A stretch of DNA of 64,000 nt, taken from positions 3,782,001-3,846,000 of the forward strand of contig NZ_CP151726.1 of the NCBI RefSeq assembly GCF_038443385.1. Reading direction: 5' to 3'. This document shows, one piece after another, positions 1-64,000 of the stretch. Each line of letters begins with the position of its first letter. Position 1 is the first letter of the stretch. The stretch comes from Stieleria varia. GTDB lineage: Bacteria > Planctomycetota > Planctomycetia > Pirellulales > Pirellulaceae. The notes under the pieces are model-generated. The model worked only from the letters and a program-made list of their open reading frames with translations. It did not search any database and had not been told where the DNA came from. A program made the translations under genes and the position numbers.

Positions 1-142
1 GCGATCTTGATGTTCTAAAGCCCACCCCGAGTCCACCGACCAGAACTTCGCCGGCCAATATCTGGCAGGTCGGTTCCCTCCCCAACTCTCTTAACGAATC
101 GAATCCGACAGCGGATTCCACACAGGCAAGGAAGCCCATCCG

Positions 143-3100
143 ATGGTACATCGCCACCGCCCCGCCAGTCGTTTGCATTCACGACATGCCAAGCGACGCA
201 TCATGTTGGAGCAATTGGAATGCCGCCAACTGCTCGCCGTCGATGGTTTTCAGATTGACCTCAGCGGTGGCGGGACTGTCGACCTGTTTGACACCGATGG
301 CGGTGCGAGCATTCACGAGCTGTTTGTCAATGGAAGCCCAAACGGAGGAACTCTCGGCACGTCCAATGTTCCTGGGCAAAACAACGAGAACCCGGTTGCA
401 GTTGCCGATTCGGTTGTCGTTAACGAAGACGGTCCGCTCATCAACATTCTGGTGGCCGATTTGTTGGCCAACGACAGTGACCCAGACAACAGTGGTCAGA
501 TGGCAATTGCCTCGATTGATGATTCATCGACGGTTGGTCAAGTCACTTTGGATGTAAATTCCGGCACGATTCTGTACGATCCGTCAGGGCTCTTTGAGTC
601 ACTCGGCGTCGGACAAAGCTCCGTCGATGTGTTCAGCTACACCCTGGACGATGGTGCCAACGGGCGAGGCAATGCGATGGTGACGGTTACCATCAACGGT
701 GTGAACGATGCTCCGGCGATCACTGGCCCGGCCAGCACACGCGTTGACGAGGGTGGCACGGCAGCGGCATCAGGCACCTTTGCAGACATTGACGACGGTG
801 ATGCGATCATTTTGTCCGCCAGTGAGGGAAGCGTCGTTGGCGGCGATGACGGCGGTTGGTCTTGGTCGATGGATACGTTTGACGGACCAGACCAATCTCG
901 CGACATAACGATCACCGCAACGGATGGTTCCAGCGAAACAGCATCATGGACGTTTCGTCTCAATATCGACAATGTTGCCCCCAGCATCGAACTGACGGGA
1001 GCCGAGACGGCGGTCGAGGGGGCCGGTTACGCGCTGACCCTCGGCACTGTGACGGATCCTGGACAAGAAACGATCACGAGCTACATCGTCGATTGGGGGG
1101 ACGGAACGACTGAGTCGTTCTCCGATGCGGGCGTCAAAACGCATGTTTTCCCCGGCGGTCCGGCAACTCACGTGATCACTGTTTCCGTGGTGGATGAAGA
1201 CGGAACCCACACGGCGGCGACAAAATCGGTTGTGGTGGAGAACGCTGCACCTCAGATCAACGTCGATCAAGCAACCGTGATGATCGATGAAGGATTCGTC
1301 GCAACGAATTCAGGAACCTTCCATGACGCGGGCACGGACGAGGTGACATTGTCAGCATCCGTCGGGTCGGTGATGAAGGAAAATGACGACGCTTGGTCGT
1401 GGACGCTGGCGACGCAGGACGGTCCTGTCGAAAGTCAAACGGTCACCATCACCGCAACGGATTCCGATGGTGCGCAGTTCACGGCGACGTTTGAGTTGTT
1501 CGTTTCCAATGTCGCTCCTGCCTTGACCGTCGATACAGCGTTGGTGACGGTCGACGAAGGATCGATTGCGACGAACTCTGGAACCTTTGCCGATGTTGAT
1601 CAGGACGACGTGACATTGACGGCTTCGTTCGGAACTGTCGCACAAGACGTCAACGGTAGTTGGAGTTGGACGGCGGGAATCACTGATGGCCCTGATCAAT
1701 CGCAAACCGTTACGATCACTGCGATCGACGAGGACGGCGGTCAGTCGACAGTGACTTTCGGACTCGTGGTCAACAATCTCGCGCCTGTCGCATCGGATCA
1801 AACCATTGACGTGATCGGCAATGTTCCCGTCACCCTGCCACTCGCTGTACTGCTCGAGGGAGCGACCGATGTGGGTATGGATGAACTGTCCGTTCTGACG
1901 CTTGATGATTCGGCAACGTCTGGATTGCTGTCTATCGACGAACAGAATCAGACATTTCGCTACGTTCCGGTGACCGGTTTCACAGGTAGCGATTCATTTG
2001 ATTTCATCATTGTGGACAGCGACGGTGCGACGCATGCGGCCACCACATTGATCACGGTCAGCAACACGATCTGGTTTGTAGACAATTCAGCAGCATCGGG
2101 CGGAGATGGTTCGTTATCAGCGCCGTTCAATTCGCTGGCTCCCCTCAACGTTGACAACAACGTCGAGAACGGCGGTGATCCTGATCGGCCTAGCGATGTG
2201 ATTTTTGTAGCGACCGGGATGGGCGTCTACGACACGTCGCACGGTGAGATCGAACACGATTCTGGTTTTCGCATGGAAGACAACCAGGTTCTGGTCGGCC
2301 AAGGAGCAAATGCGCTGACCTTGGAGTCATGGCTGGACGAGCAGCACGGTTGGATACTGCCCAATGGAAGCGATCCATTGCCTAGCCTGGGAGGGCTGTC
2401 CCCTCACATCACGAACACGACAGGAGACGTGATCACAATCGGCAACGGCAATCTGATCACGGGTGTGACGCTCGACCCGGTTGCAAGTGCTGGGATCGCT
2501 GGCGAAGGCGTTGATGGATTGGTGGTTGAGTTTGTGATCATCATCACCAGTGGTGGCACCAACGACAACGAAGGAATTCGGTTGACAACCGTCACCGGCA
2601 CGCTCACCTTTTCCAGCCTTGATATCGGTAGCGAAACAGGCCAAACAAACGCCGGAACGGCCATTCAGATCGATGGCGGCACGGCAAATTTGAGCTTTAG
2701 CGACGTCGACATCGATCAACAAGGCGGCTCGTTGATCAGCATCATCAATACGTTTGCATCGACCCTGGAGTTTGACGAGAACAGCGAGTTGCGGCTCGGT
2801 GGTTCTACCGAAGCCGCGATCACGATCGCTGACAATGATGGTGGAACGGTCATCATCAACAACGTCAGCAACTCAGATCCCTCAGCGACCGTCGTTTTCA
2901 ATATCGTCGGCAACGAAGGTCTGACGACGACGACCCCAGTCAACGATGCGCCGAGCTTCTCACTGGCAGCCGATGAGGTGAACGTGGATCTGCTCGACGG
3001 TACTGCAAGTTTCTCGGGGTTGTTCGCCAATCTGGTTCCGGGACCAGCCGATGAGGTAACGCAGGCCGTTGCGCTCTCGATCATCGGCAACGACCATGCA

Positions 3101-6100
3101 GAAATGTTTGCCGCTGCACCGGAGATTGATGCAAACGGGAATCTTGTTTTTACTCCACTTGCCGTGGGGTCGGCTACCTTGACGGTGATCGCGACCGACG
3201 ATGGAGGAACCGCGAATGGGGGCGTGAATGTTTCGGAGAGCAAAACGATCACCATCCATGTCACGGAGGCGAATCGTCCGCCACAACTGGACGAAATCAT
3301 TGATCCGGTCATTGATGAGTCTGTATTGCTGAGCTTTACTGCAACGGCAAGCGATCCGAATCGCGCAGATACACTGACATTTCAACTCACCGGTGATGTG
3401 CCTGTTGGCGCGTCCATCACGTCCGACGGTGAATTTGGATGGATGCCGACAGAGGAGCAAGGACCTGGAGACTATACGTTTAATATTGTTGTCTCCGACG
3501 GCGATCTCTCCGACTTGCAATCCATTACCGTCACGGTCCAGGAATCAAACTCCGCTCCGACGCTTGACGTGATCGCGCCGGCAGTGATCGATGAAGGCGA
3601 CCTGTATACGTTCACCGCGTCGGCAAGCGACTCAGATTTGCCCGCAAATTTGCTGGCATTTTCACTGGCCGGTGAGGTGCCCGCAGGTGCGACTATGGAT
3701 AGCGAAGGTCGTTTTCAATGGACGCCGACGGAGGCTCAAGGTCCGGGAGTGTTTCAGTTTGACATCGTGGTCAGCGATGGTGATCTGATTGATTCGCAAA
3801 CCATTCAAATTCAAGTCAACGATGTTCCCAACGCGCCGGTGCTCGGTCCGCTACCCTCACAGACCACCAGCGAAGGCGTCGAGATTCGGTTCACCGCTGT
3901 GGCAACGGATTCAGATCTGCCGATCCAGATCCTCTCCTACAGTTTGGCTGGCGATGTCCCCACGGGTGCGGCGATCACTCCCGCTGGCGAATTCACCTGG
4001 ACGCCTGACGAGACGCATGGATCGGGTCAGTTTATCTTTGATGTCGTGGTTTCCGACGGCAGCCTTTCCCACTCGCAGTCGGTCACGATCGACGTGACGG
4101 AGTCGAATGAAACGCCGTCGCTTGCTTCGATTGATGCACAAACGGTTGCCGAGCATTCGACGCTCAACTTTCAGGTCACTGCGACGGACGCTGATTTGCC
4201 GGCTCAAACGTTGACGTACAGCTTGGCAGGTACGGTCCCCACGGGTGCGGCGATCACTCCCACTGGCGAATTCACCTGGACGCCTGACGAGACGCATGGA
4301 TCGGGTCAGTTTGTCTTTGATGTGGTGGTTTCCGACGGCAGCCTTACCCGCTCACAGTCGGTCACGATCGACGTGACGGAGTCGAATGAAACGCCGTCGC
4401 TTGCTTCGATTGATGCACAAACGGTTGCCGAGCATTCGACGCTCAACTTTCAGGTCACTGCGACGGACGCTGATTTGCCGGCTCAAACGTTGACGTACAG
4501 CTTGGCAGGTACGGTCCCCACGGGTGCGGCGATCACTCCCACTGGCGAATTCACCTGGACGCCTGACGAGACGCATGGATCGGGTCAGTTTGTCTTTGAT
4601 GTGGTGGTTTCCGACGGCAGCCTTACCCGCTCACAGTCGGTCACGATCGACGTGACGGAGTCGAATGAAACGCCGGTTCTTGCTTCGATTGATGTACAAA
4701 CGGTTGCCGAACATTCGACGCTCAGTTTTCAGGTCACTGCGACCGACACCGATTTGCCCGCTCAAGCGTTGACGTACAGCTTGGCTGGTGCGGTCCCCAC
4801 AGGTGCGGCGATCACTCCCACAGGTGAGTTCACCTGGACACCTGACGAGACGCATGGCTCGGGTCAGTTCGTCTTTGATGTCGTGGTCTCCGACGGCAGC
4901 CTTACCCATTCGCGGTCGGTCACGATCGACGTGACGGAGTCCAACGGGGCGCCGGTCCTGGCTCCCATTGGCAATCAAGTGGTAGATGAAAACTCGCTGC
5001 TTAGTTTCAGCGTCAACGCGACTGACAGCGATTTGCCGGCTCAGACGCTCGTGTACAGCTTGGCTGGCAATGTTCCTGCGGGGGCGATGATCACGAACAC
5101 GGGTGAGTTTTCTTGGACGCCCAATGAATCCCAGGGGCCGGGGATTTACAGTTTTGATTTGGTCGTCAGCGACGGCGTGTCTAGTGACAGCGAAACGATA
5201 TCTGTGTTGGTGAACGACGTCGTATTGCCGACAATCGCTCAGGTCAGGCTTGAAATGAGTGAGATTCATGTCGGTGGCGAAACGTTCTATGCCAGTTGGC
5301 TTGAAGTCACTGAGCTGGGTGATTCAGTAACCCCCGCGACTCGAATCGACCTGATGCGGGCAGGAGACTCCTCGTTCGATCGCTTGTATACCGTAGGTGC
5401 GTATCATGAAGCCAGCTTTGACTATGGAACCATTGCCGACATGGTCTTGGCGCACGACGGCGAGCACCAAATAGGCATTGACTACGATGGCGATGGAGAC
5501 CACGAAGCGCTGTTTACGATCGACGTTGACTTGTCAGCATTGGATGCGGCATCGTTCCCCGAACCACCGAACATCACCAGTCCCTCGGGGACGATTGAAA
5601 CGACGACTCCGACACTCGTTTGGGACGCGATTGCTGGTGCTGAGACGTTGTATGTTTCGGTCGTTCAGAACAATGATAACTTTGACGAAGTTTGGTATAC
5701 CGAGCCAGAACTGCATGGCGCCTCGACCAGTGTGACATCCGGCTTGCTGCCGACGGACACCGATCTGATCGCTTCCGTGCAAGCAAATTTCCGACGTGAT
5801 GATCTGGCATCGATATCCAGTGACGACGGTGCGGTCTCGCTGGCATTCTACGTCAACGCAGTTTCGGGGAATCCCTTCACGATTAGCGAATCCAATCCGA
5901 GTGGTGCAGGCAGGATCATTGACGGGTTCGACGGAAACTCTGGTGGCGTTCCGAGCGGATGGAGCGTACCTGTTGGCGAACCGAGTGGTGTTGTGGAACA
6001 AAACTCTGCGGTCAACTTTTCAACCGACAGCCTGCTTGCATTGACCCCCAATCAAACGGTCGATTTGCAGAACCAGGAGACGACTTTCGTTGCACACTTT

Positions 6101-9100
6101 GACAGTCTGACCGGACAATCGGGCGTCGCTCTCGGTTTCTACACCAGTTTTGATGATACCGGGGAAGACGCAGGAATCGAGGTGTTCTATCAAGCCGCCA
6201 ACAACTTGTTTGACATCGACATCTGGGACGCAGGCGGGACTGCACCTGACTACGATCTCAATCTCAACGTGCCTGATTCGTACGGCGGTGGAGCCTTTGA
6301 CATCACATTGACCGTCAGCCCGGCCGGGTACCAAATCGAATTGGTTGGCGACGTGAACTTTGACTCCGGGCTGTTGTCGTACCCCGAGGGGCACGGCTTG
6401 ACGCAGATGGGCAACGCTTCGCATCCGGGAATCATCATCAACATGGAATCCGGCACGGCGACCGCATCGCTCACGGGCGTGGAAATCACGAGCCATGAGG
6501 TCAGTGATACACCATTCGCGGAATTTGAGATCGCTCTGGAGCAAGCGATTTTTCCCGATGGCAGCACAGCAGCATTTGGATACCTGGATATCACGCTGAC
6601 GCAAGATGATCGCTGGAGCAGCGAGATGGAAATCCATATCCAGAGGCCGGGTGGGGCTTTCGAACAGCAGCCCACGGGATGGAACTCCGTTGGACTTGAT
6701 CTGGAAATGAGCGACGGACAGACGCTGGATGACTTCATCGCATCCATTGCGGGCCAGTACGTCGTGGGCGTCGACTACGATGGTGCCACGGATGGCAATA
6801 GTGACTTTGACGAACAGTTTACGGTCATCCTCGATCTTGCGGGCATTGATGAGGAATCCTTTCCAGCGATCCCCACGATCGTTTCGCCCGCCAGTGGAGC
6901 GATCCTGCCCGCAGGTAACCGAATGGTCACCCTCGATTGGGAACCTGTGGCTGAAATCGATTTCTACCATGTCGGTGTTTCGGGTGGTGTATCGACGGAC
7001 GTTCCAGCAGAGGAAACACAGCAGACGTTCGAGTTCTTGCCCAGCGGTCAGAGCCTCCTAGGATTCGTCGGTGGCTCCAAGAATCACTCCAGAACGTCGC
7101 TCGCTCCCGGGGATCCAACCGTCGATCACGTTTTCCGAATGAGTACGTATCGCGGAGTTGATCTCAGCATCGAAAGCGAACTGACTGGCATATCTCAAGG
7201 CGGTGCGATCGGGACACACGCCGGTGGCAGTACGACGCTTGGCGGATTGGACTATGAATTTGTGGGCGTACATCACGATGCATTGCTGTTTGCTGACTAT
7301 CTCAGGCCTGGCGGATGGGAGGATGTTGCAGAGATCATCGGCGGCGATGACCGCTTGCAGCAATTCCTCGCCACTGCGCAATGGACAGGAGAAATCTATC
7401 AGGTCTGGGATATTGCGTTGATCGACGACACTGAAACGGATGTCGATTTCGTACACGGCGATTTGAAACTCCGCTACGACACCACGCTGTTCGATCAAGG
7501 ATGGTCGACATTGACCGCGGAGCAAATCGAAGCTGGGACCTATGCCTATCAATTCGATGAAGCCTCGGGAACATGGCAGGCACTACGACTACTTGAACGC
7601 GACATGTTCGGTGACACCATCACGGTTCGGATGCAGTCCGCCGGGCCGATCATCTTAGGTTATCACTGGGACGGGCCTGACGTTGATCCCGACGATGTAG
7701 AGGCGTTGTCCATGATCGATTTTGAAGTGTACTATGCCACACTCGACGGTGAAACGATCTACGGAGCAAATCTCGATATTCGGACCGAGGATGAACGCGC
7801 GATCGAGGCGACCACGATCAAGTTCAAGGGGCCCTTGGATGCCAGCTACCAAATCATCTCTGGAGGTTGGGGCTGGGAGACAACTCAATACGATCCCGCC
7901 GATGGACAATCTCTCGCAGAGTTTCTCGATTCGCTCAGCGGTCAATACGAGTTGCAGTACGATTTCGGAGGCGATGGCGAGTTCGAAGAATCATTGTTGT
8001 TTGAGCTCCGTGTCGATGGACTGGATTTCAGTGATTTTACGATCGCACCCACCGTCACCTCTCCAGGGGATGGTTCCACTCTCGTATCAGCCAATCGCAC
8101 ACCAACAGTGACTTGGGAAGAGGTGCCCGAAGCGGATTTCATGATCGTTGACTTCCAGGCCGTGGAACCGGACGGGATCCCTGTTGAGCCAACCATCTTT
8201 GAGGCAGAGATCGACGCATCGACAACCAGTATTACCAGTGATCGATTGCCAACCGGCGTCGATTTCTTTGTGCCCGTGGGAGCTGCGAAGTTGTATGACG
8301 ACGTAGCGATTCAACTCGGCGGGACAGATGTGATTGACGTGTCTTTCGTGCTGGCGCACTTCACACCACTGAGTTTCAGCATTGAAAGAGCCGAGAGCGA
8401 GGTCCCCGCCGGAAATTCATCGGGCACGTTTGGTGGCGGCAGTTCCTCTGTCGGAGGCGTTGATTTCTCACTCCAAGGTGTCGCTGACGCGGCGCGTTTC
8501 CGAGCAGAGTATCAACCCATCGGTCCGAATCAGGAAATCATGGAGATGGTTTACGGAAGCCGAGTGGCGGTTGAAGATTCTTATGATGTGTTCTATCCCG
8601 GCGGACACTACCAAGAGGGCTGGCGGATTGATTTGGTCGATGCAAATGGCGATGACGTCGTCGCTAGCGGAATGACTCTCACACTACAATATGATCCGTC
8701 GTTGATGTGGAGCCACACAGCCGAAACCAACCTGCAGCCATTCCAATACGATGAATCAACCGGCTCATGGATCAAACCAACCGTGATTTCGCATGACACG
8801 ACCGCCCATACGTTCACCGTTCAAACCCATCTGATCGCGCCGATCGTCTTGGCAATCGAACACATTCTCGCTCCGGCTGTCACGGTAAGTTTGGCGAAAA
8901 CCACGAACGTTGCTTGGTCGAATGAACTGAAATTCATCACGCATCGCGATTCTGACGAGGTGTTCTCGCCCAGAGTTGGCCTGGAGACCGGCGAAGTACA
9001 CAAAACGAGTAACGGCTCGGCATCACAGCACATCGACACGGCCGACGCTCTGTTACTAGAGACGTCTTATGGGAGTGAAGGTGAGTCCCCCGGCAGTGCA

Positions 9101-9151
9101 CTCTGGGAAATGGACGACGAGCTGCTGGAATTGCTCGCCAACAATCAATAA
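143..9151 (+). CDS. Giant secreted cadherin-like/PKD repeat protein
   Basis: A 3002-residue protein. Near the N-terminus (about residues 22-33) is LEQLECRQLLA, the motif of the planctomycete extracellular sorting domain (Planc_extracel type), so it is probably exported. Visible modules in order: cadherin-like/VCBS-type beta repeats (about 60-290), a PKD-like domain with VDWGDGT (about 290-366), more Ig-like repeats, a stretch opening WFVDNSAASGGDGS that resembles a right-handed beta-helix (about 643-926), then about seven 93-residue putative-Ig/cadherin-like repeats (about 1043-1690) with the signature FTWTPDETHGSGQFVFDVVV, and a long unique tail in which a block with SPxxG(A/S) and EMxIHI motifs recurs. 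The composition is acidic and rich in Asp, as in Ca-binding adhesins. Two adjacent repeats are identical at DNA level. The role is inferred to be adhesion or cell-surface structure; no catalytic motif was seen. The ATG at 143 has no strong ribosome site; ATG 203 just before the sorting motif is an alternative. Confidence 0.85.
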   Translation: MVHRHRPASRLHSRHAKRRIMLEQLECRQLLAVDGFQIDLSGGGTVDLFDTDGGASIHELFVNGSPNGGTLGTSNVPGQNNENPVAVADSVVVNEDGPLINILVADLLANDSDPDNSGQMAIASIDDSSTVGQVTLDVNSGTILYDPSGLFESLGVGQSSVDVFSYTLDDGANGRGNAMVTVTINGVNDAPAITGPASTRVDEGGTAAASGTFADIDDGDAIILSASEGSVVGGDDGGWSWSMDTFDGPDQSRDITITATDGSSETASWTFRLNIDNVAPSIELTGAETAVEGAGYALTLGTVTDPGQETITSYIVDWGDGTTESFSDAGVKTHVFPGGPATHVITVSVVDEDGTHTAATKSVVVENAAPQINVDQATVMIDEGFVATNSGTFHDAGTDEVTLSASVGSVMKENDDAWSWTLATQDGPVESQTVTITATDSDGAQFTATFELFVSNVAPALTVDTALVTVDEGSIATNSGTFADVDQDDVTLTASFGTVAQDVNGSWSWTAGITDGPDQSQTVTITAIDEDGGQSTVTFGLVVNNLAPVASDQTIDVIGNVPVTLPLAVLLEGATDVGMDELSVLTLDDSATSGLLSIDEQNQTFRYVPVTGFTGSDSFDFIIVDSDGATHAATTLITVSNTIWFVDNSAASGGDGSLSAPFNSLAPLNVDNNVENGGDPDRPSDVIFVATGMGVYDTSHGEIEHDSGFRMEDNQVLVGQGANALTLESWLDEQHGWILPNGSDPLPSLGGLSPHITNTTGDVITIGNGNLITGVTLDPVASAGIAGEGVDGLVVEFVIIITSGGTNDNEGIRLTTVTGTLTFSSLDIGSETGQTNAGTAIQIDGGTANLSFSDVDIDQQGGSLISIINTFASTLEFDENSELRLGGSTEAAITIADNDGGTVIINNVSNSDPSATVVFNIVGNEGLTTTTPVNDAPSFSLAADEVNVDLLDGTASFSGLFANLVPGPADEVTQAVALSIIGNDHAEMFAAAPEIDANGNLVFTPLAVGSATLTVIATDDGGTANGGVNVSESKTITIHVTEANRPPQLDEIIDPVIDESVLLSFTATASDPNRADTLTFQLTGDVPVGASITSDGEFGWMPTEEQGPGDYTFNIVVSDGDLSDLQSITVTVQESNSAPTLDVIAPAVIDEGDLYTFTASASDSDLPANLLAFSLAGEVPAGATMDSEGRFQWTPTEAQGPGVFQFDIVVSDGDLIDSQTIQIQVNDVPNAPVLGPLPSQTTSEGVEIRFTAVATDSDLPIQILSYSLAGDVPTGAAITPAGEFTWTPDETHGSGQFIFDVVVSDGSLSHSQSVTIDVTESNETPSLASIDAQTVAEHSTLNFQVTATDADLPAQTLTYSLAGTVPTGAAITPTGEFTWTPDETHGSGQFVFDVVVSDGSLTRSQSVTIDVTESNETPSLASIDAQTVAEHSTLNFQVTATDADLPAQTLTYSLAGTVPTGAAITPTGEFTWTPDETHGSGQFVFDVVVSDGSLTRSQSVTIDVTESNETPVLASIDVQTVAEHSTLSFQVTATDTDLPAQALTYSLAGAVPTGAAITPTGEFTWTPDETHGSGQFVFDVVVSDGSLTHSRSVTIDVTESNGAPVLAPIGNQVVDENSLLSFSVNATDSDLPAQTLVYSLAGNVPAGAMITNTGEFSWTPNESQGPGIYSFDLVVSDGVSSDSETISVLVNDVVLPTIAQVRLEMSEIHVGGETFYASWLEVTELGDSVTPATRIDLMRAGDSSFDRLYTVGAYHEASFDYGTIADMVLAHDGEHQIGIDYDGDGDHEALFTIDVDLSALDAASFPEPPNITSPSGTIETTTPTLVWDAIAGAETLYVSVVQNNDNFDEVWYTEPELHGASTSVTSGLLPTDTDLIASVQANFRRDDLASISSDDGAVSLAFYVNAVSGNPFTISESNPSGAGRIIDGFDGNSGGVPSGWSVPVGEPSGVVEQNSAVNFSTDSLLALTPNQTVDLQNQETTFVAHFDSLTGQSGVALGFYTSFDDTGEDAGIEVFYQAANNLFDIDIWDAGGTAPDYDLNLNVPDSYGGGAFDITLTVSPAGYQIELVGDVNFDSGLLSYPEGHGLTQMGNASHPGIIINMESGTATASLTGVEITSHEVSDTPFAEFEIALEQAIFPDGSTAAFGYLDITLTQDDRWSSEMEIHIQRPGGAFEQQPTGWNSVGLDLEMSDGQTLDDFIASIAGQYVVGVDYDGATDGNSDFDEQFTVILDLAGIDEESFPAIPTIVSPASGAILPAGNRMVTLDWEPVAEIDFYHVGVSGGVSTDVPAEETQQTFEFLPSGQSLLGFVGGSKNHSRTSLAPGDPTVDHVFRMSTYRGVDLSIESELTGISQGGAIGTHAGGSTTLGGLDYEFVGVHHDALLFADYLRPGGWEDVAEIIGGDDRLQQFLATAQWTGEIYQVWDIALIDDTETDVDFVHGDLKLRYDTTLFDQGWSTLTAEQIEAGTYAYQFDEASGTWQALRLLERDMFGDTITVRMQSAGPIILGYHWDGPDVDPDDVEALSMIDFEVYYATLDGETIYGANLDIRTEDERAIEATTIKFKGPLDASYQIISGGWGWETTQYDPADGQSLAEFLDSLSGQYELQYDFGGDGEFEESLLFELRVDGLDFSDFTIAPTVTSPGDGSTLVSANRTPTVTWEEVPEADFMIVDFQAVEPDGIPVEPTIFEAEIDASTTSITSDRLPTGVDFFVPVGAAKLYDDVAIQLGGTDVIDVSFVLAHFTPLSFSIERAESEVPAGNSSGTFGGGSSSVGGVDFSLQGVADAARFRAEYQPIGPNQEIMEMVYGSRVAVEDSYDVFYPGGHYQEGWRIDLVDANGDDVVASGMTLTLQYDPSLMWSHTAETNLQPFQYDESTGSWIKPTVISHDTTAHTFTVQTHLIAPIVLAIEHILAPAVTVSLAKTTNVAWSNELKFITHRDSDEVFSPRVGLETGEVHKTSNGSASQHIDTADALLLETSYGSEGESPGSALWEMDDELLELLANNQ
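4112..4669 (+). repeat. Exact 279-bp tandem duplication inside the giant gene
   Basis: Two adjacent 279-bp units (4112-4390 and 4391-4669), each encoding 93 residues, read as identical by eye. The flanking units (from about 3830 and from 4670) are the same repeat but diverged. This indicates a recent in-frame duplication or gene conversion that lengthened the repeat tract. Confidence 0.85.
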
Positions 9152-11133
9152 AACGCGTCGGGATCGGCGTCGCTGGGCATTCGCCAGTCACCTCGCGGAG
9201 AAAGACTCACCGAGCCTACTTTGGGCCCATCGGGGACACAGTTGCGTTTGAACTGATTGGCAAAGAATCGCTTGAGAAATGTGTCCAGTGTTTCGGCAAT
9301 CTCGTCGGCTGAAAATGGCTTGTTGAACTGAGCGTGTGATGCCAAGTACAGGATCTTGTCGCGGGAAAACCCGTTGCGGATGAAGTGGAACAGAAAGAAA
9401 TCATGCAGCTCGTATGCTCCGATCGAGGACTCCGTGTTCTGGCGAATGGTACCGTCGGCCGCTGGTGGCAACAGTTCCGGTGAGATCGGTGTGTCGGCCA
9501 CGCGATGCAAGACTTGTCGCAGGTCGCCGTCGAAGTGATGGTCCGCCGAGTAGCGAACGAGGAACCGGACCAGGGTCTTGGGGATGGACGTGTTGACGTT
9601 GTACATCGACATGTGATCGGCATTGTAGGTGCACCACCCCAACGCTTGTTCGCTCATGTCACCCGTGCCCAAGACGAAACCGCGGCTCATCAGCAGCATC
9701 GTTCGAATGCGTGCTTGGACGTTTTCGAAGGTGAGGTCCGATGCGTCGTCCGGCAGTGCCAGCAGTTGTTCATGCAGTGATTGCGATGTCGTCGATTCAT
9801 CGATCGCGATCCCGAGCGGCGAATGCCCGAGTGCACGAAAGGAATCCAGGCACAGATCGCGGATGTCAATGCACTCGCCCGTGATCCCGGTCAGCTCGAT
9901 CAACCGATCTGCACTCGTGCGTGTGTGTTGCGTGGTTCCGAAACCCGGCATCGTGATCCCGCAGATCGTTTTGCGGTCGCGTCCCGTTGCGTCACAGGCT
10001 CTCAGCGCGATCAACAATGCCAGCGTACTATCAAGTCCGCCGGAGATTCCGATTGAAAGTGTCAGATTGGCGGGCAGGCGCGACAAACGTTTGATCAATC
10101 CAGCGGTCTGAATCGCCAGGATCTCGCCGCATCGGTGTTCCAACTCATCGGACTCGTCGGGGACAAACGGATGAGCATCGACACGGCGGAACAGTTTCTC
10201 TTTCATTGGTCGCGGTGTCGATCCTGCGTGCAATTCGATATCACGGTACTCATCGATATCCATCGCACCATCATCGAATGAACCGACAACGCGTCGGTCG
10301 TGCATCAACCGTTGCAAATCGATATCGCAAGTCACTGACGTTTCGGCGCAATATGCTGGCTCCAACGCGTCGCCCACGCGACGGGATTCACTCAGCAGGT
10401 TGCCGTTTTCGGCGATCAAGCAGTGGCCGCCGAAGACCAAGTCGGAGGTGGACTCGCCGGGACCTGCGCTGCTGTACGCATACGCGGCGATGCAACGTCC
10501 AGATTGACTGCGCACCAGATCGCGACGCCAACTTGCTTTGCCGATCGTCTCGTTGCTGGCCGACAGATTCAGCAGCACGTTCGCGCCGGCCAGTGCCGCA
10601 CGCGAACTGGGAGGGATCGGCGTCCAAAGATCTTCGCAGATTTCGACGGCGATCTTCGCCGCACCAGTGTTGAACAACAGGTCCGTTCCAAAGGGGACTT
10701 CGAAACCGTCGATGGTGAGCGTCTCGGGATCGATCTCGCTCGCCGCGCGAAAATAGCGGCCTTCGTAGAACTCGCGATACGTTGGCAAGAAAGTCTTGGG
10801 CACGATGCCAGCGATTTCACCCAGACAAATCACGGCAGCGACATTCATCATTGAGCCGCCCACCGAGCATGGCAAACCAACCACGACGATTTTTTCGTGC
10901 GTCTCGCTGTGCCGTTTGATTTGGATCAATGCCGCTAGGGCTGCATCGATCAATGAATCGGTTGCGAACAGGTCGCCACAGGTGTATCCCGTCAGCCCCA
11001 GTTCAGGAAACAGCAGCAGGTCCGAGTCCGATTGTTCGATCGCTGCGATCGTACGCTCGGCATTGACCATCGGATTGGCAACCGCCAGATGTGGTGCGGC
11101 TGCGGTGATTCGAAGAATTCCGTGTGGATACAC
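9145..11133 (-). CDS. nadE: Glutamine-dependent NAD+ synthetase
   Basis: Converts deamido-NAD+ to NAD+ using ATP and glutamine-derived ammonia in the cytoplasm (final step of NAD biosynthesis). The N-terminal nitrilase-like glutaminase domain has the expected triad: Glu in LFPELGLTGYTCGDLF (about residue 44), Lys in IVPKTFLP (about 113) and Cys in AVEICEDLW (about 166). The C-terminal synthetase domain has the PP-loop SGGLDST (about 360). With the GTG at 11133 the protein is 662 residues, close to the usual two-domain length. The frame stays open to an ATG at 11259, but those extra 42 residues (MQALCHAGIVQCRHC...) are translated from a 16-bp tandem repeat and precede the family's normal N-terminus (GILRITAAAPH), so I reject that start. 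The gene is convergent with the giant adhesin gene; the two 3' ends overlap by 7 bp. Confidence 0.92.
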   Translation of the reverse strand: MYPHGILRITAAAPHLAVANPMVNAERTIAAIEQSDSDLLLFPELGLTGYTCGDLFATDSLIDAALAALIQIKRHSETHEKIVVVGLPCSVGGSMMNVAAVICLGEIAGIVPKTFLPTYREFYEGRYFRAASEIDPETLTIDGFEVPFGTDLLFNTGAAKIAVEICEDLWTPIPPSSRAALAGANVLLNLSASNETIGKASWRRDLVRSQSGRCIAAYAYSSAGPGESTSDLVFGGHCLIAENGNLLSESRRVGDALEPAYCAETSVTCDIDLQRLMHDRRVVGSFDDGAMDIDEYRDIELHAGSTPRPMKEKLFRRVDAHPFVPDESDELEHRCGEILAIQTAGLIKRLSRLPANLTLSIGISGGLDSTLALLIALRACDATGRDRKTICGITMPGFGTTQHTRTSADRLIELTGITGECIDIRDLCLDSFRALGHSPLGIAIDESTTSQSLHEQLLALPDDASDLTFENVQARIRTMLLMSRGFVLGTGDMSEQALGWCTYNADHMSMYNVNTSIPKTLVRFLVRYSADHHFDGDLRQVLHRVADTPISPELLPPAADGTIRQNTESSIGAYELHDFFLFHFIRNGFSRDKILYLASHAQFNKPFSADEIAETLDTFLKRFFANQFKRNCVPDGPKVGSVSLSPRGDWRMPSDADPDAFY

Positions 11134-11196
11134 GATATTGGCTGTCTGGAGAGGAGTTTCGTATTCGGGCGTGTCAAAGGCGGTGGGGTTGCCACG

Positions 11197-11268
11197 GCAC
11201 AATGCCTGCACTGCACAATGCCTGCACTGCACAATGCCTGCATGGCACAATGCCTGCACTGCACAATG
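11197..11268. repeat. 16-bp tandem repeat, 4.5 copies
   Basis: Units gcacaatgcctgcact at 11197, 11213, 11229 (last two bases changed) and 11245, then a half unit to 11268. It lies directly upstream of the chosen nadE start, so it probably sits in the promoter/leader region. It creates a spurious Cys/His-rich N-terminal extension of the nadE frame. Units are contiguous without spacers, so this is not CRISPR. Confidence 0.9.
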
Positions 11269-11399
11269 GATGTCAGTCGGCTAGTATAGCCATCGACACC
11301 TCGCCGCGATTGGGGCGTATGTCGATTTCGCCGACCCTGCGATTGCCCCTTTTTTGCCGTCTCATTCTCTGACCGCTACAACCGATACCCCAGCCTAAG

Positions 11400-12086
11400 A
11401 TGCCTCAACCGATTCTTTCCAAGCGACTTTTTCGATTTCTGCGTGAACTAAAGGACAACAACAATCGAGAGTGGTTCGCCGAAAACAAACTCCGTTACGA
11501 GAGCGATGTCCGGGACCCTGCGGTGGAGTTGGTTGCAGCGTTGGAAAAACCGCTGGCCAAGGCCGCGCCGATGTTGGTTGCCATCCCCAAAGGTCATGGC
11601 GGCAGCGTCATGCGAATCTATCGCGACACACGTTTTGGGAAAAACAAGGATCCCTACAAGACCAATGTCGGCATCTCGATTCGCCACCAAGCGGGCAAGG
11701 ACATTCATGCACCTGGGATCTATATTCACTTGGAACCAGGCGACTGTTTCATCGGCGCCGGTACTTGGCGTCCCGAAAGCAGCACGCTTTCCGCGATTCG
11801 ATCCTCCATCGACAGCAATCCGGCCGCTTGGAAACGGGCTCGTGACAACAAAGCGTTTCGAGAACACTTTCAGTGGGTGGGCGAAAGCTTGAAAACAGCA
11901 CCGCGTGACTATCCCAAGGATCATCCGTTGATCGAAGACCTGAAACGCAAGGATTTCATTGCGATCGCTCCACTGACGGAAAAAGATCTGACGGGAGACG
12001 CCGCGATCTCGCTGCTGATGGAGCGTGTTCGACAAGCCAAGCCGGCAATGAAGTTCTTGTGTGAGGCGATCGACGTGCCGTATTAG
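11400..12086 (+). CDS. DUF2461 (TIGR02453) family protein
   Basis: 228 residues matching the DUF2461/TIGR02453 family from end to end: FRFLRELKDNNNREWF near the start, the central MRIYRDTRFGKNKDPYKTN (about residues 77-95), GIYIHLEPGDCFIGAGTW (about 107-124) and KDFIAIAPL near the C-terminus. The family's biochemical function is not established; it is a widespread cytoplasmic protein. The next gene starts 22 bp downstream on the same strand, so the two may be co-transcribed. There is no signal peptide. Confidence 0.85.
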   Translation: MPQPILSKRLFRFLRELKDNNNREWFAENKLRYESDVRDPAVELVAALEKPLAKAAPMLVAIPKGHGGSVMRIYRDTRFGKNKDPYKTNVGISIRHQAGKDIHAPGIYIHLEPGDCFIGAGTWRPESSTLSAIRSSIDSNPAAWKRARDNKAFREHFQWVGESLKTAPRDYPKDHPLIEDLKRKDFIAIAPLTEKDLTGDAAISLLMERVRQAKPAMKFLCEAIDVPY

Positions 12087-12108
12087 ACGCCGGAATATAA
12101 AACGAAAT

Positions 12109-13962
12109 ATGAACGCAGACGCTGAGGACAACCGCTGGGATTCCGCTCACGCCCTGCATTCGTTGACGTTGTGGGCCGCATGGTGCTGCGCCGCAACATG
12201 GGCCATATGTCGATTCTCTCCTTACGGCGACGTCGAGGCGGCATTTCAAGCTGGCTTTCCTTTCGCGGATGCTTGGATCGTTTTTCGAGCCGGCGTCTTG
12301 TGCCTTGTGGCGATGGGGCTGGCGGAGTTTCTGCAACGCAGCTTGCGTATTCGACTTTATCTTCTTGCCGCAGTCGCGATTCTCGCCATCCCGATGCTGG
12401 TCTTCGCAAATTCGGTCCTGGTGAGCTGGGTCGGCCGTTCTTTGTTCGACGCCGAGACTTGGGATCACGCTTGGAATCATGGCGGCGAGCTGGCCGGGCA
12501 CATTCCCTCTGGAGCGATTCGGTTGTTCGCGATGGCCATCGTCGGCGGTCTTGTCTTTTCGATCGTTGGTGGTTGGGGTGCATGTCGGCTCGGTCGACGA
12601 TGGAGAGAAAATGCACCTCGCGTTTGGCCTATTTTTGTGGGTGCCATCATGGTATCGGTTTCGGGGCTTTTGGGAATTCCAGCGTGGACACACCGCGTCC
12701 CCGAGATCGCTTCTCGGGCAGATGAATTGATGGTTCCGCCGGCAGGAGTCAGCGTCGAGATGGCACGACGGATCGAGGCGATGGACATGCGGCATCGTCA
12801 AGTGACGGTCACCGCCAAACCGCAATCTTGTCGTGACATCGTGGTGGTTGTCATCGAATCCTTTCGCCCGGAGTTGGTCACGCCGGACGTGATGCCGAAC
12901 CTGGCTGCGTTGGCACAGAGGAGCGTGGTTTGTCGGAATCATTTTTCCGGCGGAAATGCCACCACACACGGCATGTTCAGCTTGCTCAATGGGCTCAGCG
13001 CGGTCTGGTACTCGCGTCCGGTTCGCACGGCCCCGATCGGATTGCGATTGTTTCGCGAAGCGGGCTATGAACTGGGGTTCTTTGGGGGACACGACGACTG
13101 GGAGAAATTTCGTATGACGGGGTTCATCAATCGAGCCACGTTCGACGTGATGGAGACACAGTCGATGAACTGGCTGACCACAGATCGCCAAGCGACCGAG
13201 AGGGCAGCGGTTTTCTTGAACGCCGATAAAGCGTCACGTCGTCCGCGAATGGCGGTGCTGTATCTCTACTCGACGCATGCGGACTACCGAAGCTATGCCT
13301 CGGATCAAGTCTTTCAGCCCGCAGCGGATGATCGCTATTTGATCCCATACACGAATTCGATGCGACCGTTGGTCTGGAATCGCTACAAGAACAGTGCAAG
13401 GAGTGTGGATCGATTGTTAGCTGGCGTTCTCGACGACGAGCGTATCGTGGCTGTCGTCGGTGACCACGGCGAGTCCTTTCTCGAGGATGGTGTCTGTGGG
13501 CACGGGACCAAGTTGAATCGTTATCAAAACATGACACCGGCCGTCATCTATTGTCCACGGCAGACACCGCAGCAGGTTGATGCTGTCACCGGACACGCTG
13601 ATGTGCTGCCGACCATCCTCGGCGCCGCGGGAATCATCGTGTCCGACCCGGAGGCTATGGACGGTGTGAATCTGTTGGATGCGTCAGAACGCGACGTCAG
13701 GGATCGAGTGACGGTAACTCGAAACTACTTGGATGATCAGTATCTGTTGGTGCCTGGCAACGTGTCGGATCGCGAGCCGATGATCGGGCATCGTGTGGAG
13801 CTGACTTTGAATGAATGGCAAGCCAGCGTGTTAGAAACGATGTTCCTGTCGTCGAATGACCCGTCCGAGCCAGATGGCGAAGCGGGCGGTGTGTCAGATG
13901 GTGCGGCCGTCTTGCAAGAATGGATCGAGAAGCGTTTGCCTCGTGTGGTCGAGCGAGATTGA
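12109..13962 (+). CDS. Membrane-anchored sulfatase/LTA-synthase-like phosphotransferase
   Basis: About 617 residues from the ATG at 12109. The open frame begins at GTG 12061, but that would overlap the preceding gene and adds only an Arg-rich stretch. The N-terminal part has about five hydrophobic segments (roughly residues 15-35, 55-72, 82-108, 135-158, 173-192). A periplasmic alkaline-phosphatase-superfamily domain follows: VVVIESFRPE (about 245), SGGNATTHGMFSLLNG (about 280-295) with the likely Thr nucleophile, and VVGDHGESFLEDG (about 450) for metal binding. This layout is that of LTA synthase / phosphoglycerol or phosphoethanolamine transferases rather than soluble sulfatases; there is no CxPxR formylglycine motif. 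The substrate is unknown; modification of an envelope glycan or lipid is an inference. Confidence 0.8.
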   Translation: MNADAEDNRWDSAHALHSLTLWAAWCCAATWAICRFSPYGDVEAAFQAGFPFADAWIVFRAGVLCLVAMGLAEFLQRSLRIRLYLLAAVAILAIPMLVFANSVLVSWVGRSLFDAETWDHAWNHGGELAGHIPSGAIRLFAMAIVGGLVFSIVGGWGACRLGRRWRENAPRVWPIFVGAIMVSVSGLLGIPAWTHRVPEIASRADELMVPPAGVSVEMARRIEAMDMRHRQVTVTAKPQSCRDIVVVVIESFRPELVTPDVMPNLAALAQRSVVCRNHFSGGNATTHGMFSLLNGLSAVWYSRPVRTAPIGLRLFREAGYELGFFGGHDDWEKFRMTGFINRATFDVMETQSMNWLTTDRQATERAAVFLNADKASRRPRMAVLYLYSTHADYRSYASDQVFQPAADDRYLIPYTNSMRPLVWNRYKNSARSVDRLLAGVLDDERIVAVVGDHGESFLEDGVCGHGTKLNRYQNMTPAVIYCPRQTPQQVDAVTGHADVLPTILGAAGIIVSDPEAMDGVNLLDASERDVRDRVTVTRNYLDDQYLLVPGNVSDREPMIGHRVELTLNEWQASVLETMFLSSNDPSEPDGEAGGVSDGAAVLQEWIEKRLPRVVERD

Positions 13963-14159
13963 ATCCGAAAGCGATGGCATCCCGACCGTAACAGGGGCAA
14001 ACACCAAAGCCCAGGGTTGCGCTGGGCTGTTCAAAATTGGGGGTGTGGCATTCTCAGACGAAGGTAGCCGTCAGTTGTTTCCTCCGCCGAGACAAGCTCG
14101 ACGGAAGGAGCTTCGCGGAACAAAGCCTGCGAATTCCAAATCCAATGCAATAACAAACA
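13963..14159. other. Intergenic segment with a repeat relic
   Basis: No gene recognised. Around 14030-14056 the sequence gctgttcaaaattgggg followed by tgtggcatt resembles the right arm of the palindrome at 36412-36450 (ctgctcaaagtttgggg then tgtggcatt), suggesting a decayed member of the same repeat family. Confidence 0.4.
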
Positions 14160-14342
14160 CTAGCCCGGATTATTCACGCGACTCAATACGGTCATCGCAA
14201 CACGTTTGCAAAAAACGGCTTACGCGGATTGGCACGAAAACAGTCTGCGCACATCAGCCGCCACGCGATAGCGTCCGGTTCTCACGCCTATACTCGGGAA
14301 CCGAACGCTATCGCGTGCCGGCTAATGAATAATCCGGGCTAG
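14160..14342. mobile_element. Palindromic MITE-like element A (183 bp)
   Basis: It is bounded by 17-bp perfect terminal inverted repeats, CTAGCCCGGATTATTCA at 14160-14176 and its complement at 14326-14342. Inside, a second strong inverted repeat (14256-14281 versus 14298-14323; about 24 of 26 paired) contains ACGCGATAGCGT. It has no coding capacity. Its last four bases (CTAG) are also the first four bases of element B, so the elements abut or are nested. Confidence 0.6.
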
Positions 14343-14471
14343 TGCATCGTCCAGTCTTGATTTTGGGGTTAGCCGTTTTGGCGTTAGCCACGGTTGAGTC
14401 GCGAAAACCGTGGCTAACGCCAAAACGGCTCATTTATCAAACCCACGTTCCAAGACTGGACGATGCACTAG
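14339..14471 (+). mobile_element. 133-bp palindromic MITE-like element B, copy 1
   Basis: The ends are 21-bp perfect inverted repeats beginning CTAGTGCATCGTCCAGTC (14339-14359 and 14451-14471). The centre is a 25-bp perfect stem starting AGCCGTTTTGGCGTTAGCC with a 10-base loop. A second copy of exactly the same length, in opposite orientation, lies at 59732-59864. A small open frame crosses the element but is explained by the palindrome. It is inferred to be a non-autonomous element using a CTAG target. Confidence 0.7.
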
Positions 14472-14512
14472 CGTACGCTATCGACTTGGAAAGTCGAGCG
14501 ACTTTCGAGCGG
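14472..14512. repeat. gactt-ggaa-agtcg palindromic repeat fragment
   Basis: gctatcgacttggaaagtcg followed by agcgac recurs almost unchanged at 23838 and in related form at 55600-55850. Here it abuts the stop codon of the DUF1501 gene. Confidence 0.6.
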
Positions 14513-16000
14513 CTATGCCAGGATGTCGTGGATGACTTGTGTGGGTTTGACGCCGGTGAGTCGTTGGTTCAGACCTTGAAAGGGGACGCTGAAACGTTCA
14601 TGGTCAAAACCCAGCAAGTGCAGAAGGGTGGCGTGGAAATCACGCAATTGCACCGGGTTGTGTACCGCAGAGTAGCCGACCGCATCGGTTTCGCCGTAGG
14701 TCATTCCGGGTTTCACGCCACCACCGGCCATCCACAGAGTGAACGCGCCTGGATTGTGGTCGCGACCGACATAGGTCATCTCTGTTCCGCCGCGGTTTTC
14801 GCGCATCGGAGTGCGTCCGAATTCGCCGCTCCAGATCACCAGGGTGTCTTCCAGCATGCCGCGTTGTTTGAGATCACCCAGCAGCGCGGCGATCGGGCGA
14901 TCGGTCTCTTCGCATTTCGTCTTGAAACCGTCGTTGAGCGCTTCGTTCTTCGCCGATCCATGAGAGTCCCAACCCCAGTCGAACAGTTGAATGAAGCGCA
15001 CATCGCGTTCGGCCAGTCGGCGGGCCAGCAAACAGTTGTTGGCAAAGGATTCTTTGCCCGGCTCGGAACCGTACGCTTCGTGCACACTGGCGGGTTCTTT
15101 GGTGATGTCCATCGCATCCGGCACGGCGGCTTGCATGCGGAAAGCCATCTCGTATTGAGCGATTCGAGTCAGCGTTTCGGGATCGCCGTACTCTTCGCTG
15201 GCCCGTTGGTTCAATCGATTCAGCGTATCCAGCATCGCGCGTCGTGAATCGCGGGTGACGCCGGGCGGGTTGGAAATGTCCAGCACCGGATCTCCTTGGC
15301 TGCGACACTGGACGCCTTGGTAGACCGATGGCAGGAAACCGGCGCTCCACAACGCTTTGCCCGCACGCGGTTGTCGGCCGCCGGAAAGCAGCACGATGAA
15401 CCCCGGCAAGTCTTCGTTCTCCGTGCCCAGCCCCCAAGTCAACCAGGAACCGATCGATGGGTAGCCCATGCGAGACTGTCCGGTGTGCACCATCAACTGG
15501 GCCGGACCGTGATTGAATTGGTCCGTTTGCATGGATTTGATGAAACAAACGTCATCGACATGCTTGGCAAAGTGTGGCATTCGATCGGAAACCCATGCGC
15601 CACACTCGCCATGTTGTTCAAACGGGAACTGGCTGCCCAGCATCTTCGGCGTTCCTTGAATGAACGCGAACCGTTTTCCTTCCATGAATTCTTTTGGGCA
15701 ATCCTTGCCATCGAGACGTTGCAAGTCAGGCTTGTAGTCGAACAGTTCCAGTTGGCTGGGGGCACCGATCATGTGCAAATAAATCACCCGTTTGGCTTTG
15801 GCCGGGTGTGGTGGTGCCAGTGGGCTCAGCGGATTGGCGGCCGAGTGAACCGGTTTGACGCCAGTGTTGGCCGACGCCGTGTTCTGCATCGCCAGCCACA
15901 TCGCCCCCATGCCGGTCGCACAGCCTTGGAGGAAATGCCGACGCGTGTCACTCTGCAGCGAAGCGAGTTGAGATTCCAGTTTTAGTCGTTCGTTATTCAT
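14513..16000 (-). CDS. DUF1501 protein with Tat-type leader
   Basis: 495 residues. The N-terminus has a twin-arginine type leader (TRRHFLQGCATGMGAMWLA, about residues 19-37), so it is probably exported folded. The rest matches the planctomycete-enriched DUF1501 family, itself related to the alkaline phosphatase/sulfatase fold: KRVIYLHMIGAPSQLELFDYKP (about 69), FNHGPAQLMVHTGQ, DVRFIQLFDWGWDSHG (about 335) and VIWSGEFGRTP (about 383) are typical. The biochemical function is unknown. It starts 48 bp after the PSCyt1/DUF1549/DUF1553 gene, the usual partner, so the pair is very likely an operon. Confidence 0.9.
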   Translation of the reverse strand: MNNERLKLESQLASLQSDTRRHFLQGCATGMGAMWLAMQNTASANTGVKPVHSAANPLSPLAPPHPAKAKRVIYLHMIGAPSQLELFDYKPDLQRLDGKDCPKEFMEGKRFAFIQGTPKMLGSQFPFEQHGECGAWVSDRMPHFAKHVDDVCFIKSMQTDQFNHGPAQLMVHTGQSRMGYPSIGSWLTWGLGTENEDLPGFIVLLSGGRQPRAGKALWSAGFLPSVYQGVQCRSQGDPVLDISNPPGVTRDSRRAMLDTLNRLNQRASEEYGDPETLTRIAQYEMAFRMQAAVPDAMDITKEPASVHEAYGSEPGKESFANNCLLARRLAERDVRFIQLFDWGWDSHGSAKNEALNDGFKTKCEETDRPIAALLGDLKQRGMLEDTLVIWSGEFGRTPMRENRGGTEMTYVGRDHNPGAFTLWMAGGGVKPGMTYGETDAVGYSAVHNPVQLRDFHATLLHLLGFDHERFSVPFQGLNQRLTGVKPTQVIHDILA

Positions 16001-16048
16001 GATTGATTATCTGTTTGGGGGCGATCGCTGGTGTCGGTACGATGCATT

Positions 16049-18988
16049 TCACTTCGTGACGACTTCGTCCAAATTCAGCAAGACGCTTGCGACGGTCGTC
16101 AGTGCGGTCAGTTCCGTCGTGCTGGAATTCTCGTTTTGGCTTTGTTCTTCGTTGTCTGAGTCGATGGCGACGCTGTCTGTTGCGACGCTGTTGTAAAGCT
16201 CGATCAGATCACTCACATCGGCTTCACCCGGCTCGCGTCCGGTGACAACAATGAATCCCTGACGAATCTGATCCTCGGGCGTTGCGGCTGATTTCTGCAT
16301 CCGACGAGCGAGCCCTTCGGAGCATTCGATGAAGGTTTGGTCGTTCAACATCATCAATGCTTGGACGGGAGTGTTGGAGTTCATCCGCCTGGGAGTACAG
16401 AATTCGCGTGACGGTGCATCAAAGGCGGCAAACATCGGGTAGGGAATGCTGCGTTTGGTGTACGTGTAGATCGAGCGGCGGTATCGATTGTCGTCGTTGA
16501 CTCCGGGCGTGTTCCATTTGTCGCCGCCGGAGAAAGGTCGCCAGACACCGTCGGGGATCGGAGGGTGGACCGGCTTGCCGAATGGTTTCTCGCTCAACAA
16601 CCCGGCGAATGCGAGTGCCTGATCTCGGACGATTTCCGCGGACAAGCGATTTCGGGGGCCACGAGCGAGCAGGCGATTTTGGGGATCACGCTCGTTGAGT
16701 TCGGGACGGATCTTGGAGCTTTGCCGATACGTGCTGGAGAGCACCAGTTCACGGATCAGCCGTTTTCGGCTCCATTGGAACTCGTTTTGGAAACGAACCG
16801 CCAAGTCGTCCAGCAAGCGGGGGTGCGACGGCGGTTCGCCGGAGTCGCCAAAGTCTTCTTCGGTGGCGACCAAACCGATGCCAAAAAGTCTGGCCCAGAT
16901 CCGGTTGACTTCCACGCGTGCGGTCAGCGGATTCTCTGGGCTGACCAGCCAACGGGCCAAAGCCAGTCGGTCGGCGGGAACGTCCGCGGGCAAGGGTGGC
17001 AACGAATCGGGAGTGTTGGGGGTCACCTCCTGATCTTTGGTCAAAAACAATCCGCGCTGAAAAACATGCATCGGACGTTTGAAACGCTCGGGGCGTTCTC
17101 GCAAGACCGGCGTTGCCACCGAAGCGATCTTGGAGCGTTTTTGATTCAGCTCTTTGAGCTGTGCTTGCTGTTCTTGAAATGACTGATCGTCGACGAGTTT
17201 TTGGAAATGGTCCGAATCGGTCACCGCCAAGTGACCGCGGCGGGTGAGCAAGGAGAACGACGCGAGAATGAAAATGCGATGATTCAGTTTCAGTTCGATA
17301 CGTGATCCGGCAGGCACGTCGAGCGGTGAGTCCAGCACCAACGCGGCTTGTCGTGGATAGTGGATCCGTGAGAACGCCGCAAAGCCTTGGTTGGATTTCG
17401 CATTCAGGCTTTCCTGGGGATCATAAAACGGCTCCGGTTCGTCGATGACCAGTCGGTCGAGTTTGATCGGCGTCGGGTTTTCTTGACCGGGAACGATCAT
17501 TTCCGCCGAGACGTGAGACAACACAAATCCCCATTCGGAATCACGAACGGCGGTCTCCGGATCCAACGGCAATGCGGTCAGGCGGATCGCCGAGAGTTGT
17601 TTCAGGTTCTCCGGCAAGGGAGCCTGAAGCGTGATTTGTGTGTCCCGGCTGACCGTGTCGACGGTAAAGAATTCGTCATGGTCGCCCTTCCGTTCGACTT
17701 GCAATTGCGTGGCAGTGTTGGACGATGCGGTCAAGTCGACGAGAGGTTGCCAGATCGTTTGATTCGCCAGGATCTCGTATTCACGCTGCCACGTTTCTTT
17801 TTGCAGGTCTCTGATCTGGCGATCCAGTTCCGACGCGGCGTCGTAGTCGCTGGTTTGCACGGGGACTTGGAGAGTCGGCCATTCTTGGTCCAAGTCACAG
17901 TCGGCGGTGTTGTTAAAGAACGCGGCGAACTCGTAGAACTCTTCGTGACGGAACGGACCGTAGGGGTGGCTGTGGCATTGCACACATCCGAACGTGACTC
18001 CTTGCCAAGTTTGCCAAGTGGTGCTGACGCGATCCAGGACCGCTGCGACCCGGAATTCTTCGTCGTCCGTTCCGCCTTCCTCGTTCGTCTGTGTCATACG
18101 ATGACCGGCCGTCGCCACGATGTCACCGATACTGGGCTCGGGCAGCAGGTCACCGGCCATTTGCTTGATCGTGAACTGATCGTATGGCATGTCGCTGTTC
18201 AAGGAGTCGATCACCCAATCGCGGAACTTCCAAATCTGCCGTTGCCCATCCAGTCCGAGACCTTTGGAATCCGCGTAGCGAATTTGGTCCAACCAGACAC
18301 TTGCCCATCGTTCGCCAAAGGCGGGTGAGTCCAGCAGTTGATCGACCAAGTTACTGCAGGCTGTCTCCGAATCATTGGCATAGTTCGCCAGGAACGCCTC
18401 GCGTTGTTCCGGCGTTGGCGGCAGTCCGGTGAGGTCCAGCGTCACTCGGCGAAGCCAACGTTCAGGCGAAGCATCTGGCGACGGCTCAAGTCCCGCGTGG
18501 GTCAAGCGATCCAATACAAAACGGTCGACAGGTTCACGCGGCCACTTGCTGTCGCCGGTATCGGGTGCGGTTTGGGGCTTGGGGGCGACGTAAGCCCAGT
18601 GTTCTGACCACTGAGCACCTGCGCTGATCCAACGTCTGAGCGTCGCAATTTCATCTTCGCTGAGTCCGCGTCCATGGTCCGGCGGCGGCATCTTTTCGTC
18701 TGCGTCCTCTGACGTCACGCGATCGATCAGGACAGATTCGTCGGGCTGGCCGGGTTCAACGATCCATCCGTCAGGCGGAAGCACTTTGTCGCGGTAAACG
18801 AACGACACGTCGCCCGCTTGTTTGACTCCGCCGTGACAGGCGGTGCAGTGCTCCGTAAAGATCGGCCGCACATCGTCGTTGAAATTGACGGTCGTCACGT
18901 TGGGTTTGTCGTCGCAGAACGCTGCGTTTCGTCCGGTGACCAACAGCAAGCCGACGGCGATCGCGCGAGTGGTCAAACTGGCATTCAT
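16049..18988 (-). CDS. PSCyt1-DUF1549-DUF1553 cytochrome c-like protein
   Basis: About 979 residues from the ATG at 18988, chosen because a signal peptide ([20 protein letters not shown]) follows directly; the frame extends upstream to 19099 only through repeat sequence. PSCyt1 comes first with haem motif CTACH (about residues 48-52), then DUF1549/PSCyt2 ([30 protein letters not shown]), including a second motif CVQCH (about 338), and DUF1553/PSD1 at the C-terminus ([38 protein letters not shown]). Such proteins are typical of Planctomycetes, presumed periplasmic and redox-active, and nearly always paired with a DUF1501 protein as here. Substrate unknown. Confidence 0.9.
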
Positions 18989-19109
18989 GGATTTGGTCAA
19001 ATGGTTCAAAGTTGATTCTTGCGCTAAGTAAAGAGTGTGCGTTGCTACCCAGATATTTTGACCGCAAACAGCAGGTCGGATACCCCCCGGAGAGTGCAAA
19101 TGCGGAGAT

Positions 19110-19184
19110 GTACGTCAGGCTTTCCAGCCTGACACCTCACGGCAACAGGTTCAGGGGTATGTCAGCCTAGAAAGGCTGACGTAC
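19110..19184. repeat. Inverted pair of gtacgtcaggctttccagcc hairpins
   Basis: gtacgtcaggctttccagcc plus tgac at 19110-19133 is itself a hairpin. A near-complementary copy (gtcagcctagaaaggctgac then gtac) lies at 19161-19184, in opposite orientation. Four further copies are at 42999-43128. It sits between the stop of the phosphatase-like gene and the start of the cytochrome gene and could act as a REP-like or RNA-processing element. Confidence 0.8.
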
Positions 19185-19198
19185 GGCCAACGTACGGG

Positions 19199-20125
19199 TC
19201 ACCTCAGTCCGACGGGTTTGCCGTCGAGTTTCCAATTCGGGTCAATCGTCACCCCCAAGTGTACCAGTGCGGTCATCGGCAGATCGACCAGCTCCGTCGG
19301 AGATTCGATGGGGCCTTTTGCCGCATCGCTGCCGCTGACGATCAGGAATGTCGTGTTGATCTCCGGCAAATCGTGTCCTCCACCGTGGCTGGTGCCCCGT
19401 CCTCCGTGATCCGTCGACACCAGCACCAGCCAGTGTTCACTCTTGTAATTGGGACGCGACCGCAGTGCAGCGAGCACCTTCTGCACGTTCGAATCCACGG
19501 TTTCGATCGCCGACAGGTAACTCGCGACGGAAGGATGAAAGCCGTCTCGATGTCCGGTTTCATCGACGGCGCCAAAATAGACCATCATGGCGTGTGGATC
19601 ATCGCTCGCCAGTATCTCCGCCGCGTCCCTCGCGATCACCGCGTCTTGTTCGGTGTACCCATCGGCTCCTTCGGCTGGATACACCTTGTGCACATCGGCA
19701 TGGCTGACGATGTGCGTGTCGATCGGTTCCCAGTCGACCAGTGAGACGGTTCGCGCAGCGGGGAACCGTTGTTTGATACGTGCAAAGAAGTGCGGAAAGT
19801 CGACGTAGTTCTTTCCTTTGAAGCTGTTGTCGTGAACACCATGTTTGTCCGCCCAAACACCGGTCAAGAAACTGGACCAACCGGGACCGCTGACCGTGTT
19901 GTTGAAACGGTATCGTTTGCCAAGAATCTGCGTCGATTCGCTCATGGCTCCATCGGCGACCAAACTGTCCAACGCAGGGGTCTTTGCGGCTTGCAGCGCA
20001 TCGCGACGACAGCCATCGATGCCGATGACCAAAACGCGACGTTCTGGAGTTTGTTCACAGAATCCCGAAACAGCCCCAAGGCAGACGACCGACGCAATGA
20101 ATGTCAGGTGGCAAAAGAAACGCAT
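19199..20125 (-). CDS. Secreted alkaline-phosphatase-superfamily phosphodiesterase
   Basis: 308 residues with an N-terminal signal peptide (FFCHLTFIASVVCLGAVSGF). Motifs fit the nucleotide pyrophosphatase/phosphodiesterase branch of the alkaline phosphatase superfamily: VLVIGIDGCRRDAL (Asp37), TVSGPGWSSFLTGVWADKHGV with the Ser nucleophile about 84/85, VYFGAVDETGH, and VLVSTDHGGRGTSHGGGHD for the second metal site. It is shorter than typical NPP enzymes (about 400), but the core metal ligands appear present. It probably hydrolyses phosphate or sulfate esters in the periplasm; substrate unknown. Confidence 0.82.
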   Translation of the reverse strand: MRFFCHLTFIASVVCLGAVSGFCEQTPERRVLVIGIDGCRRDALQAAKTPALDSLVADGAMSESTQILGKRYRFNNTVSGPGWSSFLTGVWADKHGVHDNSFKGKNYVDFPHFFARIKQRFPAARTVSLVDWEPIDTHIVSHADVHKVYPAEGADGYTEQDAVIARDAAEILASDDPHAMMVYFGAVDETGHRDGFHPSVASYLSAIETVDSNVQKVLAALRSRPNYKSEHWLVLVSTDHGGRGTSHGGGHDLPEINTTFLIVSGSDAAKGPIESPTELVDLPMTALVHLGVTIDPNWKLDGKPVGLR

Positions 20126-20219
20126 GGATGAATGGCCTCAAGTCGTACAGGGAAAGCATTCTAGCGATGGTTTCACTAGTGTAACCGATCCTGCGCGACT
20201 CATCTTCACGGCATCGTCG

Positions 20220-20846
20220 TCAATTCGCAGCACGCCGCGCAGGTAGAGCGCTCCATCGATAGCAGAACGCAGCGGAAATCATTGCCCCGAGCCCGGCCAA
20301 CGCGAGATCCTTTTGCGGGTCCCACACGTCACCCTGTTGACCGTTATACGACTCCGCCATCTGCGGCGAGAATGTGATGGCGATTTGCCATTCAATGACT
20401 TCGTAAATTGCACCGACTGCCAGCACACAACTGATCGCCAAGAGCGCAGCTGCGAGTGGCTTCAGACCACAACTGCGTTGCAACCATTCTGAAAACATCG
20501 GAACGCCCAAGACACCGGATGCGAAATGCACAAGGCGATCGTAGTGATTGCGTTGCCAACCAAAGATCTCCGAGATCGAAACCCCGAGCAGAGATTCCGA
20601 GGCAGCGTCGTAGGGGACGAAGGAATAGATCCAACGAGCGCCGATCAAATGCAGCCACAGAAAGCCAATGGCACATGTGAACGACAGAGTTGTCGGCGAG
20701 AGTCGAACGACGGCAAACGCGATCAATGCAACCGCCACCAACGTCGGAATGTGTTGCAGAATCAACTCCTCCGGATACGGGGCATCGACGAAAGACGCAG
20801 GGATCGCGATGGCGGTCAGTATGATAATCACTAGTCGCGTTTTCAT
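20220..20846 (-). CDS. YjdF-like (DUF2238) integral membrane protein
   Basis: 208 residues from the ATG at 20846, where a hydrophobic N-terminus begins (MKTRLVIIILTAIAIP); the frame is open to 20918 but would run into the divergent small gene's promoter. Several membrane segments are visible. The conserved family patches are HLIGARWIYSFVPYD, RNHYDRLVHFASGVLGVP, GAIYEVIEWQIA and QQGDVWDPQKDLALAGLGA, matching DUF2238/YjdF. Function unknown. Confidence 0.85.
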   Translation of the reverse strand: MKTRLVIIILTAIAIPASFVDAPYPEELILQHIPTLVAVALIAFAVVRLSPTTLSFTCAIGFLWLHLIGARWIYSFVPYDAASESLLGVSISEIFGWQRNHYDRLVHFASGVLGVPMFSEWLQRSCGLKPLAAALLAISCVLAVGAIYEVIEWQIAITFSPQMAESYNGQQGDVWDPQKDLALAGLGAMISAAFCYRWSALPARRAAN

Positions 20847-20925
20847 TGAAGGCGCCGCTCGTTGATTGGATTGATGGTATCCTTGACGAATCACGGTTGT
20901 ACCATCAAGGCCCCCCAAGAGTTCG

Positions 20926-21102
20926 ATGAATCCTTACGAACCTCCCGGCGACATCAAACACCGTCTCGATCCGCAGACAGATATTGCTGATCCGCAGACA
21001 GATGACGAACGATCCGATTCGCATGTGAGGATGTTTCTCGGTGCAATACTCGGTTCGATCGTGTTTGGCTTGCTGATGGAATTGATCAGTCGGCTGAACT
21101 GA
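20926..21102 (+). CDS. Small single-pass membrane protein (58 aa)
   Basis: An open frame MNPYEPPGDIKHRL... of 58 residues ending MELISRLN. It has a Pro/Asp-rich cytoplasmic-like start, a duplicated DPQTD motif (residues 15-19 and 23-27) and one hydrophobic helix (about 36-51). The MNPYEPP opening and Asp-rich linker before one helix are common in small planctomycete membrane proteins. It is divergent from the YjdF gene. Function unknown; coding is inferred from composition and position. Confidence 0.55.
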   Translation: MNPYEPPGDIKHRLDPQTDIADPQTDDERSDSHVRMFLGAILGSIVFGLLMELISRLN

Positions 21103-21202
21103 GGGATGGTGCATGGTGATGGGAGTTCTGACGAATCCCATTACGGTGGTGGCGCCGACTTGTGGGGCATCCGAAGCGGCCAGCGGATGCTAAGATGCCG
21201 CG

Positions 21203-22081
21203 ATGTTTCCACTGAGATGTACCGTTCGAGCATGCGAGGAGCCACTCAACTTGAGTGACAGCGGTTTGCGTTGCGCTCGCGGTCACCATTTTGATCGTGC
21301 CAAGGAAGGTTACTGGAGTTTGCTGCAGCCACAGGATCGCAAGTCAAAGAATCCTGGCGATTCGGAGTCCGCCGTGCTGGCTCGGCATCGTTGGCTGCAA
21401 CGCGGACTTGCGAATGGTTTGATCGATGCGTTGCGTCCATGGGTTGATGGTGATGCAGTCAGCGGCGATGGGGGAACCCGTTCCGAAGCGATGATGACGA
21501 CGCTGGATTTGGGATGTGGGGAAGGCACCTTTGGTCCGGCGTTGTTCGGCGAGCAATCCGCTGGTTACTGCGGCATCGATCTCTCCAAACGCGCGATCAA
21601 GCTTGCGGCGCGGCGTTGGCCCCCGGCGACTTGGGTGCTGGCCAACGCGGATCGTGGCTTGCCGGCGGCCGACGCCAGCGTCGACCGTGTGCTGTCCCTA
21701 TTTGGCCGAAGACCGACTGGTGAGATCCAGCGAGTGCTAAAACCCAACGGAATTTGTGTCGTGGCGGTTCCCGGCGAAGAAGACCTGATCGAGCTGCGCG
21801 AGCAGGTCCAGCAGTCCGGCCATCGACGTAGTCGTTGGGAGTTGGTGGTCGACGAGATGAACGCGGAGGGAATGCAGTTGGTCGAGCACCAGCTGTGGGC
21901 TGAACGTGTCGATTTGGAGCCCGACGCGATCGCGGATGCACTCGCGATGACCTACCGCGCTGTTCGTCACTCTCAGCAAGCACGCTTGGAATCGGTCACT
22001 GCGACGAGAGTCACTCTCGCTGCCGACCTGATGCTGTTTCGACGATCTGCAGCAAGTTCAGCCAGTGACTCCACAGAATGA
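21203..22081 (+). CDS. RlmA-like 23S rRNA guanine-N1 methyltransferase
   Basis: 292 residues. The N-terminal zinc-ribbon region (Cys6, Cys11, Cys24, His28) followed by GHHFDRAKEGYWSLLQ and KSKNPGDSESAVLARHRWLQRGL matches RlmA, which methylates a helix-35 guanine (G745 in E. coli) using SAM. The SAM-binding motif I is TLDLGCGEGTFGPAL (about 100-114) and motif II GYCGIDLSKRAIKLAARR. The first Cys pair spacing (CTVRAC) is wider than the usual CxxC, so zinc binding may be altered. It could act on another guanine (RlmA-II type, G748); that cannot be decided here. Confidence 0.82.
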   Translation: MFPLRCTVRACEEPLNLSDSGLRCARGHHFDRAKEGYWSLLQPQDRKSKNPGDSESAVLARHRWLQRGLANGLIDALRPWVDGDAVSGDGGTRSEAMMTTLDLGCGEGTFGPALFGEQSAGYCGIDLSKRAIKLAARRWPPATWVLANADRGLPAADASVDRVLSLFGRRPTGEIQRVLKPNGICVVAVPGEEDLIELREQVQQSGHRRSRWELVVDEMNAEGMQLVEHQLWAERVDLEPDAIADALAMTYRAVRHSQQARLESVTATRVTLAADLMLFRRSAASSASDSTE

Positions 22082-22170
22082 CCGAAGGTCCGGTTATCAT
22101 GTGGCGGTTGAATCGCATCTGAATCGCATCCCGCCACATCTGACTTTTCACGACTTGGAGTCATTCCCCC

Positions 22171-23649
22171 ATGAGATCCTCGGCACTTCCTCCATTGCTG
22201 TTTTTTTTCCTCTGCTCGATCTGCTTGACTGGCAAGCTGGCGGCAGCGGACGCACCCCGCCCCAATGTCATTTTGATCTTTATCGATGACATGGGTTACG
22301 GCGACGTCGGGTTCAATGGTGCCACGGTGCCTAAGACACCGAACCTGGATCAGATGGCCCGCGAAGGAACCAAGTTCACGGATTTTTATGTCGGATGTGC
22401 CGTGTGTTCAGGTTCTCGAACGGCACTGATGACCGGGTGCCACTACCAGCGACTCAGCATGGCGCCGGTGCTGTTTCCCAACAGCGATCGAGGGCTGCAT
22501 CCCGACGAAGTCACCTTGGCGGACATGCTGCGGGCGACCGGATACCGCACGAAGTGCATTGGCAAGTGGCACCTGGGACACTTGCCCCCGTGTCTGCCTA
22601 CCTTTCAAGGATTTGATTCCTATTGGGGCATCCCATACAGCAACGACATGTGGATCGATCCGGCCAATCGCATCGCAGATGACGTCGTGGTTCGCGACGG
22701 TTTGACCGTTGAGGAGATGCGTGAGGGTCACACGGGCAAGAACGTTGTTCCGATCATGCGTGACGAAGAGGTTGTCGAGTATCCCGCCGATCAAACGACG
22801 ATTACGCGGCGCTACACGGAGAAAGCGATTGAGTTCATCAGCGAAAAACGCGACGAGCCGTTCTTTCTGTACTTGCCCCACACGATGGTCCACTTGCCTC
22901 TGGCCGTGTCTCCGGCATTCGACAATCCGGATAAGGACTTGATCACCAACGCGATCGAGGAAGTCGACTGGTCGGTCGGCGAGATTCTCAAGAGTGTGAA
23001 AGCTGCCGGGATTGCCGAGAACACACTGGTGATCTTTACCAGCGACAATGGCGCAGCCGTCGGATCGTCGTTGCCACTACGTGCCAAGAAGGGCAGCGTG
23101 TACGACGGGGGTATTCGCGAGCCCACGCTGATGTGGTGGCCGGGCAAGATTCCAGCGGGGGCAGTGTGCAGCGAAGTGGCGGCGTCGATCGATGTGATGC
23201 CCACCCTGGTCAATTTGTGCGGTGGCGAATTGCCCGAGCGAAAGATCGACGGCAAAGACATCTGGCCGTTGATGAGCGGCGCTCCCGATGCCAAGAGTCC
23301 CCACGAAGCGTACGTGTTGATGCATGGCCCGGGAACGGTCCGTAGTGGGAAATGGAAGTTCTATCCTTGGCAAGAAGGCAAAGGAAAACAGAGCCGAGAC
23401 AATGCGAAGTGGAAACCCTCCACCGATCCGGTTCAGCTGTACGACACTGTCGCCGACATTGGTGAAACCACCAACGTTGCTGCTGCGCACCCGGAGGTCG
23501 TCGCACGATTGCAAGCAGCCTATGACGCGCACGTGGCGGAAATCAAAGCCAACACGCGTCCGACCGCTCAGATGACTCGTCCGGCCGGATCACCCCCGCC
23601 CAAACGGCCCGGCAATCCCAAGCCAAACGCAAAGAAGCAGAAGGCGTGA
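22171..23649 (+). CDS. Secreted arylsulfatase
   Basis: 492 residues with signal peptide (about 1-26, LPPLLFFFLCSICLTGKLAAA). It is a type I sulfatase: metal-binding Asp39-Asp40 in IFIDDMGYGD, formylglycine precursor Cys79 in CSGSRTALMTG (Gly where Pro or Ala is usual), KCIGKWHLG (about 130) and VIFTSDNGAAVGSS (about 290). Planctomycetes use many sulfatases to degrade sulfated algal polysaccharides; the exact substrate cannot be read. The C-terminal tail is Pro/Lys-rich. It needs a formylglycine-generating enzyme, which is not in the window. Confidence 0.9.
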   Translation: MRSSALPPLLFFFLCSICLTGKLAAADAPRPNVILIFIDDMGYGDVGFNGATVPKTPNLDQMAREGTKFTDFYVGCAVCSGSRTALMTGCHYQRLSMAPVLFPNSDRGLHPDEVTLADMLRATGYRTKCIGKWHLGHLPPCLPTFQGFDSYWGIPYSNDMWIDPANRIADDVVVRDGLTVEEMREGHTGKNVVPIMRDEEVVEYPADQTTITRRYTEKAIEFISEKRDEPFFLYLPHTMVHLPLAVSPAFDNPDKDLITNAIEEVDWSVGEILKSVKAAGIAENTLVIFTSDNGAAVGSSLPLRAKKGSVYDGGIREPTLMWWPGKIPAGAVCSEVAASIDVMPTLVNLCGGELPERKIDGKDIWPLMSGAPDAKSPHEAYVLMHGPGTVRSGKWKFYPWQEGKGKQSRDNAKWKPSTDPVQLYDTVADIGETTNVAAAHPEVVARLQAAYDAHVAEIKANTRPTAQMTRPAGSPPPKRPGNPKPNAKKQKA

Positions 23650-24066
23650 GCTGATTGGCAAGGAAGCGACGTGCGGCCAAACGAAGCGTGTTTGCCTCGT
23701 AGCCGAAGGCGCAGGAGGCACCACTATCGGCTCAATCCAAAGTCAAACGGTGTGCCCAACTGCGTCTTTGTCGACGTGGCGAAGCGGATTTCGCAGAGAA
23801 CGTGCTTGGGACTGGTCAGCGAAACGTTTCCGCCCGCTATCGACTTGGAAAGTCGAGCGACAATTGTCGTTCGACTCTCAGAGTCGAAAACGCTTTCACG
23901 CCATCCCAAAGCCAAAAACCGAACTCAGGACTCCAACGCTATCGACTTGAAAAGTCGATAGCGTGCTCCCCAAATCCGTATTCCATCATCCATCACGTTC
24001 AACACAGCCCGGCGTACGCCGATTCACACCTTCGTTTTCGCGTCTCGGAGAGACGCGACCACATGT
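23650..24066. repeat. Repeat-filled intergenic region
   Basis: No gene. 23696-23728 holds cgtagccgaaggcgcaggagg, related to the hairpin at 50529 and to the 39.6-kb array. 23838-23890 holds gctatcgacttggaaagtcg, then ttcgactctcagagtcgaaa; the same family occurs at 14472 and 55600-55850. A third copy, ctatcgacttgaaaagtcga, is at 23939-23961. Confidence 0.65.
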
Positions 24067-26502
24067 TTACAACGCGTATTGGTAGCCAAAGACGGCGTTG
24101 AAACCTTGCCCGTCCACTCCGCTGCCCAACACTCGGTAGTACTTGTCGGTGATGTTTTCCAGCGAGACGCTCAGTCGATGCTGGTTGCGGTCACCGAAGG
24201 AGCGTCCCGTGCGAACGTTCAGTGTCGCGTATCCGGGCGTTCCACCGGGGATGAATCGTACGTCGCCCAAGTTGGACGAGCTGTATCGGTCGGCCCGATC
24301 CACCATCCAAGTGAAAACATCGAAGTAGCCTTGGTGGCACGGATCGTTCAGACGCAACCCGAGGATGCCTTGAGTGGGCGGGATCCGTGAGATCGGTTCG
24401 CCGCTGGTCGTGATCGTTCCATAGGTGTAGTAGAAGTTTCCGTACAAGGCGAGATTGCGACCGAGCAGGTATTCACCGTTGAGTTCCGTGCCGTTGATGT
24501 AAGCGTTCTGGTTGGTCAAGAATCGCGTTCCGCCCACGACATCGCGTGAGATGAAACTGTCAAAGTCCGTCCAGAACTCGGTGACCTGCAATCGCAGTCG
24601 ATCGTAATTGAACTTCAGGCCGACCTCATAGGTGTTGCTGTGTTCTGGTTGGACATCCAGGTTGCCGACGATGGGAGTGGATTGACCGTTTTGCAAGAAA
24701 GTTTTGTCGGCGGTCAAATCGTCCACTGTCGGAGCCCGGAATCCTTCGTGGTAACCGCCGAACAGACGCAGCTCATCGGTCACCAAGTACGACAGACCCG
24801 TGCTGGCGATCCAGTCCTGGTAAGTCCTCTGAAAGAATGTCGGACCGATGGTGTCGAAGTTCGGCGTTCCAGACACGTTGATGTTCTCGTAGCGAACCGA
24901 CGTGGTCGCATCGAGACGCTCCGTCAGCGGGACGTACCAGGACGCATAGACGCCGACGCGATCGGCTTTCGAATCGTCTGGGTATTGGGGATCGGTCGGC
25001 GTTGCCGTAGCCCCCGGCAGTGTCGGGTTGTCGATACGAACGCGAGTGGCATCGATGGATTCGCTGTAGAAATCGGTGCCGTACGTGAGCTTGCCGAAGT
25101 CCTCCATGTCTTTGATCATCGACATCGTCACGCCCCAGCCGATGTCGTCAAACTCGCTGAGTTCGCGTCGTGTGGGCACAGCAGCAGGATCATTGCTGGC
25201 GTAGCGGTCGACCACGGACGCTTCTTTGGTCCGCATGCCTGAAAGGGTGACCGAGTAGGCATCGCCGAAAAACAGGTCGTCCGGTAGCAGGCCTTCCAAG
25301 CGTCCGTAGATCAAGTCTCGCTGTTGAGGATCGAAAACCGTGGGGCGTTGTGTCGGCACGCTGCCATCGGGTGCGGGCCCGAGCACGAACGGCAAGAATC
25401 GATCGCTACGTTTGAGATCATATTGCTCAAAGTGCTGCATTGCGAATGTGAACATGTGATACTCGTTGAGCATCCGTTGCAGCTTGATGTCGCCCGCGTA
25501 TTGTTTGTAGTCCGTCCCCGGTTGGCGACCGAGATCGCCGCCGCGGTCCAACTCTCCAGTGTCCAAGTATGAAACGCCGCCGGTAAATCCTGTCGCGCCG
25601 TACCAACCGCTGAATCCCGTCCGAGTGTACGAGGACGCTTCCGCCGTGCTGTAGTACTGGCTGAACATCGGGCTCAAATGGTTTCCCTCCAACGGGCTGG
25701 CCGATCGGGTGACGACGTTGATCACACCGCCGATCGCGTCGCTGCCCCAAAGTGCGGATTCGGCACCGCGAATGATTTCGATGCGATCGATGGAGCCGGG
25801 ATCGATCGTACCAACGTACTGGTTGGGACCGGGACGCAAGATGCTGGTGTTCATGCGGATGCCGTCCACCAGGACCAAAATTTGTTGGCCGGTCAGACCG
25901 CGGATGAACGGCGAGACTTGGCCGTTGCCGGTTTGCTGCAGCATCACACCGACTTCGTTTTGCAGCGCGCGGAACATCGATGTTGCCTGTCGACGATCCA
26001 ACGCATCGCGGTCAACGATCGTTCCCATTCGGGGCGCTTCGAACAAACTCGTTTCGCTGCGAAAGATGCTGTTCAAGCCGCTCGGGTTGCTCATCGTGCG
26101 ACCAAAAATCTGATCGCTCAGGGAGTCGAATGATTCGCTGAAGGGAGCGTCACTGGCTGGCGTGCTTTGGCCCCCCATCGCAGAGTTGGACGCTGATTGC
26201 GGTGAAACGGCGGATGCCGCCGCGTCGGGCTCGGTGGCTTGCAGCGTTGGGTCTCCGATCGGACTCGCATCCCGCGGCATCGTTTCGATGCCGGGTGTCT
26301 CTGCGGGAGTCGTCTCGGTGGAAGTCTCGGCTGGATCTGTGACCTGCGGCGGACGGACTTCGATTTCGGGCAAAGTCGGTTTGTTGTCCTGTTGCAGCGT
26401 CGACGCTAGTGCAACACGATTGCTTGGCAGATTGTTCTCGGCTGAGTATCCCAAAGGCGACACACCCAGTAGCGCCAATGCGATGAGGGAAATCCTTTTC
26501 AC
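24067..26502 (-). CDS. TonB-dependent outer-membrane receptor (probable haem/iron uptake)
   Basis: 811 residues. Signal peptide MKRISLIALALLGVSPLGYSA. A long Thr/Pro/Ser-rich segment (about 40-140) precedes the plug domain, whose motifs are VMLQQTGNGQVSPFIRGLTGQQILVLVDGIRMN (about 190-222) and DRIEIIRGAESALWGSDAIGGVINVVTR (about 238-265). The beta-barrel follows and ends in aromatic FNAVFGYQYAL, the usual barrel terminus. It is divergent from a HemP-TonB operon, which points to haem as ligand, although no haem receptor motif (FRAP/NPNL) was found by eye. Regulation by iron is expected but not shown. Confidence 0.88.
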   Translation of the reverse strand: MKRISLIALALLGVSPLGYSAENNLPSNRVALASTLQQDNKPTLPEIEVRPPQVTDPAETSTETTPAETPGIETMPRDASPIGDPTLQATEPDAAASAVSPQSASNSAMGGQSTPASDAPFSESFDSLSDQIFGRTMSNPSGLNSIFRSETSLFEAPRMGTIVDRDALDRRQATSMFRALQNEVGVMLQQTGNGQVSPFIRGLTGQQILVLVDGIRMNTSILRPGPNQYVGTIDPGSIDRIEIIRGAESALWGSDAIGGVINVVTRSASPLEGNHLSPMFSQYYSTAEASSYTRTGFSGWYGATGFTGGVSYLDTGELDRGGDLGRQPGTDYKQYAGDIKLQRMLNEYHMFTFAMQHFEQYDLKRSDRFLPFVLGPAPDGSVPTQRPTVFDPQQRDLIYGRLEGLLPDDLFFGDAYSVTLSGMRTKEASVVDRYASNDPAAVPTRRELSEFDDIGWGVTMSMIKDMEDFGKLTYGTDFYSESIDATRVRIDNPTLPGATATPTDPQYPDDSKADRVGVYASWYVPLTERLDATTSVRYENINVSGTPNFDTIGPTFFQRTYQDWIASTGLSYLVTDELRLFGGYHEGFRAPTVDDLTADKTFLQNGQSTPIVGNLDVQPEHSNTYEVGLKFNYDRLRLQVTEFWTDFDSFISRDVVGGTRFLTNQNAYINGTELNGEYLLGRNLALYGNFYYTYGTITTSGEPISRIPPTQGILGLRLNDPCHQGYFDVFTWMVDRADRYSSSNLGDVRFIPGGTPGYATLNVRTGRSFGDRNQHRLSVSLENITDKYYRVLGSGVDGQGFNAVFGYQYAL

Positions 26503-26571
26503 GTTTCATCCTAGATTTTCACAACGCCGGCAACCGTGGCGACTAGGCTAGGTTGTGACGTGTGTCTTGAT

Positions 26572-26591
26572 CGAACTATCTGGTTAGTTCG
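26572..26591. promoter_or_regulatory. Inverted repeat in the divergent receptor/hemP promoter region
   Basis: cgaactatctggttagttcg has 7-bp perfect arms around a 6-base centre, inside the 285-bp region between the receptor and hemP. It is a candidate operator for a dimeric regulator. It does not resemble the classic Fur consensus. The rest of 26503-26787 shows nothing else recognisable. Confidence 0.3.
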
Positions 26592-26787
26592 GGAAAATCC
26601 GCCAGATCGCTTGATCGGGCATAACCGTGCCCGCAAAGTCACCGTAGTCAGGTCAACCGGGGCGCGAGACACAATTTCGGGTGGCGGAAATCCCGTCTGC
26701 GGTGGCGGTTCCTTCGCCATGCCGGGCGTGTCGATCTCAAAAACGTTGGCTTTTTCGTATGGCACACGTTTTGCGTAGCGCGCTGGT

Positions 26788-26976
26788 ATGAAAGAGCCCG
26801 ATCCAGCACCTGAGCGAGAACCTGACGTTGAGCCCGCTCGTCAAAGCGACTTGCGTCCACTGGTTTTGATGTCCGATGATCTATTCCAGGGGCGATCCGA
26901 GATCTGGATCAACCATCAAGGGGCTATGTACCGTCTGCGCCGAACAGGATCGGGAAAGATGCTGCTGAGCAAGTGA
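26788..26976 (+). CDS. hemP: HemP-like hemin uptake protein
   Basis: 62 residues. The C-terminal half, LFQGRSEIWINHQGAMYRLR then RTGSGKMLLSK, matches the HemP family pattern (Lx-G-xx-x-I-xHxGxxYxLRxTxxGKLxLxK). HemP is a small cytoplasmic protein of haem-uptake operons; in other bacteria it has been linked to activating haem receptor expression. The N-terminal 30 residues are Pro/Glu-rich and not conserved. Its TGA overlaps the GTG start of tonB by 4 bp (GTGA), so the genes are translationally coupled. Confidence 0.8.
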   Translation: MKEPDPAPEREPDVEPARQSDLRPLVLMSDDLFQGRSEIWINHQGAMYRLRRTGSGKMLLSK

Positions 26977-27785
26977 GCCAATCATCGCTGGTGAAACGTT
27001 CGACGGGCGTTTCAATTGTTCTGCATGCTGCCGTTCTCGTTGCATTGTGCCGCGTCCATCTCTCGACGGTCGATCCGTTCGCCAGCCAAGGTGAGCGTCA
27101 AGTTGTGTCTGTCGAACTATCGGCCGCTGATGCAAGTTCGCAATCCACGTTCCAACCGATGGTGGAGATGGACGCGATTGAGCTGGAAATGCCAGAAGCA
27201 GACATGCCGGACAGGACGATGCCGGACGCAACCATGCCCGAACCATTGGAATCTCAATCCTTGCAGCCCAGGCCGCTGGAGCAGGTGTCAGTCGAGCGGC
27301 AACCATTGCAGGTTGAGTTGCCACCACCCGACGGCCTGCTGTCACAAACGAGCGATGCACCAGACGTCTCTGAACCTCCACCGGCGACTGCCAATCGGCA
27401 ACCCGAATCGATGCCAGAGATCGCAGACAAGCCATCGACCCGCCCCAAACGTTCGTCACCGCACAGCGTGGCCCAAGCAATCATGACTCCGGTGCTGGAG
27501 ACAACGGCGGGCCTGTCGGAAACAGCCGTCGAATTCACCTTCAATCCGCCGCCCAAGTATCCGATCGATGCAATGGCTCGGCGTATCGAAGGCATCGTGA
27601 CATTAAAGCTATACATAAATGTACAGGGAAAGGTCGCGCAGGTCGAAGTCCAAAAGACCAGCGGTCATGCTTCGTTGGACCAAGCGGCAGCGGCAGCCGT
27701 TTCGCGATGGAGTGGTAAACCGGCGACGCGTTTCGGTCGACCGGTACCGTCGGAGGAAGTCTTGCCGGTCCGCTTTCGGCTTTGA
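26973..27785 (+). CDS. tonB: TonB energy-transducing protein
   Basis: 270 residues starting at GTG 26973, which overlaps the hemP stop. One N-terminal membrane anchor (VSIVLHAAVLVALCRVHL, about 13-30), a long Pro/Glu/Met-rich periplasmic spanner (about 50-170), and a C-terminal TonB domain (YPIDAMARRIEGIVTLKLYI, VQGKVAQVEVQKTSGHASLD, then AAAAVSRW). It would couple inner-membrane proton motive force to the divergent TonB-dependent receptor. ExbB/ExbD are not encoded next to it and must be elsewhere. Confidence 0.88.
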   Translation: MSQSSLVKRSTGVSIVLHAAVLVALCRVHLSTVDPFASQGERQVVSVELSAADASSQSTFQPMVEMDAIELEMPEADMPDRTMPDATMPEPLESQSLQPRPLEQVSVERQPLQVELPPPDGLLSQTSDAPDVSEPPPATANRQPESMPEIADKPSTRPKRSSPHSVAQAIMTPVLETTAGLSETAVEFTFNPPPKYPIDAMARRIEGIVTLKLYINVQGKVAQVEVQKTSGHASLDQAAAAAVSRWSGKPATRFGRPVPSEEVLPVRFRL

Positions 27786-27886
27786 CTCACTCGTCTTGCC
27801 CCCACATTGCGTGTGCTGTGCCTGTTTGTTTGTGCAGTCAGTGGTATCGCGAACCCCCGCATGTCACAATGAAACCACACCCGTCA

Positions 27887-27912
27887 TGGGATTCGCCAGA
27901 ATTCCCCCACAC
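27887..27912. repeat. tgggattcgccagaattccc repeat
   Basis: tgggattcgccagaattccc is one arm of the hairpin family seen complete at 33449-33512 and partly at 21119-21142 (gggagttctgacgaatccca). It lies in the tonB-kinase intergenic gap. Confidence 0.6.
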
Positions 27913-27989
27913 AATGGATTTCCAACGAAATCCAACCTGCCAACAAATGGTGGCTCGTTCCATACGTCCAACGCGAGCAATATCCAGAG

Positions 27990-30900
27990 ATGGTTCGTCT
28001 GTGTCCCAAATGCGACTCGCCGCTTCGGCCCTCCACGATGGTCGAAGATTTCTCGCTGGCGGACGAGGAGCAGTGGTGTGATCAGTGTGGACCGGTGCGA
28101 TACGAACGCGCTGAGGTCGAGAATACGACGTCGGTTCAGACCAAGCCTCGTAGCACACCGATTTCTTCACCGAGCGATTCCCTGCGTCACGCACCTGACG
28201 GCAAGAGCATCGCCCACTTTGCGTTAAAACAAAAAATCGGCAGCGGCGGATTCGGCGCGGTTTGGCTTGCCCACGATTTGAATCTGGATCGCCAAGTCGC
28301 ACTCAAGCTGCCCAAACGCAGCAGCGCCGACAGTTCGTTGTTGCATGAGGCACGTACTGCGGCCAAGCTGCACCACCCCAACATCGTCATGGTTCACGAA
28401 GTCGGGATTGCGGATGAACAGATCTACATCGCCAGCGAGTACATCGACGGCGTGACATTGCGCGGGGAAATGGACCAACAACGGCTCGCCATCGAGCGCA
28501 CCGTTGATGTTTTGATTCAGATCTGCAGCGCGACCTCGCACGCTCATTCCCACGGCGTGATTCACCGCGACTTGAAACCGACCAATGTGATGATCGATTC
28601 GGCGGGCAAACCGTTCGTCACGGACTTTGGGATCGCCAAGCAGTTGTCGGCCGAAGAATCGATTTCGGCTGAGGGGGCCGTGGTCGGAACGTTCAGCTAC
28701 ATGTCGCCCGAACAGGCAATGGGCAAGACTCGCGAGACCGATGCGCGCAGCGACATCTATGCTCTTGGTGTGATTCTCTTTGAAATGCTGACCGACTACC
28801 GGCCGTTTCGAGGAAATGTCGACGCGATCATTCGGCAAAAAATCAACGATGAGCCACCATCGCCACGTCGATTGGTCGAGTCGATCCCTGCTGATTTGGA
28901 AACGATCTGTCTGAAGTGTTTGGAACGCGAGCCTGGTGCCCGATACCAAAGCGCCGCAGAGTTGTCTGACGAACTCAGTCGATTTCAGCAAGGCGTTCCG
29001 ATTCTGGCTCGGCCGATCACGCGTCTTGAAAAGGGGTGGCGATGGTGTCGTCGCCAGCCACTCATTGCAGGATTGGTCGCGACCATTTTTCTCTCTTTTG
29101 CGATTGGCTTGTTTGGAACCAGCTACTACGGGTTGCAGGCATCACGCAACGCCGACGAACTCAGAGACGCACTTTATAATGCCGAGATCAACCTGATCGG
29201 CACGCGTTGGACCAACGGGGACTTGGCGGGGATGCGAGACGCGATGGCGACGCTGGACCATGCGCGAGATGGCTCACGCGGCAACGACTTTGCGTACAAA
29301 TTCTTTGCAACCTCCTTGCGTCCTCTCCGGCAAATCATCAACCACGGCGAAGCCGTCACGGACGTGGCCCTGTCATCGGACGCGAAACTGATCGCTTCCG
29401 TCGGCCATGACAACTCGATTCGAGTATGGGATTCCACGAGCGGTCAGTTGGTCCGCACGCTGCCCTTGTCCGCGGGCAGAGTCATGTCGATCGATTTTGC
29501 CTTGGACGACACCCGGTTGATGACGGCACACACGGATGGTCGGATCAGAATTTGGAATCCGAATCAGCATGAGCGGATCGTGGCGGAACTGGAACACGGC
29601 GCCGGATTGATTCACGCCAGTTTTGCAAAAGGAGGGCGAGTGGTTTCTGTCGACCGGCAAGGTGCGATCAAAGTCTGGGATATCCAGTCAAGAGAAACCA
29701 CGGCTGAACTGAGTGAGGCCGATGGCCGAGTGATTGCGGCACGCTACGATCCAAACATGCATCGTTTGGCACTTGCTCGAATCAACGGTTCCATCTCGGT
29801 CTACGACTTGCAGGACGCCAACCGTCGTTGGGAACTGCCGCGTGTCCGCGATGTTCTGTGCATGGCGTTTGGTGGATTGGATCGCTTGTTTGTAGGCAGC
29901 CAAGTGTCCAGTTGGTCGGCGTTTTCGATCGAGTCGGGCGAGTTGTTGCACAGTGTCGTTGGGACTGGTGCGATCGGCGACGTGGAATGGGTCGCCGATG
30001 GCGATCAGTTTGTCACCGCTTCATCAGACCAGACGACCTGTTTTTACGATGCAAATTTTGCGGTGCACAATCAATTCAGCACACACGCCAGAACGTTTGG
30101 TGTTTTGGCTCAATCGGCGGACTCTCAAGTGCTGGCGGTGGGCAGCGCCGATGGAACCGTCAAACTGTTGGAATTGCAGCAGTGCAAACAGCCAGCCGTC
30201 GTTTGGCGCGAAACCAACTTGCGAGACGTTCAATTCGTGGATTCTCAGCATGTGGTGACCTCGGGAGCCGATGGCGGGGTGCAACTCTGGGACGTCGATA
30301 CCGGTGAGTCGTCCGAGTTGCGCGCCGCCACGGCAGTTCCTGCGATGTCTCTGATCATTGGAGAACACCAGGTTTGGGTTGCGGGAACACCTCCACGAAT
30401 CGATCGTTTGCCCCTGAACCGTCCAGAATCAGACCTCGCAGAATCATCCGGTTCAGAATCAGAGGATGCAGCCATTCGAATCGCCAACGCCGGCTCGGTG
30501 GTCTTGGCCAAATCGCCCGATGGTCTACGCTTCGCCGTCGGGGCAAGAAACGGAGCGGTGCGTGTTGCCTGGATTGCTGAGCCCGAAACCGTGCTTTGGG
30601 AGTCGAATCCCTCAGACAAAACAACTCACGACGTTTGTTTCCGTGGAGACCAAGCGATCGTGATTGCATATTCGGGCAACACATTAGTGCAGGTTGACTT
30701 GGCACCGGACACGATCGGTGACCAGGTCACGATCAACCTGAACGAAGCTCCCACGGCGCTGGCTTACTCCGACGCGACCCATTGCTTGGCGGTCGGTACA
30801 CAAACCGGCGAAATCCACCTGTTCCAGCGGGACCAGACGCAGCCGGCACGCACGATCAAGTGTCACGGCAGTCGGATCAATGCACTGGAGTTCTTCCCCG

Positions 30901-31097
30901 ACGGGCGGCAGTTGGCCAGTGGTGGTCGCGAACGGCATTTGTACATTTGGGATGTCGCGTCGGGAACACGAATGGCAAAACTATGGGGCCACCGACGTCA
31001 GATCTTTGGGTTGGACATTTCGCCAAACGGCGAAATGGTTGCCACCGTGGGGCTCGACGGCGATCTGCGTTTTTGGCGCGGTGAAATCGGCGATTGA
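27990..31097 (+). CDS. Ser/Thr protein kinase with WD40 repeats
   Basis: 1035 residues. An N-terminal zinc-ribbon-like motif (Cys5, Cys8, Cys30, Cys33) precedes a Hanks-type kinase domain (about 76-340): G-loop GSGGFGAVW (84-92), catalytic Lys106 in VALKLPK, HRDLKPTNVM (about 191), DFGIAK and GTFSYMSPEQ. One transmembrane helix follows (about 357-378, LIAGLVATIFLSFAIGLFG), then about eight to ten WD40 repeats to the C-terminus (e.g. DSTSGQLVRT, IWDVASGTRMAKLWGHRRQI). The topology suggests a cytoplasmic kinase and an extracytoplasmic beta-propeller sensor or docking module. All catalytic motifs are intact. The 3' end is 11 bp from the convergent catalase gene. Confidence 0.9.
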   Translation: MVRLCPKCDSPLRPSTMVEDFSLADEEQWCDQCGPVRYERAEVENTTSVQTKPRSTPISSPSDSLRHAPDGKSIAHFALKQKIGSGGFGAVWLAHDLNLDRQVALKLPKRSSADSSLLHEARTAAKLHHPNIVMVHEVGIADEQIYIASEYIDGVTLRGEMDQQRLAIERTVDVLIQICSATSHAHSHGVIHRDLKPTNVMIDSAGKPFVTDFGIAKQLSAEESISAEGAVVGTFSYMSPEQAMGKTRETDARSDIYALGVILFEMLTDYRPFRGNVDAIIRQKINDEPPSPRRLVESIPADLETICLKCLEREPGARYQSAAELSDELSRFQQGVPILARPITRLEKGWRWCRRQPLIAGLVATIFLSFAIGLFGTSYYGLQASRNADELRDALYNAEINLIGTRWTNGDLAGMRDAMATLDHARDGSRGNDFAYKFFATSLRPLRQIINHGEAVTDVALSSDAKLIASVGHDNSIRVWDSTSGQLVRTLPLSAGRVMSIDFALDDTRLMTAHTDGRIRIWNPNQHERIVAELEHGAGLIHASFAKGGRVVSVDRQGAIKVWDIQSRETTAELSEADGRVIAARYDPNMHRLALARINGSISVYDLQDANRRWELPRVRDVLCMAFGGLDRLFVGSQVSSWSAFSIESGELLHSVVGTGAIGDVEWVADGDQFVTASSDQTTCFYDANFAVHNQFSTHARTFGVLAQSADSQVLAVGSADGTVKLLELQQCKQPAVVWRETNLRDVQFVDSQHVVTSGADGGVQLWDVDTGESSELRAATAVPAMSLIIGEHQVWVAGTPPRIDRLPLNRPESDLAESSGSESEDAAIRIANAGSVVLAKSPDGLRFAVGARNGAVRVAWIAEPETVLWESNPSDKTTHDVCFRGDQAIVIAYSGNTLVQVDLAPDTIGDQVTINLNEAPTALAYSDATHCLAVGTQTGEIHLFQRDQTQPARTIKCHGSRINALEFFPDGRQLASGGRERHLYIWDVASGTRMAKLWGHRRQIFGLDISPNGEMVATVGLDGDLRFWRGEIGD

Positions 31098-31108
31098 CCT
31101 GAATTCTT

Positions 31109-33175
31109 CTACGCCTCTCGATCCCAAATGCGATGTTTCTTGGCGGCTGAGAGGAACGCTTTGAAATCTCCACCACCGATGGCCACCAAGCCTTCGTCAG
31201 CGTCTGTCTTGACCGACGCTTTCTGGAACATCTTCATCGATGCTTCGTTAAACCCGATGACTTTCAGGTGACTGAACGCATCCCGTATCCAGTCGATCGC
31301 GGCGGCTTGGGACTCTAATGTCTCCGAGTGTTCGGGTGAAGGTGCGACAACGACGCAGTCAAACAATACCGAGGGAGTTCCGTCCAGGAAGTGATCTGGA
31401 ACGATTTCTTTGCCCCTGCTGGTCTTGATAGGCCCCGCCTTGGGGGCGATGACTTCCATCATCGCCGACTCATCTTTTGCGAGCTTGACGAGTGAGTTGT
31501 AGATCGACGCATCTACACCATCTGTCGTCAGCAAACCGATTTTCTTGCCCGCCAACGATTTTGGTGCGGTGCTGTACTGGGAGAGCGGAGGTGACGGTTG
31601 CGGATCACCGACCGGCACTCTCGGCTTGATCTTATCTGCCGTCCCGCTCATCCCCAGCGAATCGGCAACCTGACGTGCCAATTCGCTGTCGACGTTATTC
31701 AGATGACCGAGCATCCGAGTGCGAATTTTCAATTGATCGCACTTGCCCAACTCGAATGCAAAGCCACCAACGATGTGTCGCTTTTCGGGTTCCGTCATCG
31801 ATACCCAAAACAATCTTGCTTGTGTGTAATGATCCGCGAAGCTTTCGGGACGAATGCGAAGCTTTTGCCCGGCTTCTTCGGCTGGGTAGCTTGTGAATCC
31901 TGTTTTGGGATCCTCCCGCGGCGTGCCGTTGTCGAGTGAGTTGGGTTCATTGGCGACATTTCCCGTAGGAATGTCCATCTGCATGTGTCCGTCGCGTTGG
32001 AAGTTCGCGAACGGGCACTTCGGTTTGTTGACCGGTATTTGATGAAAGTTTGGGCTGCCCAAGCGTGAGAGTTGGGTGTCGAGGTACGAGAATAATCGGC
32101 CTTGCAAGAGCGGATCATTGGAGAAATCGATCCCGGGGACGACGTGCGATGGACAGAATGCGACCTGCTCGGTCTCCGCAAAGAAGTTGTCGACATTTCG
32201 ATTGAGCACCATCTTGCCGATCGGCGTTAGCGGTACCAGTTCTTCGGGGATCAGCTTTGTCGGGTCCAGAACGTCAAAGTCAAACTCGTTGGCTTGCTCC
32301 TGCGTGAACGCTTGCACCGACAACTCCCATTCTGGAAAATCCCCGGCGTTGATCGCGTTCCAAAAGTCGCGACGATGGAAGTCAGGATCTGCACCATTGA
32401 TCTTCACCGCCTCTGGCCAGATCACAGAGAATGTACCGAGCTTGGGTCGCCAGTGAAATTTGACAAACTTTGACTCTCCCCTGGCGTTGATCATCCGGAA
32501 AGTGTGTACTCCAAATCCTTCCATCATGCGAAACGATCGCGGTAACGCACGATCTGACATGATCCACATCAGCATGTGCATGCTCTCGGAGTTCAGAGAG
32601 ACAAAATCCCAGAAGGTATTGTGAGCCGACTGAGCTTGCGGAAAAGCACGATCGGGTTCGGGTTTCACGCTGTGAATCAGATCGGGAAATTTGATCGCAT
32701 CCTGTATGAAGAACACGGGGATGTTGTTGCCGACGAGGTCGTAATTACCCGCTGTTGTGTAGAACTTCACCGAGAAACCACGAACGTCGCGAGCGAGGTC
32801 AGGCGAACCGGCGCTTCCGGCGACCGTCGAGAATCGGCAGAAAACCGGTGTCTGAACGCTCGGGTCTTGCAAGAAGTCGGCTTTGGTGAGTTTGGAGTTG
32901 CCCTTGTACGCCTGGAAGTAACCGTGGGCCGCGTATCCGCGAGCGTGGACGACGCGTTCTGGGATTCGCTCGTGATCAAAGTGCGTGATTTTCTCACGCA
33001 GAATGAAGTCTTCCAGCAGTTGCGGGCCGCGAGGTCCGATGGCGAGCGTGTTTTGGTCATCAGAGACCACGACGCCCTGATTGGTCGTTAGTTTGTTTGC
33101 TGAAGATGTGGTTTGATGCAGTTCGTCACCATTACCCTTGTGAGAGCCGTTCGCGGGTGCCTTCTTCTTTGCCAT
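31109..33175 (-). CDS. katE: Large-subunit monofunctional catalase (HPII type)
   Basis: 688 residues, decomposing hydrogen peroxide. Active-site His77 in [13 protein letters not shown], Asn150 in [15 protein letters not shown], and haem-ligand Tyr364 in [10 protein letters not shown] are at the spacing seen in clade 2 catalases. The extra C-terminal domain (about 540-688; [30 protein letters not shown]-like segment) is the class-I glutaminase/DJ-1-like flavodoxin domain typical of HPII, giving the expected long size. The N-terminal 40 residues are Lys/Asn-rich. Probably cytoplasmic stress defence; the chosen ATG follows a purine-rich stretch. Confidence 0.93.
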
Positions 33176-33401
33176 TTTGGACCTTGCTTGAGTTGGTGCT
33201 ACTGTTTTTGTTTTCTAGGAGGACCGCGATTCCACTGGAACCTGTCATGTGAAATCCGGACGACCACCCTGGTTGCATAGCGACCAGCGCAGACGTGTCA
33301 GTGGAGTACATGCGATCTCGTCGCCGATCGACTCAGTTGATGTCGATGGTCGAGGCTGTCCAGCAAAGCCTGTGCCGCGTCCCAGTCGGGACGTCGAAGG
33401 A

Positions 33402-33512
33402 AGGGACGCTCTGATCGGATAGGGACGCTCTGATCGGATAGAGACGGCGTGGGATTCGCCTGAATTCCTAATGTGAAACGTCCATTGTGAATGGAGTTCT
33501 GGCGAATCCCAC
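33402..33512. repeat. 19-bp direct duplication and gattcgcc hairpin
   Basis: agggacgctctgatcggat occurs twice in exact tandem (33402-33420, 33421-33439). Next to it, gtgggattcgcctgaattc (33449-33467) pairs almost completely with gagttctggcgaatcccac (33494-33512) to form a long hairpin. The remaining part of the 33176-33533 gap holds nothing recognised beyond the catalase upstream region. Confidence 0.75.
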
Positions 33513-33533
33513 AACCTGCAAGGCTGTTGTTAC

Positions 33534-36149
33534 CTACTCCACAGGGATCAGCAACTCACGGCTGAAGCGGCGTCCGTGGTGAAAGCCGACGGGGAGCAGT
33601 TCGGCATCTTCGTTTCGCACAGCACGGTTTTGCTGGTTGAAATATTCCCGCACCTCCACTCCCACGTGCAGCAAGAACGGGATTCCTTCGCCGGTGATGA
33701 CCAGGAAAACGCCTTTCGATTTTGCGGGCGGGGCGTCGGATGTTGGCGTCAGTGTTTCAGCAGTTGGTTTGGAAATGGATTGCAGGTGTTCAAGAGACAA
33801 GACCGCCGGCGGTTCTCTCCAGTGTTCGGCCGGCAATTCAAAGGCGGTCGCGTTGATGGTGCGTATGGTGTAGTACGGCGGCCCCGAATCCGGTTTGGCT
33901 TCGATCCCCATCAGATCGAAACCTTCGTCACGCGCCCACGCATCGATCTCGTCTTGGAGAGACTCGGCATTGCGAAATCGCTCGGGTAATTTTGCCATAC
34001 GTCCCGTCTCCAGGTCGATGAAGTTGGGGGCATGTTCGCCGCGTTCGCTTGGAGGGCCGATGATCATGCCAGATTGAGTTGCTGTTAAACGCAATGGTGC
34101 ATCGGGGGCAATGGTCTGGTCATCAATGGATTCAAGTTCGATGATTGGTATCTCCCGCGTCCAGTGGTCGATCTTGTCGCTCTCTGGCAACTCATTCCAC
34201 CAAGTCGCCCAGTGGTTGGCGGTGCGTTGAAACAGTTGCAGCTTTCGCCGGCGAATGGATTCCGGTTCGTCACCGTTCCACTCACAGAAGTTGATCTCGT
34301 TCTGTCCGAAGTCCTGTCCTGTGAGTGATTCTAATGCGCCAAACACTTCACGCAGGGGACGACCGAAGCCGTATTCTCCGGGTTCATCCGTCTTGTCCAA
34401 GTCGTGTTTTTGCGCAAACGCGATCAGTTCAGGAGTCGTTTCTCTCAGCCCCATGTCGGAGCCTGAGAAGCGAACGGTTTTCGGGATGGCCTCGATCAAA
34501 GCTGGGACGGCGCGTTGGTCACCGATGGCGCGTAACAGAAACGCGATGCAGCGAATGGTCATGTGGTCATCCGCGGACTTGAGCTGATCGGTCAAGACGG
34601 GCACTGCGTCTTCGCCGAGTTCCGCCAGTTGGCACATCGTCAGCAGCCACGGCGTTTGGAAACGGGTCTCGCGGTTGGCGCACTGCCATTTCAGTTGTTC
34701 AAAAAGCTCCGTCGCCATTGTCGTTCGCTGCGGCACCGTCGCTTGGTCGAGCTTTATCTTAAAAGCATTGCGAGCTTGTTCCAGTTTGGCCCGTGCCATC
34801 GCCTCGTCGTTCGCTTGCATGCCCGCTAATCCGGGACGACGCGCCGCTGGCTTTGGCTCATGTTTCCCTGGGACCAGCATCACATGCGTCTCCTCGCCGT
34901 CTTTGACCGTTACGTTCGCCGATGCGATCCCGTTGGTCGCGTGGATGTGATGGGTTCCCGGTGGGACGTGCAATCGAAACGAGCCATCGGCTTGTACCGG
35001 AGCGGGAGCGGTTGATTTGGACGGCGAGGAATTCGCTCCGAGGACGGCGATCCGCAAACCGGCCGGAATCTCATCTCGCGTGGCGATAGCGCCGTTGATG
35101 TATCCGCCTTTGACCATCACGAGATCAAACGAGTCTCGTGTCGTGTTGCCCAACACAGGAAGCGTTTGGCTTGACTGCAGCATGCGTTCCGCCATGGACA
35201 CGCTGAATTCATACATGCCTTCGGCGAGCGTCAAGCGGTAGTGTCCCTGGTCGTCTGTGCTGGTTTTGGTCGTCAGTCGGGATTCGGCCTCGAAGGCAGT
35301 CACCAAAACATTCGCCACGGGCATATTGGTGACACGATCGATGACTTTGCCGCTAACGATCCCCGTGGGTGGCAACTTGATCCTCAAAACTTGAGGAACC
35401 GAGGAATACTTGTGATGCGAGCTGCCATGATCGGGATGCTCGACAATGAGATGGCTCCATGCTCCGCGTTGGCCTTCCCAAGCGGACAGTCCGGTCAATT
35501 TGAACTTTCCTGTTGGGTCTGACGTCGCTGACATGATTCCAAGATCCTTAGGAAGTCCGACCGGGCGGCTGATCGTGGCGCCGGACACCGGCTTGCCATT
35601 GTCATCCAGGATCACGCCGACCAGCATGCTGGCAGCTTTGAGCATCAACTCGCTCTGTGAGATCTCCGCGTATGGACGATACTGACGGACCATCGTTGCA
35701 TGCGTAGGCGCAGTGGCCACGATCGACCAGTATCCATCGGCCATGAACTCGACAACGGTTTCCGGATCACTGGGGTCAGGCTGGACCCATTCGTAGCGGC
35801 CGTCCGATTCACAAGTCAAATCGGCGATGACATGGGCGATGTCGTGATGGTGAGAATGATACAGGAATCTAACCCTCGCATTCGCGACGGGGTGTCCCGC
35901 TTCGTCGACACAGTGCCCGGAGAATCTCAACAATGTCGGCTCGCTATCCGGCTTGCTCGCAGTCTCAGGCGAGGACGATTGTGCCACAGTGGGCGACTGT
36001 AACATCAGCCCAACGGTGAGAAACAAGCCCAGCCAAATCGGTTCAATTCTGAGTATGTTTCGCCAAGTTTGCTCGAGCCAAGGCAGCCTGCCCAAGCGTC
36101 GCTGTCGTGTCGGAGCTTGGCTGGTAGGTTGATTCGTAGACTGATTCAT
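33534..36149 (-). CDS. Carboxypeptidase-regulatory-like and HEAT-repeat secreted protein
   Basis: 871 residues from the ATG at 36149, chosen because AGGAGG lies 8 bases upstream; two earlier ATGs in the frame overlap or crowd that site. A leader with one hydrophobic segment (about 40-57, WLGLFLTVGLMLQSPTVA) is followed by at least three carboxypeptidase-regulatory/Ig-like beta domains (FSGHCVDEAGHPVANARVRF; LVGVILDDNGKPVSGATI; VSGKVIDRVTNMPVANVLVTA). HEAT-like repeats come next (LTDQLKSADDHMTIRCIAF, AIGDQRAVPALIEAI), then a unique C-terminal domain. This is an architecture seen in secreted planctomycete proteins, with no catalytic motif. Possibly a surface or scaffold protein. Confidence 0.75.
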   Translation of the reverse strand: MNQSTNQPTSQAPTRQRRLGRLPWLEQTWRNILRIEPIWLGLFLTVGLMLQSPTVAQSSSPETASKPDSEPTLLRFSGHCVDEAGHPVANARVRFLYHSHHHDIAHVIADLTCESDGRYEWVQPDPSDPETVVEFMADGYWSIVATAPTHATMVRQYRPYAEISQSELMLKAASMLVGVILDDNGKPVSGATISRPVGLPKDLGIMSATSDPTGKFKLTGLSAWEGQRGAWSHLIVEHPDHGSSHHKYSSVPQVLRIKLPPTGIVSGKVIDRVTNMPVANVLVTAFEAESRLTTKTSTDDQGHYRLTLAEGMYEFSVSMAERMLQSSQTLPVLGNTTRDSFDLVMVKGGYINGAIATRDEIPAGLRIAVLGANSSPSKSTAPAPVQADGSFRLHVPPGTHHIHATNGIASANVTVKDGEETHVMLVPGKHEPKPAARRPGLAGMQANDEAMARAKLEQARNAFKIKLDQATVPQRTTMATELFEQLKWQCANRETRFQTPWLLTMCQLAELGEDAVPVLTDQLKSADDHMTIRCIAFLLRAIGDQRAVPALIEAIPKTVRFSGSDMGLRETTPELIAFAQKHDLDKTDEPGEYGFGRPLREVFGALESLTGQDFGQNEINFCEWNGDEPESIRRRKLQLFQRTANHWATWWNELPESDKIDHWTREIPIIELESIDDQTIAPDAPLRLTATQSGMIIGPPSERGEHAPNFIDLETGRMAKLPERFRNAESLQDEIDAWARDEGFDLMGIEAKPDSGPPYYTIRTINATAFELPAEHWREPPAVLSLEHLQSISKPTAETLTPTSDAPPAKSKGVFLVITGEGIPFLLHVGVEVREYFNQQNRAVRNEDAELLPVGFHHGRRFSRELLIPVE

Positions 36150-36229
36150 TGGCATTCCCTCCTGAGGCACATCTCATCTTAGCCGATTCGCGAGAATGGC
36201 TCGGTCTTTTGACGGTTTTGTTCCCCATG

Positions 36230-36620
36230 CCCCACTGCCGGCGCAGTTGCTGGCCCCAGTGAGCCTCAGGCGCTAGCCGTGGGCCTGAGGCGGATTGTGG
36301 TGCCGGCCCACGGCTAGCGCCTGAGGCTCACTTTGATCGCGATGCATGGAACGAAAACATGGACTGAAAAAACAATGTCAACCCCAAACTTTGAGCAGTC
36401 CAGCCTTAGGGTGGACTGCTCAAAGTTTGGGGTTGTGGCATTTTGGGTTTGCGCAAGTTTATGTCCCCACTGCCGGCGCAGCTGGTGGCCCCAGTGAGCC
36501 TCAGACGCTAGCCGTGGGCCTGAGGCGGATTGTGGTGCCGGCCCACGGCTAGCGCCTGAGGCTCACTTTGATTGCGATGCATGGAACGAAAACATGGACT
36601 GAAAAAACAATGCCGCAACA
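36230..36620. repeat. 235-bp-spaced duplicated hairpin elements
   Basis: A segment starting ccccactgccggcgcag occurs at 36230 and again at 36465. Each copy carries a hairpin with 28-bp arms (36258-36285/36305-36332, perfect; 36493-36520/36540-36567, one mismatch) containing cgctagccgtgggcc, and then gcatggaacgaaaacatgg. Between them is a further 23-bp perfect inverted repeat (36380-36402/36412-36434, ccccaaactttgagcagtcc). Small open frames here are by-products of the repeats. Confidence 0.85.
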
Positions 36621-36855
36621 CCAAACTTTGAGTAGTCCGGGCTAACGCCTCGCGTCTCACTCAATCAGCAGTCTCAATCGGGCTCGGGGGGCGTCTCGGC
36701 TGCGCTCGCGGAATCGACTTTCGCCGAAAAAATCAGGTGCTGCGGCGGAGCCCGCGGAATTCGTTTGATACAATACGATCCACCGCCCACCTTGCCGGAG
36801 CGATGTCGCTCCCAAATCCCCACCTGTCACACTATTTCTCAAAATTTCGCACCTC
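36621..36855. other. Intergenic, upstream of haem-binding protein
   Basis: No gene or clear promoter recognised. It presumably carries the promoter of the downstream gene. Confidence 0.4.
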
Positions 36856-39492
36856 ATGAAGAAGCCCCGTATCAGTTGGTTGCCTCATTGCGTGGCAGCC
36901 ATGTTCTCACTTGCAGTCTGTTTCATTCTCATTTCCCAATCGGTTGTCGCCCAGGACGCGAAACCGGCTCCGGCCAAGAAAAAACGGCAAGCGGAAGTCG
37001 GTCCCGCAATCGGCGGGAACACGGCGACGCCGATTGACCGGATCAAAGCCGCCGACGGATTTCAAGTCGAGTTGCTTTACTCTGTTCCTGGTACCGAGCA
37101 GGGATCGTGGGTCAACCTGTGCACGGACGACAAAGGCCGCTTGCTGGTCAGTGATCAATTCGGCGGTCTGTACCGCATCACTCCGCCGCCGGTCGGGACC
37201 CCCGTCGATGAGACGATGATCGAGGAAGTGCCCGCAAAGATCCGCGCGGTCAACGGAATGGTCTGGGCTTTTGGTGCCCTGTACGTCGGCGTCAATGACT
37301 ATGAGCAAAAGATTGACTCGGGGCTCTATCGCATCACCGACAGCGACGGCGACGATCAACTGGACAAAGTGGAATTGCTCCACGCGATCAAATCACGCAG
37401 CGACCACGGCGTCCACGCTTTGATGCCCACGCCGGATGGCAAAGCGTTGTATCTCGTGACGGGAAACAATGCGACCGCGCCAGAACTGGCCGACAGTTCT
37501 CCGGTTCGTCAGGTATGGGGCGAAGACCACTTGTTGCCCAGCATGCCAGACGGACGTGGACACAACCGTGGCGTGCTCGCACCCGGAGGAATCATCTATC
37601 GCGTCTCGCCCGATGGCGAAAAGTTCGAAGCCTTTGCTTCAGGCTTTCGCAACGTTTTTGACGCCGCAGTCAATCACGACGGCGAACTGTTCACCTACGA
37701 CGCCGACATGGAGTACGACTTCAACACGCCATGGTACCGACCGACACGCATTTGTCATGTCACCAGTGGCGCTGAGTTTGGGTGGCGCAACGGTGCGGGC
37801 AAACGGATGCCGTTCTACGAAGACAACATGCCGGGGATCTTGGACATCGGTCCCGGTTCGCCCACCGGCGTGACGTTCGGTTACGGAGCAAAGTTTCCCG
37901 CGAAGTATCAGAACGCTCTGTACGCGTTGGACTGGAGCTGGGGAAAGCTCTACGCGGTGCACCTGGAGCCCAGTGGTTCTAGCTACACGGCAACCAAAGA
38001 AGAATTTGTGACCGGCGCTCCGTTGCCGATCACCGACGCGATCATTCGCCCCCAAGACGGCGCGATGTATTTCACGATCGGTGGTCGACGTGTTCAGTCC
38101 GGTTTGTATCGCGTGACGTATGTGGGTGATCAATCGACCGATCCGGCACCTCCAGTGCCGAACAACAATCCAGCTGTGGAAATGCGTCGGATGCTGGAAG
38201 CCTTTCATGGCAAGCAGGATCCTGCCGCGATTGCTGCCGCCTGGCCACACTTGGCAGACGAAGATCGCTTCATTCGTTTCGCCGCTCGGACCGCGATCGA
38301 GCATCAGCCGGCTGAGACTTGGACTGAGAAAGCGTTGTCCGAATCTGATCCCGCAAAACAAGCGGAAGCGTTGCTCGCTCTGGCTCGGGTGACCGGCGTT
38401 TGTCCGCAGCACCGAACGGACTCAACGCCGCCGGTCGACACCGCCATGCGAGACAAGTTGCTGTCCGCCATCGCGGCGATCGATGCATCGAAGCTGGATC
38501 TGTCGGCTCAGTTGACGCTGGTACGGACCGCCCAAGTCATTTTGAATCGGTTTGGCATGCCCGATGAGGCCATGGTTCAAAAGCTGATCGCCAGTCTGGA
38601 TCCGCTGTTCCCCGCCAAGACGGCCGAGATGAATTGGTTGCTGTGCGAGACCCTCGCTTACCTGCAATCACCAACCGTGGCGGCCAAAGCGATCGCGTTG
38701 ATCCAATCGGCTCCGACCCAAGAAGAGCAGATGCAGTACGCTCGTTCGATTCGGATGCTGACCGCAGGTTGGACGCCGGAGTTGCACCAAGCGTATTTTG
38801 AGTGGTTCCTCAAAGCGGCCAACTACAAGGGTGGTGCAAGTTTTGACAAGTTCATCGAGTTCATTCGTAACGACGCGGTCGCTTCATTGACCGACTCGCA
38901 AAAGAACGACATGGCGGAGTTGTTGGCAAGGAAACCGGAAAAGAAGTCTGCCCTGGAGAACCTCGGCGAAATCTTTGCCGGCCGTTCCAGCACGGAGTGG
39001 CAGTTGGACGAATTGTCCGCTGCGGCCAAGGTCGGTTTGAAACATCGTGACTACGAGAACGGACGCAAGATGTTTGCGGCGACCGGTTGCTATGCTTGTC
39101 ACCGATTCGGTGATCAAGGAGGCATGACGGGGCCGGACTTGACTTCCGCGGGCCGTCGGTATTCGCCCCATGACTTGCTCGATCAAGTCGTCAATCCCAG
39201 CAAAGTGATCAACGACCAGTTTTCATCCGTTCAGGTGCTGACCGATGACGGCAAGGTGTACACCGGCGTCGTGGTCAATCTCAACGGCGACTCGATGACC
39301 ATCAATACCGACCTGACCGATCCCAATGAACGCGTCAATATCGACCGCAAGCAGATCGAAGAGTTGGCTGTTTCCAAGACATCGGCCATGCCGACCGGCC
39401 TGCTGAATCGGATGACCAAAGACGAGATTCTCGATTTGGTCGCGTACTTGATCAGTGGCGGCGACGAAAAACACGAGTTCTTTCAGAACTGA
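36856..39492 (+). CDS. PVC-type haem-binding protein with beta-propeller (sorbosone-dehydrogenase-like)
   Basis: 878 residues with signal peptide (WLPHCVAAMFSLAVCFILIS, cleavage near VVAQ). The N-terminal half (about 55-420) reads as a six-bladed propeller of the glucose/sorbosone dehydrogenase or membrane-bound dehydrogenase type (GFQVELLYSVPGTEQGSWVN, FASGFRNVFDAAVNHDGELFT, DIGPGSPTGVTFGYGAKFP). A HEAT-like helical part is in the middle. The C-terminus has a cytochrome c motif CYACH (about 745-749) in the PVC-type context GRKMFAATGCYACHRFGDQGG...GPDLTSAGRR, ending DEILDLVAYLISGG. It is probably a periplasmic sugar dehydrogenase-like protein passing electrons to its own haem; substrate unknown. 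Confidence 0.85.
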   Translation: MKKPRISWLPHCVAAMFSLAVCFILISQSVVAQDAKPAPAKKKRQAEVGPAIGGNTATPIDRIKAADGFQVELLYSVPGTEQGSWVNLCTDDKGRLLVSDQFGGLYRITPPPVGTPVDETMIEEVPAKIRAVNGMVWAFGALYVGVNDYEQKIDSGLYRITDSDGDDQLDKVELLHAIKSRSDHGVHALMPTPDGKALYLVTGNNATAPELADSSPVRQVWGEDHLLPSMPDGRGHNRGVLAPGGIIYRVSPDGEKFEAFASGFRNVFDAAVNHDGELFTYDADMEYDFNTPWYRPTRICHVTSGAEFGWRNGAGKRMPFYEDNMPGILDIGPGSPTGVTFGYGAKFPAKYQNALYALDWSWGKLYAVHLEPSGSSYTATKEEFVTGAPLPITDAIIRPQDGAMYFTIGGRRVQSGLYRVTYVGDQSTDPAPPVPNNNPAVEMRRMLEAFHGKQDPAAIAAAWPHLADEDRFIRFAARTAIEHQPAETWTEKALSESDPAKQAEALLALARVTGVCPQHRTDSTPPVDTAMRDKLLSAIAAIDASKLDLSAQLTLVRTAQVILNRFGMPDEAMVQKLIASLDPLFPAKTAEMNWLLCETLAYLQSPTVAAKAIALIQSAPTQEEQMQYARSIRMLTAGWTPELHQAYFEWFLKAANYKGGASFDKFIEFIRNDAVASLTDSQKNDMAELLARKPEKKSALENLGEIFAGRSSTEWQLDELSAAAKVGLKHRDYENGRKMFAATGCYACHRFGDQGGMTGPDLTSAGRRYSPHDLLDQVVNPSKVINDQFSSVQVLTDDGKVYTGVVVNLNGDSMTINTDLTDPNERVNIDRKQIEELAVSKTSAMPTGLLNRMTKDEILDLVAYLISGGDEKHEFFQN

Positions 39493-39585
39493 GTATTGAT
39501 CGCCGACAGATGATGCATTCGCCACGCGGGCCTGTCATAATGACCGCAGGCGTCAGTTGTCGCCTACGGCATCGTTTAACGACAA

Positions 39586-40440
39586 GCCGCAGGCGTCGAC
39601 GAATACGTACAAACGTTGTCGCCTGCGGCTTGGCGTTAAACAAAACTAGCCGCAGGCGTCGATGAATACGTACAGACGTTGTCGCCTACGGCATCGTTTA
39701 ACGACAAGCCGAAGGCGTCGACGAATACATACAGACGTTGTCGCCTACGGCTTGGCGTTAAACAAAACAAGCCGAAGGCGTCGACGAATACATACAAACG
39801 TTGTCGCCTACGGCATCGTTTAACGACAAGCCGAAGGCGTCGACGAATACATACAGACGTTGTCGCCTGCGGCTTGGCGTTAAACAAAACAGGCCGAAGG
39901 CGTCGACGAATACGTACAGACGTTGTCGCCTACGGCATCGTTTAACGACAAGCCGAAGGCGTCGACGAATACGTACAGACGTTGTCGCCTACGGCATCGT
40001 TTAACGACAAGCCGAAGGCGTCGACGAATACGTACAGACGTTGTCGCCTACGGCATCGTTTAACGACAAGCCGAAGGCGTCGACGAATACATACAGACGT
40101 TGTCGCCTGCGGCTTGGCGTTAAACAAAACAGGCCGAAGGCGTCGACGAATACGTACAGACGTTGTCGCCTACGGCATCGTTTAACGACAAGCCGAAGGC
40201 GTCGACGAATACATACAAACGTTGTCGCCTACGGCTTGGCGTTAAACAAAACAAGCCGAAGGCGTCGACGAATACGTACAAACGTTGTCGCCTACGGCAT
40301 CGTTTAACGACAAGCCGAAGGCGTCGACGAATACATACAAACGTTGTCGCCTACGGCTTGGCGTTAAACAAAACTAGCCGCAGGCGTCGACGAATACGTA
40401 CAAACGTTGTCGCCTATGGCTTGGCGTTAGACGATATCGA
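39586..40440. repeat. Tandem array of 14 hairpin units (59/63 bp)
   Basis: Each unit opens gccgaaggcgtcgacgaata (or gccgcaggcg...) and after acgttgtcgcctacggc ends in one of two tails: type A atcgtttaacgacaa (59-bp unit) or type B ttggcgttaaacaaaacaa (63 bp). The order from 39586 is B A B A B A A A B A B A B B-like, preceded by a partial unit at 39544-39585. Within a unit, gccgcaggcg pairs with cgcctgcggc around a loop of about 24-34 bases. Units abut with no unique spacers. Several open frames cross it in both strands only because the period keeps frames open. Confidence 0.9.
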
Positions 40441-40489
40441 CTACACTTAATCCCCTTCATACTTCCTCCCGGTCCCACGAGTGTCCCCC

Positions 40490-42001
40490 ATGCCCAAACT
40501 GAATCGTCGTCAATTCTCTGCCGTTGCCGCGTCCGCTTTGGTCGCCGCGTCCACACGTCGCTCAATCGCTCAGAGCCCCAACGAGCAGTTGGGCGTTTGC
40601 ATCGCTGGTGTCAACAGTCGAGGTGCCGAACACATTCGTGGGTTTATGAAAGATCAACGAACGGTCATCAGCGCGATCGTCGACGTCGATAGCGAAGTCG
40701 CCAGTCGGCGAGCAAGCGAGATTGAGAATAAACAAGGAAAACGCCCCGCCGTGTTCACGGATGTGCGTCAAGCACTCGATTCCGATGGCTTCGACATCCT
40801 GACCTGCGCAACCCCCAACCACTGGCACGCTTTGATGGGTGTCTGGGCGATGCAAGCGGGCAAGGACGTGTACATCGAGAAACCGATCAGTCACAACATC
40901 CACGAAGGACGCGCGCTGGTCGAAGCAGCCAAACGCTATGGACGCATGTTCCAGACCGGAACGCAGTCACGCAGCAGTTCTGCTTGCCAAGACGCGGTGA
41001 AGTTCATTGCCGATGGCGGAATCGGTGACGTCAAGTTCGCTCGCGGGTTGTGCTACAAGCGTCGAAAGTCGATAGGCCGACTGGGCGATTATCCGATCCC
41101 ACCCAATGTCGATTTCAATCTGTGGAGCGGGCCAGCGACCTATACGGACCCCAAGCTCACACGTGAAAAATTCCACTACGATTGGCACTGGCAGCGTCAC
41201 TACGGCAACGGTGATTTGGGAAACCAAGGTCCTCACCAAACCGACATCGCACGTTGGGGACTGGGGCTGGATCGTCATCCCAATGCGATCCTTACCTACG
41301 GTGGCCGATTGGGTTATCAAGCCGAACGCAAAGACCCTAGCTACGTCGACGCAGGCGACACGGGGAACACTGAAGTCTCGATTTATGATTACGGTGACAA
41401 ATGCATCGTCTTTGAGACTCGAGGTTTGGATGTCTCCAAGACAGCGGGTGACGAAGTCGAGCGTATGTTCGGCAAGGACCCCGGCAACAAAATCGGGGTG
41501 ATTTTCTACGGCTCCGAAGGCTACGTGGCTCAGATCTCCTATGGCCACTGCCGTGCTTTTGATAAAGACATGAAAGAGATCAAGAGTTTCACCGCAAACG
41601 ATGTCGGCGATGCCCACTTTGCCAATTTCATTTCCGCATGTGCCTCCCGAGATTACGGCTCGCTCAACGCAGATGCGATGACAGGTCACTTGTCCGCAGG
41701 CGTTAGCCACTTGGGCAACATTTCGTACTACCTGGGCGAAAAGAATCCCGCTTCGGCTGACGAGATCAAAGCCGCCGTGTCAAAAATCAAGAGTCTTGAC
41801 GACAACGCCGCGACGCTACAACGAACCATCGAGCACTTGGAAGCCAACGGTGTGGATCTGGACAAGACGCCACTTGCCCTGGGGCCGATGCTGGAGTTTG
41901 ATCCCGAGACGGAGAAGTTCACCAACAACGACGACGCAAACGCGATGTTGACCCGTGAGTATCGAAAGGGATTCGAAGTCCCCGAAGGAGCGAACGTCTG
42001 A
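40490..42001 (+). CDS. Gfo/Idh/MocA-family oxidoreductase, exported
   Basis: About 503 residues from ATG 40490 (GTG 40481 in frame is possible). Tat-type leader NRRQFSAVAASALVAAS (about 5-21). NAD(P)-binding domain: LGVCIAGVNSRGAEHIRG (Rossmann start with an unusual GVNSRG), then TCATPNHWHALMGVWAMQAGKDVYIEKPISHNIHEGRALVEAAKR (about 105-149) with the EKP Lys. The C-terminal domain includes GDLGNQGPHQTDIARWGLG. This family oxidises or isomerises sugars and cyclitols; the Tat leader and planctomycete relatives point to a periplasmic role. A sugar-isomerase-like gene follows 98 bp downstream, suggesting a shared pathway. Confidence 0.9.
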   Translation: MPKLNRRQFSAVAASALVAASTRRSIAQSPNEQLGVCIAGVNSRGAEHIRGFMKDQRTVISAIVDVDSEVASRRASEIENKQGKRPAVFTDVRQALDSDGFDILTCATPNHWHALMGVWAMQAGKDVYIEKPISHNIHEGRALVEAAKRYGRMFQTGTQSRSSSACQDAVKFIADGGIGDVKFARGLCYKRRKSIGRLGDYPIPPNVDFNLWSGPATYTDPKLTREKFHYDWHWQRHYGNGDLGNQGPHQTDIARWGLGLDRHPNAILTYGGRLGYQAERKDPSYVDAGDTGNTEVSIYDYGDKCIVFETRGLDVSKTAGDEVERMFGKDPGNKIGVIFYGSEGYVAQISYGHCRAFDKDMKEIKSFTANDVGDAHFANFISACASRDYGSLNADAMTGHLSAGVSHLGNISYYLGEKNPASADEIKAAVSKIKSLDDNAATLQRTIEHLEANGVDLDKTPLALGPMLEFDPETEKFTNNDDANAMLTREYRKGFEVPEGANV

Positions 42002-42040
42002 TCAAACAACGAGCAGAGAAAACGCGACGCTTCCTGACGT

Positions 42041-42064
42041 GGGGCAGGTTTGTAAACCTGCCCC
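42041..42064. terminator. Perfect 11-bp-stem hairpin between oxidoreductase and isomerase genes
   Basis: ggggcaggttt and aaacctgcccc flank a 2-base centre. There is no clear T-run, so it may be a REP-like hairpin or RNA-stabilising element rather than an intrinsic terminator. Confidence 0.4.
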
Positions 42065-42099
42065 GCTTGTTCTCATTCCCCTCACCGATTTGAGTTTCC

Positions 42100-42990
42100 A
42101 TGAATCCCATTGATCGACGTTCGATGTTAAAGGCGTCCGTGGTGACGTCCGTGGCCGCGGCCATATCGGCCGGTCCACTGGCCACAGAGACCCTCGCTGC
42201 CAAACCTGCTGGTCCGTCGGACATGCAGTTCGGGTTGGTGACCTATCTGTGGGGCAAAGACATGGATTTGCCGACGCTGATCGATGTCTGTGAAAAATCC
42301 GGACTCAACGGCGTTGAGCTTCGTACCGAGCACAAGCACGGCGTGGAGCCGAGTCTGAACAAGGCCGAACGGGAGGATGTCAAGAAACGTTTTGCCGACA
42401 GCCCTGTCGAATTGGTGGGCTACGGTTCCAATGCCCAGTACCACGAAGCGGATCCCAAGAAGTTGCAGGCTAACATCGAGTTGACGAAACGATACGTCGA
42501 GTTGATGCACGACTGCGGCGCATCCGGCGTCAAAGTGAAGCCGAACGGACTGGTCAAAGGAGTCCCCCACGAGCAAACGATCGAGCAGATCGGGAAAGCG
42601 CTCAACGATGTCGCTGCGTTTGGTGCCGATTTCGGCCAGCAAATCCGCGTCGAGGTGCACGGCAAAGAAACCCAAGAAATCGATGTCATGAAAGCGATTT
42701 TTGACGTCGCGGATCACCCCAATGCCACCATCTGCTGGAACTCCAACGACGAAGATCTCAAGGGACCTGGTTTGGAGAAAAACTTTGAGCTGCTGAAGGG
42801 ACGATTTGGAGACACGGTTCATGTCCGCGAATTGAACATTGGCGATTATCCCTACGCTAAGTTGATGCGGCTGTTCCGTCAGATGAATTACCAAGGATGG
42901 ATTTTGTTGGAGGCACGCACGGATCCCAAAGACAAGATCGCCGCCTTGATCGAGCAGCGAAAGGTCTTCGAGGAAATGGTCGCAGGTTAG
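42100..42990 (+). CDS. Sugar phosphate isomerase/epimerase-like TIM barrel, exported
   Basis: 296 residues. Tat-type leader DRRSMLKASVVTSVAAAISA (about 5-24). The rest is an AP-endonuclease-2/xylose-isomerase-like TIM barrel: FGLVTYLWGKDMDLPTLIDVCEKSGLNGVELR (about 44-75), IRVEVHGKETQE (metal-binding Glu/His region, about 187-198), ICWNSNDEDLKGPG and GWILLEARTDP with the last Glu. Probably isomerises or epimerises a sugar or cyclitol with the upstream oxidoreductase; substrate unknown. Confidence 0.85.
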   Translation: MNPIDRRSMLKASVVTSVAAAISAGPLATETLAAKPAGPSDMQFGLVTYLWGKDMDLPTLIDVCEKSGLNGVELRTEHKHGVEPSLNKAEREDVKKRFADSPVELVGYGSNAQYHEADPKKLQANIELTKRYVELMHDCGASGVKVKPNGLVKGVPHEQTIEQIGKALNDVAAFGADFGQQIRVEVHGKETQEIDVMKAIFDVADHPNATICWNSNDEDLKGPGLEKNFELLKGRFGDTVHVRELNIGDYPYAKLMRLFRQMNYQGWILLEARTDPKDKIAALIEQRKVFEEMVAG

Positions 42991-42998
42991 TGTCCCAC

Positions 42999-43128
42999 GT
43001 ACGTCAGGCTTTCTAGCCTGACATCTACAGCACGTACGTCAGGCTTTCCAGCCTGACATATACAGCGCATGTCAGGCTAGAAAGCCTGACGTACATGATC
43101 GCATGTCAGGCTAGAAAGCCTGACGTAC
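42999..43128. repeat. Four gtacgtcaggctt hairpins, two per orientation
   Basis: Copies at 42999-43022 and 43034-43057 read gtacgtcaggctttctagcc/ttccagcc then tgac; copies at 43071-43094 and 43105-43128 read the reverse complement. Each is a hairpin and the two pairs face each other. It is the same family as 19110-19184. It fills the gap between the isomerase-like and DUF1592 genes. Confidence 0.9.
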
Positions 43129-43165
43129 ATGTTTACAGTCACTTGTTAGATGTTGGACGAACGAC

Positions 43166-45216
43166 ATGAGGTTTATGCAAGGGTTCTGCAGCATCCTCCT
43201 TGTCTGCATCGTTCAAGTTCCGTTGCCGTCAATCATGGCCGATGACGATTCTTTGGCGTCCGTTTTTCAACGGCACTGCGTCAAATGTCACGGTGCGGAC
43301 GACGACGTCCAAGGTGATGTCGATTTGACCGAACCACGCGTCGGGGACCTGGCTGAGGACTCCGAGTTGCTCAGTCAATTGATCGCGGTGCTTGATCTGA
43401 AAGAGATGCCACCCGAAGGCGAGCCGGAGTTGGCGGACGACGTGCGGCATGAGCTGATGGTGGACTTGCGCCGACAGCTTCATGCGGCGGTGGCCTCCAA
43501 GCGATCTTTTCCGGACACGCCGATCCGGCGAATGAATCGTTTTCAGTATAACAATGCAGTCATCGATCTCTTTGACCTTCGATGCATCGTGTTCACTTTG
43601 CCCGAGCGGATGATGCGGGAGCACAAGGGCTATTTCAAACCAGAGTCGGGCAAAATGGCGGAGGTGGTTTCTGTCGGCAGCCGACCGCTGGGCAAGTCAC
43701 AGATGATCGAAAAACGTTTGGCGGGAGTCGCCGCGTTTCCCCAGGACTTGCGTGCCGAGCACGGCTACGACAATCGCGGCGACCATCTTTCACTTTCGCC
43801 ACTGTTGATGGAAGCGTTCTTAAACCTTGGCCAGTCAATCACCCAGAGTCCAGACTTCACACCCGCCAACGTCGGCATCTGGAAATCGTTTTTCGAGCCC
43901 CCAAAGCCTGACGCTGATGTGGAAACGATCGTCCGTCAGCGTTTGGCGACTTTTTTGGAGCGTGCCTTTCGGCGTCCGGCTGCTGAGGAAACGGTCGATC
44001 GTTACACGAGCTATGTCACGCGACAATTGGAATCGGGTGTCTCTTTTATCGATGCGATGAAATCGGCCGCCGCCGCGACATTGTCCTCGCCTCGTTTCTT
44101 GTACCTTTATGACGGCTCCGGAGAGGAATCACCGGTCGCGTCAGTAGACGGCTACGACTTGGCTTCTCGTCTTTCGTTTTTTCTCTGGGGCAGTTTGCCT
44201 GATGCCGAGTTGCTGGAATTGGCATCTGCCGGGACGCTTGCCGATCCTGCCGTGTTGGAGGGGCAAGTCGAACGGATGCTGCGGGATCACAAGCTGAAAA
44301 GATTCTGTGACAGTTTCCCAACGCAATGGTTGCAGTTGGATCGAATCATTTCATCGGTCCCCGATCCAGAAAAGTTTCCCGACTTTTATTTCGCCAAGTA
44401 TCGCGACAGCATGCACATGATGCTGGAGCCGTTGTTGCTATTTGAAACCGTGTTGATCGAGAACCAGCCGATCACACAATTCATCGATTCGGATTTCACG
44501 TATCGCTCCGACTTGCTCGAGAACGCCTATGGTGTACTTGCGACCGATGGTCAGCGTACCGGTAAAGGAGCTGGCGCGGTGACGGTGCTGGATTTTCGCC
44601 GTGTGCCGGTAACGGATCGTCGAAGTGGTGGGTTGATCACCAACGCAGCAGTCATGACGATGACATCGGGGCCCCTGCGGACACAACCGATCACACGAGG
44701 GGCATGGATTGCGACGGTGATATTTAACAATCCTCCGGAACCACCTCCGGCCGACGTGCCGCCACTGGATGAGAAACCAAGCGATGGCGAAGAACACCTG
44801 ACGTTGCGCGAACGGCTGGCGATGCACCGCGAACGTGCGGACTGCAAAGGCTGCCATGAGCAGATCGATCCGCTCGGTTTTGCGTTGGAGAATTTCAGTC
44901 CGGTCGGGACTTGGCGTGACAAGTACGAGAACGGTCGCGAAGTCGATGTGGCGGGAACGCTCTTCCGTCGGCACGAATTCCACGACATCGCCGAGTTCAA
45001 GGATGCTATTATGACAGAAAAGGATCGGTTCACGCGAGCGTTGGCTGGGCATCTGTTGTCCTATGCCCTCGCCCGAGAACTTGGACCAAGCGATCAAATC
45101 TCCTTGGACGAAATCACGGAAAAAACGATCGCTGACCAGTATCGAATGCAGACGTTGATCAAACAGGTCGTGCTGAGTAAGTCGTTTCAAAGCAAGAGCA
45201 AAGCGAGGAGTCAACC

Positions 45217-45220
<4 letters not shown>
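43166..45220 (+). CDS. DUF1587/1595/1592/1588/1585 cytochrome-like protein
   Basis: 684 residues with an N-terminal signal sequence (about 1-24). Haem motif CVKCH (38-42) in FQRHCVKCHGADDDVQG. Then RMNRFQYNNAVIDLFDL (DUF1587/PSD3), LERAFRRPAAEETVDRYTS (DUF1595), YDLASRLSFFLWGSLPDAEL (DUF1592), RTQPITRGAWIATVIFNNPP (DUF1588) and a second CKGCH (about 560) with DPLGFALENFSPVGTWRD and FTRALAGHLLSYALARELGP (DUF1585). Planctomycete-specific periplasmic redox protein of unknown substrate. Its TGA overlaps the TTG start of the DUF1552 gene by 4 bp, so they form a coupled pair. It is shorter than many family members. Confidence 0.9.
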
Positions 45221-46569
<1,349 letters not shown>

Positions 46570-46690
46570 TCTATCCGCAGACTGCTTGAAGGCCTATTCG
46601 CCCAAACACCTTGAACGAAACCAGTTATTGAAACTCTACTCAATCACGGGAATAATTCGGGCTCGGCACGCGAACCAACAACAATGAGTC

Positions 46691-48736
46691 TTGAGAGAGA
46701 AAGCATCAGTGTCATCGATGAATGCGGCGGGGCGTAGCGAGATAGCTCGGTTGTCCCAGCGGGATGAAGTCTCCCGATTGAAGGATGAGCTTGACCTCGC
46801 TCAACGGCGATTGGAGGTTTTGACGACAGGCATTCGAGATGCTGTGGTTTGGGTTGATGGGGAGGGCGATATTCTTGGATGTAGCGTCCAAGCCGAGAAG
46901 CTGTTGGGGTGGTCTGAGGTTGAGTTGTCGGGGCGCTCATTCGCGCGGCACTTGATCTCGCCTGAGCACCGTTCCTGGCACCTCGCCACCCTGGCAACCT
47001 TTCGACAAACAGGCGATCACACGCTGCTGTACAGACGATTTCGACGCGTTTTGCTTCATCGTGACGGCAGTCGGCGGCTGGTTGAACTGAGAATCTTGCC
47101 GGTGGAGATCGACGGGGAACACGAATTCACTGTGTTGCTCCATGATTCTGCGAGGCAGGCCAAAAGACAAACGGCAACGTCGAATCTCGGCTCCCAGCTC
47201 TCGGACGTCGTGCACTCCATTTACGAAGGAATCTTTAGTCTGGACGTCCATGGGGTCTGCACCTTTGCCAACACGGCTTGCGTGCGACTGCTTGGGTATC
47301 AGTCACCGAGTGAGTTGATCGGTAGGAAGTTGCATGACATCATTCACTATTGCCGAGCCGACGGGAGCAATTACCCCGAGTCAGAATGTCTGATTCATGA
47401 AACATCACGCTCAGGGATCGGCGTCCATGTTACCGACGAAGTGTTTTTTCGTCGCTGCGGAGCTGCGTTACCTGTCGAATATTGGGCCTATCCAGTGAAC
47501 TCCGCTGGTGAACTGGGGGGGACAGTTGTTTCGTTCGTTGATATCACGGAGCGAAAAGGATTAGAGCAAAGGCAAGAGAACGAGAACGCACATCTGGAGG
47601 AGATGGTCAGTCAATGGTCTGTCGACTTGGCTGCCACACAGTATCGTTTGGAACTAGCCATGCATGGAGGCAATGTGGGACTTTGGGATTGGAACAATGA
47701 GACCAACGAAGTCTTCTATTCTGATTCGTACAAGAAGCAACTCGGATACCCACCCACGGCGAATTGGAGTCATTTCGACGATTGGGTCGAGGCGCTGCAC
47801 CCGGATGACAAGGAGGGGGCGTTTCAAACGATCGAAGAATATTATCGCAGGAAATCAGGCGAGTATGTTTCCGTCTTTCGGATGAAAGCCCGCGACGGAT
47901 CCTACCGTTGGCTGTTGGCGCGGGGGAAAGGCCAGTTCGATATCGACGGCAAGCCGCTACGAATGCTCGGCGTTCACGTTGACATCACGCAAGAGAAACA
48001 GGACGAACAAGAGTTGCAGCGGCTCAATATCGCCTTGGAAGCAGCCAACAACGAATTGCAGAATCGAAACATCGCCTTGCAGCAGTTTGCTTTTGTCGCT
48101 TCACATGACTTGCAGACTCCGCTGAGAGCCATTGTCGGCTTCGCCCAGTTCTTGCAAGACGATTACCGGGGCAGGCTGGATGACACGGCCGATGACTACA
48201 TTGAACGGATTGTCGGTGGCGCTACACGGATGCAGGCGATGATTCACGATCTGCTGGAGTATTCTCGTTTGGAACGCCAGGAGTTGTCGTTCCAATCGGT
48301 CGAGATGGAGAACGTCGTTGACGATGCCATCGAATTATTGCAAACAGCGATTCAGGAATCCGGTGGTTCGGTGACACACAGTGACCTGCCGGTGATTCAG
48401 GGTGACAGGCGACAAATGGTGCAATTGATGCAAAATGTGCTGGGAAACTCGCTGAAGTACTGTGCAGAATCGCCGAAAGTGCATGTTGCTGCGGAGCTTC
48501 AAAATGGCGAGTGGTTGTTTTCGATTCAAGACAACGGAATCGGAATCCCGGAGAATCAGTTTGAAAAGATCTTTGACATCTTTCAGCGGCTGCATTCTCG
48601 CGAGCAGTATCCAGGCACCGGGATCGGGCTGGCCGTCTGCAAACAGATCCTCGCAGGTCACCAAGGAAAGATTTGGGTTGATTCAACGCTAGGCAAGGGC
48701 AGTACGTTTTATTTCACACTGCCCGAGTCATCCTGA
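46691..48736 (+). CDS. Soluble triple-PAS sensor histidine kinase
   Basis: Up to 681 residues. The start is ambiguous: TTG 46691, GTG 46709 (a GAGAGAGA stretch lies 8 bases before it) or ATG 46718. Three PAS domains: about 37-155 (LTTGIRDAVVWVDGEGDILGCS), 170-292 (IYEGIFSLDVHGVCTFANTACVRLLGY) and 318-440, a PAS_3-type fold (GLWDWNNETNEVFYSDSYKKQLGY, PDDKEGAF). The transmitter has H-box FVASHDLQTPLRAIVGFAQFLQ (about 466-487), N-box NVLGNSLKYC, G1 DNGIGIPENQFEKIFDIFQRLH and G2 GTGIGLAVCK. There is no membrane segment and no receiver domain, so it probably senses a cytoplasmic signal and works with a separate response regulator, not found nearby. Confidence 0.9.
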   Translation: MREKASVSSMNAAGRSEIARLSQRDEVSRLKDELDLAQRRLEVLTTGIRDAVVWVDGEGDILGCSVQAEKLLGWSEVELSGRSFARHLISPEHRSWHLATLATFRQTGDHTLLYRRFRRVLLHRDGSRRLVELRILPVEIDGEHEFTVLLHDSARQAKRQTATSNLGSQLSDVVHSIYEGIFSLDVHGVCTFANTACVRLLGYQSPSELIGRKLHDIIHYCRADGSNYPESECLIHETSRSGIGVHVTDEVFFRRCGAALPVEYWAYPVNSAGELGGTVVSFVDITERKGLEQRQENENAHLEEMVSQWSVDLAATQYRLELAMHGGNVGLWDWNNETNEVFYSDSYKKQLGYPPTANWSHFDDWVEALHPDDKEGAFQTIEEYYRRKSGEYVSVFRMKARDGSYRWLLARGKGQFDIDGKPLRMLGVHVDITQEKQDEQELQRLNIALEAANNELQNRNIALQQFAFVASHDLQTPLRAIVGFAQFLQDDYRGRLDDTADDYIERIVGGATRMQAMIHDLLEYSRLERQELSFQSVEMENVVDDAIELLQTAIQESGGSVTHSDLPVIQGDRRQMVQLMQNVLGNSLKYCAESPKVHVAAELQNGEWLFSIQDNGIGIPENQFEKIFDIFQRLHSREQYPGTGIGLAVCKQILAGHQGKIWVDSTLGKGSTFYFTLPESS

Positions 48737-48900
48737 CTTCAGTTGTCGAGCGAGGGAGCGGTTGAATCGAATCGTCTGTCCATACCGGTCGTTCGGTCGT
48801 GCCGGTTGAGTTCGGCGAGTTTAGCGATCAAACGTTTCAGTGAAACGCTGAGGGCGGTCGATCTCTATCGCAACAAGGAAGCTTTTCGAGAGCGTGTTGT

Positions 48901-48924
48901 CCAGGGTGATTCCATTCACCCTGG
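48901..48924. repeat. Perfect 8-bp hairpin upstream of GAF protein gene
   Basis: ccagggtg and caccctgg flank an 8-base loop, 30 bases before the ATG at 48954. It could control translation or be incidental; the rest of 48737-48953 shows nothing recognised. Confidence 0.35.
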
Positions 48925-48953
48925 TGATCGCTCGTCGACAATTCCGGCAGGGA

Positions 48954-50510
48954 ATGCCGCCCGAACCGACCAACAAGTCCTGGCGATATTCTGTGCACGA
49001 CTCCAAACCTCCTTATCTACGTGTCCACCATGGACCCCGTCCGAGCGCCACGCAGCGTCCGGTAACACCCAACGCGTCCGAACAGTTCTGGACCGCATAT
49101 TCCGCAGTAACGGGATGGCGTGTTGATCGCCCCGGGCGTGGCGAACATGTGACCGTCCGACCCGCCATTGAATGGGACATGATTGCGGGACCGGATGACG
49201 AATCATTGCCGGCGGTCAGTCAGTCCAAGGCTCAGATGCTGGCCGATTGTGCGGCCGAAATGAGTCGAGAAATCGACGAACTCAAAGCGGTCATCCGACG
49301 GCAGGAAGCCGAGTTGGCGGCACGGGCGAGTGTCTTGAGTGGACCTGATGCGCAAATCGCGTTGGCCGATCAAGTCGAAGCGACGTTACAACAAGCTATC
49401 GCGGCGTGTGGGTTCGATGCCGCAGCAATCTATTTGTTGGATGACGACACACAGTTCCTCAAAGCACGCGCCGTTGTCGGTTTGCCCAGCGACCGACTGG
49501 AGAACAAGCCGCGCGCATTGCGTGGTAGCCGAGCTGACCTGGAGGCCATGGTCCAGAACGTCGTCTTGATCGAGAAAGCAGACGGCGGTGTGATCGATAC
49601 TTGGAAATGTCCGGAGAAATGCGGCTCTGCGATCTGCGCCGCGTTGATGAAAGGCGACTTGCCGATCGGAACCCTGTGGCTATTCTCCAGTCGTGAAACC
49701 GAACTTTCTGACGCGGATTCCGCCATCGCCAAGATGACCGCGACGCAACTGACCCTGCAATTGTCGGCTGCTGCGTCGGAGCGACGAGAACGTTTGCATC
49801 GTGTCGATTTTCGATCCATTCGCGACATCGCGCATTGGCAGCATGCAGGATTGCCCACGGTCGATCAAATCGCACAGGGATGGAAAGCCGACGGGATGTT
49901 GGAATCACCGTTGGATTGGGCAACCGGTTGGCACACTTGGGATATCTTGCCCGATGGCACGATGATGATCGCGATGGCCGAAGCCGATGACAAGTCCGCA
50001 GCTGGCGCGATGGTTGCTGCAACCGCCAGAGCCGCACTGACCGCTCATTGTGGTTATCGACACACACCGCTGCAATTGATGCAACGGATCAACGACACAT
50101 TGTGGCAATCCAGCACCGCCGACCAGTTGTTGTCCATGCTCTACGCTCGTTTGGACGTTTCCAGCGGCGAAGGTGAGTTGGTCGTTGCCGGCAACATCAG
50201 CGCGATCGTCGGCAGCCGTTTCGGCTATCGTCCTTTGGCGGACGGAAAGGCTCAGCCGCTGGCAAGTGCTTTGGACATCAACGCGTTCTCGACGACGTTT
50301 CATCTCTCGCCGGGTGAAATTTTGTTGGCCTACGGCAGTGGTGTCGCGGCCGATGGGATTTCCCAATGCGTTTTGGGAGAAGCAATGAAACGGTCGGCCG
50401 AACAAGGCAACTTGATGCCGCTGCCAGCGATCCGTCGTGCGTTCGCCGATTATCTCAACGAGAACGAACGCGGCTTGATGACGTTGTCACGATTGGCGGG
50501 CCATCAGTAG
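48954..50510 (+). CDS. GAF domain plus degenerate SpoIIE-like phosphatase domain
   Basis: About 518 residues from ATG 48954; the frame opens at 48894 but the earlier part overlaps a hairpin and lacks conserved sequence. A coiled-coil stretch (SREIDELKAVIRRQEAELAA) precedes a GAF domain (FDAAAIYLLDDDTQFLKARAVVGLP through PIGTLWLFSSRETELSD). The C-terminal part has the fold pattern of SpoIIE/RsbU PP2C phosphatases, but metal-binding sites are replaced: GGDxxD becomes TGWHTWD, GDVxGHG becomes AEADDKSAAGA, and the final YTDG becomes YGSG. I therefore read it as a probable pseudophosphatase that may bind a partner such as an anti-sigma antagonist; this is inference. Confidence 0.7.
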   Translation: MPPEPTNKSWRYSVHDSKPPYLRVHHGPRPSATQRPVTPNASEQFWTAYSAVTGWRVDRPGRGEHVTVRPAIEWDMIAGPDDESLPAVSQSKAQMLADCAAEMSREIDELKAVIRRQEAELAARASVLSGPDAQIALADQVEATLQQAIAACGFDAAAIYLLDDDTQFLKARAVVGLPSDRLENKPRALRGSRADLEAMVQNVVLIEKADGGVIDTWKCPEKCGSAICAALMKGDLPIGTLWLFSSRETELSDADSAIAKMTATQLTLQLSAAASERRERLHRVDFRSIRDIAHWQHAGLPTVDQIAQGWKADGMLESPLDWATGWHTWDILPDGTMMIAMAEADDKSAAGAMVAATARAALTAHCGYRHTPLQLMQRINDTLWQSSTADQLLSMLYARLDVSSGEGELVVAGNISAIVGSRFGYRPLADGKAQPLASALDINAFSTTFHLSPGEILLAYGSGVAADGISQCVLGEAMKRSAEQGNLMPLPAIRRAFADYLNENERGLMTLSRLAGHQ

Positions 50511-50528
50511 AAAACGAACCCAGCACCG

Positions 50529-50626
50529 TTTGACCCGTAGCCGAAGGCGCAGGCGGAAGCGGCTTTTGACACTGCGGTGCCAACCGTTTGGTAGCGTCTC
50601 CTACGCCTTCGGCTGCGGGTCAAACG
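50529..50626. repeat. Long hairpin between convergent genes
   Basis: tttgacccgtagccgaaggc (from 50529) pairs with gccttcggctgcgggtcaaa (50605-50625) with very few mismatches around a loop of about 46 bases. It may act as a bidirectional terminator. It shares tagccgaaggcg with repeats near 23700 and the 39.6-kb array. Confidence 0.65.
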
Positions 50627-50672
50627 ATCTAAAACCCGACTCTGCTGGCGGCTTTGCGATGGTTTACCGACG

Positions 50673-51539
50673 TTATGAGCCAGAAACCAGAAATGACAGG
50701 ACGGCGTCGGCTAGCGCGTTTTCACTTGCGTCATCAAATCGGACGAACATGGGAAAGGAATTGATTTCTAGGAAGACCGGGGCCGACATGCCGTTGCGGC
50801 AGCGAAAGTCCAGAGCGCAGTAGTCAAACTGCAGTTTCCCAGCGAGTCGGTGAGTCGGTTCGATGACAGAGAGCGGGACATCGACCTGAACCACGTCGAC
50901 TTGGACATCATCGCGGTAGTCCAATTCGTCGGTGATCAGATGGAAACAAAACAGGTTGCCATCGATCGAAAACACACGCAAGTTTTCTCCATCGAGCTTT
51001 TCTTGAACAAACTGAGGATTCAGTTCGGACAAGGCATTCGTGTCGTTGGCGATCGAATCGACGGATCGAGTGTGAGCGCCGCCGCCCAGCGGTTTGATCA
51101 CATGGCGGTCACCGCAGGGCATCTTGGCCAGTGGCGTGGCGTTGCCCAAAACGAAGGTGTCCGGGATCACAAAACCGGCGTGAATCGCGTGCCTCAGGTT
51201 GGCTGATTTGTTGTTCGCATCCGTCATCGACGCGCGATTGAGAATGCGGATCTCCGGCCAAGCCAGCGCAAAGGACTGCACCACGTCGAACGCGGCAAGG
51301 TTCTTTGACGCGTCACCATCGAACACGTTGTATCGCAAGAAAATACTTTTCGGCGCGACACGTTGATCACCGAGGTCGATCGCCGGCGCGTGAAAATCCC
51401 ATGCGATTTGGCACGCGTCGTCGCGGTCCGTGTCCCAGAACAGATAGTCGATGCCCCGCAAGTGCGCTTGATCGACGATTCGCTGTGTGTTGGGATCCGA
51501 GTCGCCTCCGACGATCAACAATGGCGTCTCGACTACCAC
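50673..51539 (-). CDS. ATP-grasp ligase, probable graspetide ester synthetase
   Basis: 288 residues from GTG 51539. It resembles RimK/MvdC-MvdD-type ATP-grasp enzymes that form side-chain ester or amide bonds in RiPP precursors. N-terminal pre-ATP-grasp fold: LLIVGGDSDPNTQRIVDQAHLRGIDYLFWDTD. ATP-binding motifs: RHVIKPLGGGAHTRSV (about 155-170), FVQEKLDGENLRVFSIDG, and DYCALDFRCRNGMSAPVFLEINSFPMFVRFD, whose Asp/Glu-x-Asn would bind Mg. The frame stays open to 51833 but that part lies inside the precursor gene in another frame and is Arg/His-rich nonsense. The GTG overlaps the precursor TAG by a few bases, implying translational coupling. It is inferred to cross-link Thr and Glu side chains of the TTxxxGEE cores encoded just upstream. 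Confidence 0.82.
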   Translation of the reverse strand: MVVETPLLIVGGDSDPNTQRIVDQAHLRGIDYLFWDTDRDDACQIAWDFHAPAIDLGDQRVAPKSIFLRYNVFDGDASKNLAAFDVVQSFALAWPEIRILNRASMTDANNKSANLRHAIHAGFVIPDTFVLGNATPLAKMPCGDRHVIKPLGGGAHTRSVDSIANDTNALSELNPQFVQEKLDGENLRVFSIDGNLFCFHLITDELDYRDDVQVDVVQVDVPLSVIEPTHRLAGKLQFDYCALDFRCRNGMSAPVFLEINSFPMFVRFDDASENALADAVLSFLVSGS

Positions 51540-52264
51540 CGTCGAAAACCTTTCCAGATGTTGGGAGCTTTCTCGATGACTCGCGACCGCAATCCTTGTG
51601 GCGTTTGGAAAGTTGGCAACCCCGGTCGGCCTGGACGCGGATTGCCTTCTTCGCCAACGGCTCGAGTGGTGATGTTCTGTTGCGGATGGGGATTTTCCTC
51701 GCCAACGGCATGAGTGGTCACCGAGCCTTCCTCTCCAATCGCCCGCGTCGTGGGGTTGCCTTCTTCGCCGACCATCAACGTCGTCGCGGTGGGTGGCGGC
51801 GTTGGAACCGGCTGTGGCCTGGGTGTCGGGCAATACTGTTCTTCACCAACCGCTTGAGTGGTCGGCTGGGGCGGTCGTGGTGACTCTTCGCCCACCGCAT
51901 AAGTGGTGACTTGCGGTGGCGGCGGTGTCGCTTCTTCACCCCAAGTGTTCGTGGTGGGAGTCGGACTCGGCGAGCCTTCCTCGCCCACGGCCAACGTCGT
52001 TGGGTTGTTGCTCGGCGGGTAGTAAGGCTGTGGTGGTTGAGGAAGCGGTTGTGGGGTGGGACCACTGCCTTCTTCGCCGACGGCCATCGTGGTCATGCGG
52101 TTGTCTTGCGCCTCAGCATTGGTTTGTGCCAGCAGAGCGTAGGCGGTCGCCGAGGTGAGCCCCGTGGCGACAACGCGACGCAGGAAATCTCGTCTGGGCA
52201 AGTCCCCTTTTTTCAGATCGTTGATCAGTGAATCGACCTGAGGATTCGATTTTGGCTGAGACAT
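51533..52264 (-). CDS. Multi-core graspetide-like precursor with Tat-type leader
   Basis: 243 residues. Residues 1-54 look like a Tat leader: an N-terminal extension QVDSLINDLKKGDL, PRRDFLRR (23-30), a hydrophobic stretch VVATGLTSATAYALLA (31-46) and an AxA-like site (NAEAQD, 49-54). From residue 58 there are nine octapeptides TTxxxGEE at 58, 89, 104, 120, 135, 161, 172, 183 and 199, spaced by Pro-rich linkers; eight read TTx(A/M)(V/I)GEE and one TTNTWGEE. The TTxxxxEE core is the hallmark of plesiocin-type graspetides, in which an ATP-grasp enzyme joins Thr hydroxyls to Glu carboxylates. The last 37 residues are basic (GLRSRVIEKAPNIWKGFRRW). GCGAGGGA lies about 9 bases before the ATG. The next gene on the strand is the ATP-grasp ligase. 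The graspetide role is inference from motif and context. Confidence 0.82.
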   Translation of the reverse strand: MSQPKSNPQVDSLINDLKKGDLPRRDFLRRVVATGLTSATAYALLAQTNAEAQDNRMTTMAVGEEGSGPTPQPLPQPPQPYYPPSNNPTTLAVGEEGSPSPTPTTNTWGEEATPPPPQVTTYAVGEESPRPPQPTTQAVGEEQYCPTPRPQPVPTPPPTATTLMVGEEGNPTTRAIGEEGSVTTHAVGEENPHPQQNITTRAVGEEGNPRPGRPGLPTFQTPQGLRSRVIEKAPNIWKGFRRW

Positions 52265-52320
52265 GGCGATTTTTCCCTCGCTTGGAATGGATTGAGTCGT
52301 GATTTGGATTGTAGCCCACG

Positions 52321-52356
52321 CAAAAACCTCGCACCGATGATCGATGCGAGGATCTG
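52321..52356 (-). terminator. Intrinsic terminator of the secreted 176-aa protein gene
   Basis: On the minus strand cctcgca, a loop of about 11 bases, tgcgagg and then ttttt form a classic Rho-independent terminator 18 bp after the stop codon at 52375. It separates that gene from the graspetide operon, which must then have its own promoter in 52265-52320. Confidence 0.8.
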
Positions 52357-52374
52357 TTGTATTTGTGCTAATGA

Positions 52375-52905
52375 TTAGCGTTGAAAGAAGCGTCGCATCG
52401 GTTGGACGCCGGTGCTGTAGGTCGGATAAACCGGGTTGTAGTTATTCATTCGATTGTCGATCGCTTCTGCGGAAGAGCTGCCGTACTGTTGGAACGTACT
52501 GGTGTTGGCGTCCGCACCGGCTTGAGCCCAGTATCCGTTGGCGACCGCATTGCTGTTGCTACGAGCGAATCCTTGGTAGGTGCGAGCGGTCGAATTGGCG
52601 ACCGACTGAGCACCCCAGCCGTTGGCGATGGATCGACCGTTGCTGATTGCGACTCCGCCGTGGGAGATCGCAGTGCTGTTACCGCGGGCGAAACCGCCGT
52701 TGGTGCCTTGACCATACATGTTGGCCCGAGCGTATCCTCCTTGGGTGGCGACGGCAGTTGCGTTCAGTTGCGTGTTGCCGTATCCACGAGCCGTGCTGAT
52801 GGCGGTTCCGCCTGTCGAATAGCTCGACGCGGTGACTTGAGCATTCGCTTCTGCGGTCAGCAAGCAGACGGCGGCCAGGGCGATGGTGGTGATGATGCGG
52901 TTCAT
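52375..52905 (-). CDS. Secreted Gly/Ala/Asn-rich repetitive protein
   Basis: 176 residues: signal peptide RIITTIALAAVCLLTAEANA (about 3-22), then a low-complexity part rich in Gly, Ala, Asn, Ser and Tyr with imprecise repeats (GGYARANMYGQGTNGGFARGN; AISHGGVAISNGRSIANGW; GFARSNSNAVANGYWAQ), ending in PMRRFFQR. Shares ISHGGV and an Arg/Phe-rich C-terminal tail with the protein at 53823-54419, so the two look paralogous. Such composition suits a beta-solenoid or fibre-forming surface protein. No recognised family. An upstream motif shared with the paralogue is listed separately. Confidence 0.7.
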   Translation of the reverse strand: MNRIITTIALAAVCLLTAEANAQVTASSYSTGGTAISTARGYGNTQLNATAVATQGGYARANMYGQGTNGGFARGNSTAISHGGVAISNGRSIANGWGAQSVANSTARTYQGFARSNSNAVANGYWAQAGADANTSTFQQYGSSSAEAIDNRMNNYNPVYPTYSTGVQPMRRFFQR

Positions 52906-52981
52906 TGTCGTGTTCCTTTTGTGAACGGGGTTGACTTGGCGTCGTGGTGGGTGAGTGGCCGTCGTCGGCCTTCAAGAGAGA

Positions 52982-53016
52982 CATGCGTGGTATCTGTCGA
53001 AATCCCTTAACCGTTT
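52982..53016 (-). promoter_or_regulatory. Shared promoter-like motif, copy 1
   Basis: On the minus strand AAACGGTTAAGGG (53004-53016) is followed after exactly 17 bases by GCATG (52982-52986), about 80-100 bases before the start at 52905. The same two boxes with the same 17-base spacing occur upstream of the paralogous gene at 54419. Spacing fits a sigma-factor promoter; the sigma factor is unknown. Confidence 0.5.
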
Positions 53017-53033
53017 GCGATCTTTTTTGCGGA

Positions 53034-53714
53034 TCACTGACCGATGGCCTGCCGCACCTTTTGCTTGGCATCGATCGAGAGCGCGCAGGCATCGAGTTGG
53101 TGCAGGATTTCTTGCGGCGTACCGGCAAACCGAATGGGCTCGGGTGAAGCGTCAGGATCGGACATCTCAATCGAAATCTGATCACCGACCCGACTGACCG
53201 AGAAAGACTGGTTTCCGGTGGCGTACGCTGAAACGCCGACTCCGCCGGCTGGCCACGCCGATATTTGTGGCACTGGGATTTGCGGAATCGTCCTTTGCGG
53301 TGAATGAGTGGTGTAGGGAAACCAACGACGCATGTTCTGTCGTGGTGTCAGCAGCAGCGGCTGGCCATTTCGGAGGACGCTGACCATCGAGTTTTCTGCT
53401 GCTGGAGGCAGGACCGCGGCGATAGGCAGGCCGTCGATTTCCAATAGCAGATCGTTTGGCTGAAGCCCCAGTCGTGCGGCAGGGCTCTGAGGCTCGACCT
53501 CGCGGATCCAGATGCCGCAATCCGGAGGAATTCCGGGAAGGTGCAGGCGGAGTATTTGTGGGATCGGGCGTGTCGAGATTCCCCAAGGGGCGTTCTGCTG
53601 CACGGCAGCAGGTCGCGATGGCGGTTGCACTGCATCGGGTTCTTGGCCGATCGCGGTGGTGGCTCCGAACAAAAGCATCGCTGCCAAGGAGAATCGTGTG
53701 ATCTGTTTCTTCAT
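53034..53714 (-). CDS. Secreted PDZ-domain protein
   Basis: 226 residues from ATG 53714 (the frame extends to 53786 without a signal sequence; the Lys-rich start MKKQITRF begins the signal peptide, SLAAMLLFGATTAIG). A PDZ-like domain occupies about 65-135: CGIWIREVEPQSPAARLGLQPNDLLLEIDGLPI, as in HtrA/C-terminal protease PDZ units, but no protease domain is present. The C-terminal part (SVSRVGDQISIEMSDPDASPEP; TPQEILHQLDACAL) is unrecognised. It lies between the two repetitive secreted proteins, so it may bind their C-termini; that is speculation. Confidence 0.75.
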   Translation of the reverse strand: MKKQITRFSLAAMLLFGATTAIGQEPDAVQPPSRPAAVQQNAPWGISTRPIPQILRLHLPGIPPDCGIWIREVEPQSPAARLGLQPNDLLLEIDGLPIAAVLPPAAENSMVSVLRNGQPLLLTPRQNMRRWFPYTTHSPQRTIPQIPVPQISAWPAGGVGVSAYATGNQSFSVSRVGDQISIEMSDPDASPEPIRFAGTPQEILHQLDACALSIDAKQKVRQAIGQ

Positions 53715-53765
53715 CGTTTTTTTCCGTGAATGTGAAAAAGAGAGTCGGGAAAGTGGACGCGCGCA

Positions 53766-53805
53766 AAAGTACGCCTGCTCCCGCATCAGTGGCGGCAGCA
53801 GGCGT
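53766..53805 (-). terminator. Terminator-like hairpin after the Gly-rich protein gene
   Basis: On the minus strand acgcctgctgccgc (53805-53792) pairs with gcgggagcaggcgt (53784-53771), 13 of 14 positions, followed by acttttgc. Located 18 bp after the stop at 53823. Confidence 0.65.
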
Positions 53806-53822
53806 TCGTTGAGCAGTTGAGA

Positions 53823-54419
53823 TCAGCGGCGAAAGATCATTCGGGCGACGGGTGCCGTGGAGCGAAAGCCGCCCCGATTGTTGTTGTTGCTGAAGCCCCC
53901 GTTTCCGTAGGCCGAACCGTACGGGACCGTACCGTTGTTGAACTGCCGCGTGTGGCTCTTGGAGTACGCTCGGGTGTTTTGTCCAAAGCCGGACGATTCA
54001 CTGCCGCCCCAGACCTGTCCGTTCTGAATTCCCGTCTGACCTCCAGAAATCACGCGGCGATTGCCTCCTTCGCTGACCACACCACCGTGGCTGATGTGGG
54101 TTCCGTTGGGACCGATGTTCAGGTTCAGGTTGTGGGCTGCCCCCAAAGGTCCTCCGCCCGCTCCGATGGTGTTCGAGATCGCGATGCCTTGGGGGCCGGC
54201 ACCGACGGCAAAACCATGTCCGAAACCCAGCCCGTTTTTGTTGCTGCTGCGTGAGCGTGCGAACTGGAATTGTCCCTCGGCATTGGCTCCGGCCCCGACG
54301 GCACCTGGGCCGATGTCGACCCAAGATCCAGCTCCTTGTGCGCCCGCTTGGGGGGCAGACAAAGTGATTGTGACGGCCAACAGGGCAGCGACTGAAATCG
54401 TTTTCAGAATGGTTTTCAT
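53823..54419 (-). CDS. Secreted Gly/Asn-rich protein, paralogue of the 176-aa protein
   Basis: 198 residues with signal peptide TILKTISVAALLAVTITLSA (about 3-22, cleavage near GAQ). The mature part is Gly/Asn/Ser-rich (GPGAVGAGANAEGQFQFARSR, ISHGGVVSEGGNRRVISGGQ, SAYGNGGFSNNNNRGGF) and ends VARMIFRR, like the Arg/Phe-rich tail of the protein at 52375-52905. No recognised family; possibly a fibre or matrix component. The promoter motif at 54490-54524 lies upstream. It is divergent from the MDR oxidoreductase gene. Confidence 0.7.
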   Translation of the reverse strand: MKTILKTISVAALLAVTITLSAPQAGAQGAGSWVDIGPGAVGAGANAEGQFQFARSRSSNKNGLGFGHGFAVGAGPQGIAISNTIGAGGGPLGAAHNLNLNIGPNGTHISHGGVVSEGGNRRVISGGQTGIQNGQVWGGSESSGFGQNTRAYSKSHTRQFNNGTVPYGSAYGNGGFSNNNNRGGFRSTAPVARMIFRR

Positions 54420-54489
54420 CGTTTTTCTCAGGTTTTGGGTGACTTTTGAGCGTTTCGCGGTCAGCGTCGTGATCGCGACTGCACAGACT

Positions 54490-54524
54490 CATGCGAGACC
54501 GGTACAAAAACCCCTTAACCGTTT
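54490..54524 (-). promoter_or_regulatory. Shared promoter-like motif, copy 2
   Basis: On the minus strand AAACGGTTAAGGG (54512-54524), 17-base spacer, GCATG (54490-54494), about 70-105 bases before the start at 54419. Boxes, spacing and distance match copy 1 at 52982-53016. Confidence 0.5.
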
Positions 54525-54577
54525 TTCGAAAAAACTTTCCGCTCACCCGAACCGGATTCTCCATAGGGATCTCTGCC

Positions 54578-55600
54578 ATGAAAGCTTTTCACATCACCGG
54601 CCCCACCGGATTGGATGCCCTACAACAAGTCGACTTGCCGGAACCGATCGTCGGTCCACGCGACGTCCTGATCGACATGAAAGCTTGGTCGCTCAACTAT
54701 CGCGATCTTGGGATGCCTCACGGCGGGTACTATCGAAATGACAAGGTCAAGCGTGATCCGCCGATGATTCCGCTGTCCGACGGTGCCGGTGAGGTCGTCG
54801 CGGTTGGCGATGAGGTGACCCGATTCCAAGTCGGTGATCGCGTCGCGGGCATCTTTTTTCAAGATTGGATCGGCGGCGAGCTGACCGACCAACAGATCGG
54901 TTCAGCACTCGGTGGCGCAATCGATGGCGTGTTGGCCGAGCGTGTGGTTTTGCCGGAGTCCGGTTGCGTATCGATTCCGGAGAGCTATTCCTTTCAACAA
55001 GCCGCAACACTGCCGTGTGCCGCGGTCACCGCTTGGCAATCGCTGACGCTGGGCGGATTGCAAGCCGGACAGTGCGTTCTGATGCTCGGCACGGGTGGTG
55101 TCTCGATCTTCGCCTTGCAATTTGCCAAAGCATTCGGTGCACGCACCATCATCACCTCTAGCAGTGACGAGAAACTCGAGCATGCACGGCGATTGGGCGC
55201 CGACGTCACGATCAACTACCGAGAGCATCCCGATTGGCAGGAAAAGGTTCTTGCGGCGACCGATGGAGTCGGCGTGGATAACGTGATCGAAGTCGGCGGG
55301 GCGGGGACCTTGGAGAAATCCATCGCCTCTGCCAAAACAAGCGGCCGTGTGAGCTTGATCGGTGTCCTGACGGGGCAACCGGACCAGAATCCCTCGCCGA
55401 TGATGGTGTTGTTCAAGCGGCTGACCGTTCAAGGAATTTATGTCGGCAGCCGCGACATGTTCGAAGCGATGAACCGAGCCATCACGGTCAACCAAATCGT
55501 GCCGATCATCGATCGCAGCTTCGGTTTCGACGAGACACGAGCGGCATACGAGTACATGCGTTCCGGTGCCCACTTCGGAAAAGTCGTCATCACTCGATAA
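54578..55600 (+). CDS. Medium-chain NAD(P)-dependent oxidoreductase (MDR, zinc-independent)
   Basis: 340 residues from ATG 54578 (MKAFHITGPTGLDALQQVD). MDR fold: SLNYRDLGMPHGGYY (about 33-47), PLSDGAGEVVAVGDEVTRFQVGDRVAG (about 64-90), cofactor-binding LMLGTGGVSIFALQFAKAFGARTI (about 168-190) and GVGVDNVIEVGGAGTLEKSI. Catalytic and structural zinc Cys/His ligands of classical alcohol dehydrogenases are absent, placing it near quinone oxidoreductase-like MDRs. The open frame upstream to 54491 overlaps the divergent promoter and is rejected. Physiological substrate unknown. Confidence 0.88.
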   Translation: MKAFHITGPTGLDALQQVDLPEPIVGPRDVLIDMKAWSLNYRDLGMPHGGYYRNDKVKRDPPMIPLSDGAGEVVAVGDEVTRFQVGDRVAGIFFQDWIGGELTDQQIGSALGGAIDGVLAERVVLPESGCVSIPESYSFQQAATLPCAAVTAWQSLTLGGLQAGQCVLMLGTGGVSIFALQFAKAFGARTIITSSSDEKLEHARRLGADVTINYREHPDWQEKVLAATDGVGVDNVIEVGGAGTLEKSIASAKTSGRVSLIGVLTGQPDQNPSPMMVLFKRLTVQGIYVGSRDMFEAMNRAITVNQIVPIIDRSFGFDETRAAYEYMRSGAHFGKVVITR

Positions 55601-56014
55601 TCGCAGTTCGACTCGTCGAGTCGAAAACGGAACATTGTCGTTCGACTCTCCGAGTCGAAAACGGGATCGAAGCGTTCGAGGTCAGACGATCTTTCGACCA
55701 TCCAACACGAACAAACAACGTCCAGGAGATCAGCATCCGTGTCTTGGGCGAGTAAACGTACGAGATGGTTCGGCCGTATGCCGCCGCACGCTAACGACTC
55801 GGAGAGTCGAGCGACTATCGTTCGACTCTCCGACTCGAATAAGAAATCGAAGGGTTTACGAGTAGAATCCAGTGACGCGGAGAAAATCCTGAAAATGTCA
55901 TGTGATTTCTGACAGATCCTTGTCTGCACCGTGAGTAGGACTGTTGAAGACGCCCATACAACAATGCTCGTACAGTCGTGACGTGTTCCCCTACTGTTGT
56001 CCAGATGTTGCTCA
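55601..56014. repeat. Intergenic cgactct-gagtcg palindromes
   Basis: Short palindromes occur at 55606-55625 (ttcgactcgtcgagtcgaaa), 55640-55662 (ttcgactctccgagtcgaaa) and 55797-55845 (gactcggagagtcgagcgac, ttcgactctccgactcgaa). These belong to the family at 14472 and 23838. The remainder, before the sigma factor gene, has nothing recognised. Confidence 0.75.
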
Positions 56015-56620
56015 ATGACCACCCCTGAGACACGACCGAGCCTGTTGTTGCGAATCCGTGATCCGCAGGACCGCATCGCCTGGGCGGAGTTTTCGGCATT
56101 GTATCGACCGGTGGTTTGCAACATGGCGCGACACCAAGGAATGCAAGCAGCCGATGCGGAGGACTTGGCACAACACGTCATGCTGTCCGTCTCCCGAGCG
56201 ATCGAGAATTTTGACCCTGAGAGCGGACAAGCACGCTTTGGCACTTGGTTAAAAACCATCGCCCGCCGCGCCATCATCAACGCTCTGACGCGTGGGTTTG
56301 CCGATCGGGCCGCGGGTGGCAGCGACATGATGGATTGGTTGCACCAGCAACCCGAATGCAATCAGCAGACGCAGACGTTGATGTTGCAATATCGCAGAGA
56401 AGTCTTTGCGGTCGCCGCATCGCAAATTCGATCGGAGTTCTCCGCCGACACTTGGGACGCGTTTTGGCAAACAGTCGTTCAGGATCAGCCGGTGGACTCA
56501 GTGGCGGAGTCACTGAAACGCACACGAGGGAGCGTCTACACCGCGCGGAGTCGGGTGATGAGACGACTTCGTGAAAAAGTGCGTGAGTTGGACTTGAATT
56601 CGGAGCAAGATGAATCATGA
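56015..56620 (+). CDS. ECF-type RNA polymerase sigma factor
   Basis: 201 residues from ATG 56015 (MTTPETRPSLLLRIRDPQDRIAW). Region 2: FSALYRPVVCNMARHQGMQAADAEDLAQHVMLSVSRAIENFDPESG, then FGTWLKTIARRAIIN. Region 4: AFWQTVVQDQPVDSVAESLKRTRGSVYTARSRVMRRLREKVREL. This matches planctomycete ECF sigma factors linked to protein kinases. Its TGA overlaps the ATG of the kinase gene (ATGA), so the two are coupled and the kinase probably controls the sigma factor. No matching promoter was identified. Confidence 0.9.
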   Translation: MTTPETRPSLLLRIRDPQDRIAWAEFSALYRPVVCNMARHQGMQAADAEDLAQHVMLSVSRAIENFDPESGQARFGTWLKTIARRAIINALTRGFADRAAGGSDMMDWLHQQPECNQQTQTLMLQYRREVFAVAASQIRSEFSADTWDAFWQTVVQDQPVDSVAESLKRTRGSVYTARSRVMRRLREKVRELDLNSEQDES

Positions 56621-58074
56621 ACCCTCAGAAAATGAACGCTCCCAACACGGCTTGCATGTTCGATCGCATCGACGAGTTCTTGAATGGCGATTTGTCGACA
56701 TCCGATTTGGCGTCCTTTGAACAACATCTGGAAACGTGCCACGTTTGCGGCGACCGCTTGGCCTTCCGCGCAGCCGATTGCGAGTTCTGGGAGGACGCGA
56801 AGACTTTTTTGAGCGATAACGATGTTCCGTTGGAGCCCACGCAAGAAACGGCTGCGGCTTGTCGCGATGATGACCAAGGCGACAAAGACGCTTTGTATGA
56901 TGCGACCAAGTTGACCTTTCTGGATCCCACGGATGATCCCGACATGCTGGGGCGATTCGCCGGTTATGAAATTTGCGGCGTCGTGGGGAGCGGTGGGATG
57001 GGCGTGGTGATGAAAGGACGCGACGTGTCACTGGATCGGTTCGTCGCCATCAAAGTCTTGCATTCGAGCTATGCCTGCCAGTCGGCACCTCGAAAACGTT
57101 TTGCTCGCGAAGCACAAGCGGCGGCGGCGGTGTTACATGACAACGTGATTTCGATCTACGGGGTGGATCACTGGAACGAGATGCCTTACTTGGTCATGCC
57201 TTATGTGAAGGGTGAATCGTTGCAGCAGCGAATCGATCGAGCAGCACCGTTGCCCATCGATGACATCGTGGGAATCTCGCTTCAGATCGCCAGAGGCTTG
57301 GCCGCCGCACATGATCAAGGCCTCGTGCACCGTGACATCAAGCCCGCCAACATTCTGATGCCCTCCAGCGTCTCGCGGGTCATCATCACCGACTTTGGAT
57401 TGGCGAGAACGGCGGACGATGCAAGCTTGACTCGTAGCGGGGTGTTGGCCGGAACGCCTCAGTACATGTCGCCCGAGCAGGCGAGGGGCGAAGCCGTGGA
57501 TGGACGGACCGACTTGTTCAGTTTGGGCAGCCTGATGTACGCGATGGCTTGCGGTCGCCCGCCTTTCCGCGCCGAGACGCCCTACGGAGTGCTTCGCAAG
57601 ATCACCGACGAACCTCATCGTTCACTCACCGACATTCGTGAAGACACGCCCGTTTGGTTGTCCAAAATCATTGATCGGCTACTGCAAAAACGTCCTGACG
57701 ATCGATTTGCCAACGCTCATGAGTTGGCCGATCACTTGGAACATTGCTTGGCACATTTAAGGCAACCGGGAACTATCGAGCTGCCCATATTGGTGGAACA
57801 TCGGCCAGCGGTTCGAAAGGTCTGGCCATTCGTTGCCGTGTCATTGCTGCTCGGTATCTTTGGTCTGTTCGTGATGACTGGATCAAGTCCTCCCAGTACC
57901 ACAAATCCCGAGGTCACCCATCAAAGCGAATCGGGGGCATCTCTCGTTGAGTCCGCATCTCAAACGCGGAACGAGACTCCACCTGAGTTGCAATGGGAGT
58001 TTGACGACTCGCTGCTGGATCGACTGGAGACCGATCTGAACATTCTGCTCAACGAAACCGTTGCTGAAGAATGA
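56617..58074 (+). CDS. Ser/Thr kinase with anti-sigma-like zinc motif
   Basis: 485 residues, start overlapping the sigma factor stop. The N-terminus (DEFLNGDLSTSDLASFEQHLETCHVCGDRLA) has the HxxxCxxC pattern (His37, Cys41, Cys44) of ZAS anti-sigma domains. Hanks kinase domain about 113-385: GVVGSGGMGVVMKG, Lys in FVAIKVLHS, HRDIKPANILM, ITDFGLART and GTPQYMSPEQARG. One membrane helix at about 402-422 (WPFVAVSLLLGIFGLFVMTG) and a short Glu/Asp-rich tail. It therefore may sequester the sigma factor through the ZAS motif and release it on phosphorylation; inference from coupling and domains. Confidence 0.9.
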   Translation: MNPQKMNAPNTACMFDRIDEFLNGDLSTSDLASFEQHLETCHVCGDRLAFRAADCEFWEDAKTFLSDNDVPLEPTQETAAACRDDDQGDKDALYDATKLTFLDPTDDPDMLGRFAGYEICGVVGSGGMGVVMKGRDVSLDRFVAIKVLHSSYACQSAPRKRFAREAQAAAAVLHDNVISIYGVDHWNEMPYLVMPYVKGESLQQRIDRAAPLPIDDIVGISLQIARGLAAAHDQGLVHRDIKPANILMPSSVSRVIITDFGLARTADDASLTRSGVLAGTPQYMSPEQARGEAVDGRTDLFSLGSLMYAMACGRPPFRAETPYGVLRKITDEPHRSLTDIREDTPVWLSKIIDRLLQKRPDDRFANAHELADHLEHCLAHLRQPGTIELPILVEHRPAVRKVWPFVAVSLLLGIFGLFVMTGSSPPSTTNPEVTHQSESGASLVESASQTRNETPPELQWEFDDSLLDRLETDLNILLNETVAEE

Positions 58075-58131
58075 CTTTGCCACCAACACCTGCCCACATC
58101 CGTTCACCCCATCCCCGTTCTGGAGTCAATC

Positions 58132-59646
58132 ATGCTTCGATCCATTGTCGGCGTGCTCAGTTGCGTCATGCTCTCAGCGTTTCTACAGCTGCCGTGTTCA
58201 CTCGTGCGAGCCGAATTGTTGCCGCCCGAGAAGCTCAAGGACTGTGAATTGCACGTTCTGGGGATCTATTCCCCGAAGAACCATGGCAAGGACGACCGGG
58301 TATTTGTAGAAGTTCAGCCCACCGGTAGACCCATTGTCCTCGTCATGAGCGGCTACTTTGGTGCCCAGTGGAACGTCAAGATTGCTCCAGAAGCCGACGT
58401 GCGTCAGGTCATCATCCCCGGCTACTTCAAGCATTCCGTGGTAGGAGTTCCAGGCGACATTCCAGTTGAAACCATCACGTGGTTCACAGAGTCAGGCGAG
58501 AATCGCTCAGACTTTTTTTGGGCGTACGCATGGCACACCGAAAAGGGGCGTGAGCTTCGCGAACGACTCAAAGAGATCACAGGGCTGGAGATTACCACCT
58601 TTCAAGGCGAATACTCCGGAGAGCGATTTGTCGTCGATGGGAAACAAGGTCTCATTGCTGAGTTGGAACAAGTCGACGCCGTGACTGAAAACTCAGATCC
58701 CAATCTACAAAAGATCGCCAGCAAGTTCGAAGACATGCTACGGACGTTAGATGCGGAGTATCAGCGAGTGCGGACCAAATTCGGTGATGCTCATCCCGCC
58801 GCTCAAAGTCTCGCAATCAAGATCAAGGTATTTGAAGAGGAACTCCGTCGATTGAACGTGGCCATGCCTGAAGTGCCAACACCGGCAAACGACAAACTCA
58901 CAGCCAACGAACCGTCACCCCTTGGGGACTCACGCCAAACAATCGAGAACCTTGTTCGAAAAACGTTTCAGTTGGAAATGGAGTTGCAACAGGCACGTGT
59001 GGAAAAGGCGGAAGCGGATCTGCAACGCGTGAAAGCTCAACTGGAGTTGCGAAAGAAGTCTGCTGAGATGATCATCGCCGATCGTATCGACCAATTGACG
59101 AAAGAAAAAGAACAGCAGACCGCTGAGCCCGAATCATCCGATGTTCCGGCGTCGTTGTTGGCGAGCGAAGGATGGGCGGCGTGGCAGAAGCACGATCTGC
59201 GAACGGCGCTGACCAAGTTTCAGTCGGCACTGGGGAAGGAGCCGGGAAACGAAGCTGCGTTAAACGGATTAGGTTGGACGTACGTGCATCTCGCGGAATA
59301 CGACAAATCGATCGCGGAGTTTAAGAAGCTGTTGAAGGACTCGCCGTCACATCCCGGGGCACTCAACGGTATCGGGCAAAGTCTGCTTGCGAAGGGCGAC
59401 TTGGACGAGGCGGAAAAGGAATTGCGGCATGCCACGGAGGACTTGATCAAACGGCAGGGCGAAGCCGAAACGGCAAAACGCGGTGTCGCCTGCTGGCACG
59501 GTTTGGTTCGCACCTATCTCGCCAAGAAAAACAAGCAGTCCGCCATCGATTGGGCCGAGCGTTCGCTGAAGCACAAACCAGACGATCCCGACATGCAATC
59601 GCTGTTGGATCAGGCCAAGGCACTACCGGAGTCGGATGCAAAGTAG
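58132..59646 (+). CDS. Secreted/periplasmic coiled-coil and TPR protein
   Basis: 504 residues with signal peptide (SIVGVLSCVMLSAFLQLPCSLVRA, about 4-27). An unrecognised N-terminal domain follows (VFVEVQPTGRPIVLVMSGYF, then VRQVIIPGYFKHSVVGVPGDIPVE). Next is a Glu/Lys-rich coiled coil (about 275-330) and TPR-like repeats (about 340-495: GWAAWQKHDLRTALTKFQSALGKEPGNEAALNGLGW, YDKSIAEFKKLLKDSPSHPGALNGIG). It is 57 bp behind the kinase gene on the same strand, so it may belong to the sigma-kinase operon. Role unknown; TPRs suggest protein binding. Confidence 0.7.
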   Translation: MLRSIVGVLSCVMLSAFLQLPCSLVRAELLPPEKLKDCELHVLGIYSPKNHGKDDRVFVEVQPTGRPIVLVMSGYFGAQWNVKIAPEADVRQVIIPGYFKHSVVGVPGDIPVETITWFTESGENRSDFFWAYAWHTEKGRELRERLKEITGLEITTFQGEYSGERFVVDGKQGLIAELEQVDAVTENSDPNLQKIASKFEDMLRTLDAEYQRVRTKFGDAHPAAQSLAIKIKVFEEELRRLNVAMPEVPTPANDKLTANEPSPLGDSRQTIENLVRKTFQLEMELQQARVEKAEADLQRVKAQLELRKKSAEMIIADRIDQLTKEKEQQTAEPESSDVPASLLASEGWAAWQKHDLRTALTKFQSALGKEPGNEAALNGLGWTYVHLAEYDKSIAEFKKLLKDSPSHPGALNGIGQSLLAKGDLDEAEKELRHATEDLIKRQGEAETAKRGVACWHGLVRTYLAKKNKQSAIDWAERSLKHKPDDPDMQSLLDQAKALPESDAK

Positions 59647-59731
59647 TACCGATAAATGCGAGGGAGGGTGCATGAGCGACCTGCACCTTCAACAAGGAGT
59701 TTGGCGGAGTTATTACTGTGAGCCGATGGCG

Positions 59732-59864
59732 CTAGTGCATCGTCGAGTCTTAGAACGTGGGTTCGGTAGATGAGCCGTTTTGGCGTTAGCCACGGTTTTC
59801 GTGACACAACCGTGGCTAACGCCAAAACGGCTAACCCCAAAATCAGGACCGGACGATGCACTAG
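59732..59864 (-). mobile_element. 133-bp palindromic MITE-like element B, copy 2
   Basis: Same element as at 14339-14471 in inverted orientation and of the same length. Ends CTAGTGCATCGTC.../...GACGATGCACTAG, central stem AGCCGTTTTGGCGTTAGCC conserved exactly, loop and outer arms diverged by several bases. Confidence 0.7.
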
Positions 59865-60101
59865 CCACGGGCCTCGAAGGAATGCGTCAACGCCACTAGG
59901 CCCGCAGCTAGCGGGCTGTTGATTTAGTGAGCCGCGACGCGTAAGCGGCCGGGCCTACCGCATTGCCCGGTGCCTTACGGCCCACGGCTCACCCTTGCGT
60001 TCCCAATTTCGATTAGATCAACAGGCCACTAGCGCCTTGCGGCTCACTCATTTAAGAGTCTCCTGGATCGAGTGATAGGGAGTTCGAGCACCGCTTCAAC
60101 G
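59865..60101. repeat. Palindrome-rich intergenic segment
   Basis: gcgggctgttgat (59911) pairs with atcaacaggcc (60017-60027), and gtgagccg (59927) with cggctcac (59985-59992), with gtaagcggccgggcc and gcccggtgccttac inside. Several CTAG sites are present. No gene recognised. Confidence 0.6.
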
Positions 60102-61343
60102 CTACATCGACGTGCTCATTTTGGCTCGCTGGATCGATGCGTCCATGTCGGCGAACATCTCGCCGGCACCGTCTTGGAAAACACGACCGATCAGCAGATT
60201 CGTGACGTTTCCTTGATGTTCGGGATGTTCTTTCATGAAACGTCCGATGCTGAACTCCTTGGTGTAGAACGCATGCACCAATTTGCGAACCCAGCTCGCG
60301 CCTTTTTCAAAGCTCTCATTCCACGCACCCAAGCGTTTACCGCTCAAGTCGTCCGCAGCAAACGCTTCGACGATGCAATCGGCCGCTCGGATTCCCATTT
60401 CCAATGCAAAGTAGACGCCGGACGAATAAACCGGATCGATGAACCCCCATGCGTCCCCGACCAGCACCCATCCTTGCCCCGCGTGCTGGCTCGTTGAATA
60501 CGAAAACTCCTTCGCCGTTTTCACATCGCCCAACTGAGTCGCACCCATCAAACGGGGTTTCAATCCTGGGCAGTTCGCCAGTTCTTGCTGAAAGACTTCT
60601 GCCGGAGTCCCGCGTCCTTTGAGCAAGTAATCGTTGTCGCCGACGCAACCGATGCTGGTGATCCCACGTGACTGCGGGATGAACCAAAACCATGCGTTCT
60701 GCGACTCGGTGTTCATGATGATCGTCGCGCCTTCGTGGTCACCTTCACCCCGTTTGGCATCACGAAAGTAAGTCCAGATGGCGGCTTTCTTGAGATCCGG
60801 ATTGACTTTCTTCAGTCCCAGTTTGTTCGCCAAGAATGACTGCTGGCCACTGGCGTCCACCACCACTCGACAATCGATCATCCGCGTCTGGCCATCGGAG
60901 CATTTCAATTCCACACCACATGCAGCTCCCGTCTCATCGAACCGGACGTCCAACAACCGGGTCTGATCGTAGCAGTCGGCGCCCAATTCAGCGGCGCGGT
61001 CAAACAGCATCTTGTCAAACTCGCTTCGCTCGACTTGCCAGGTATCGCTGCAATCTCGATCGTCGTGTTGGCGGAAAAAGAATGGCGAGGATTCGTTGCC
61101 GCGGTGGGTTACGAATTGAACGCTCTTCTTGACCTGCCATCCCGCCGAGCGAACACGTTCGTTCATCCCAAGCCGTTCTAGGGGCCAGTAGGTTTCCGGC
61201 ATCAGTGATTCACCCACGTGGAAGCGAGGAACCTGCTCCCGCTCAATCAGCAACGTGCTCAATCCTGCTTCAGCGGTGATGGATGCAGCAGCCGTGCCAG
61301 CGGGGCCGGCGCCAATGACGACGCAGTCGTAGGTGGATTTCAT
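60102..61343 (-). CDS. FAD-dependent oxidoreductase with halogenase-type WxWxIP motif
   Basis: 413 residues from ATG 61343 (the frame extends to 61409 without conserved sequence). FAD-binding GAGPAGTAAASITAEAGLSTLLIERE (11-36), RFHVGESLMPETYWPLERLGM (40-60), and GWVLVGDAWGFIDPVYSSGVYFALEMG (about 290-316). WFWFIP (218-223) matches the WxWxIP signature of flavin-dependent halogenases, and Lys72/Lys73 lie where these enzymes carry a catalytic Lys. Geranylgeranyl-reductase-like proteins share the same overall fold, so halogenation is only a possibility. No flavin reductase partner is adjacent. Confidence 0.75.
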   Translation of the reverse strand: MKSTYDCVVIGAGPAGTAAASITAEAGLSTLLIEREQVPRFHVGESLMPETYWPLERLGMNERVRSAGWQVKKSVQFVTHRGNESSPFFFRQHDDRDCSDTWQVERSEFDKMLFDRAAELGADCYDQTRLLDVRFDETGAACGVELKCSDGQTRMIDCRVVVDASGQQSFLANKLGLKKVNPDLKKAAIWTYFRDAKRGEGDHEGATIIMNTESQNAWFWFIPQSRGITSIGCVGDNDYLLKGRGTPAEVFQQELANCPGLKPRLMGATQLGDVKTAKEFSYSTSQHAGQGWVLVGDAWGFIDPVYSSGVYFALEMGIRAADCIVEAFAADDLSGKRLGAWNESFEKGASWVRKLVHAFYTKEFSIGRFMKEHPEHQGNVTNLLIGRVFQDGAGEMFADMDASIQRAKMSTSM

Positions 61344-61776
61344 CTCAGAATCATTCCGGGAAACGCAGGGTTTGGGTGAGTTGGGTTGGAAGGGCAAAGC
61401 GATGGGCAACGTTCCTTTCCCAATACCGATATCTTACCGAGTTGCCAACTGGGAATCTTGCGATGGAAATTTGCAATGCGAATTGGACCTGTAGACATCC
61501 GGTCGACCATCACTGGACCGATTGCTTAGGATATAACGTAAGCAGCCCACGGAAAGTCTCCCGAAATTGATGCGGCACAGGGTCGCAACCAATCGGCGGG
61601 TGGCGCTTGATCGGGAAGAGAAATTGGACGTCGCGTGGTCGTGAATGACCACCCTTTCCATTGTTCGCATTCGTTTGTTTCAATGGCGGCTGTCCACCCG
61701 AATGGCGGGCCCGAGGTGACTGGTTGCGTTTCCGTTGTAGGCGGCTGCGTGGAGCAAAGGATTCAGGAGGATATTG
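61344..61776. other. Intergenic region, nothing recognised
   Basis: 433 bp between the flavoprotein gene and the permease. No repeat or gene was supported. AGGAGG at 61765-61770 is the ribosome site of the permease gene. Confidence 0.4.
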
Positions 61777-64000
61777 GTGGCCAAGCGACGATCGTTCCGC
61801 TCAAAGTATCTAAGGCGAATGCGATGGGGCATTGCGTTGCTGATTGTGCTGGCGATACCGGCCATGATTCATTCCAAGGCGGCAATCAACAGTTTGCTGA
61901 ATTTGCCCAGCGAATGGGTTCCCGACTCGATTCCGGCGAAAGTCGATTTTAATGAGCTGAGCAGCCGATTCGATGTCGGTGAAATCCTGCTTTTTTCTTG
62001 GCCTGGCGCGACCTTGGATTCCCCTGAGTTGGCCAGGGTTTCGGCGGCGTTGCAGCAGATTTCAGAAGAGCCGGAAACATTCGACGAGACGCTCGATGTC
62101 GAGTTGACTGCGGAGACTAAAAAGGCGATCGGAGAACTGAAAGCGATCTGTGGCGGCGAGATTCCGTTTCATTGGGCTCGTAGTGGCGGCGACACGCTGA
62201 ATCAGATGACGCAGGCGCCGCTGTCTCTGTCGGTTGACGCCAGCGTGGCGCGACTGAAAGGTTTTCTTGTCGGACCATCGGGCGAACAGACCTGCATCAT
62301 TTCGTCTTTGAATCCCGTCGGGACGGTTCATCGACGTCAGTTGATGCCTGCGCTGCGTGACTTGATCGCCGGCATCGCCGATGTAGATCCAGCGACGATT
62401 GCCGTTGTCGGCGGGCCACGCGAAGGAGCCGATGTGGATGCGGCGAGCATTCGATCCGTGGAGCTGTTCGCGCCACCGTCGGCGATTCTGGCGGCGATCA
62501 TCTGCTACATCTGTCTGCGATCGGTTGCGTTGACGCTGGCGATCAGTGTGGTCGCGGTGATCGGCGAAGGGCTCGTGTTGGCGATCGTGTATTACTCCGG
62601 AATGCCGATGAATGCGGTGCTGGTTGCATTGCCGCCGTTGGTGTTTGTGTTGACGGTTTCCGCCGGCATCCACCTCAGCAACTACTTTCTCGACGCATGG
62701 CAAGAGTTTCCGGACATGTCCCCGGCGCGTGCGACTCGCCGCGCGCTCAAGGCCGGCATCATGCCCTGCTTTTTGGCCAGCGGGACCACCGTGGTCGGTC
62801 TTGGTTCGTTGATGCTGGTTCGCATCGAGCCGATTCGCTTGTTCGGTTTTGCGGCAGCCATCGGCGTGATCGGTACGCTGGCGTTGCTATTGATGGTCTT
62901 ACCGGGAGCCATGATCCTGACAAAGGAGACAAAAGAAAAACGTGATCGACGACGCGCGCCGCCACATCCGACGGAGGATGAGATTCCGGAGGACGTTCCG
63001 GCAAGCGCTTTTTCACGTTGGGCGTACAAGACGACACGGGCACGTCTGGCAAGACCATGGCCGATGATCATCTTGTTCCTTGTCATCGGCGGCGTGTTTA
63101 GCGCAGGGCTATTTCGGTTGCAGACTTCGGTCAACTTGCTGCGAATGTTCTCGCCTGACAGTTCGATACGCACCGAGTACGCGTGGTTCGAGGAAAACGT
63201 TGGACCGACATCATCGGCTGACGCCTTGTTGACTTTTCCGCCGCTGACGGACGACGACAATCCGCTCACTCGGCTCGCCGTTGTTCAAAATGCTCACGTC
63301 AGCGCATTGAAAATGGATAGCGTCGGTGGTGTGTTGTCGGCAATCACATTCATGCGCAGCGTTCCCACGGGACGGTCCATCGGAGCCAGCTCGCGTCGTG
63401 CGGCGATGGTCAAAATGCTACGGGAGCCCGACGGCCCGCTGATGAAAACCAACTTGATCCATCGCGACTCGGCGGCGGAAACGTGGCGAATCAGCATGCG
63501 GATGTGGCAGAAAGAAGACACGAACTATAGCGCCGAGCTGTTGGAGATTGAGAAAGCGATCGAGGATTCGCTCGACGATGCCGAGGTGCCGGTCGAGCTG
63601 ACGATGACCGGTCATGTTGCGATCGTCGAGGAAGCCCAAACGATTCTGTTGGACGATTTGTTCCGCAGCTTCTTGACCGCATTTGCCGTCGTCGCGATGG
63701 TCATGATGGTCTTGTTGCGCAGCGTGATCGGCGGGCTGATTGCGATGATCCCGAACTTGTTCCCCACCGTCGCCCTGTTCGGTTTCATGGGATTGGTGGG
63801 AACACCGTTGGACATCGGATCGGTGATGACGGCCAGTGTGGCATTGGGGATCGCGGTGGACGACACGATCCACTTGCTCAGCCGATACGGATCTCGCCGA
63901 GCACGTGGCATTGGTCAGATTCGGGCAGCACACGGTGCGCTTGCACAGTGTGGTTGGGCGATGTTTCAGACGACGATGGTCTGTGGACTTTCGCTGATGA
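61777..64000 (+). CDS. RND/MMPL-type permease, 3' end outside the window
   Basis: At least 741 residues from GTG 61777, which has AGGAGG 6 bases upstream. The reading continues past the window edge. A first membrane helix (about 18-33) is followed by a periplasmic domain, then helices (ILAAIICYICLRSVALTLAIS; VALPPLVFVLTVSAGIHLSNYFLDAWQEFP; TTVVGLGSLMLVRIEPIRLFG) and a loop, then the second half with PNLFPTVALFGFMGLVGTPLDIG and ASVALGIAVDDTIHLLSRY. This is the two-fold repeat of RND/MMPL-type exporters (hopanoid or lipid transporter-like). Substrate unknown. Confidence 0.8.
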   Translation, partial: MAKRRSFRSKYLRRMRWGIALLIVLAIPAMIHSKAAINSLLNLPSEWVPDSIPAKVDFNELSSRFDVGEILLFSWPGATLDSPELARVSAALQQISEEPETFDETLDVELTAETKKAIGELKAICGGEIPFHWARSGGDTLNQMTQAPLSLSVDASVARLKGFLVGPSGEQTCIISSLNPVGTVHRRQLMPALRDLIAGIADVDPATIAVVGGPREGADVDAASIRSVELFAPPSAILAAIICYICLRSVALTLAISVVAVIGEGLVLAIVYYSGMPMNAVLVALPPLVFVLTVSAGIHLSNYFLDAWQEFPDMSPARATRRALKAGIMPCFLASGTTVVGLGSLMLVRIEPIRLFGFAAAIGVIGTLALLLMVLPGAMILTKETKEKRDRRRAPPHPTEDEIPEDVPASAFSRWAYKTTRARLARPWPMIILFLVIGGVFSAGLFRLQTSVNLLRMFSPDSSIRTEYAWFEENVGPTSSADALLTFPPLTDDDNPLTRLAVVQNAHVSALKMDSVGGVLSAITFMRSVPTGRSIGASSRRAAMVKMLREPDGPLMKTNLIHRDSAAETWRISMRMWQKEDTNYSAELLEIEKAIEDSLDDAEVPVELTMTGHVAIVEEAQTILLDDLFRSFLTAFAVVAMVMMVLLRSVIGGLIAMIPNLFPTVALFGFMGLVGTPLDIGSVMTASVALGIAVDDTIHLLSRYGSRRARGIGQIRAAHGALAQCGWAMFQTTMVCGLSLM

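Follow-up and report, generated by a model that had tools for sequence, protein, structure and literature searches.

A predicted graspetide gene pair with plesiocin-like cores and a twin-arginine-type leader in the planctomycete Stieleria varia

A pair of adjoining genes in Stieleria varia has been found to encode a precursor with nine TTxxxGEE cores and an ATP-grasp ligase. Their sequences argue strongly for a graspetide system with plesiocin-like cores, because among solved structures the ligase is closest to the protein that we take to be PsnB, and the conserved ATP-grasp residues are kept. On balance, it appears probable that the precursor is cross-linked in the cytoplasm, exported by the Tat pathway and acts as a multi-headed protease inhibitor. 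We infer the steps of ester formation, export and inhibition from the gene anatomy, the ligase family and its ATP-grasp residues, the conservation of the signal and the tail, and the hypervariable core position x1. The window referred to below is the whole stretch of 64,000 nucleotides that was analysed.

In the proposed mechanism, the ligase would link the side chains of Thr and Glu within each TTxxxGEE core to give a bicyclic hairpin, with up to two esters per core and hence, by arithmetic, 18 altogether. The product would be exported through Tat by its N-terminal twin-arginine signal. Tat carries folded proteins, and such a signal would allow export to be delayed until folding is complete. 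Cleavage by signal peptidase I would follow the A-x-A, a few residues upstream of core 1, making a dedicated leader protease or exporter unnecessary. The mature product would be a string of heads on Pro-rich linkers blocking several serine-type proteases, and x1, the residue after the second Thr, would set the target of each head. The wider proposal, a RiPP class with a twin-arginine leader whose folded hairpins are exported by Tat as a 6-12-headed inhibitor diversifying at P1 and present nearly genus-wide, is put forward more tentatively, as a possibility which we would not yet call probable.

The gene pair and its ligase

The features of the locus are the following (coordinates within the window, strand, description).

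51533..52264 (-), putative graspetide precursor, 243 aa, with Tat-type signal, nine TTxxxGEE cores, Pro-rich linkers and C-terminal WKGFRRW tail
50673..51539 (-), putative ATP-grasp graspetide synthetase, 288 aa, GTG start at 51539, overlapping the precursor stop
52109..52264 (-), predicted Tat-type signal, residues 1-52, ending in A-E-A before Q53
52181..52195 (-), twin-arginine motif RRDFL, residues 24-28
52070..52093 (-), core 1, TTMAVGEE
51977..52000 (-), core 2, TTLAVGEE
51932..51955 (-), core 3, TTNTWGEE
51884..51907 (-), core 4, TTYAVGEE
51839..51862 (-), core 5, TTQAVGEE
51830..51832 (-), C145, sole Cys of the precursor, in the linker directly after core 5
51761..51784 (-), core 6, TTLMVGEE
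51728..51751 (-), core 7, TTRAIGEE
51695..51718 (-), core 8, TTHAVGEE
51647..51670 (-), core 9, TTRAVGEE
51536..51556 (-), conserved C-terminal tail WKGFRRW ([GR]RW end in 16/16 precursors, FRRW in 15/16)
52327..52351 (-), terminator-like hairpin, 11-bp stem and T run, between neighbour C and the precursor
52375..52905 (-), neighbour C, secreted-type, 176 aa, no Pfam match at E<=1
53034..53786 (-), neighbour B, PDZ-domain protein (PF17820, 1.1e-8)
53823..54419 (-), neighbour A, secreted-type, 198 aa, no Pfam match at E<=1

An earlier note on this DNA had described nine TTxxxGEE octapeptides followed, with overlapping stop and start, by a single ATP-grasp ligase gene. Exactly nine were counted in the 243-aa ORF, the GTG of the ligase lies inside the precursor end with 7 nt (51533-51539) common to both genes, the ligase stop codon occupies 50673-50675, and the coordinates of the note agree with both genes. 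The ligase is present in one copy in its own 9.72-Mb genome. That note does not mention the Tat-type signal, the conservation of the tail or the hypervariability of x1.

In a single-sequence phmmer search, the best PDB match of the ligase was 7drm (8.7e-12, 48.3 bits). A profile built from 16 relatives matched six distinct PDB sequences at E<=0.01, with 7drm again the best (5.4e-17) and 7m4s (AMdnB), 7mgv (CdnC), 5ig8, 5ig9 and 9bou as the others. The PDB records are named "ATP-grasp domain-containing protein" (7drm), "ATP grasp ligase" (5ig8/5ig9) and "MvdD-like pre-ATP grasp protein" (9bou); we take 7drm to be PsnB, the plesiocin synthetase, and 5ig8/5ig9 to be microviridin ligases. The possibility raised earlier that the ligase might fall in an unrelated ATP-grasp family was therefore not borne out, the profile matches being, as named or taken here, ATP-grasp ligases that cross-link peptides. 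K149, P150, G153, G154, D244, E258 and N260 are invariant in 16/16 ligases, and the ATP-grasp K, D, E and N align to 7drm. At all 16 loci a ligase homologous to graspetide synthetases stands beside a precursor offering Thr donors ahead of Glu acceptors at a conserved spacing. The name plesiocin-type, as used in the earlier note, suits the core motif and does not suit the enzyme, which is only distantly related to PsnB; it thus describes the core and not a close enzyme kinship. The published similarity network defines the PsnB cluster at alignment score 70, and the ligase-PsnB match of the phmmer search above (48.3 bits) seems much too weak for the two enzymes to share a cluster.

Repeated cores and distribution of the locus

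The repetition of the cores was found to be specific to the precursor. The other stop-to-stop frames of the 64-kb window gave zero T[TS]xxxxEE matches, and when the amino acids of the precursor were shuffled 20,000 times, the count of TTxxxxEE never rose above two. The pattern GGNGARGARNNN, which matched the own genome 586 times in the forward and 568 times in the reverse direction, was discarded as much too unspecific, and the precursors searched against the PDB gave no matches. The codons of the repeated T, T, G, E and E vary synonymously from core to core, so the array is not a simple DNA repetition and is kept at the protein level. Homologous TTxxxGEE precursors, for which the earlier note had proposed a search, adjoin 16/16 close ligases and carry 6-12 cores each; nine, called unusually many in that note, is therefore mid-range for the ligase's own family. 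At locus L037, four of the cores lie in repeat units that are identical or nearly so, which is read as a recent expansion. Nine extra GE[END] sites without the T-T pattern, in 8/15 precursors, are probably decayed or unlike cores and were left out of the core counts.

Over the 144 cores counted, T2, E7 and E8 are invariant, although the search pattern, which fixed G, allowed S/T and D/E elsewhere; with x4 left free, Gly alone was still found at this position in these precursors. The variation is concentrated at x1, with an entropy of 3.38 bits against 0.82 for x2 and 2.22 for x3. This position shows 15 different residues, and L, Y, R, M, F and K account for 102/144 cores. In aligned pairs from six close relatives, which are non-independent, x1 differs in 77/141 (54.6%) versus 462/1508 (30.6%) for linkers, 10/141 (7.1%) for x2, 17/141 (12.1%) for x3 and 8/141 for T1. 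T2, G, E and E differ in 0% of these pairs and their codons in 17-33%, so these residues are held by selection. The pN of x1 is the highest of all classes (0.359 vs 0.180 for linkers). Its pN/pS of 0.53 (x3 reaches 1.29 on few synonymous changes) indicates that x1 changes rapidly, which falls short of proof of positive selection.

A hypervariable reactive-site residue is a trait of canonical protease inhibitors, and x1, if it is the reactive site, displays it. In microviridin J, the S1 pocket of trypsin is occupied by the residue that immediately follows the ester-forming Thr, and replacing that position in microviridin L with L, R, Y or M shifts or strengthens its inhibitory activity towards elastase, trypsin, chymotrypsin or subtilisin (PMC7823629, excerpted text). 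By analogy, x1 may be the P1 residue setting the protease target of each head, an assignment carried over from microviridin and not from plesiocin's own P1.

A close ligase was found in 16/199 sampled Pirellulaceae genomes, own included, and in 13/14 genomes of the genus; 19/199 match at E <= 0.001, three of them only distantly. In the phylum sample, 9/392 genomes match at E <= 1e-6, the best besides the own being 2e-21 with partial model coverage. The named relatives (Stieleria tagensis, S. sedimenti, Roseiconus nitratireducens, two Rhodopirellula strains, a metagenome-assembled planctomycete and strains K23_9 and TBK1r) agree with the planctomycete host assumed earlier. In the tree, the 16 Pirellulaceae ligases form one clade (100/100) on a long stem (2.9).

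Neighbours A, B and C are located upstream of the precursor on the same strand. The hairpin after C, a pattern match only, with 3 such sites in the region vs a mean of 5.3 in shuffles, suggests that precursor and ligase form a unit of their own. In genome G151 the pair is placed on another contig than A and C, with no A, B or C near it. Owing to the hairpin and to G151, where the pair stands alone, the minimal unit is probably the two genes, precursor and ligase, with A to C as frequent companions. The same two observations weaken a five-gene operon A-B-C-precursor-ligase. An ECF sigma factor gene lies near the ligase in 12/15 relatives, and no counterpart was found in the window.

These neighbours bear on the first alternative to be weighed, that the product serves at the cell surface as a cross-linked structural or adhesive protein, in which hairpins stiffen a Pro-rich extracellular rod with A and C as partners, and not an inhibitor. 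A and C occur in all 16 genomes with a close ligase, and in the stretches around 15 relatives, compared by BLAST and in some cases ended by contig ends, A was present in 12, B in 10 and C in 12. The linkers are 24-42% Pro, a Cys follows shortly after a core in the linker of 8/15 precursors, and presence in nearly all genomes of the genus is more that of a core trait than of a sporadic metabolite; a role in the matrix suits A and C just as well. Against such partnership, A is found in 33 and C in 36 of the 199 family genomes, and thus also in 17 and 20 genomes without a close ligase, and the G151 pair lies apart from both. Since a structural role would also leave the hypervariable x1 with its P1-type residues unexplained, we regard it as unlikely.

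The N-terminal signal, the tail and the linkers

The motif RR.[FGAVML][LITMVF] together with A-x-A was present in each of the 15 precursors whose N-terminus is intact, on which the signal counts are based; a contig end truncates the sixteenth. In the narrower form RR.[FL]L the motif was found at residues 23 to 36, again in 15/15. The own genome encodes TatC. Judged from these sequence features, Tat export of the precursor is likely. The competing reading, in which the RR segment is a ligase-binding leader resembling a Tat signal and the product stays inside or exits otherwise, is considered quite unlikely. The A-x-A lies 3-9 residues before the first core in every one of the 15, which speaks against it. 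So does a simple Tat rule (motif, 13 uncharged residues and cleavage site) applied to the 346 ORFs of the compared loci, with two loci counted twice, which passes 6/15 pooled GEE precursor ORFs versus 7/331 other ORFs; of these seven, five resemble ordinary Tat substrates by eye, and three of these five are orthologues of one gene.

The uncharged stretch after the motif has at least 13 residues in 10/15 precursors (20 in the window protein) and 12 in three; in L051 and L065 it is interrupted after 2-3 residues by a Lys or Arg. Five short or broken stretches out of 15 lower the odds of Tat slightly and favour a leader, as does an h-region (invariant residues V32, G35, S38, A41, Y42 and L45) which is unusually conserved for a signal. 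The weak response of the curated Tat models points in the same direction: TIGR02811 matches 8/15 members (best 0.016), TIGR01409 2/15 and PF10518 1/15, none near cut-off. Their sensitivity seems low here, since a DUF1552 protein of the window with a Tat-like start reaches only 0.11 with PF10518. With model matches this weak, it is the motif pattern and how well it is conserved that carry the Tat call. The signal region searched against the own genome retrieved itself only, plus two chance-level matches (E 0.45 and 0.78).

A further point against a leader alone is that a second family joins GEE cores to a Tat-like motif with a different leader. At L058, L059 and L060, from another family of the same class, GEE-core precursors adjoin related ligases and start with MQHPF[SED]G followed by a twin-arginine motif. 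In L058 the reading frame is broken between the signal and the cores. L060 has two core arrays flanking a non-repeat part, and its stretch is interrupted early by a charged residue. At a fourth locus, L061, GEE cores are present but the Tat motif is missing. In a search of 170 genomes of this other family, 73 matched, and of the 30 loci examined, which covered about 1.5 kb on each side, only L058, L059 and L060 showed such cores. The tree does not separate the sister position of the second family, and both one and two origins of the Tat fusion are compatible with it.

How the ligase recognises its substrate bears on the same region. The leader motif Phhx(1,2)h is absent from the window precursor, and the MQHPF leader of the second family misses it as well; among the 15 relatives, a loose match PAVDxI was found in 6 and a PFF-like one in 0. 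The motif occurs in about 50% of graspetide precursors (PMC8939145, excerpted text), and since it is not universal, its absence is not excluding. At the other end of the precursor, the last 12 residues differ in only 5/180 aligned pairs of the six close relatives. Conservation of FRRW through the overlap with the ligase start was rejected as an explanation, the first start codons in the relatives inspected lying at varied distances, mostly downstream. The graspetide synthetase ThfB still works with its leader moved to the C-terminus (PMC13003496, excerpted text), so recognition via the tail is conceivable, and by this analogy the ligase-binding element is possibly the signal region, the tail or both. 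A basic-aromatic C-terminal tail may be common to A, C and the precursor, judged by a loose rule that 54/301 ORFs pass. Many of these 54 are copies of A, C or the precursor.

The linkers lead to another reading, in which a polyprotein is cleaved between the cores to release about nine individual small graspetides. Invariant cores separated by variable linkers do resemble a multi-core RiPP precursor. On the other side, the linkers range from 3 to 42 residues with differing sequences and no cleavage motif noticed by eye. In the 11 window proteins scanned (45.2-58.1 kb) no protease domain and no exporter or leader protease was recognised, HtrA-type protease models matching the PDZ protein B over its PDZ stretch only. 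Plesiocin and thuringinin are multivalent according to the excerpted text of PMC12291112. Separation into single cores is held to be improbable.

That the ligase acts otherwise, for example by RimK-like tail addition, leaving the repeats unmodified in an acidic metal-binding protein, is barely credible: RimK models match 13/16 ligases at E<=0.001 (best 6.5e-9), whereas the NCBIfam peptide-maturase models TIGR04187 and TIGR04185 match 16/16, under curated cut-offs (best 1.1e-15), no RimK was among the PDB profile matches, and Thr2 is as invariant as the Glu residues.

Comparison with known systems

Plesiocin (PsnA/PsnB) from Plesiocystis pacifica is a graspetide of group 2, and TTxxxxEE is the repeated core motif of the plesiocin group. 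The present system is like it in its repeated cores of TTxxxxEE type, in having a single ATP-grasp ligase and in having PsnB as the nearest solved relative of this enzyme. It differs in the distance between the ligases (48 bits by phmmer) and in their length, 288 residues vs 334 for PsnB. The four repeats that the earlier note gave for plesiocin agree with its description as tetravalent with two esters per repeat (PMC12291112, excerpted text), as against 9 cores here and 6-12 in the family. An NHLM transporter is common in group 2 graspetides (PMC13097080, excerpted text), whereas here a Tat-type signal and a C-terminal tail are found, and no NHLM-type transporter was found in the 11 scanned window proteins.

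Microviridin and AMdnA share with the present system the formation of esters by ATP-grasp enzymes and, on the proposed reading, the S1-pocket residue directly after the ester Thr; AMdnA is also multi-core, with three cores (PMC7823629 and PMC5934393, excerpted texts). Microviridin differs in its core motif, its PFFARFL leader and a second ligase for the lactam. Corallotide (CorA, group 15) likewise has a large precursor, with five repeated modified motifs (PMC13097080, excerpted text), but it carries a Lys-Asp isopeptide and hydroxylation made by other enzymes. The 17,967 predicted clusters of PMC13097080 may well contain the window locus, for example in groups 34 or 35, whose precursors are often long and repetitive according to the excerpted text of that source.

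No description of such a system was found in a full-text literature search, as far as titles and the starts of abstracts tell. The word twin-arginine is absent from the main text of the graspetide surveys examined, and the text of a planctomycete metabolite review contains neither RiPP nor graspetide. Microviridins and plesiocin are described as having elusive ecological roles and native targets (PMC9826346, excerpted text), and a single-copy system in 13/14 genomes of one genus, with several named strains, makes the question of role and target testable. If the proposed mechanism is true, the precursors would also provide a genetically encoded scaffold for multi-headed inhibitors, with 15 different x1 residues over 144 natural cores.

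The closest parallel to the leader is found in the bufferins and oxazolins, MNIO RiPPs in which a signal peptide replaces the typical leader, a situation described as highly unusual for bacterial RiPPs (PMC12452194, excerpted text). They differ from the present system in using Sec and not Tat, and MNIO Cys chemistry and not ATP-grasp esters. RiPP precursors with a Sec signal must somehow avoid premature export, as the same source points out. A twin-arginine leader, if its proposed role is true, would answer how export waits for modification. It would join RiPP side-chain cross-linking and Tat export, which were formerly apart, and would offer a natural test of whether Tat can gate the release of a modified product.

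Neighbours of the graspetide cluster and the linker cysteine

Two secreted-type proteins are encoded in the window 5' of the graspetide precursor:
53823-54419, (-) strand: secreted-type protein A
52375-52905, (-) strand: secreted-type protein C

A and C were found to co-occur repeatedly in several Pirellulaceae genera, with the graspetide present or absent, and several of their orthologues carry basic-aromatic C-terminal tails (e.g. RRGW, RMFGR) which recall the FRRW of the graspetide precursor. On the strand opposite to the graspetide cluster, a Sigma-70-type factor overlaps a Ser/Thr kinase that carries a zf-HC2 motif (55997-58074, (+)), whereas in most relatives a different ECF sigma factor gene lies near the ligase. 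A lone linker Cys soon after a core is present in 8 of the 15 graspetide precursors (codon 51830-51832 in the window), and this residue may possibly be a dimerisation or attachment point.

Putative graspetide cores joined to larger proteins

In the second-family precursor of locus L060 (2480-3595, (-)), the non-repeat part is flanked by two arrays of GEE cores, one on each side, and the precursor had no Pfam match at E<=0.1; we read it as a protein decorated by graspetide cores. The planctomycete locus L062 encodes an M43 metalloprotease (6335-7996, (+); PF05572, 1.4e-15) with about seven DDPxTLKF-type repeats in its C-terminal part, and a graspetide-type ATP-grasp gene lies directly downstream. 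In this product a protease is joined to a putative array of graspetide cores.

Other ATP-grasp loci

No GEE cores were found at L025-L026 and L028-L030, where distant ATP-grasp homologues are flanked by two further genes that are conserved from locus to locus; judged by eye, one of the two looks like an AMP-forming ligase. ATP-grasp genes also adjoin proteins in which GTxTxT-type motifs are followed by acidic residues (L063, 7656-8195, (-); L047, 2265-2594, (-)), and these proteins putatively represent another planctomycete graspetide family.
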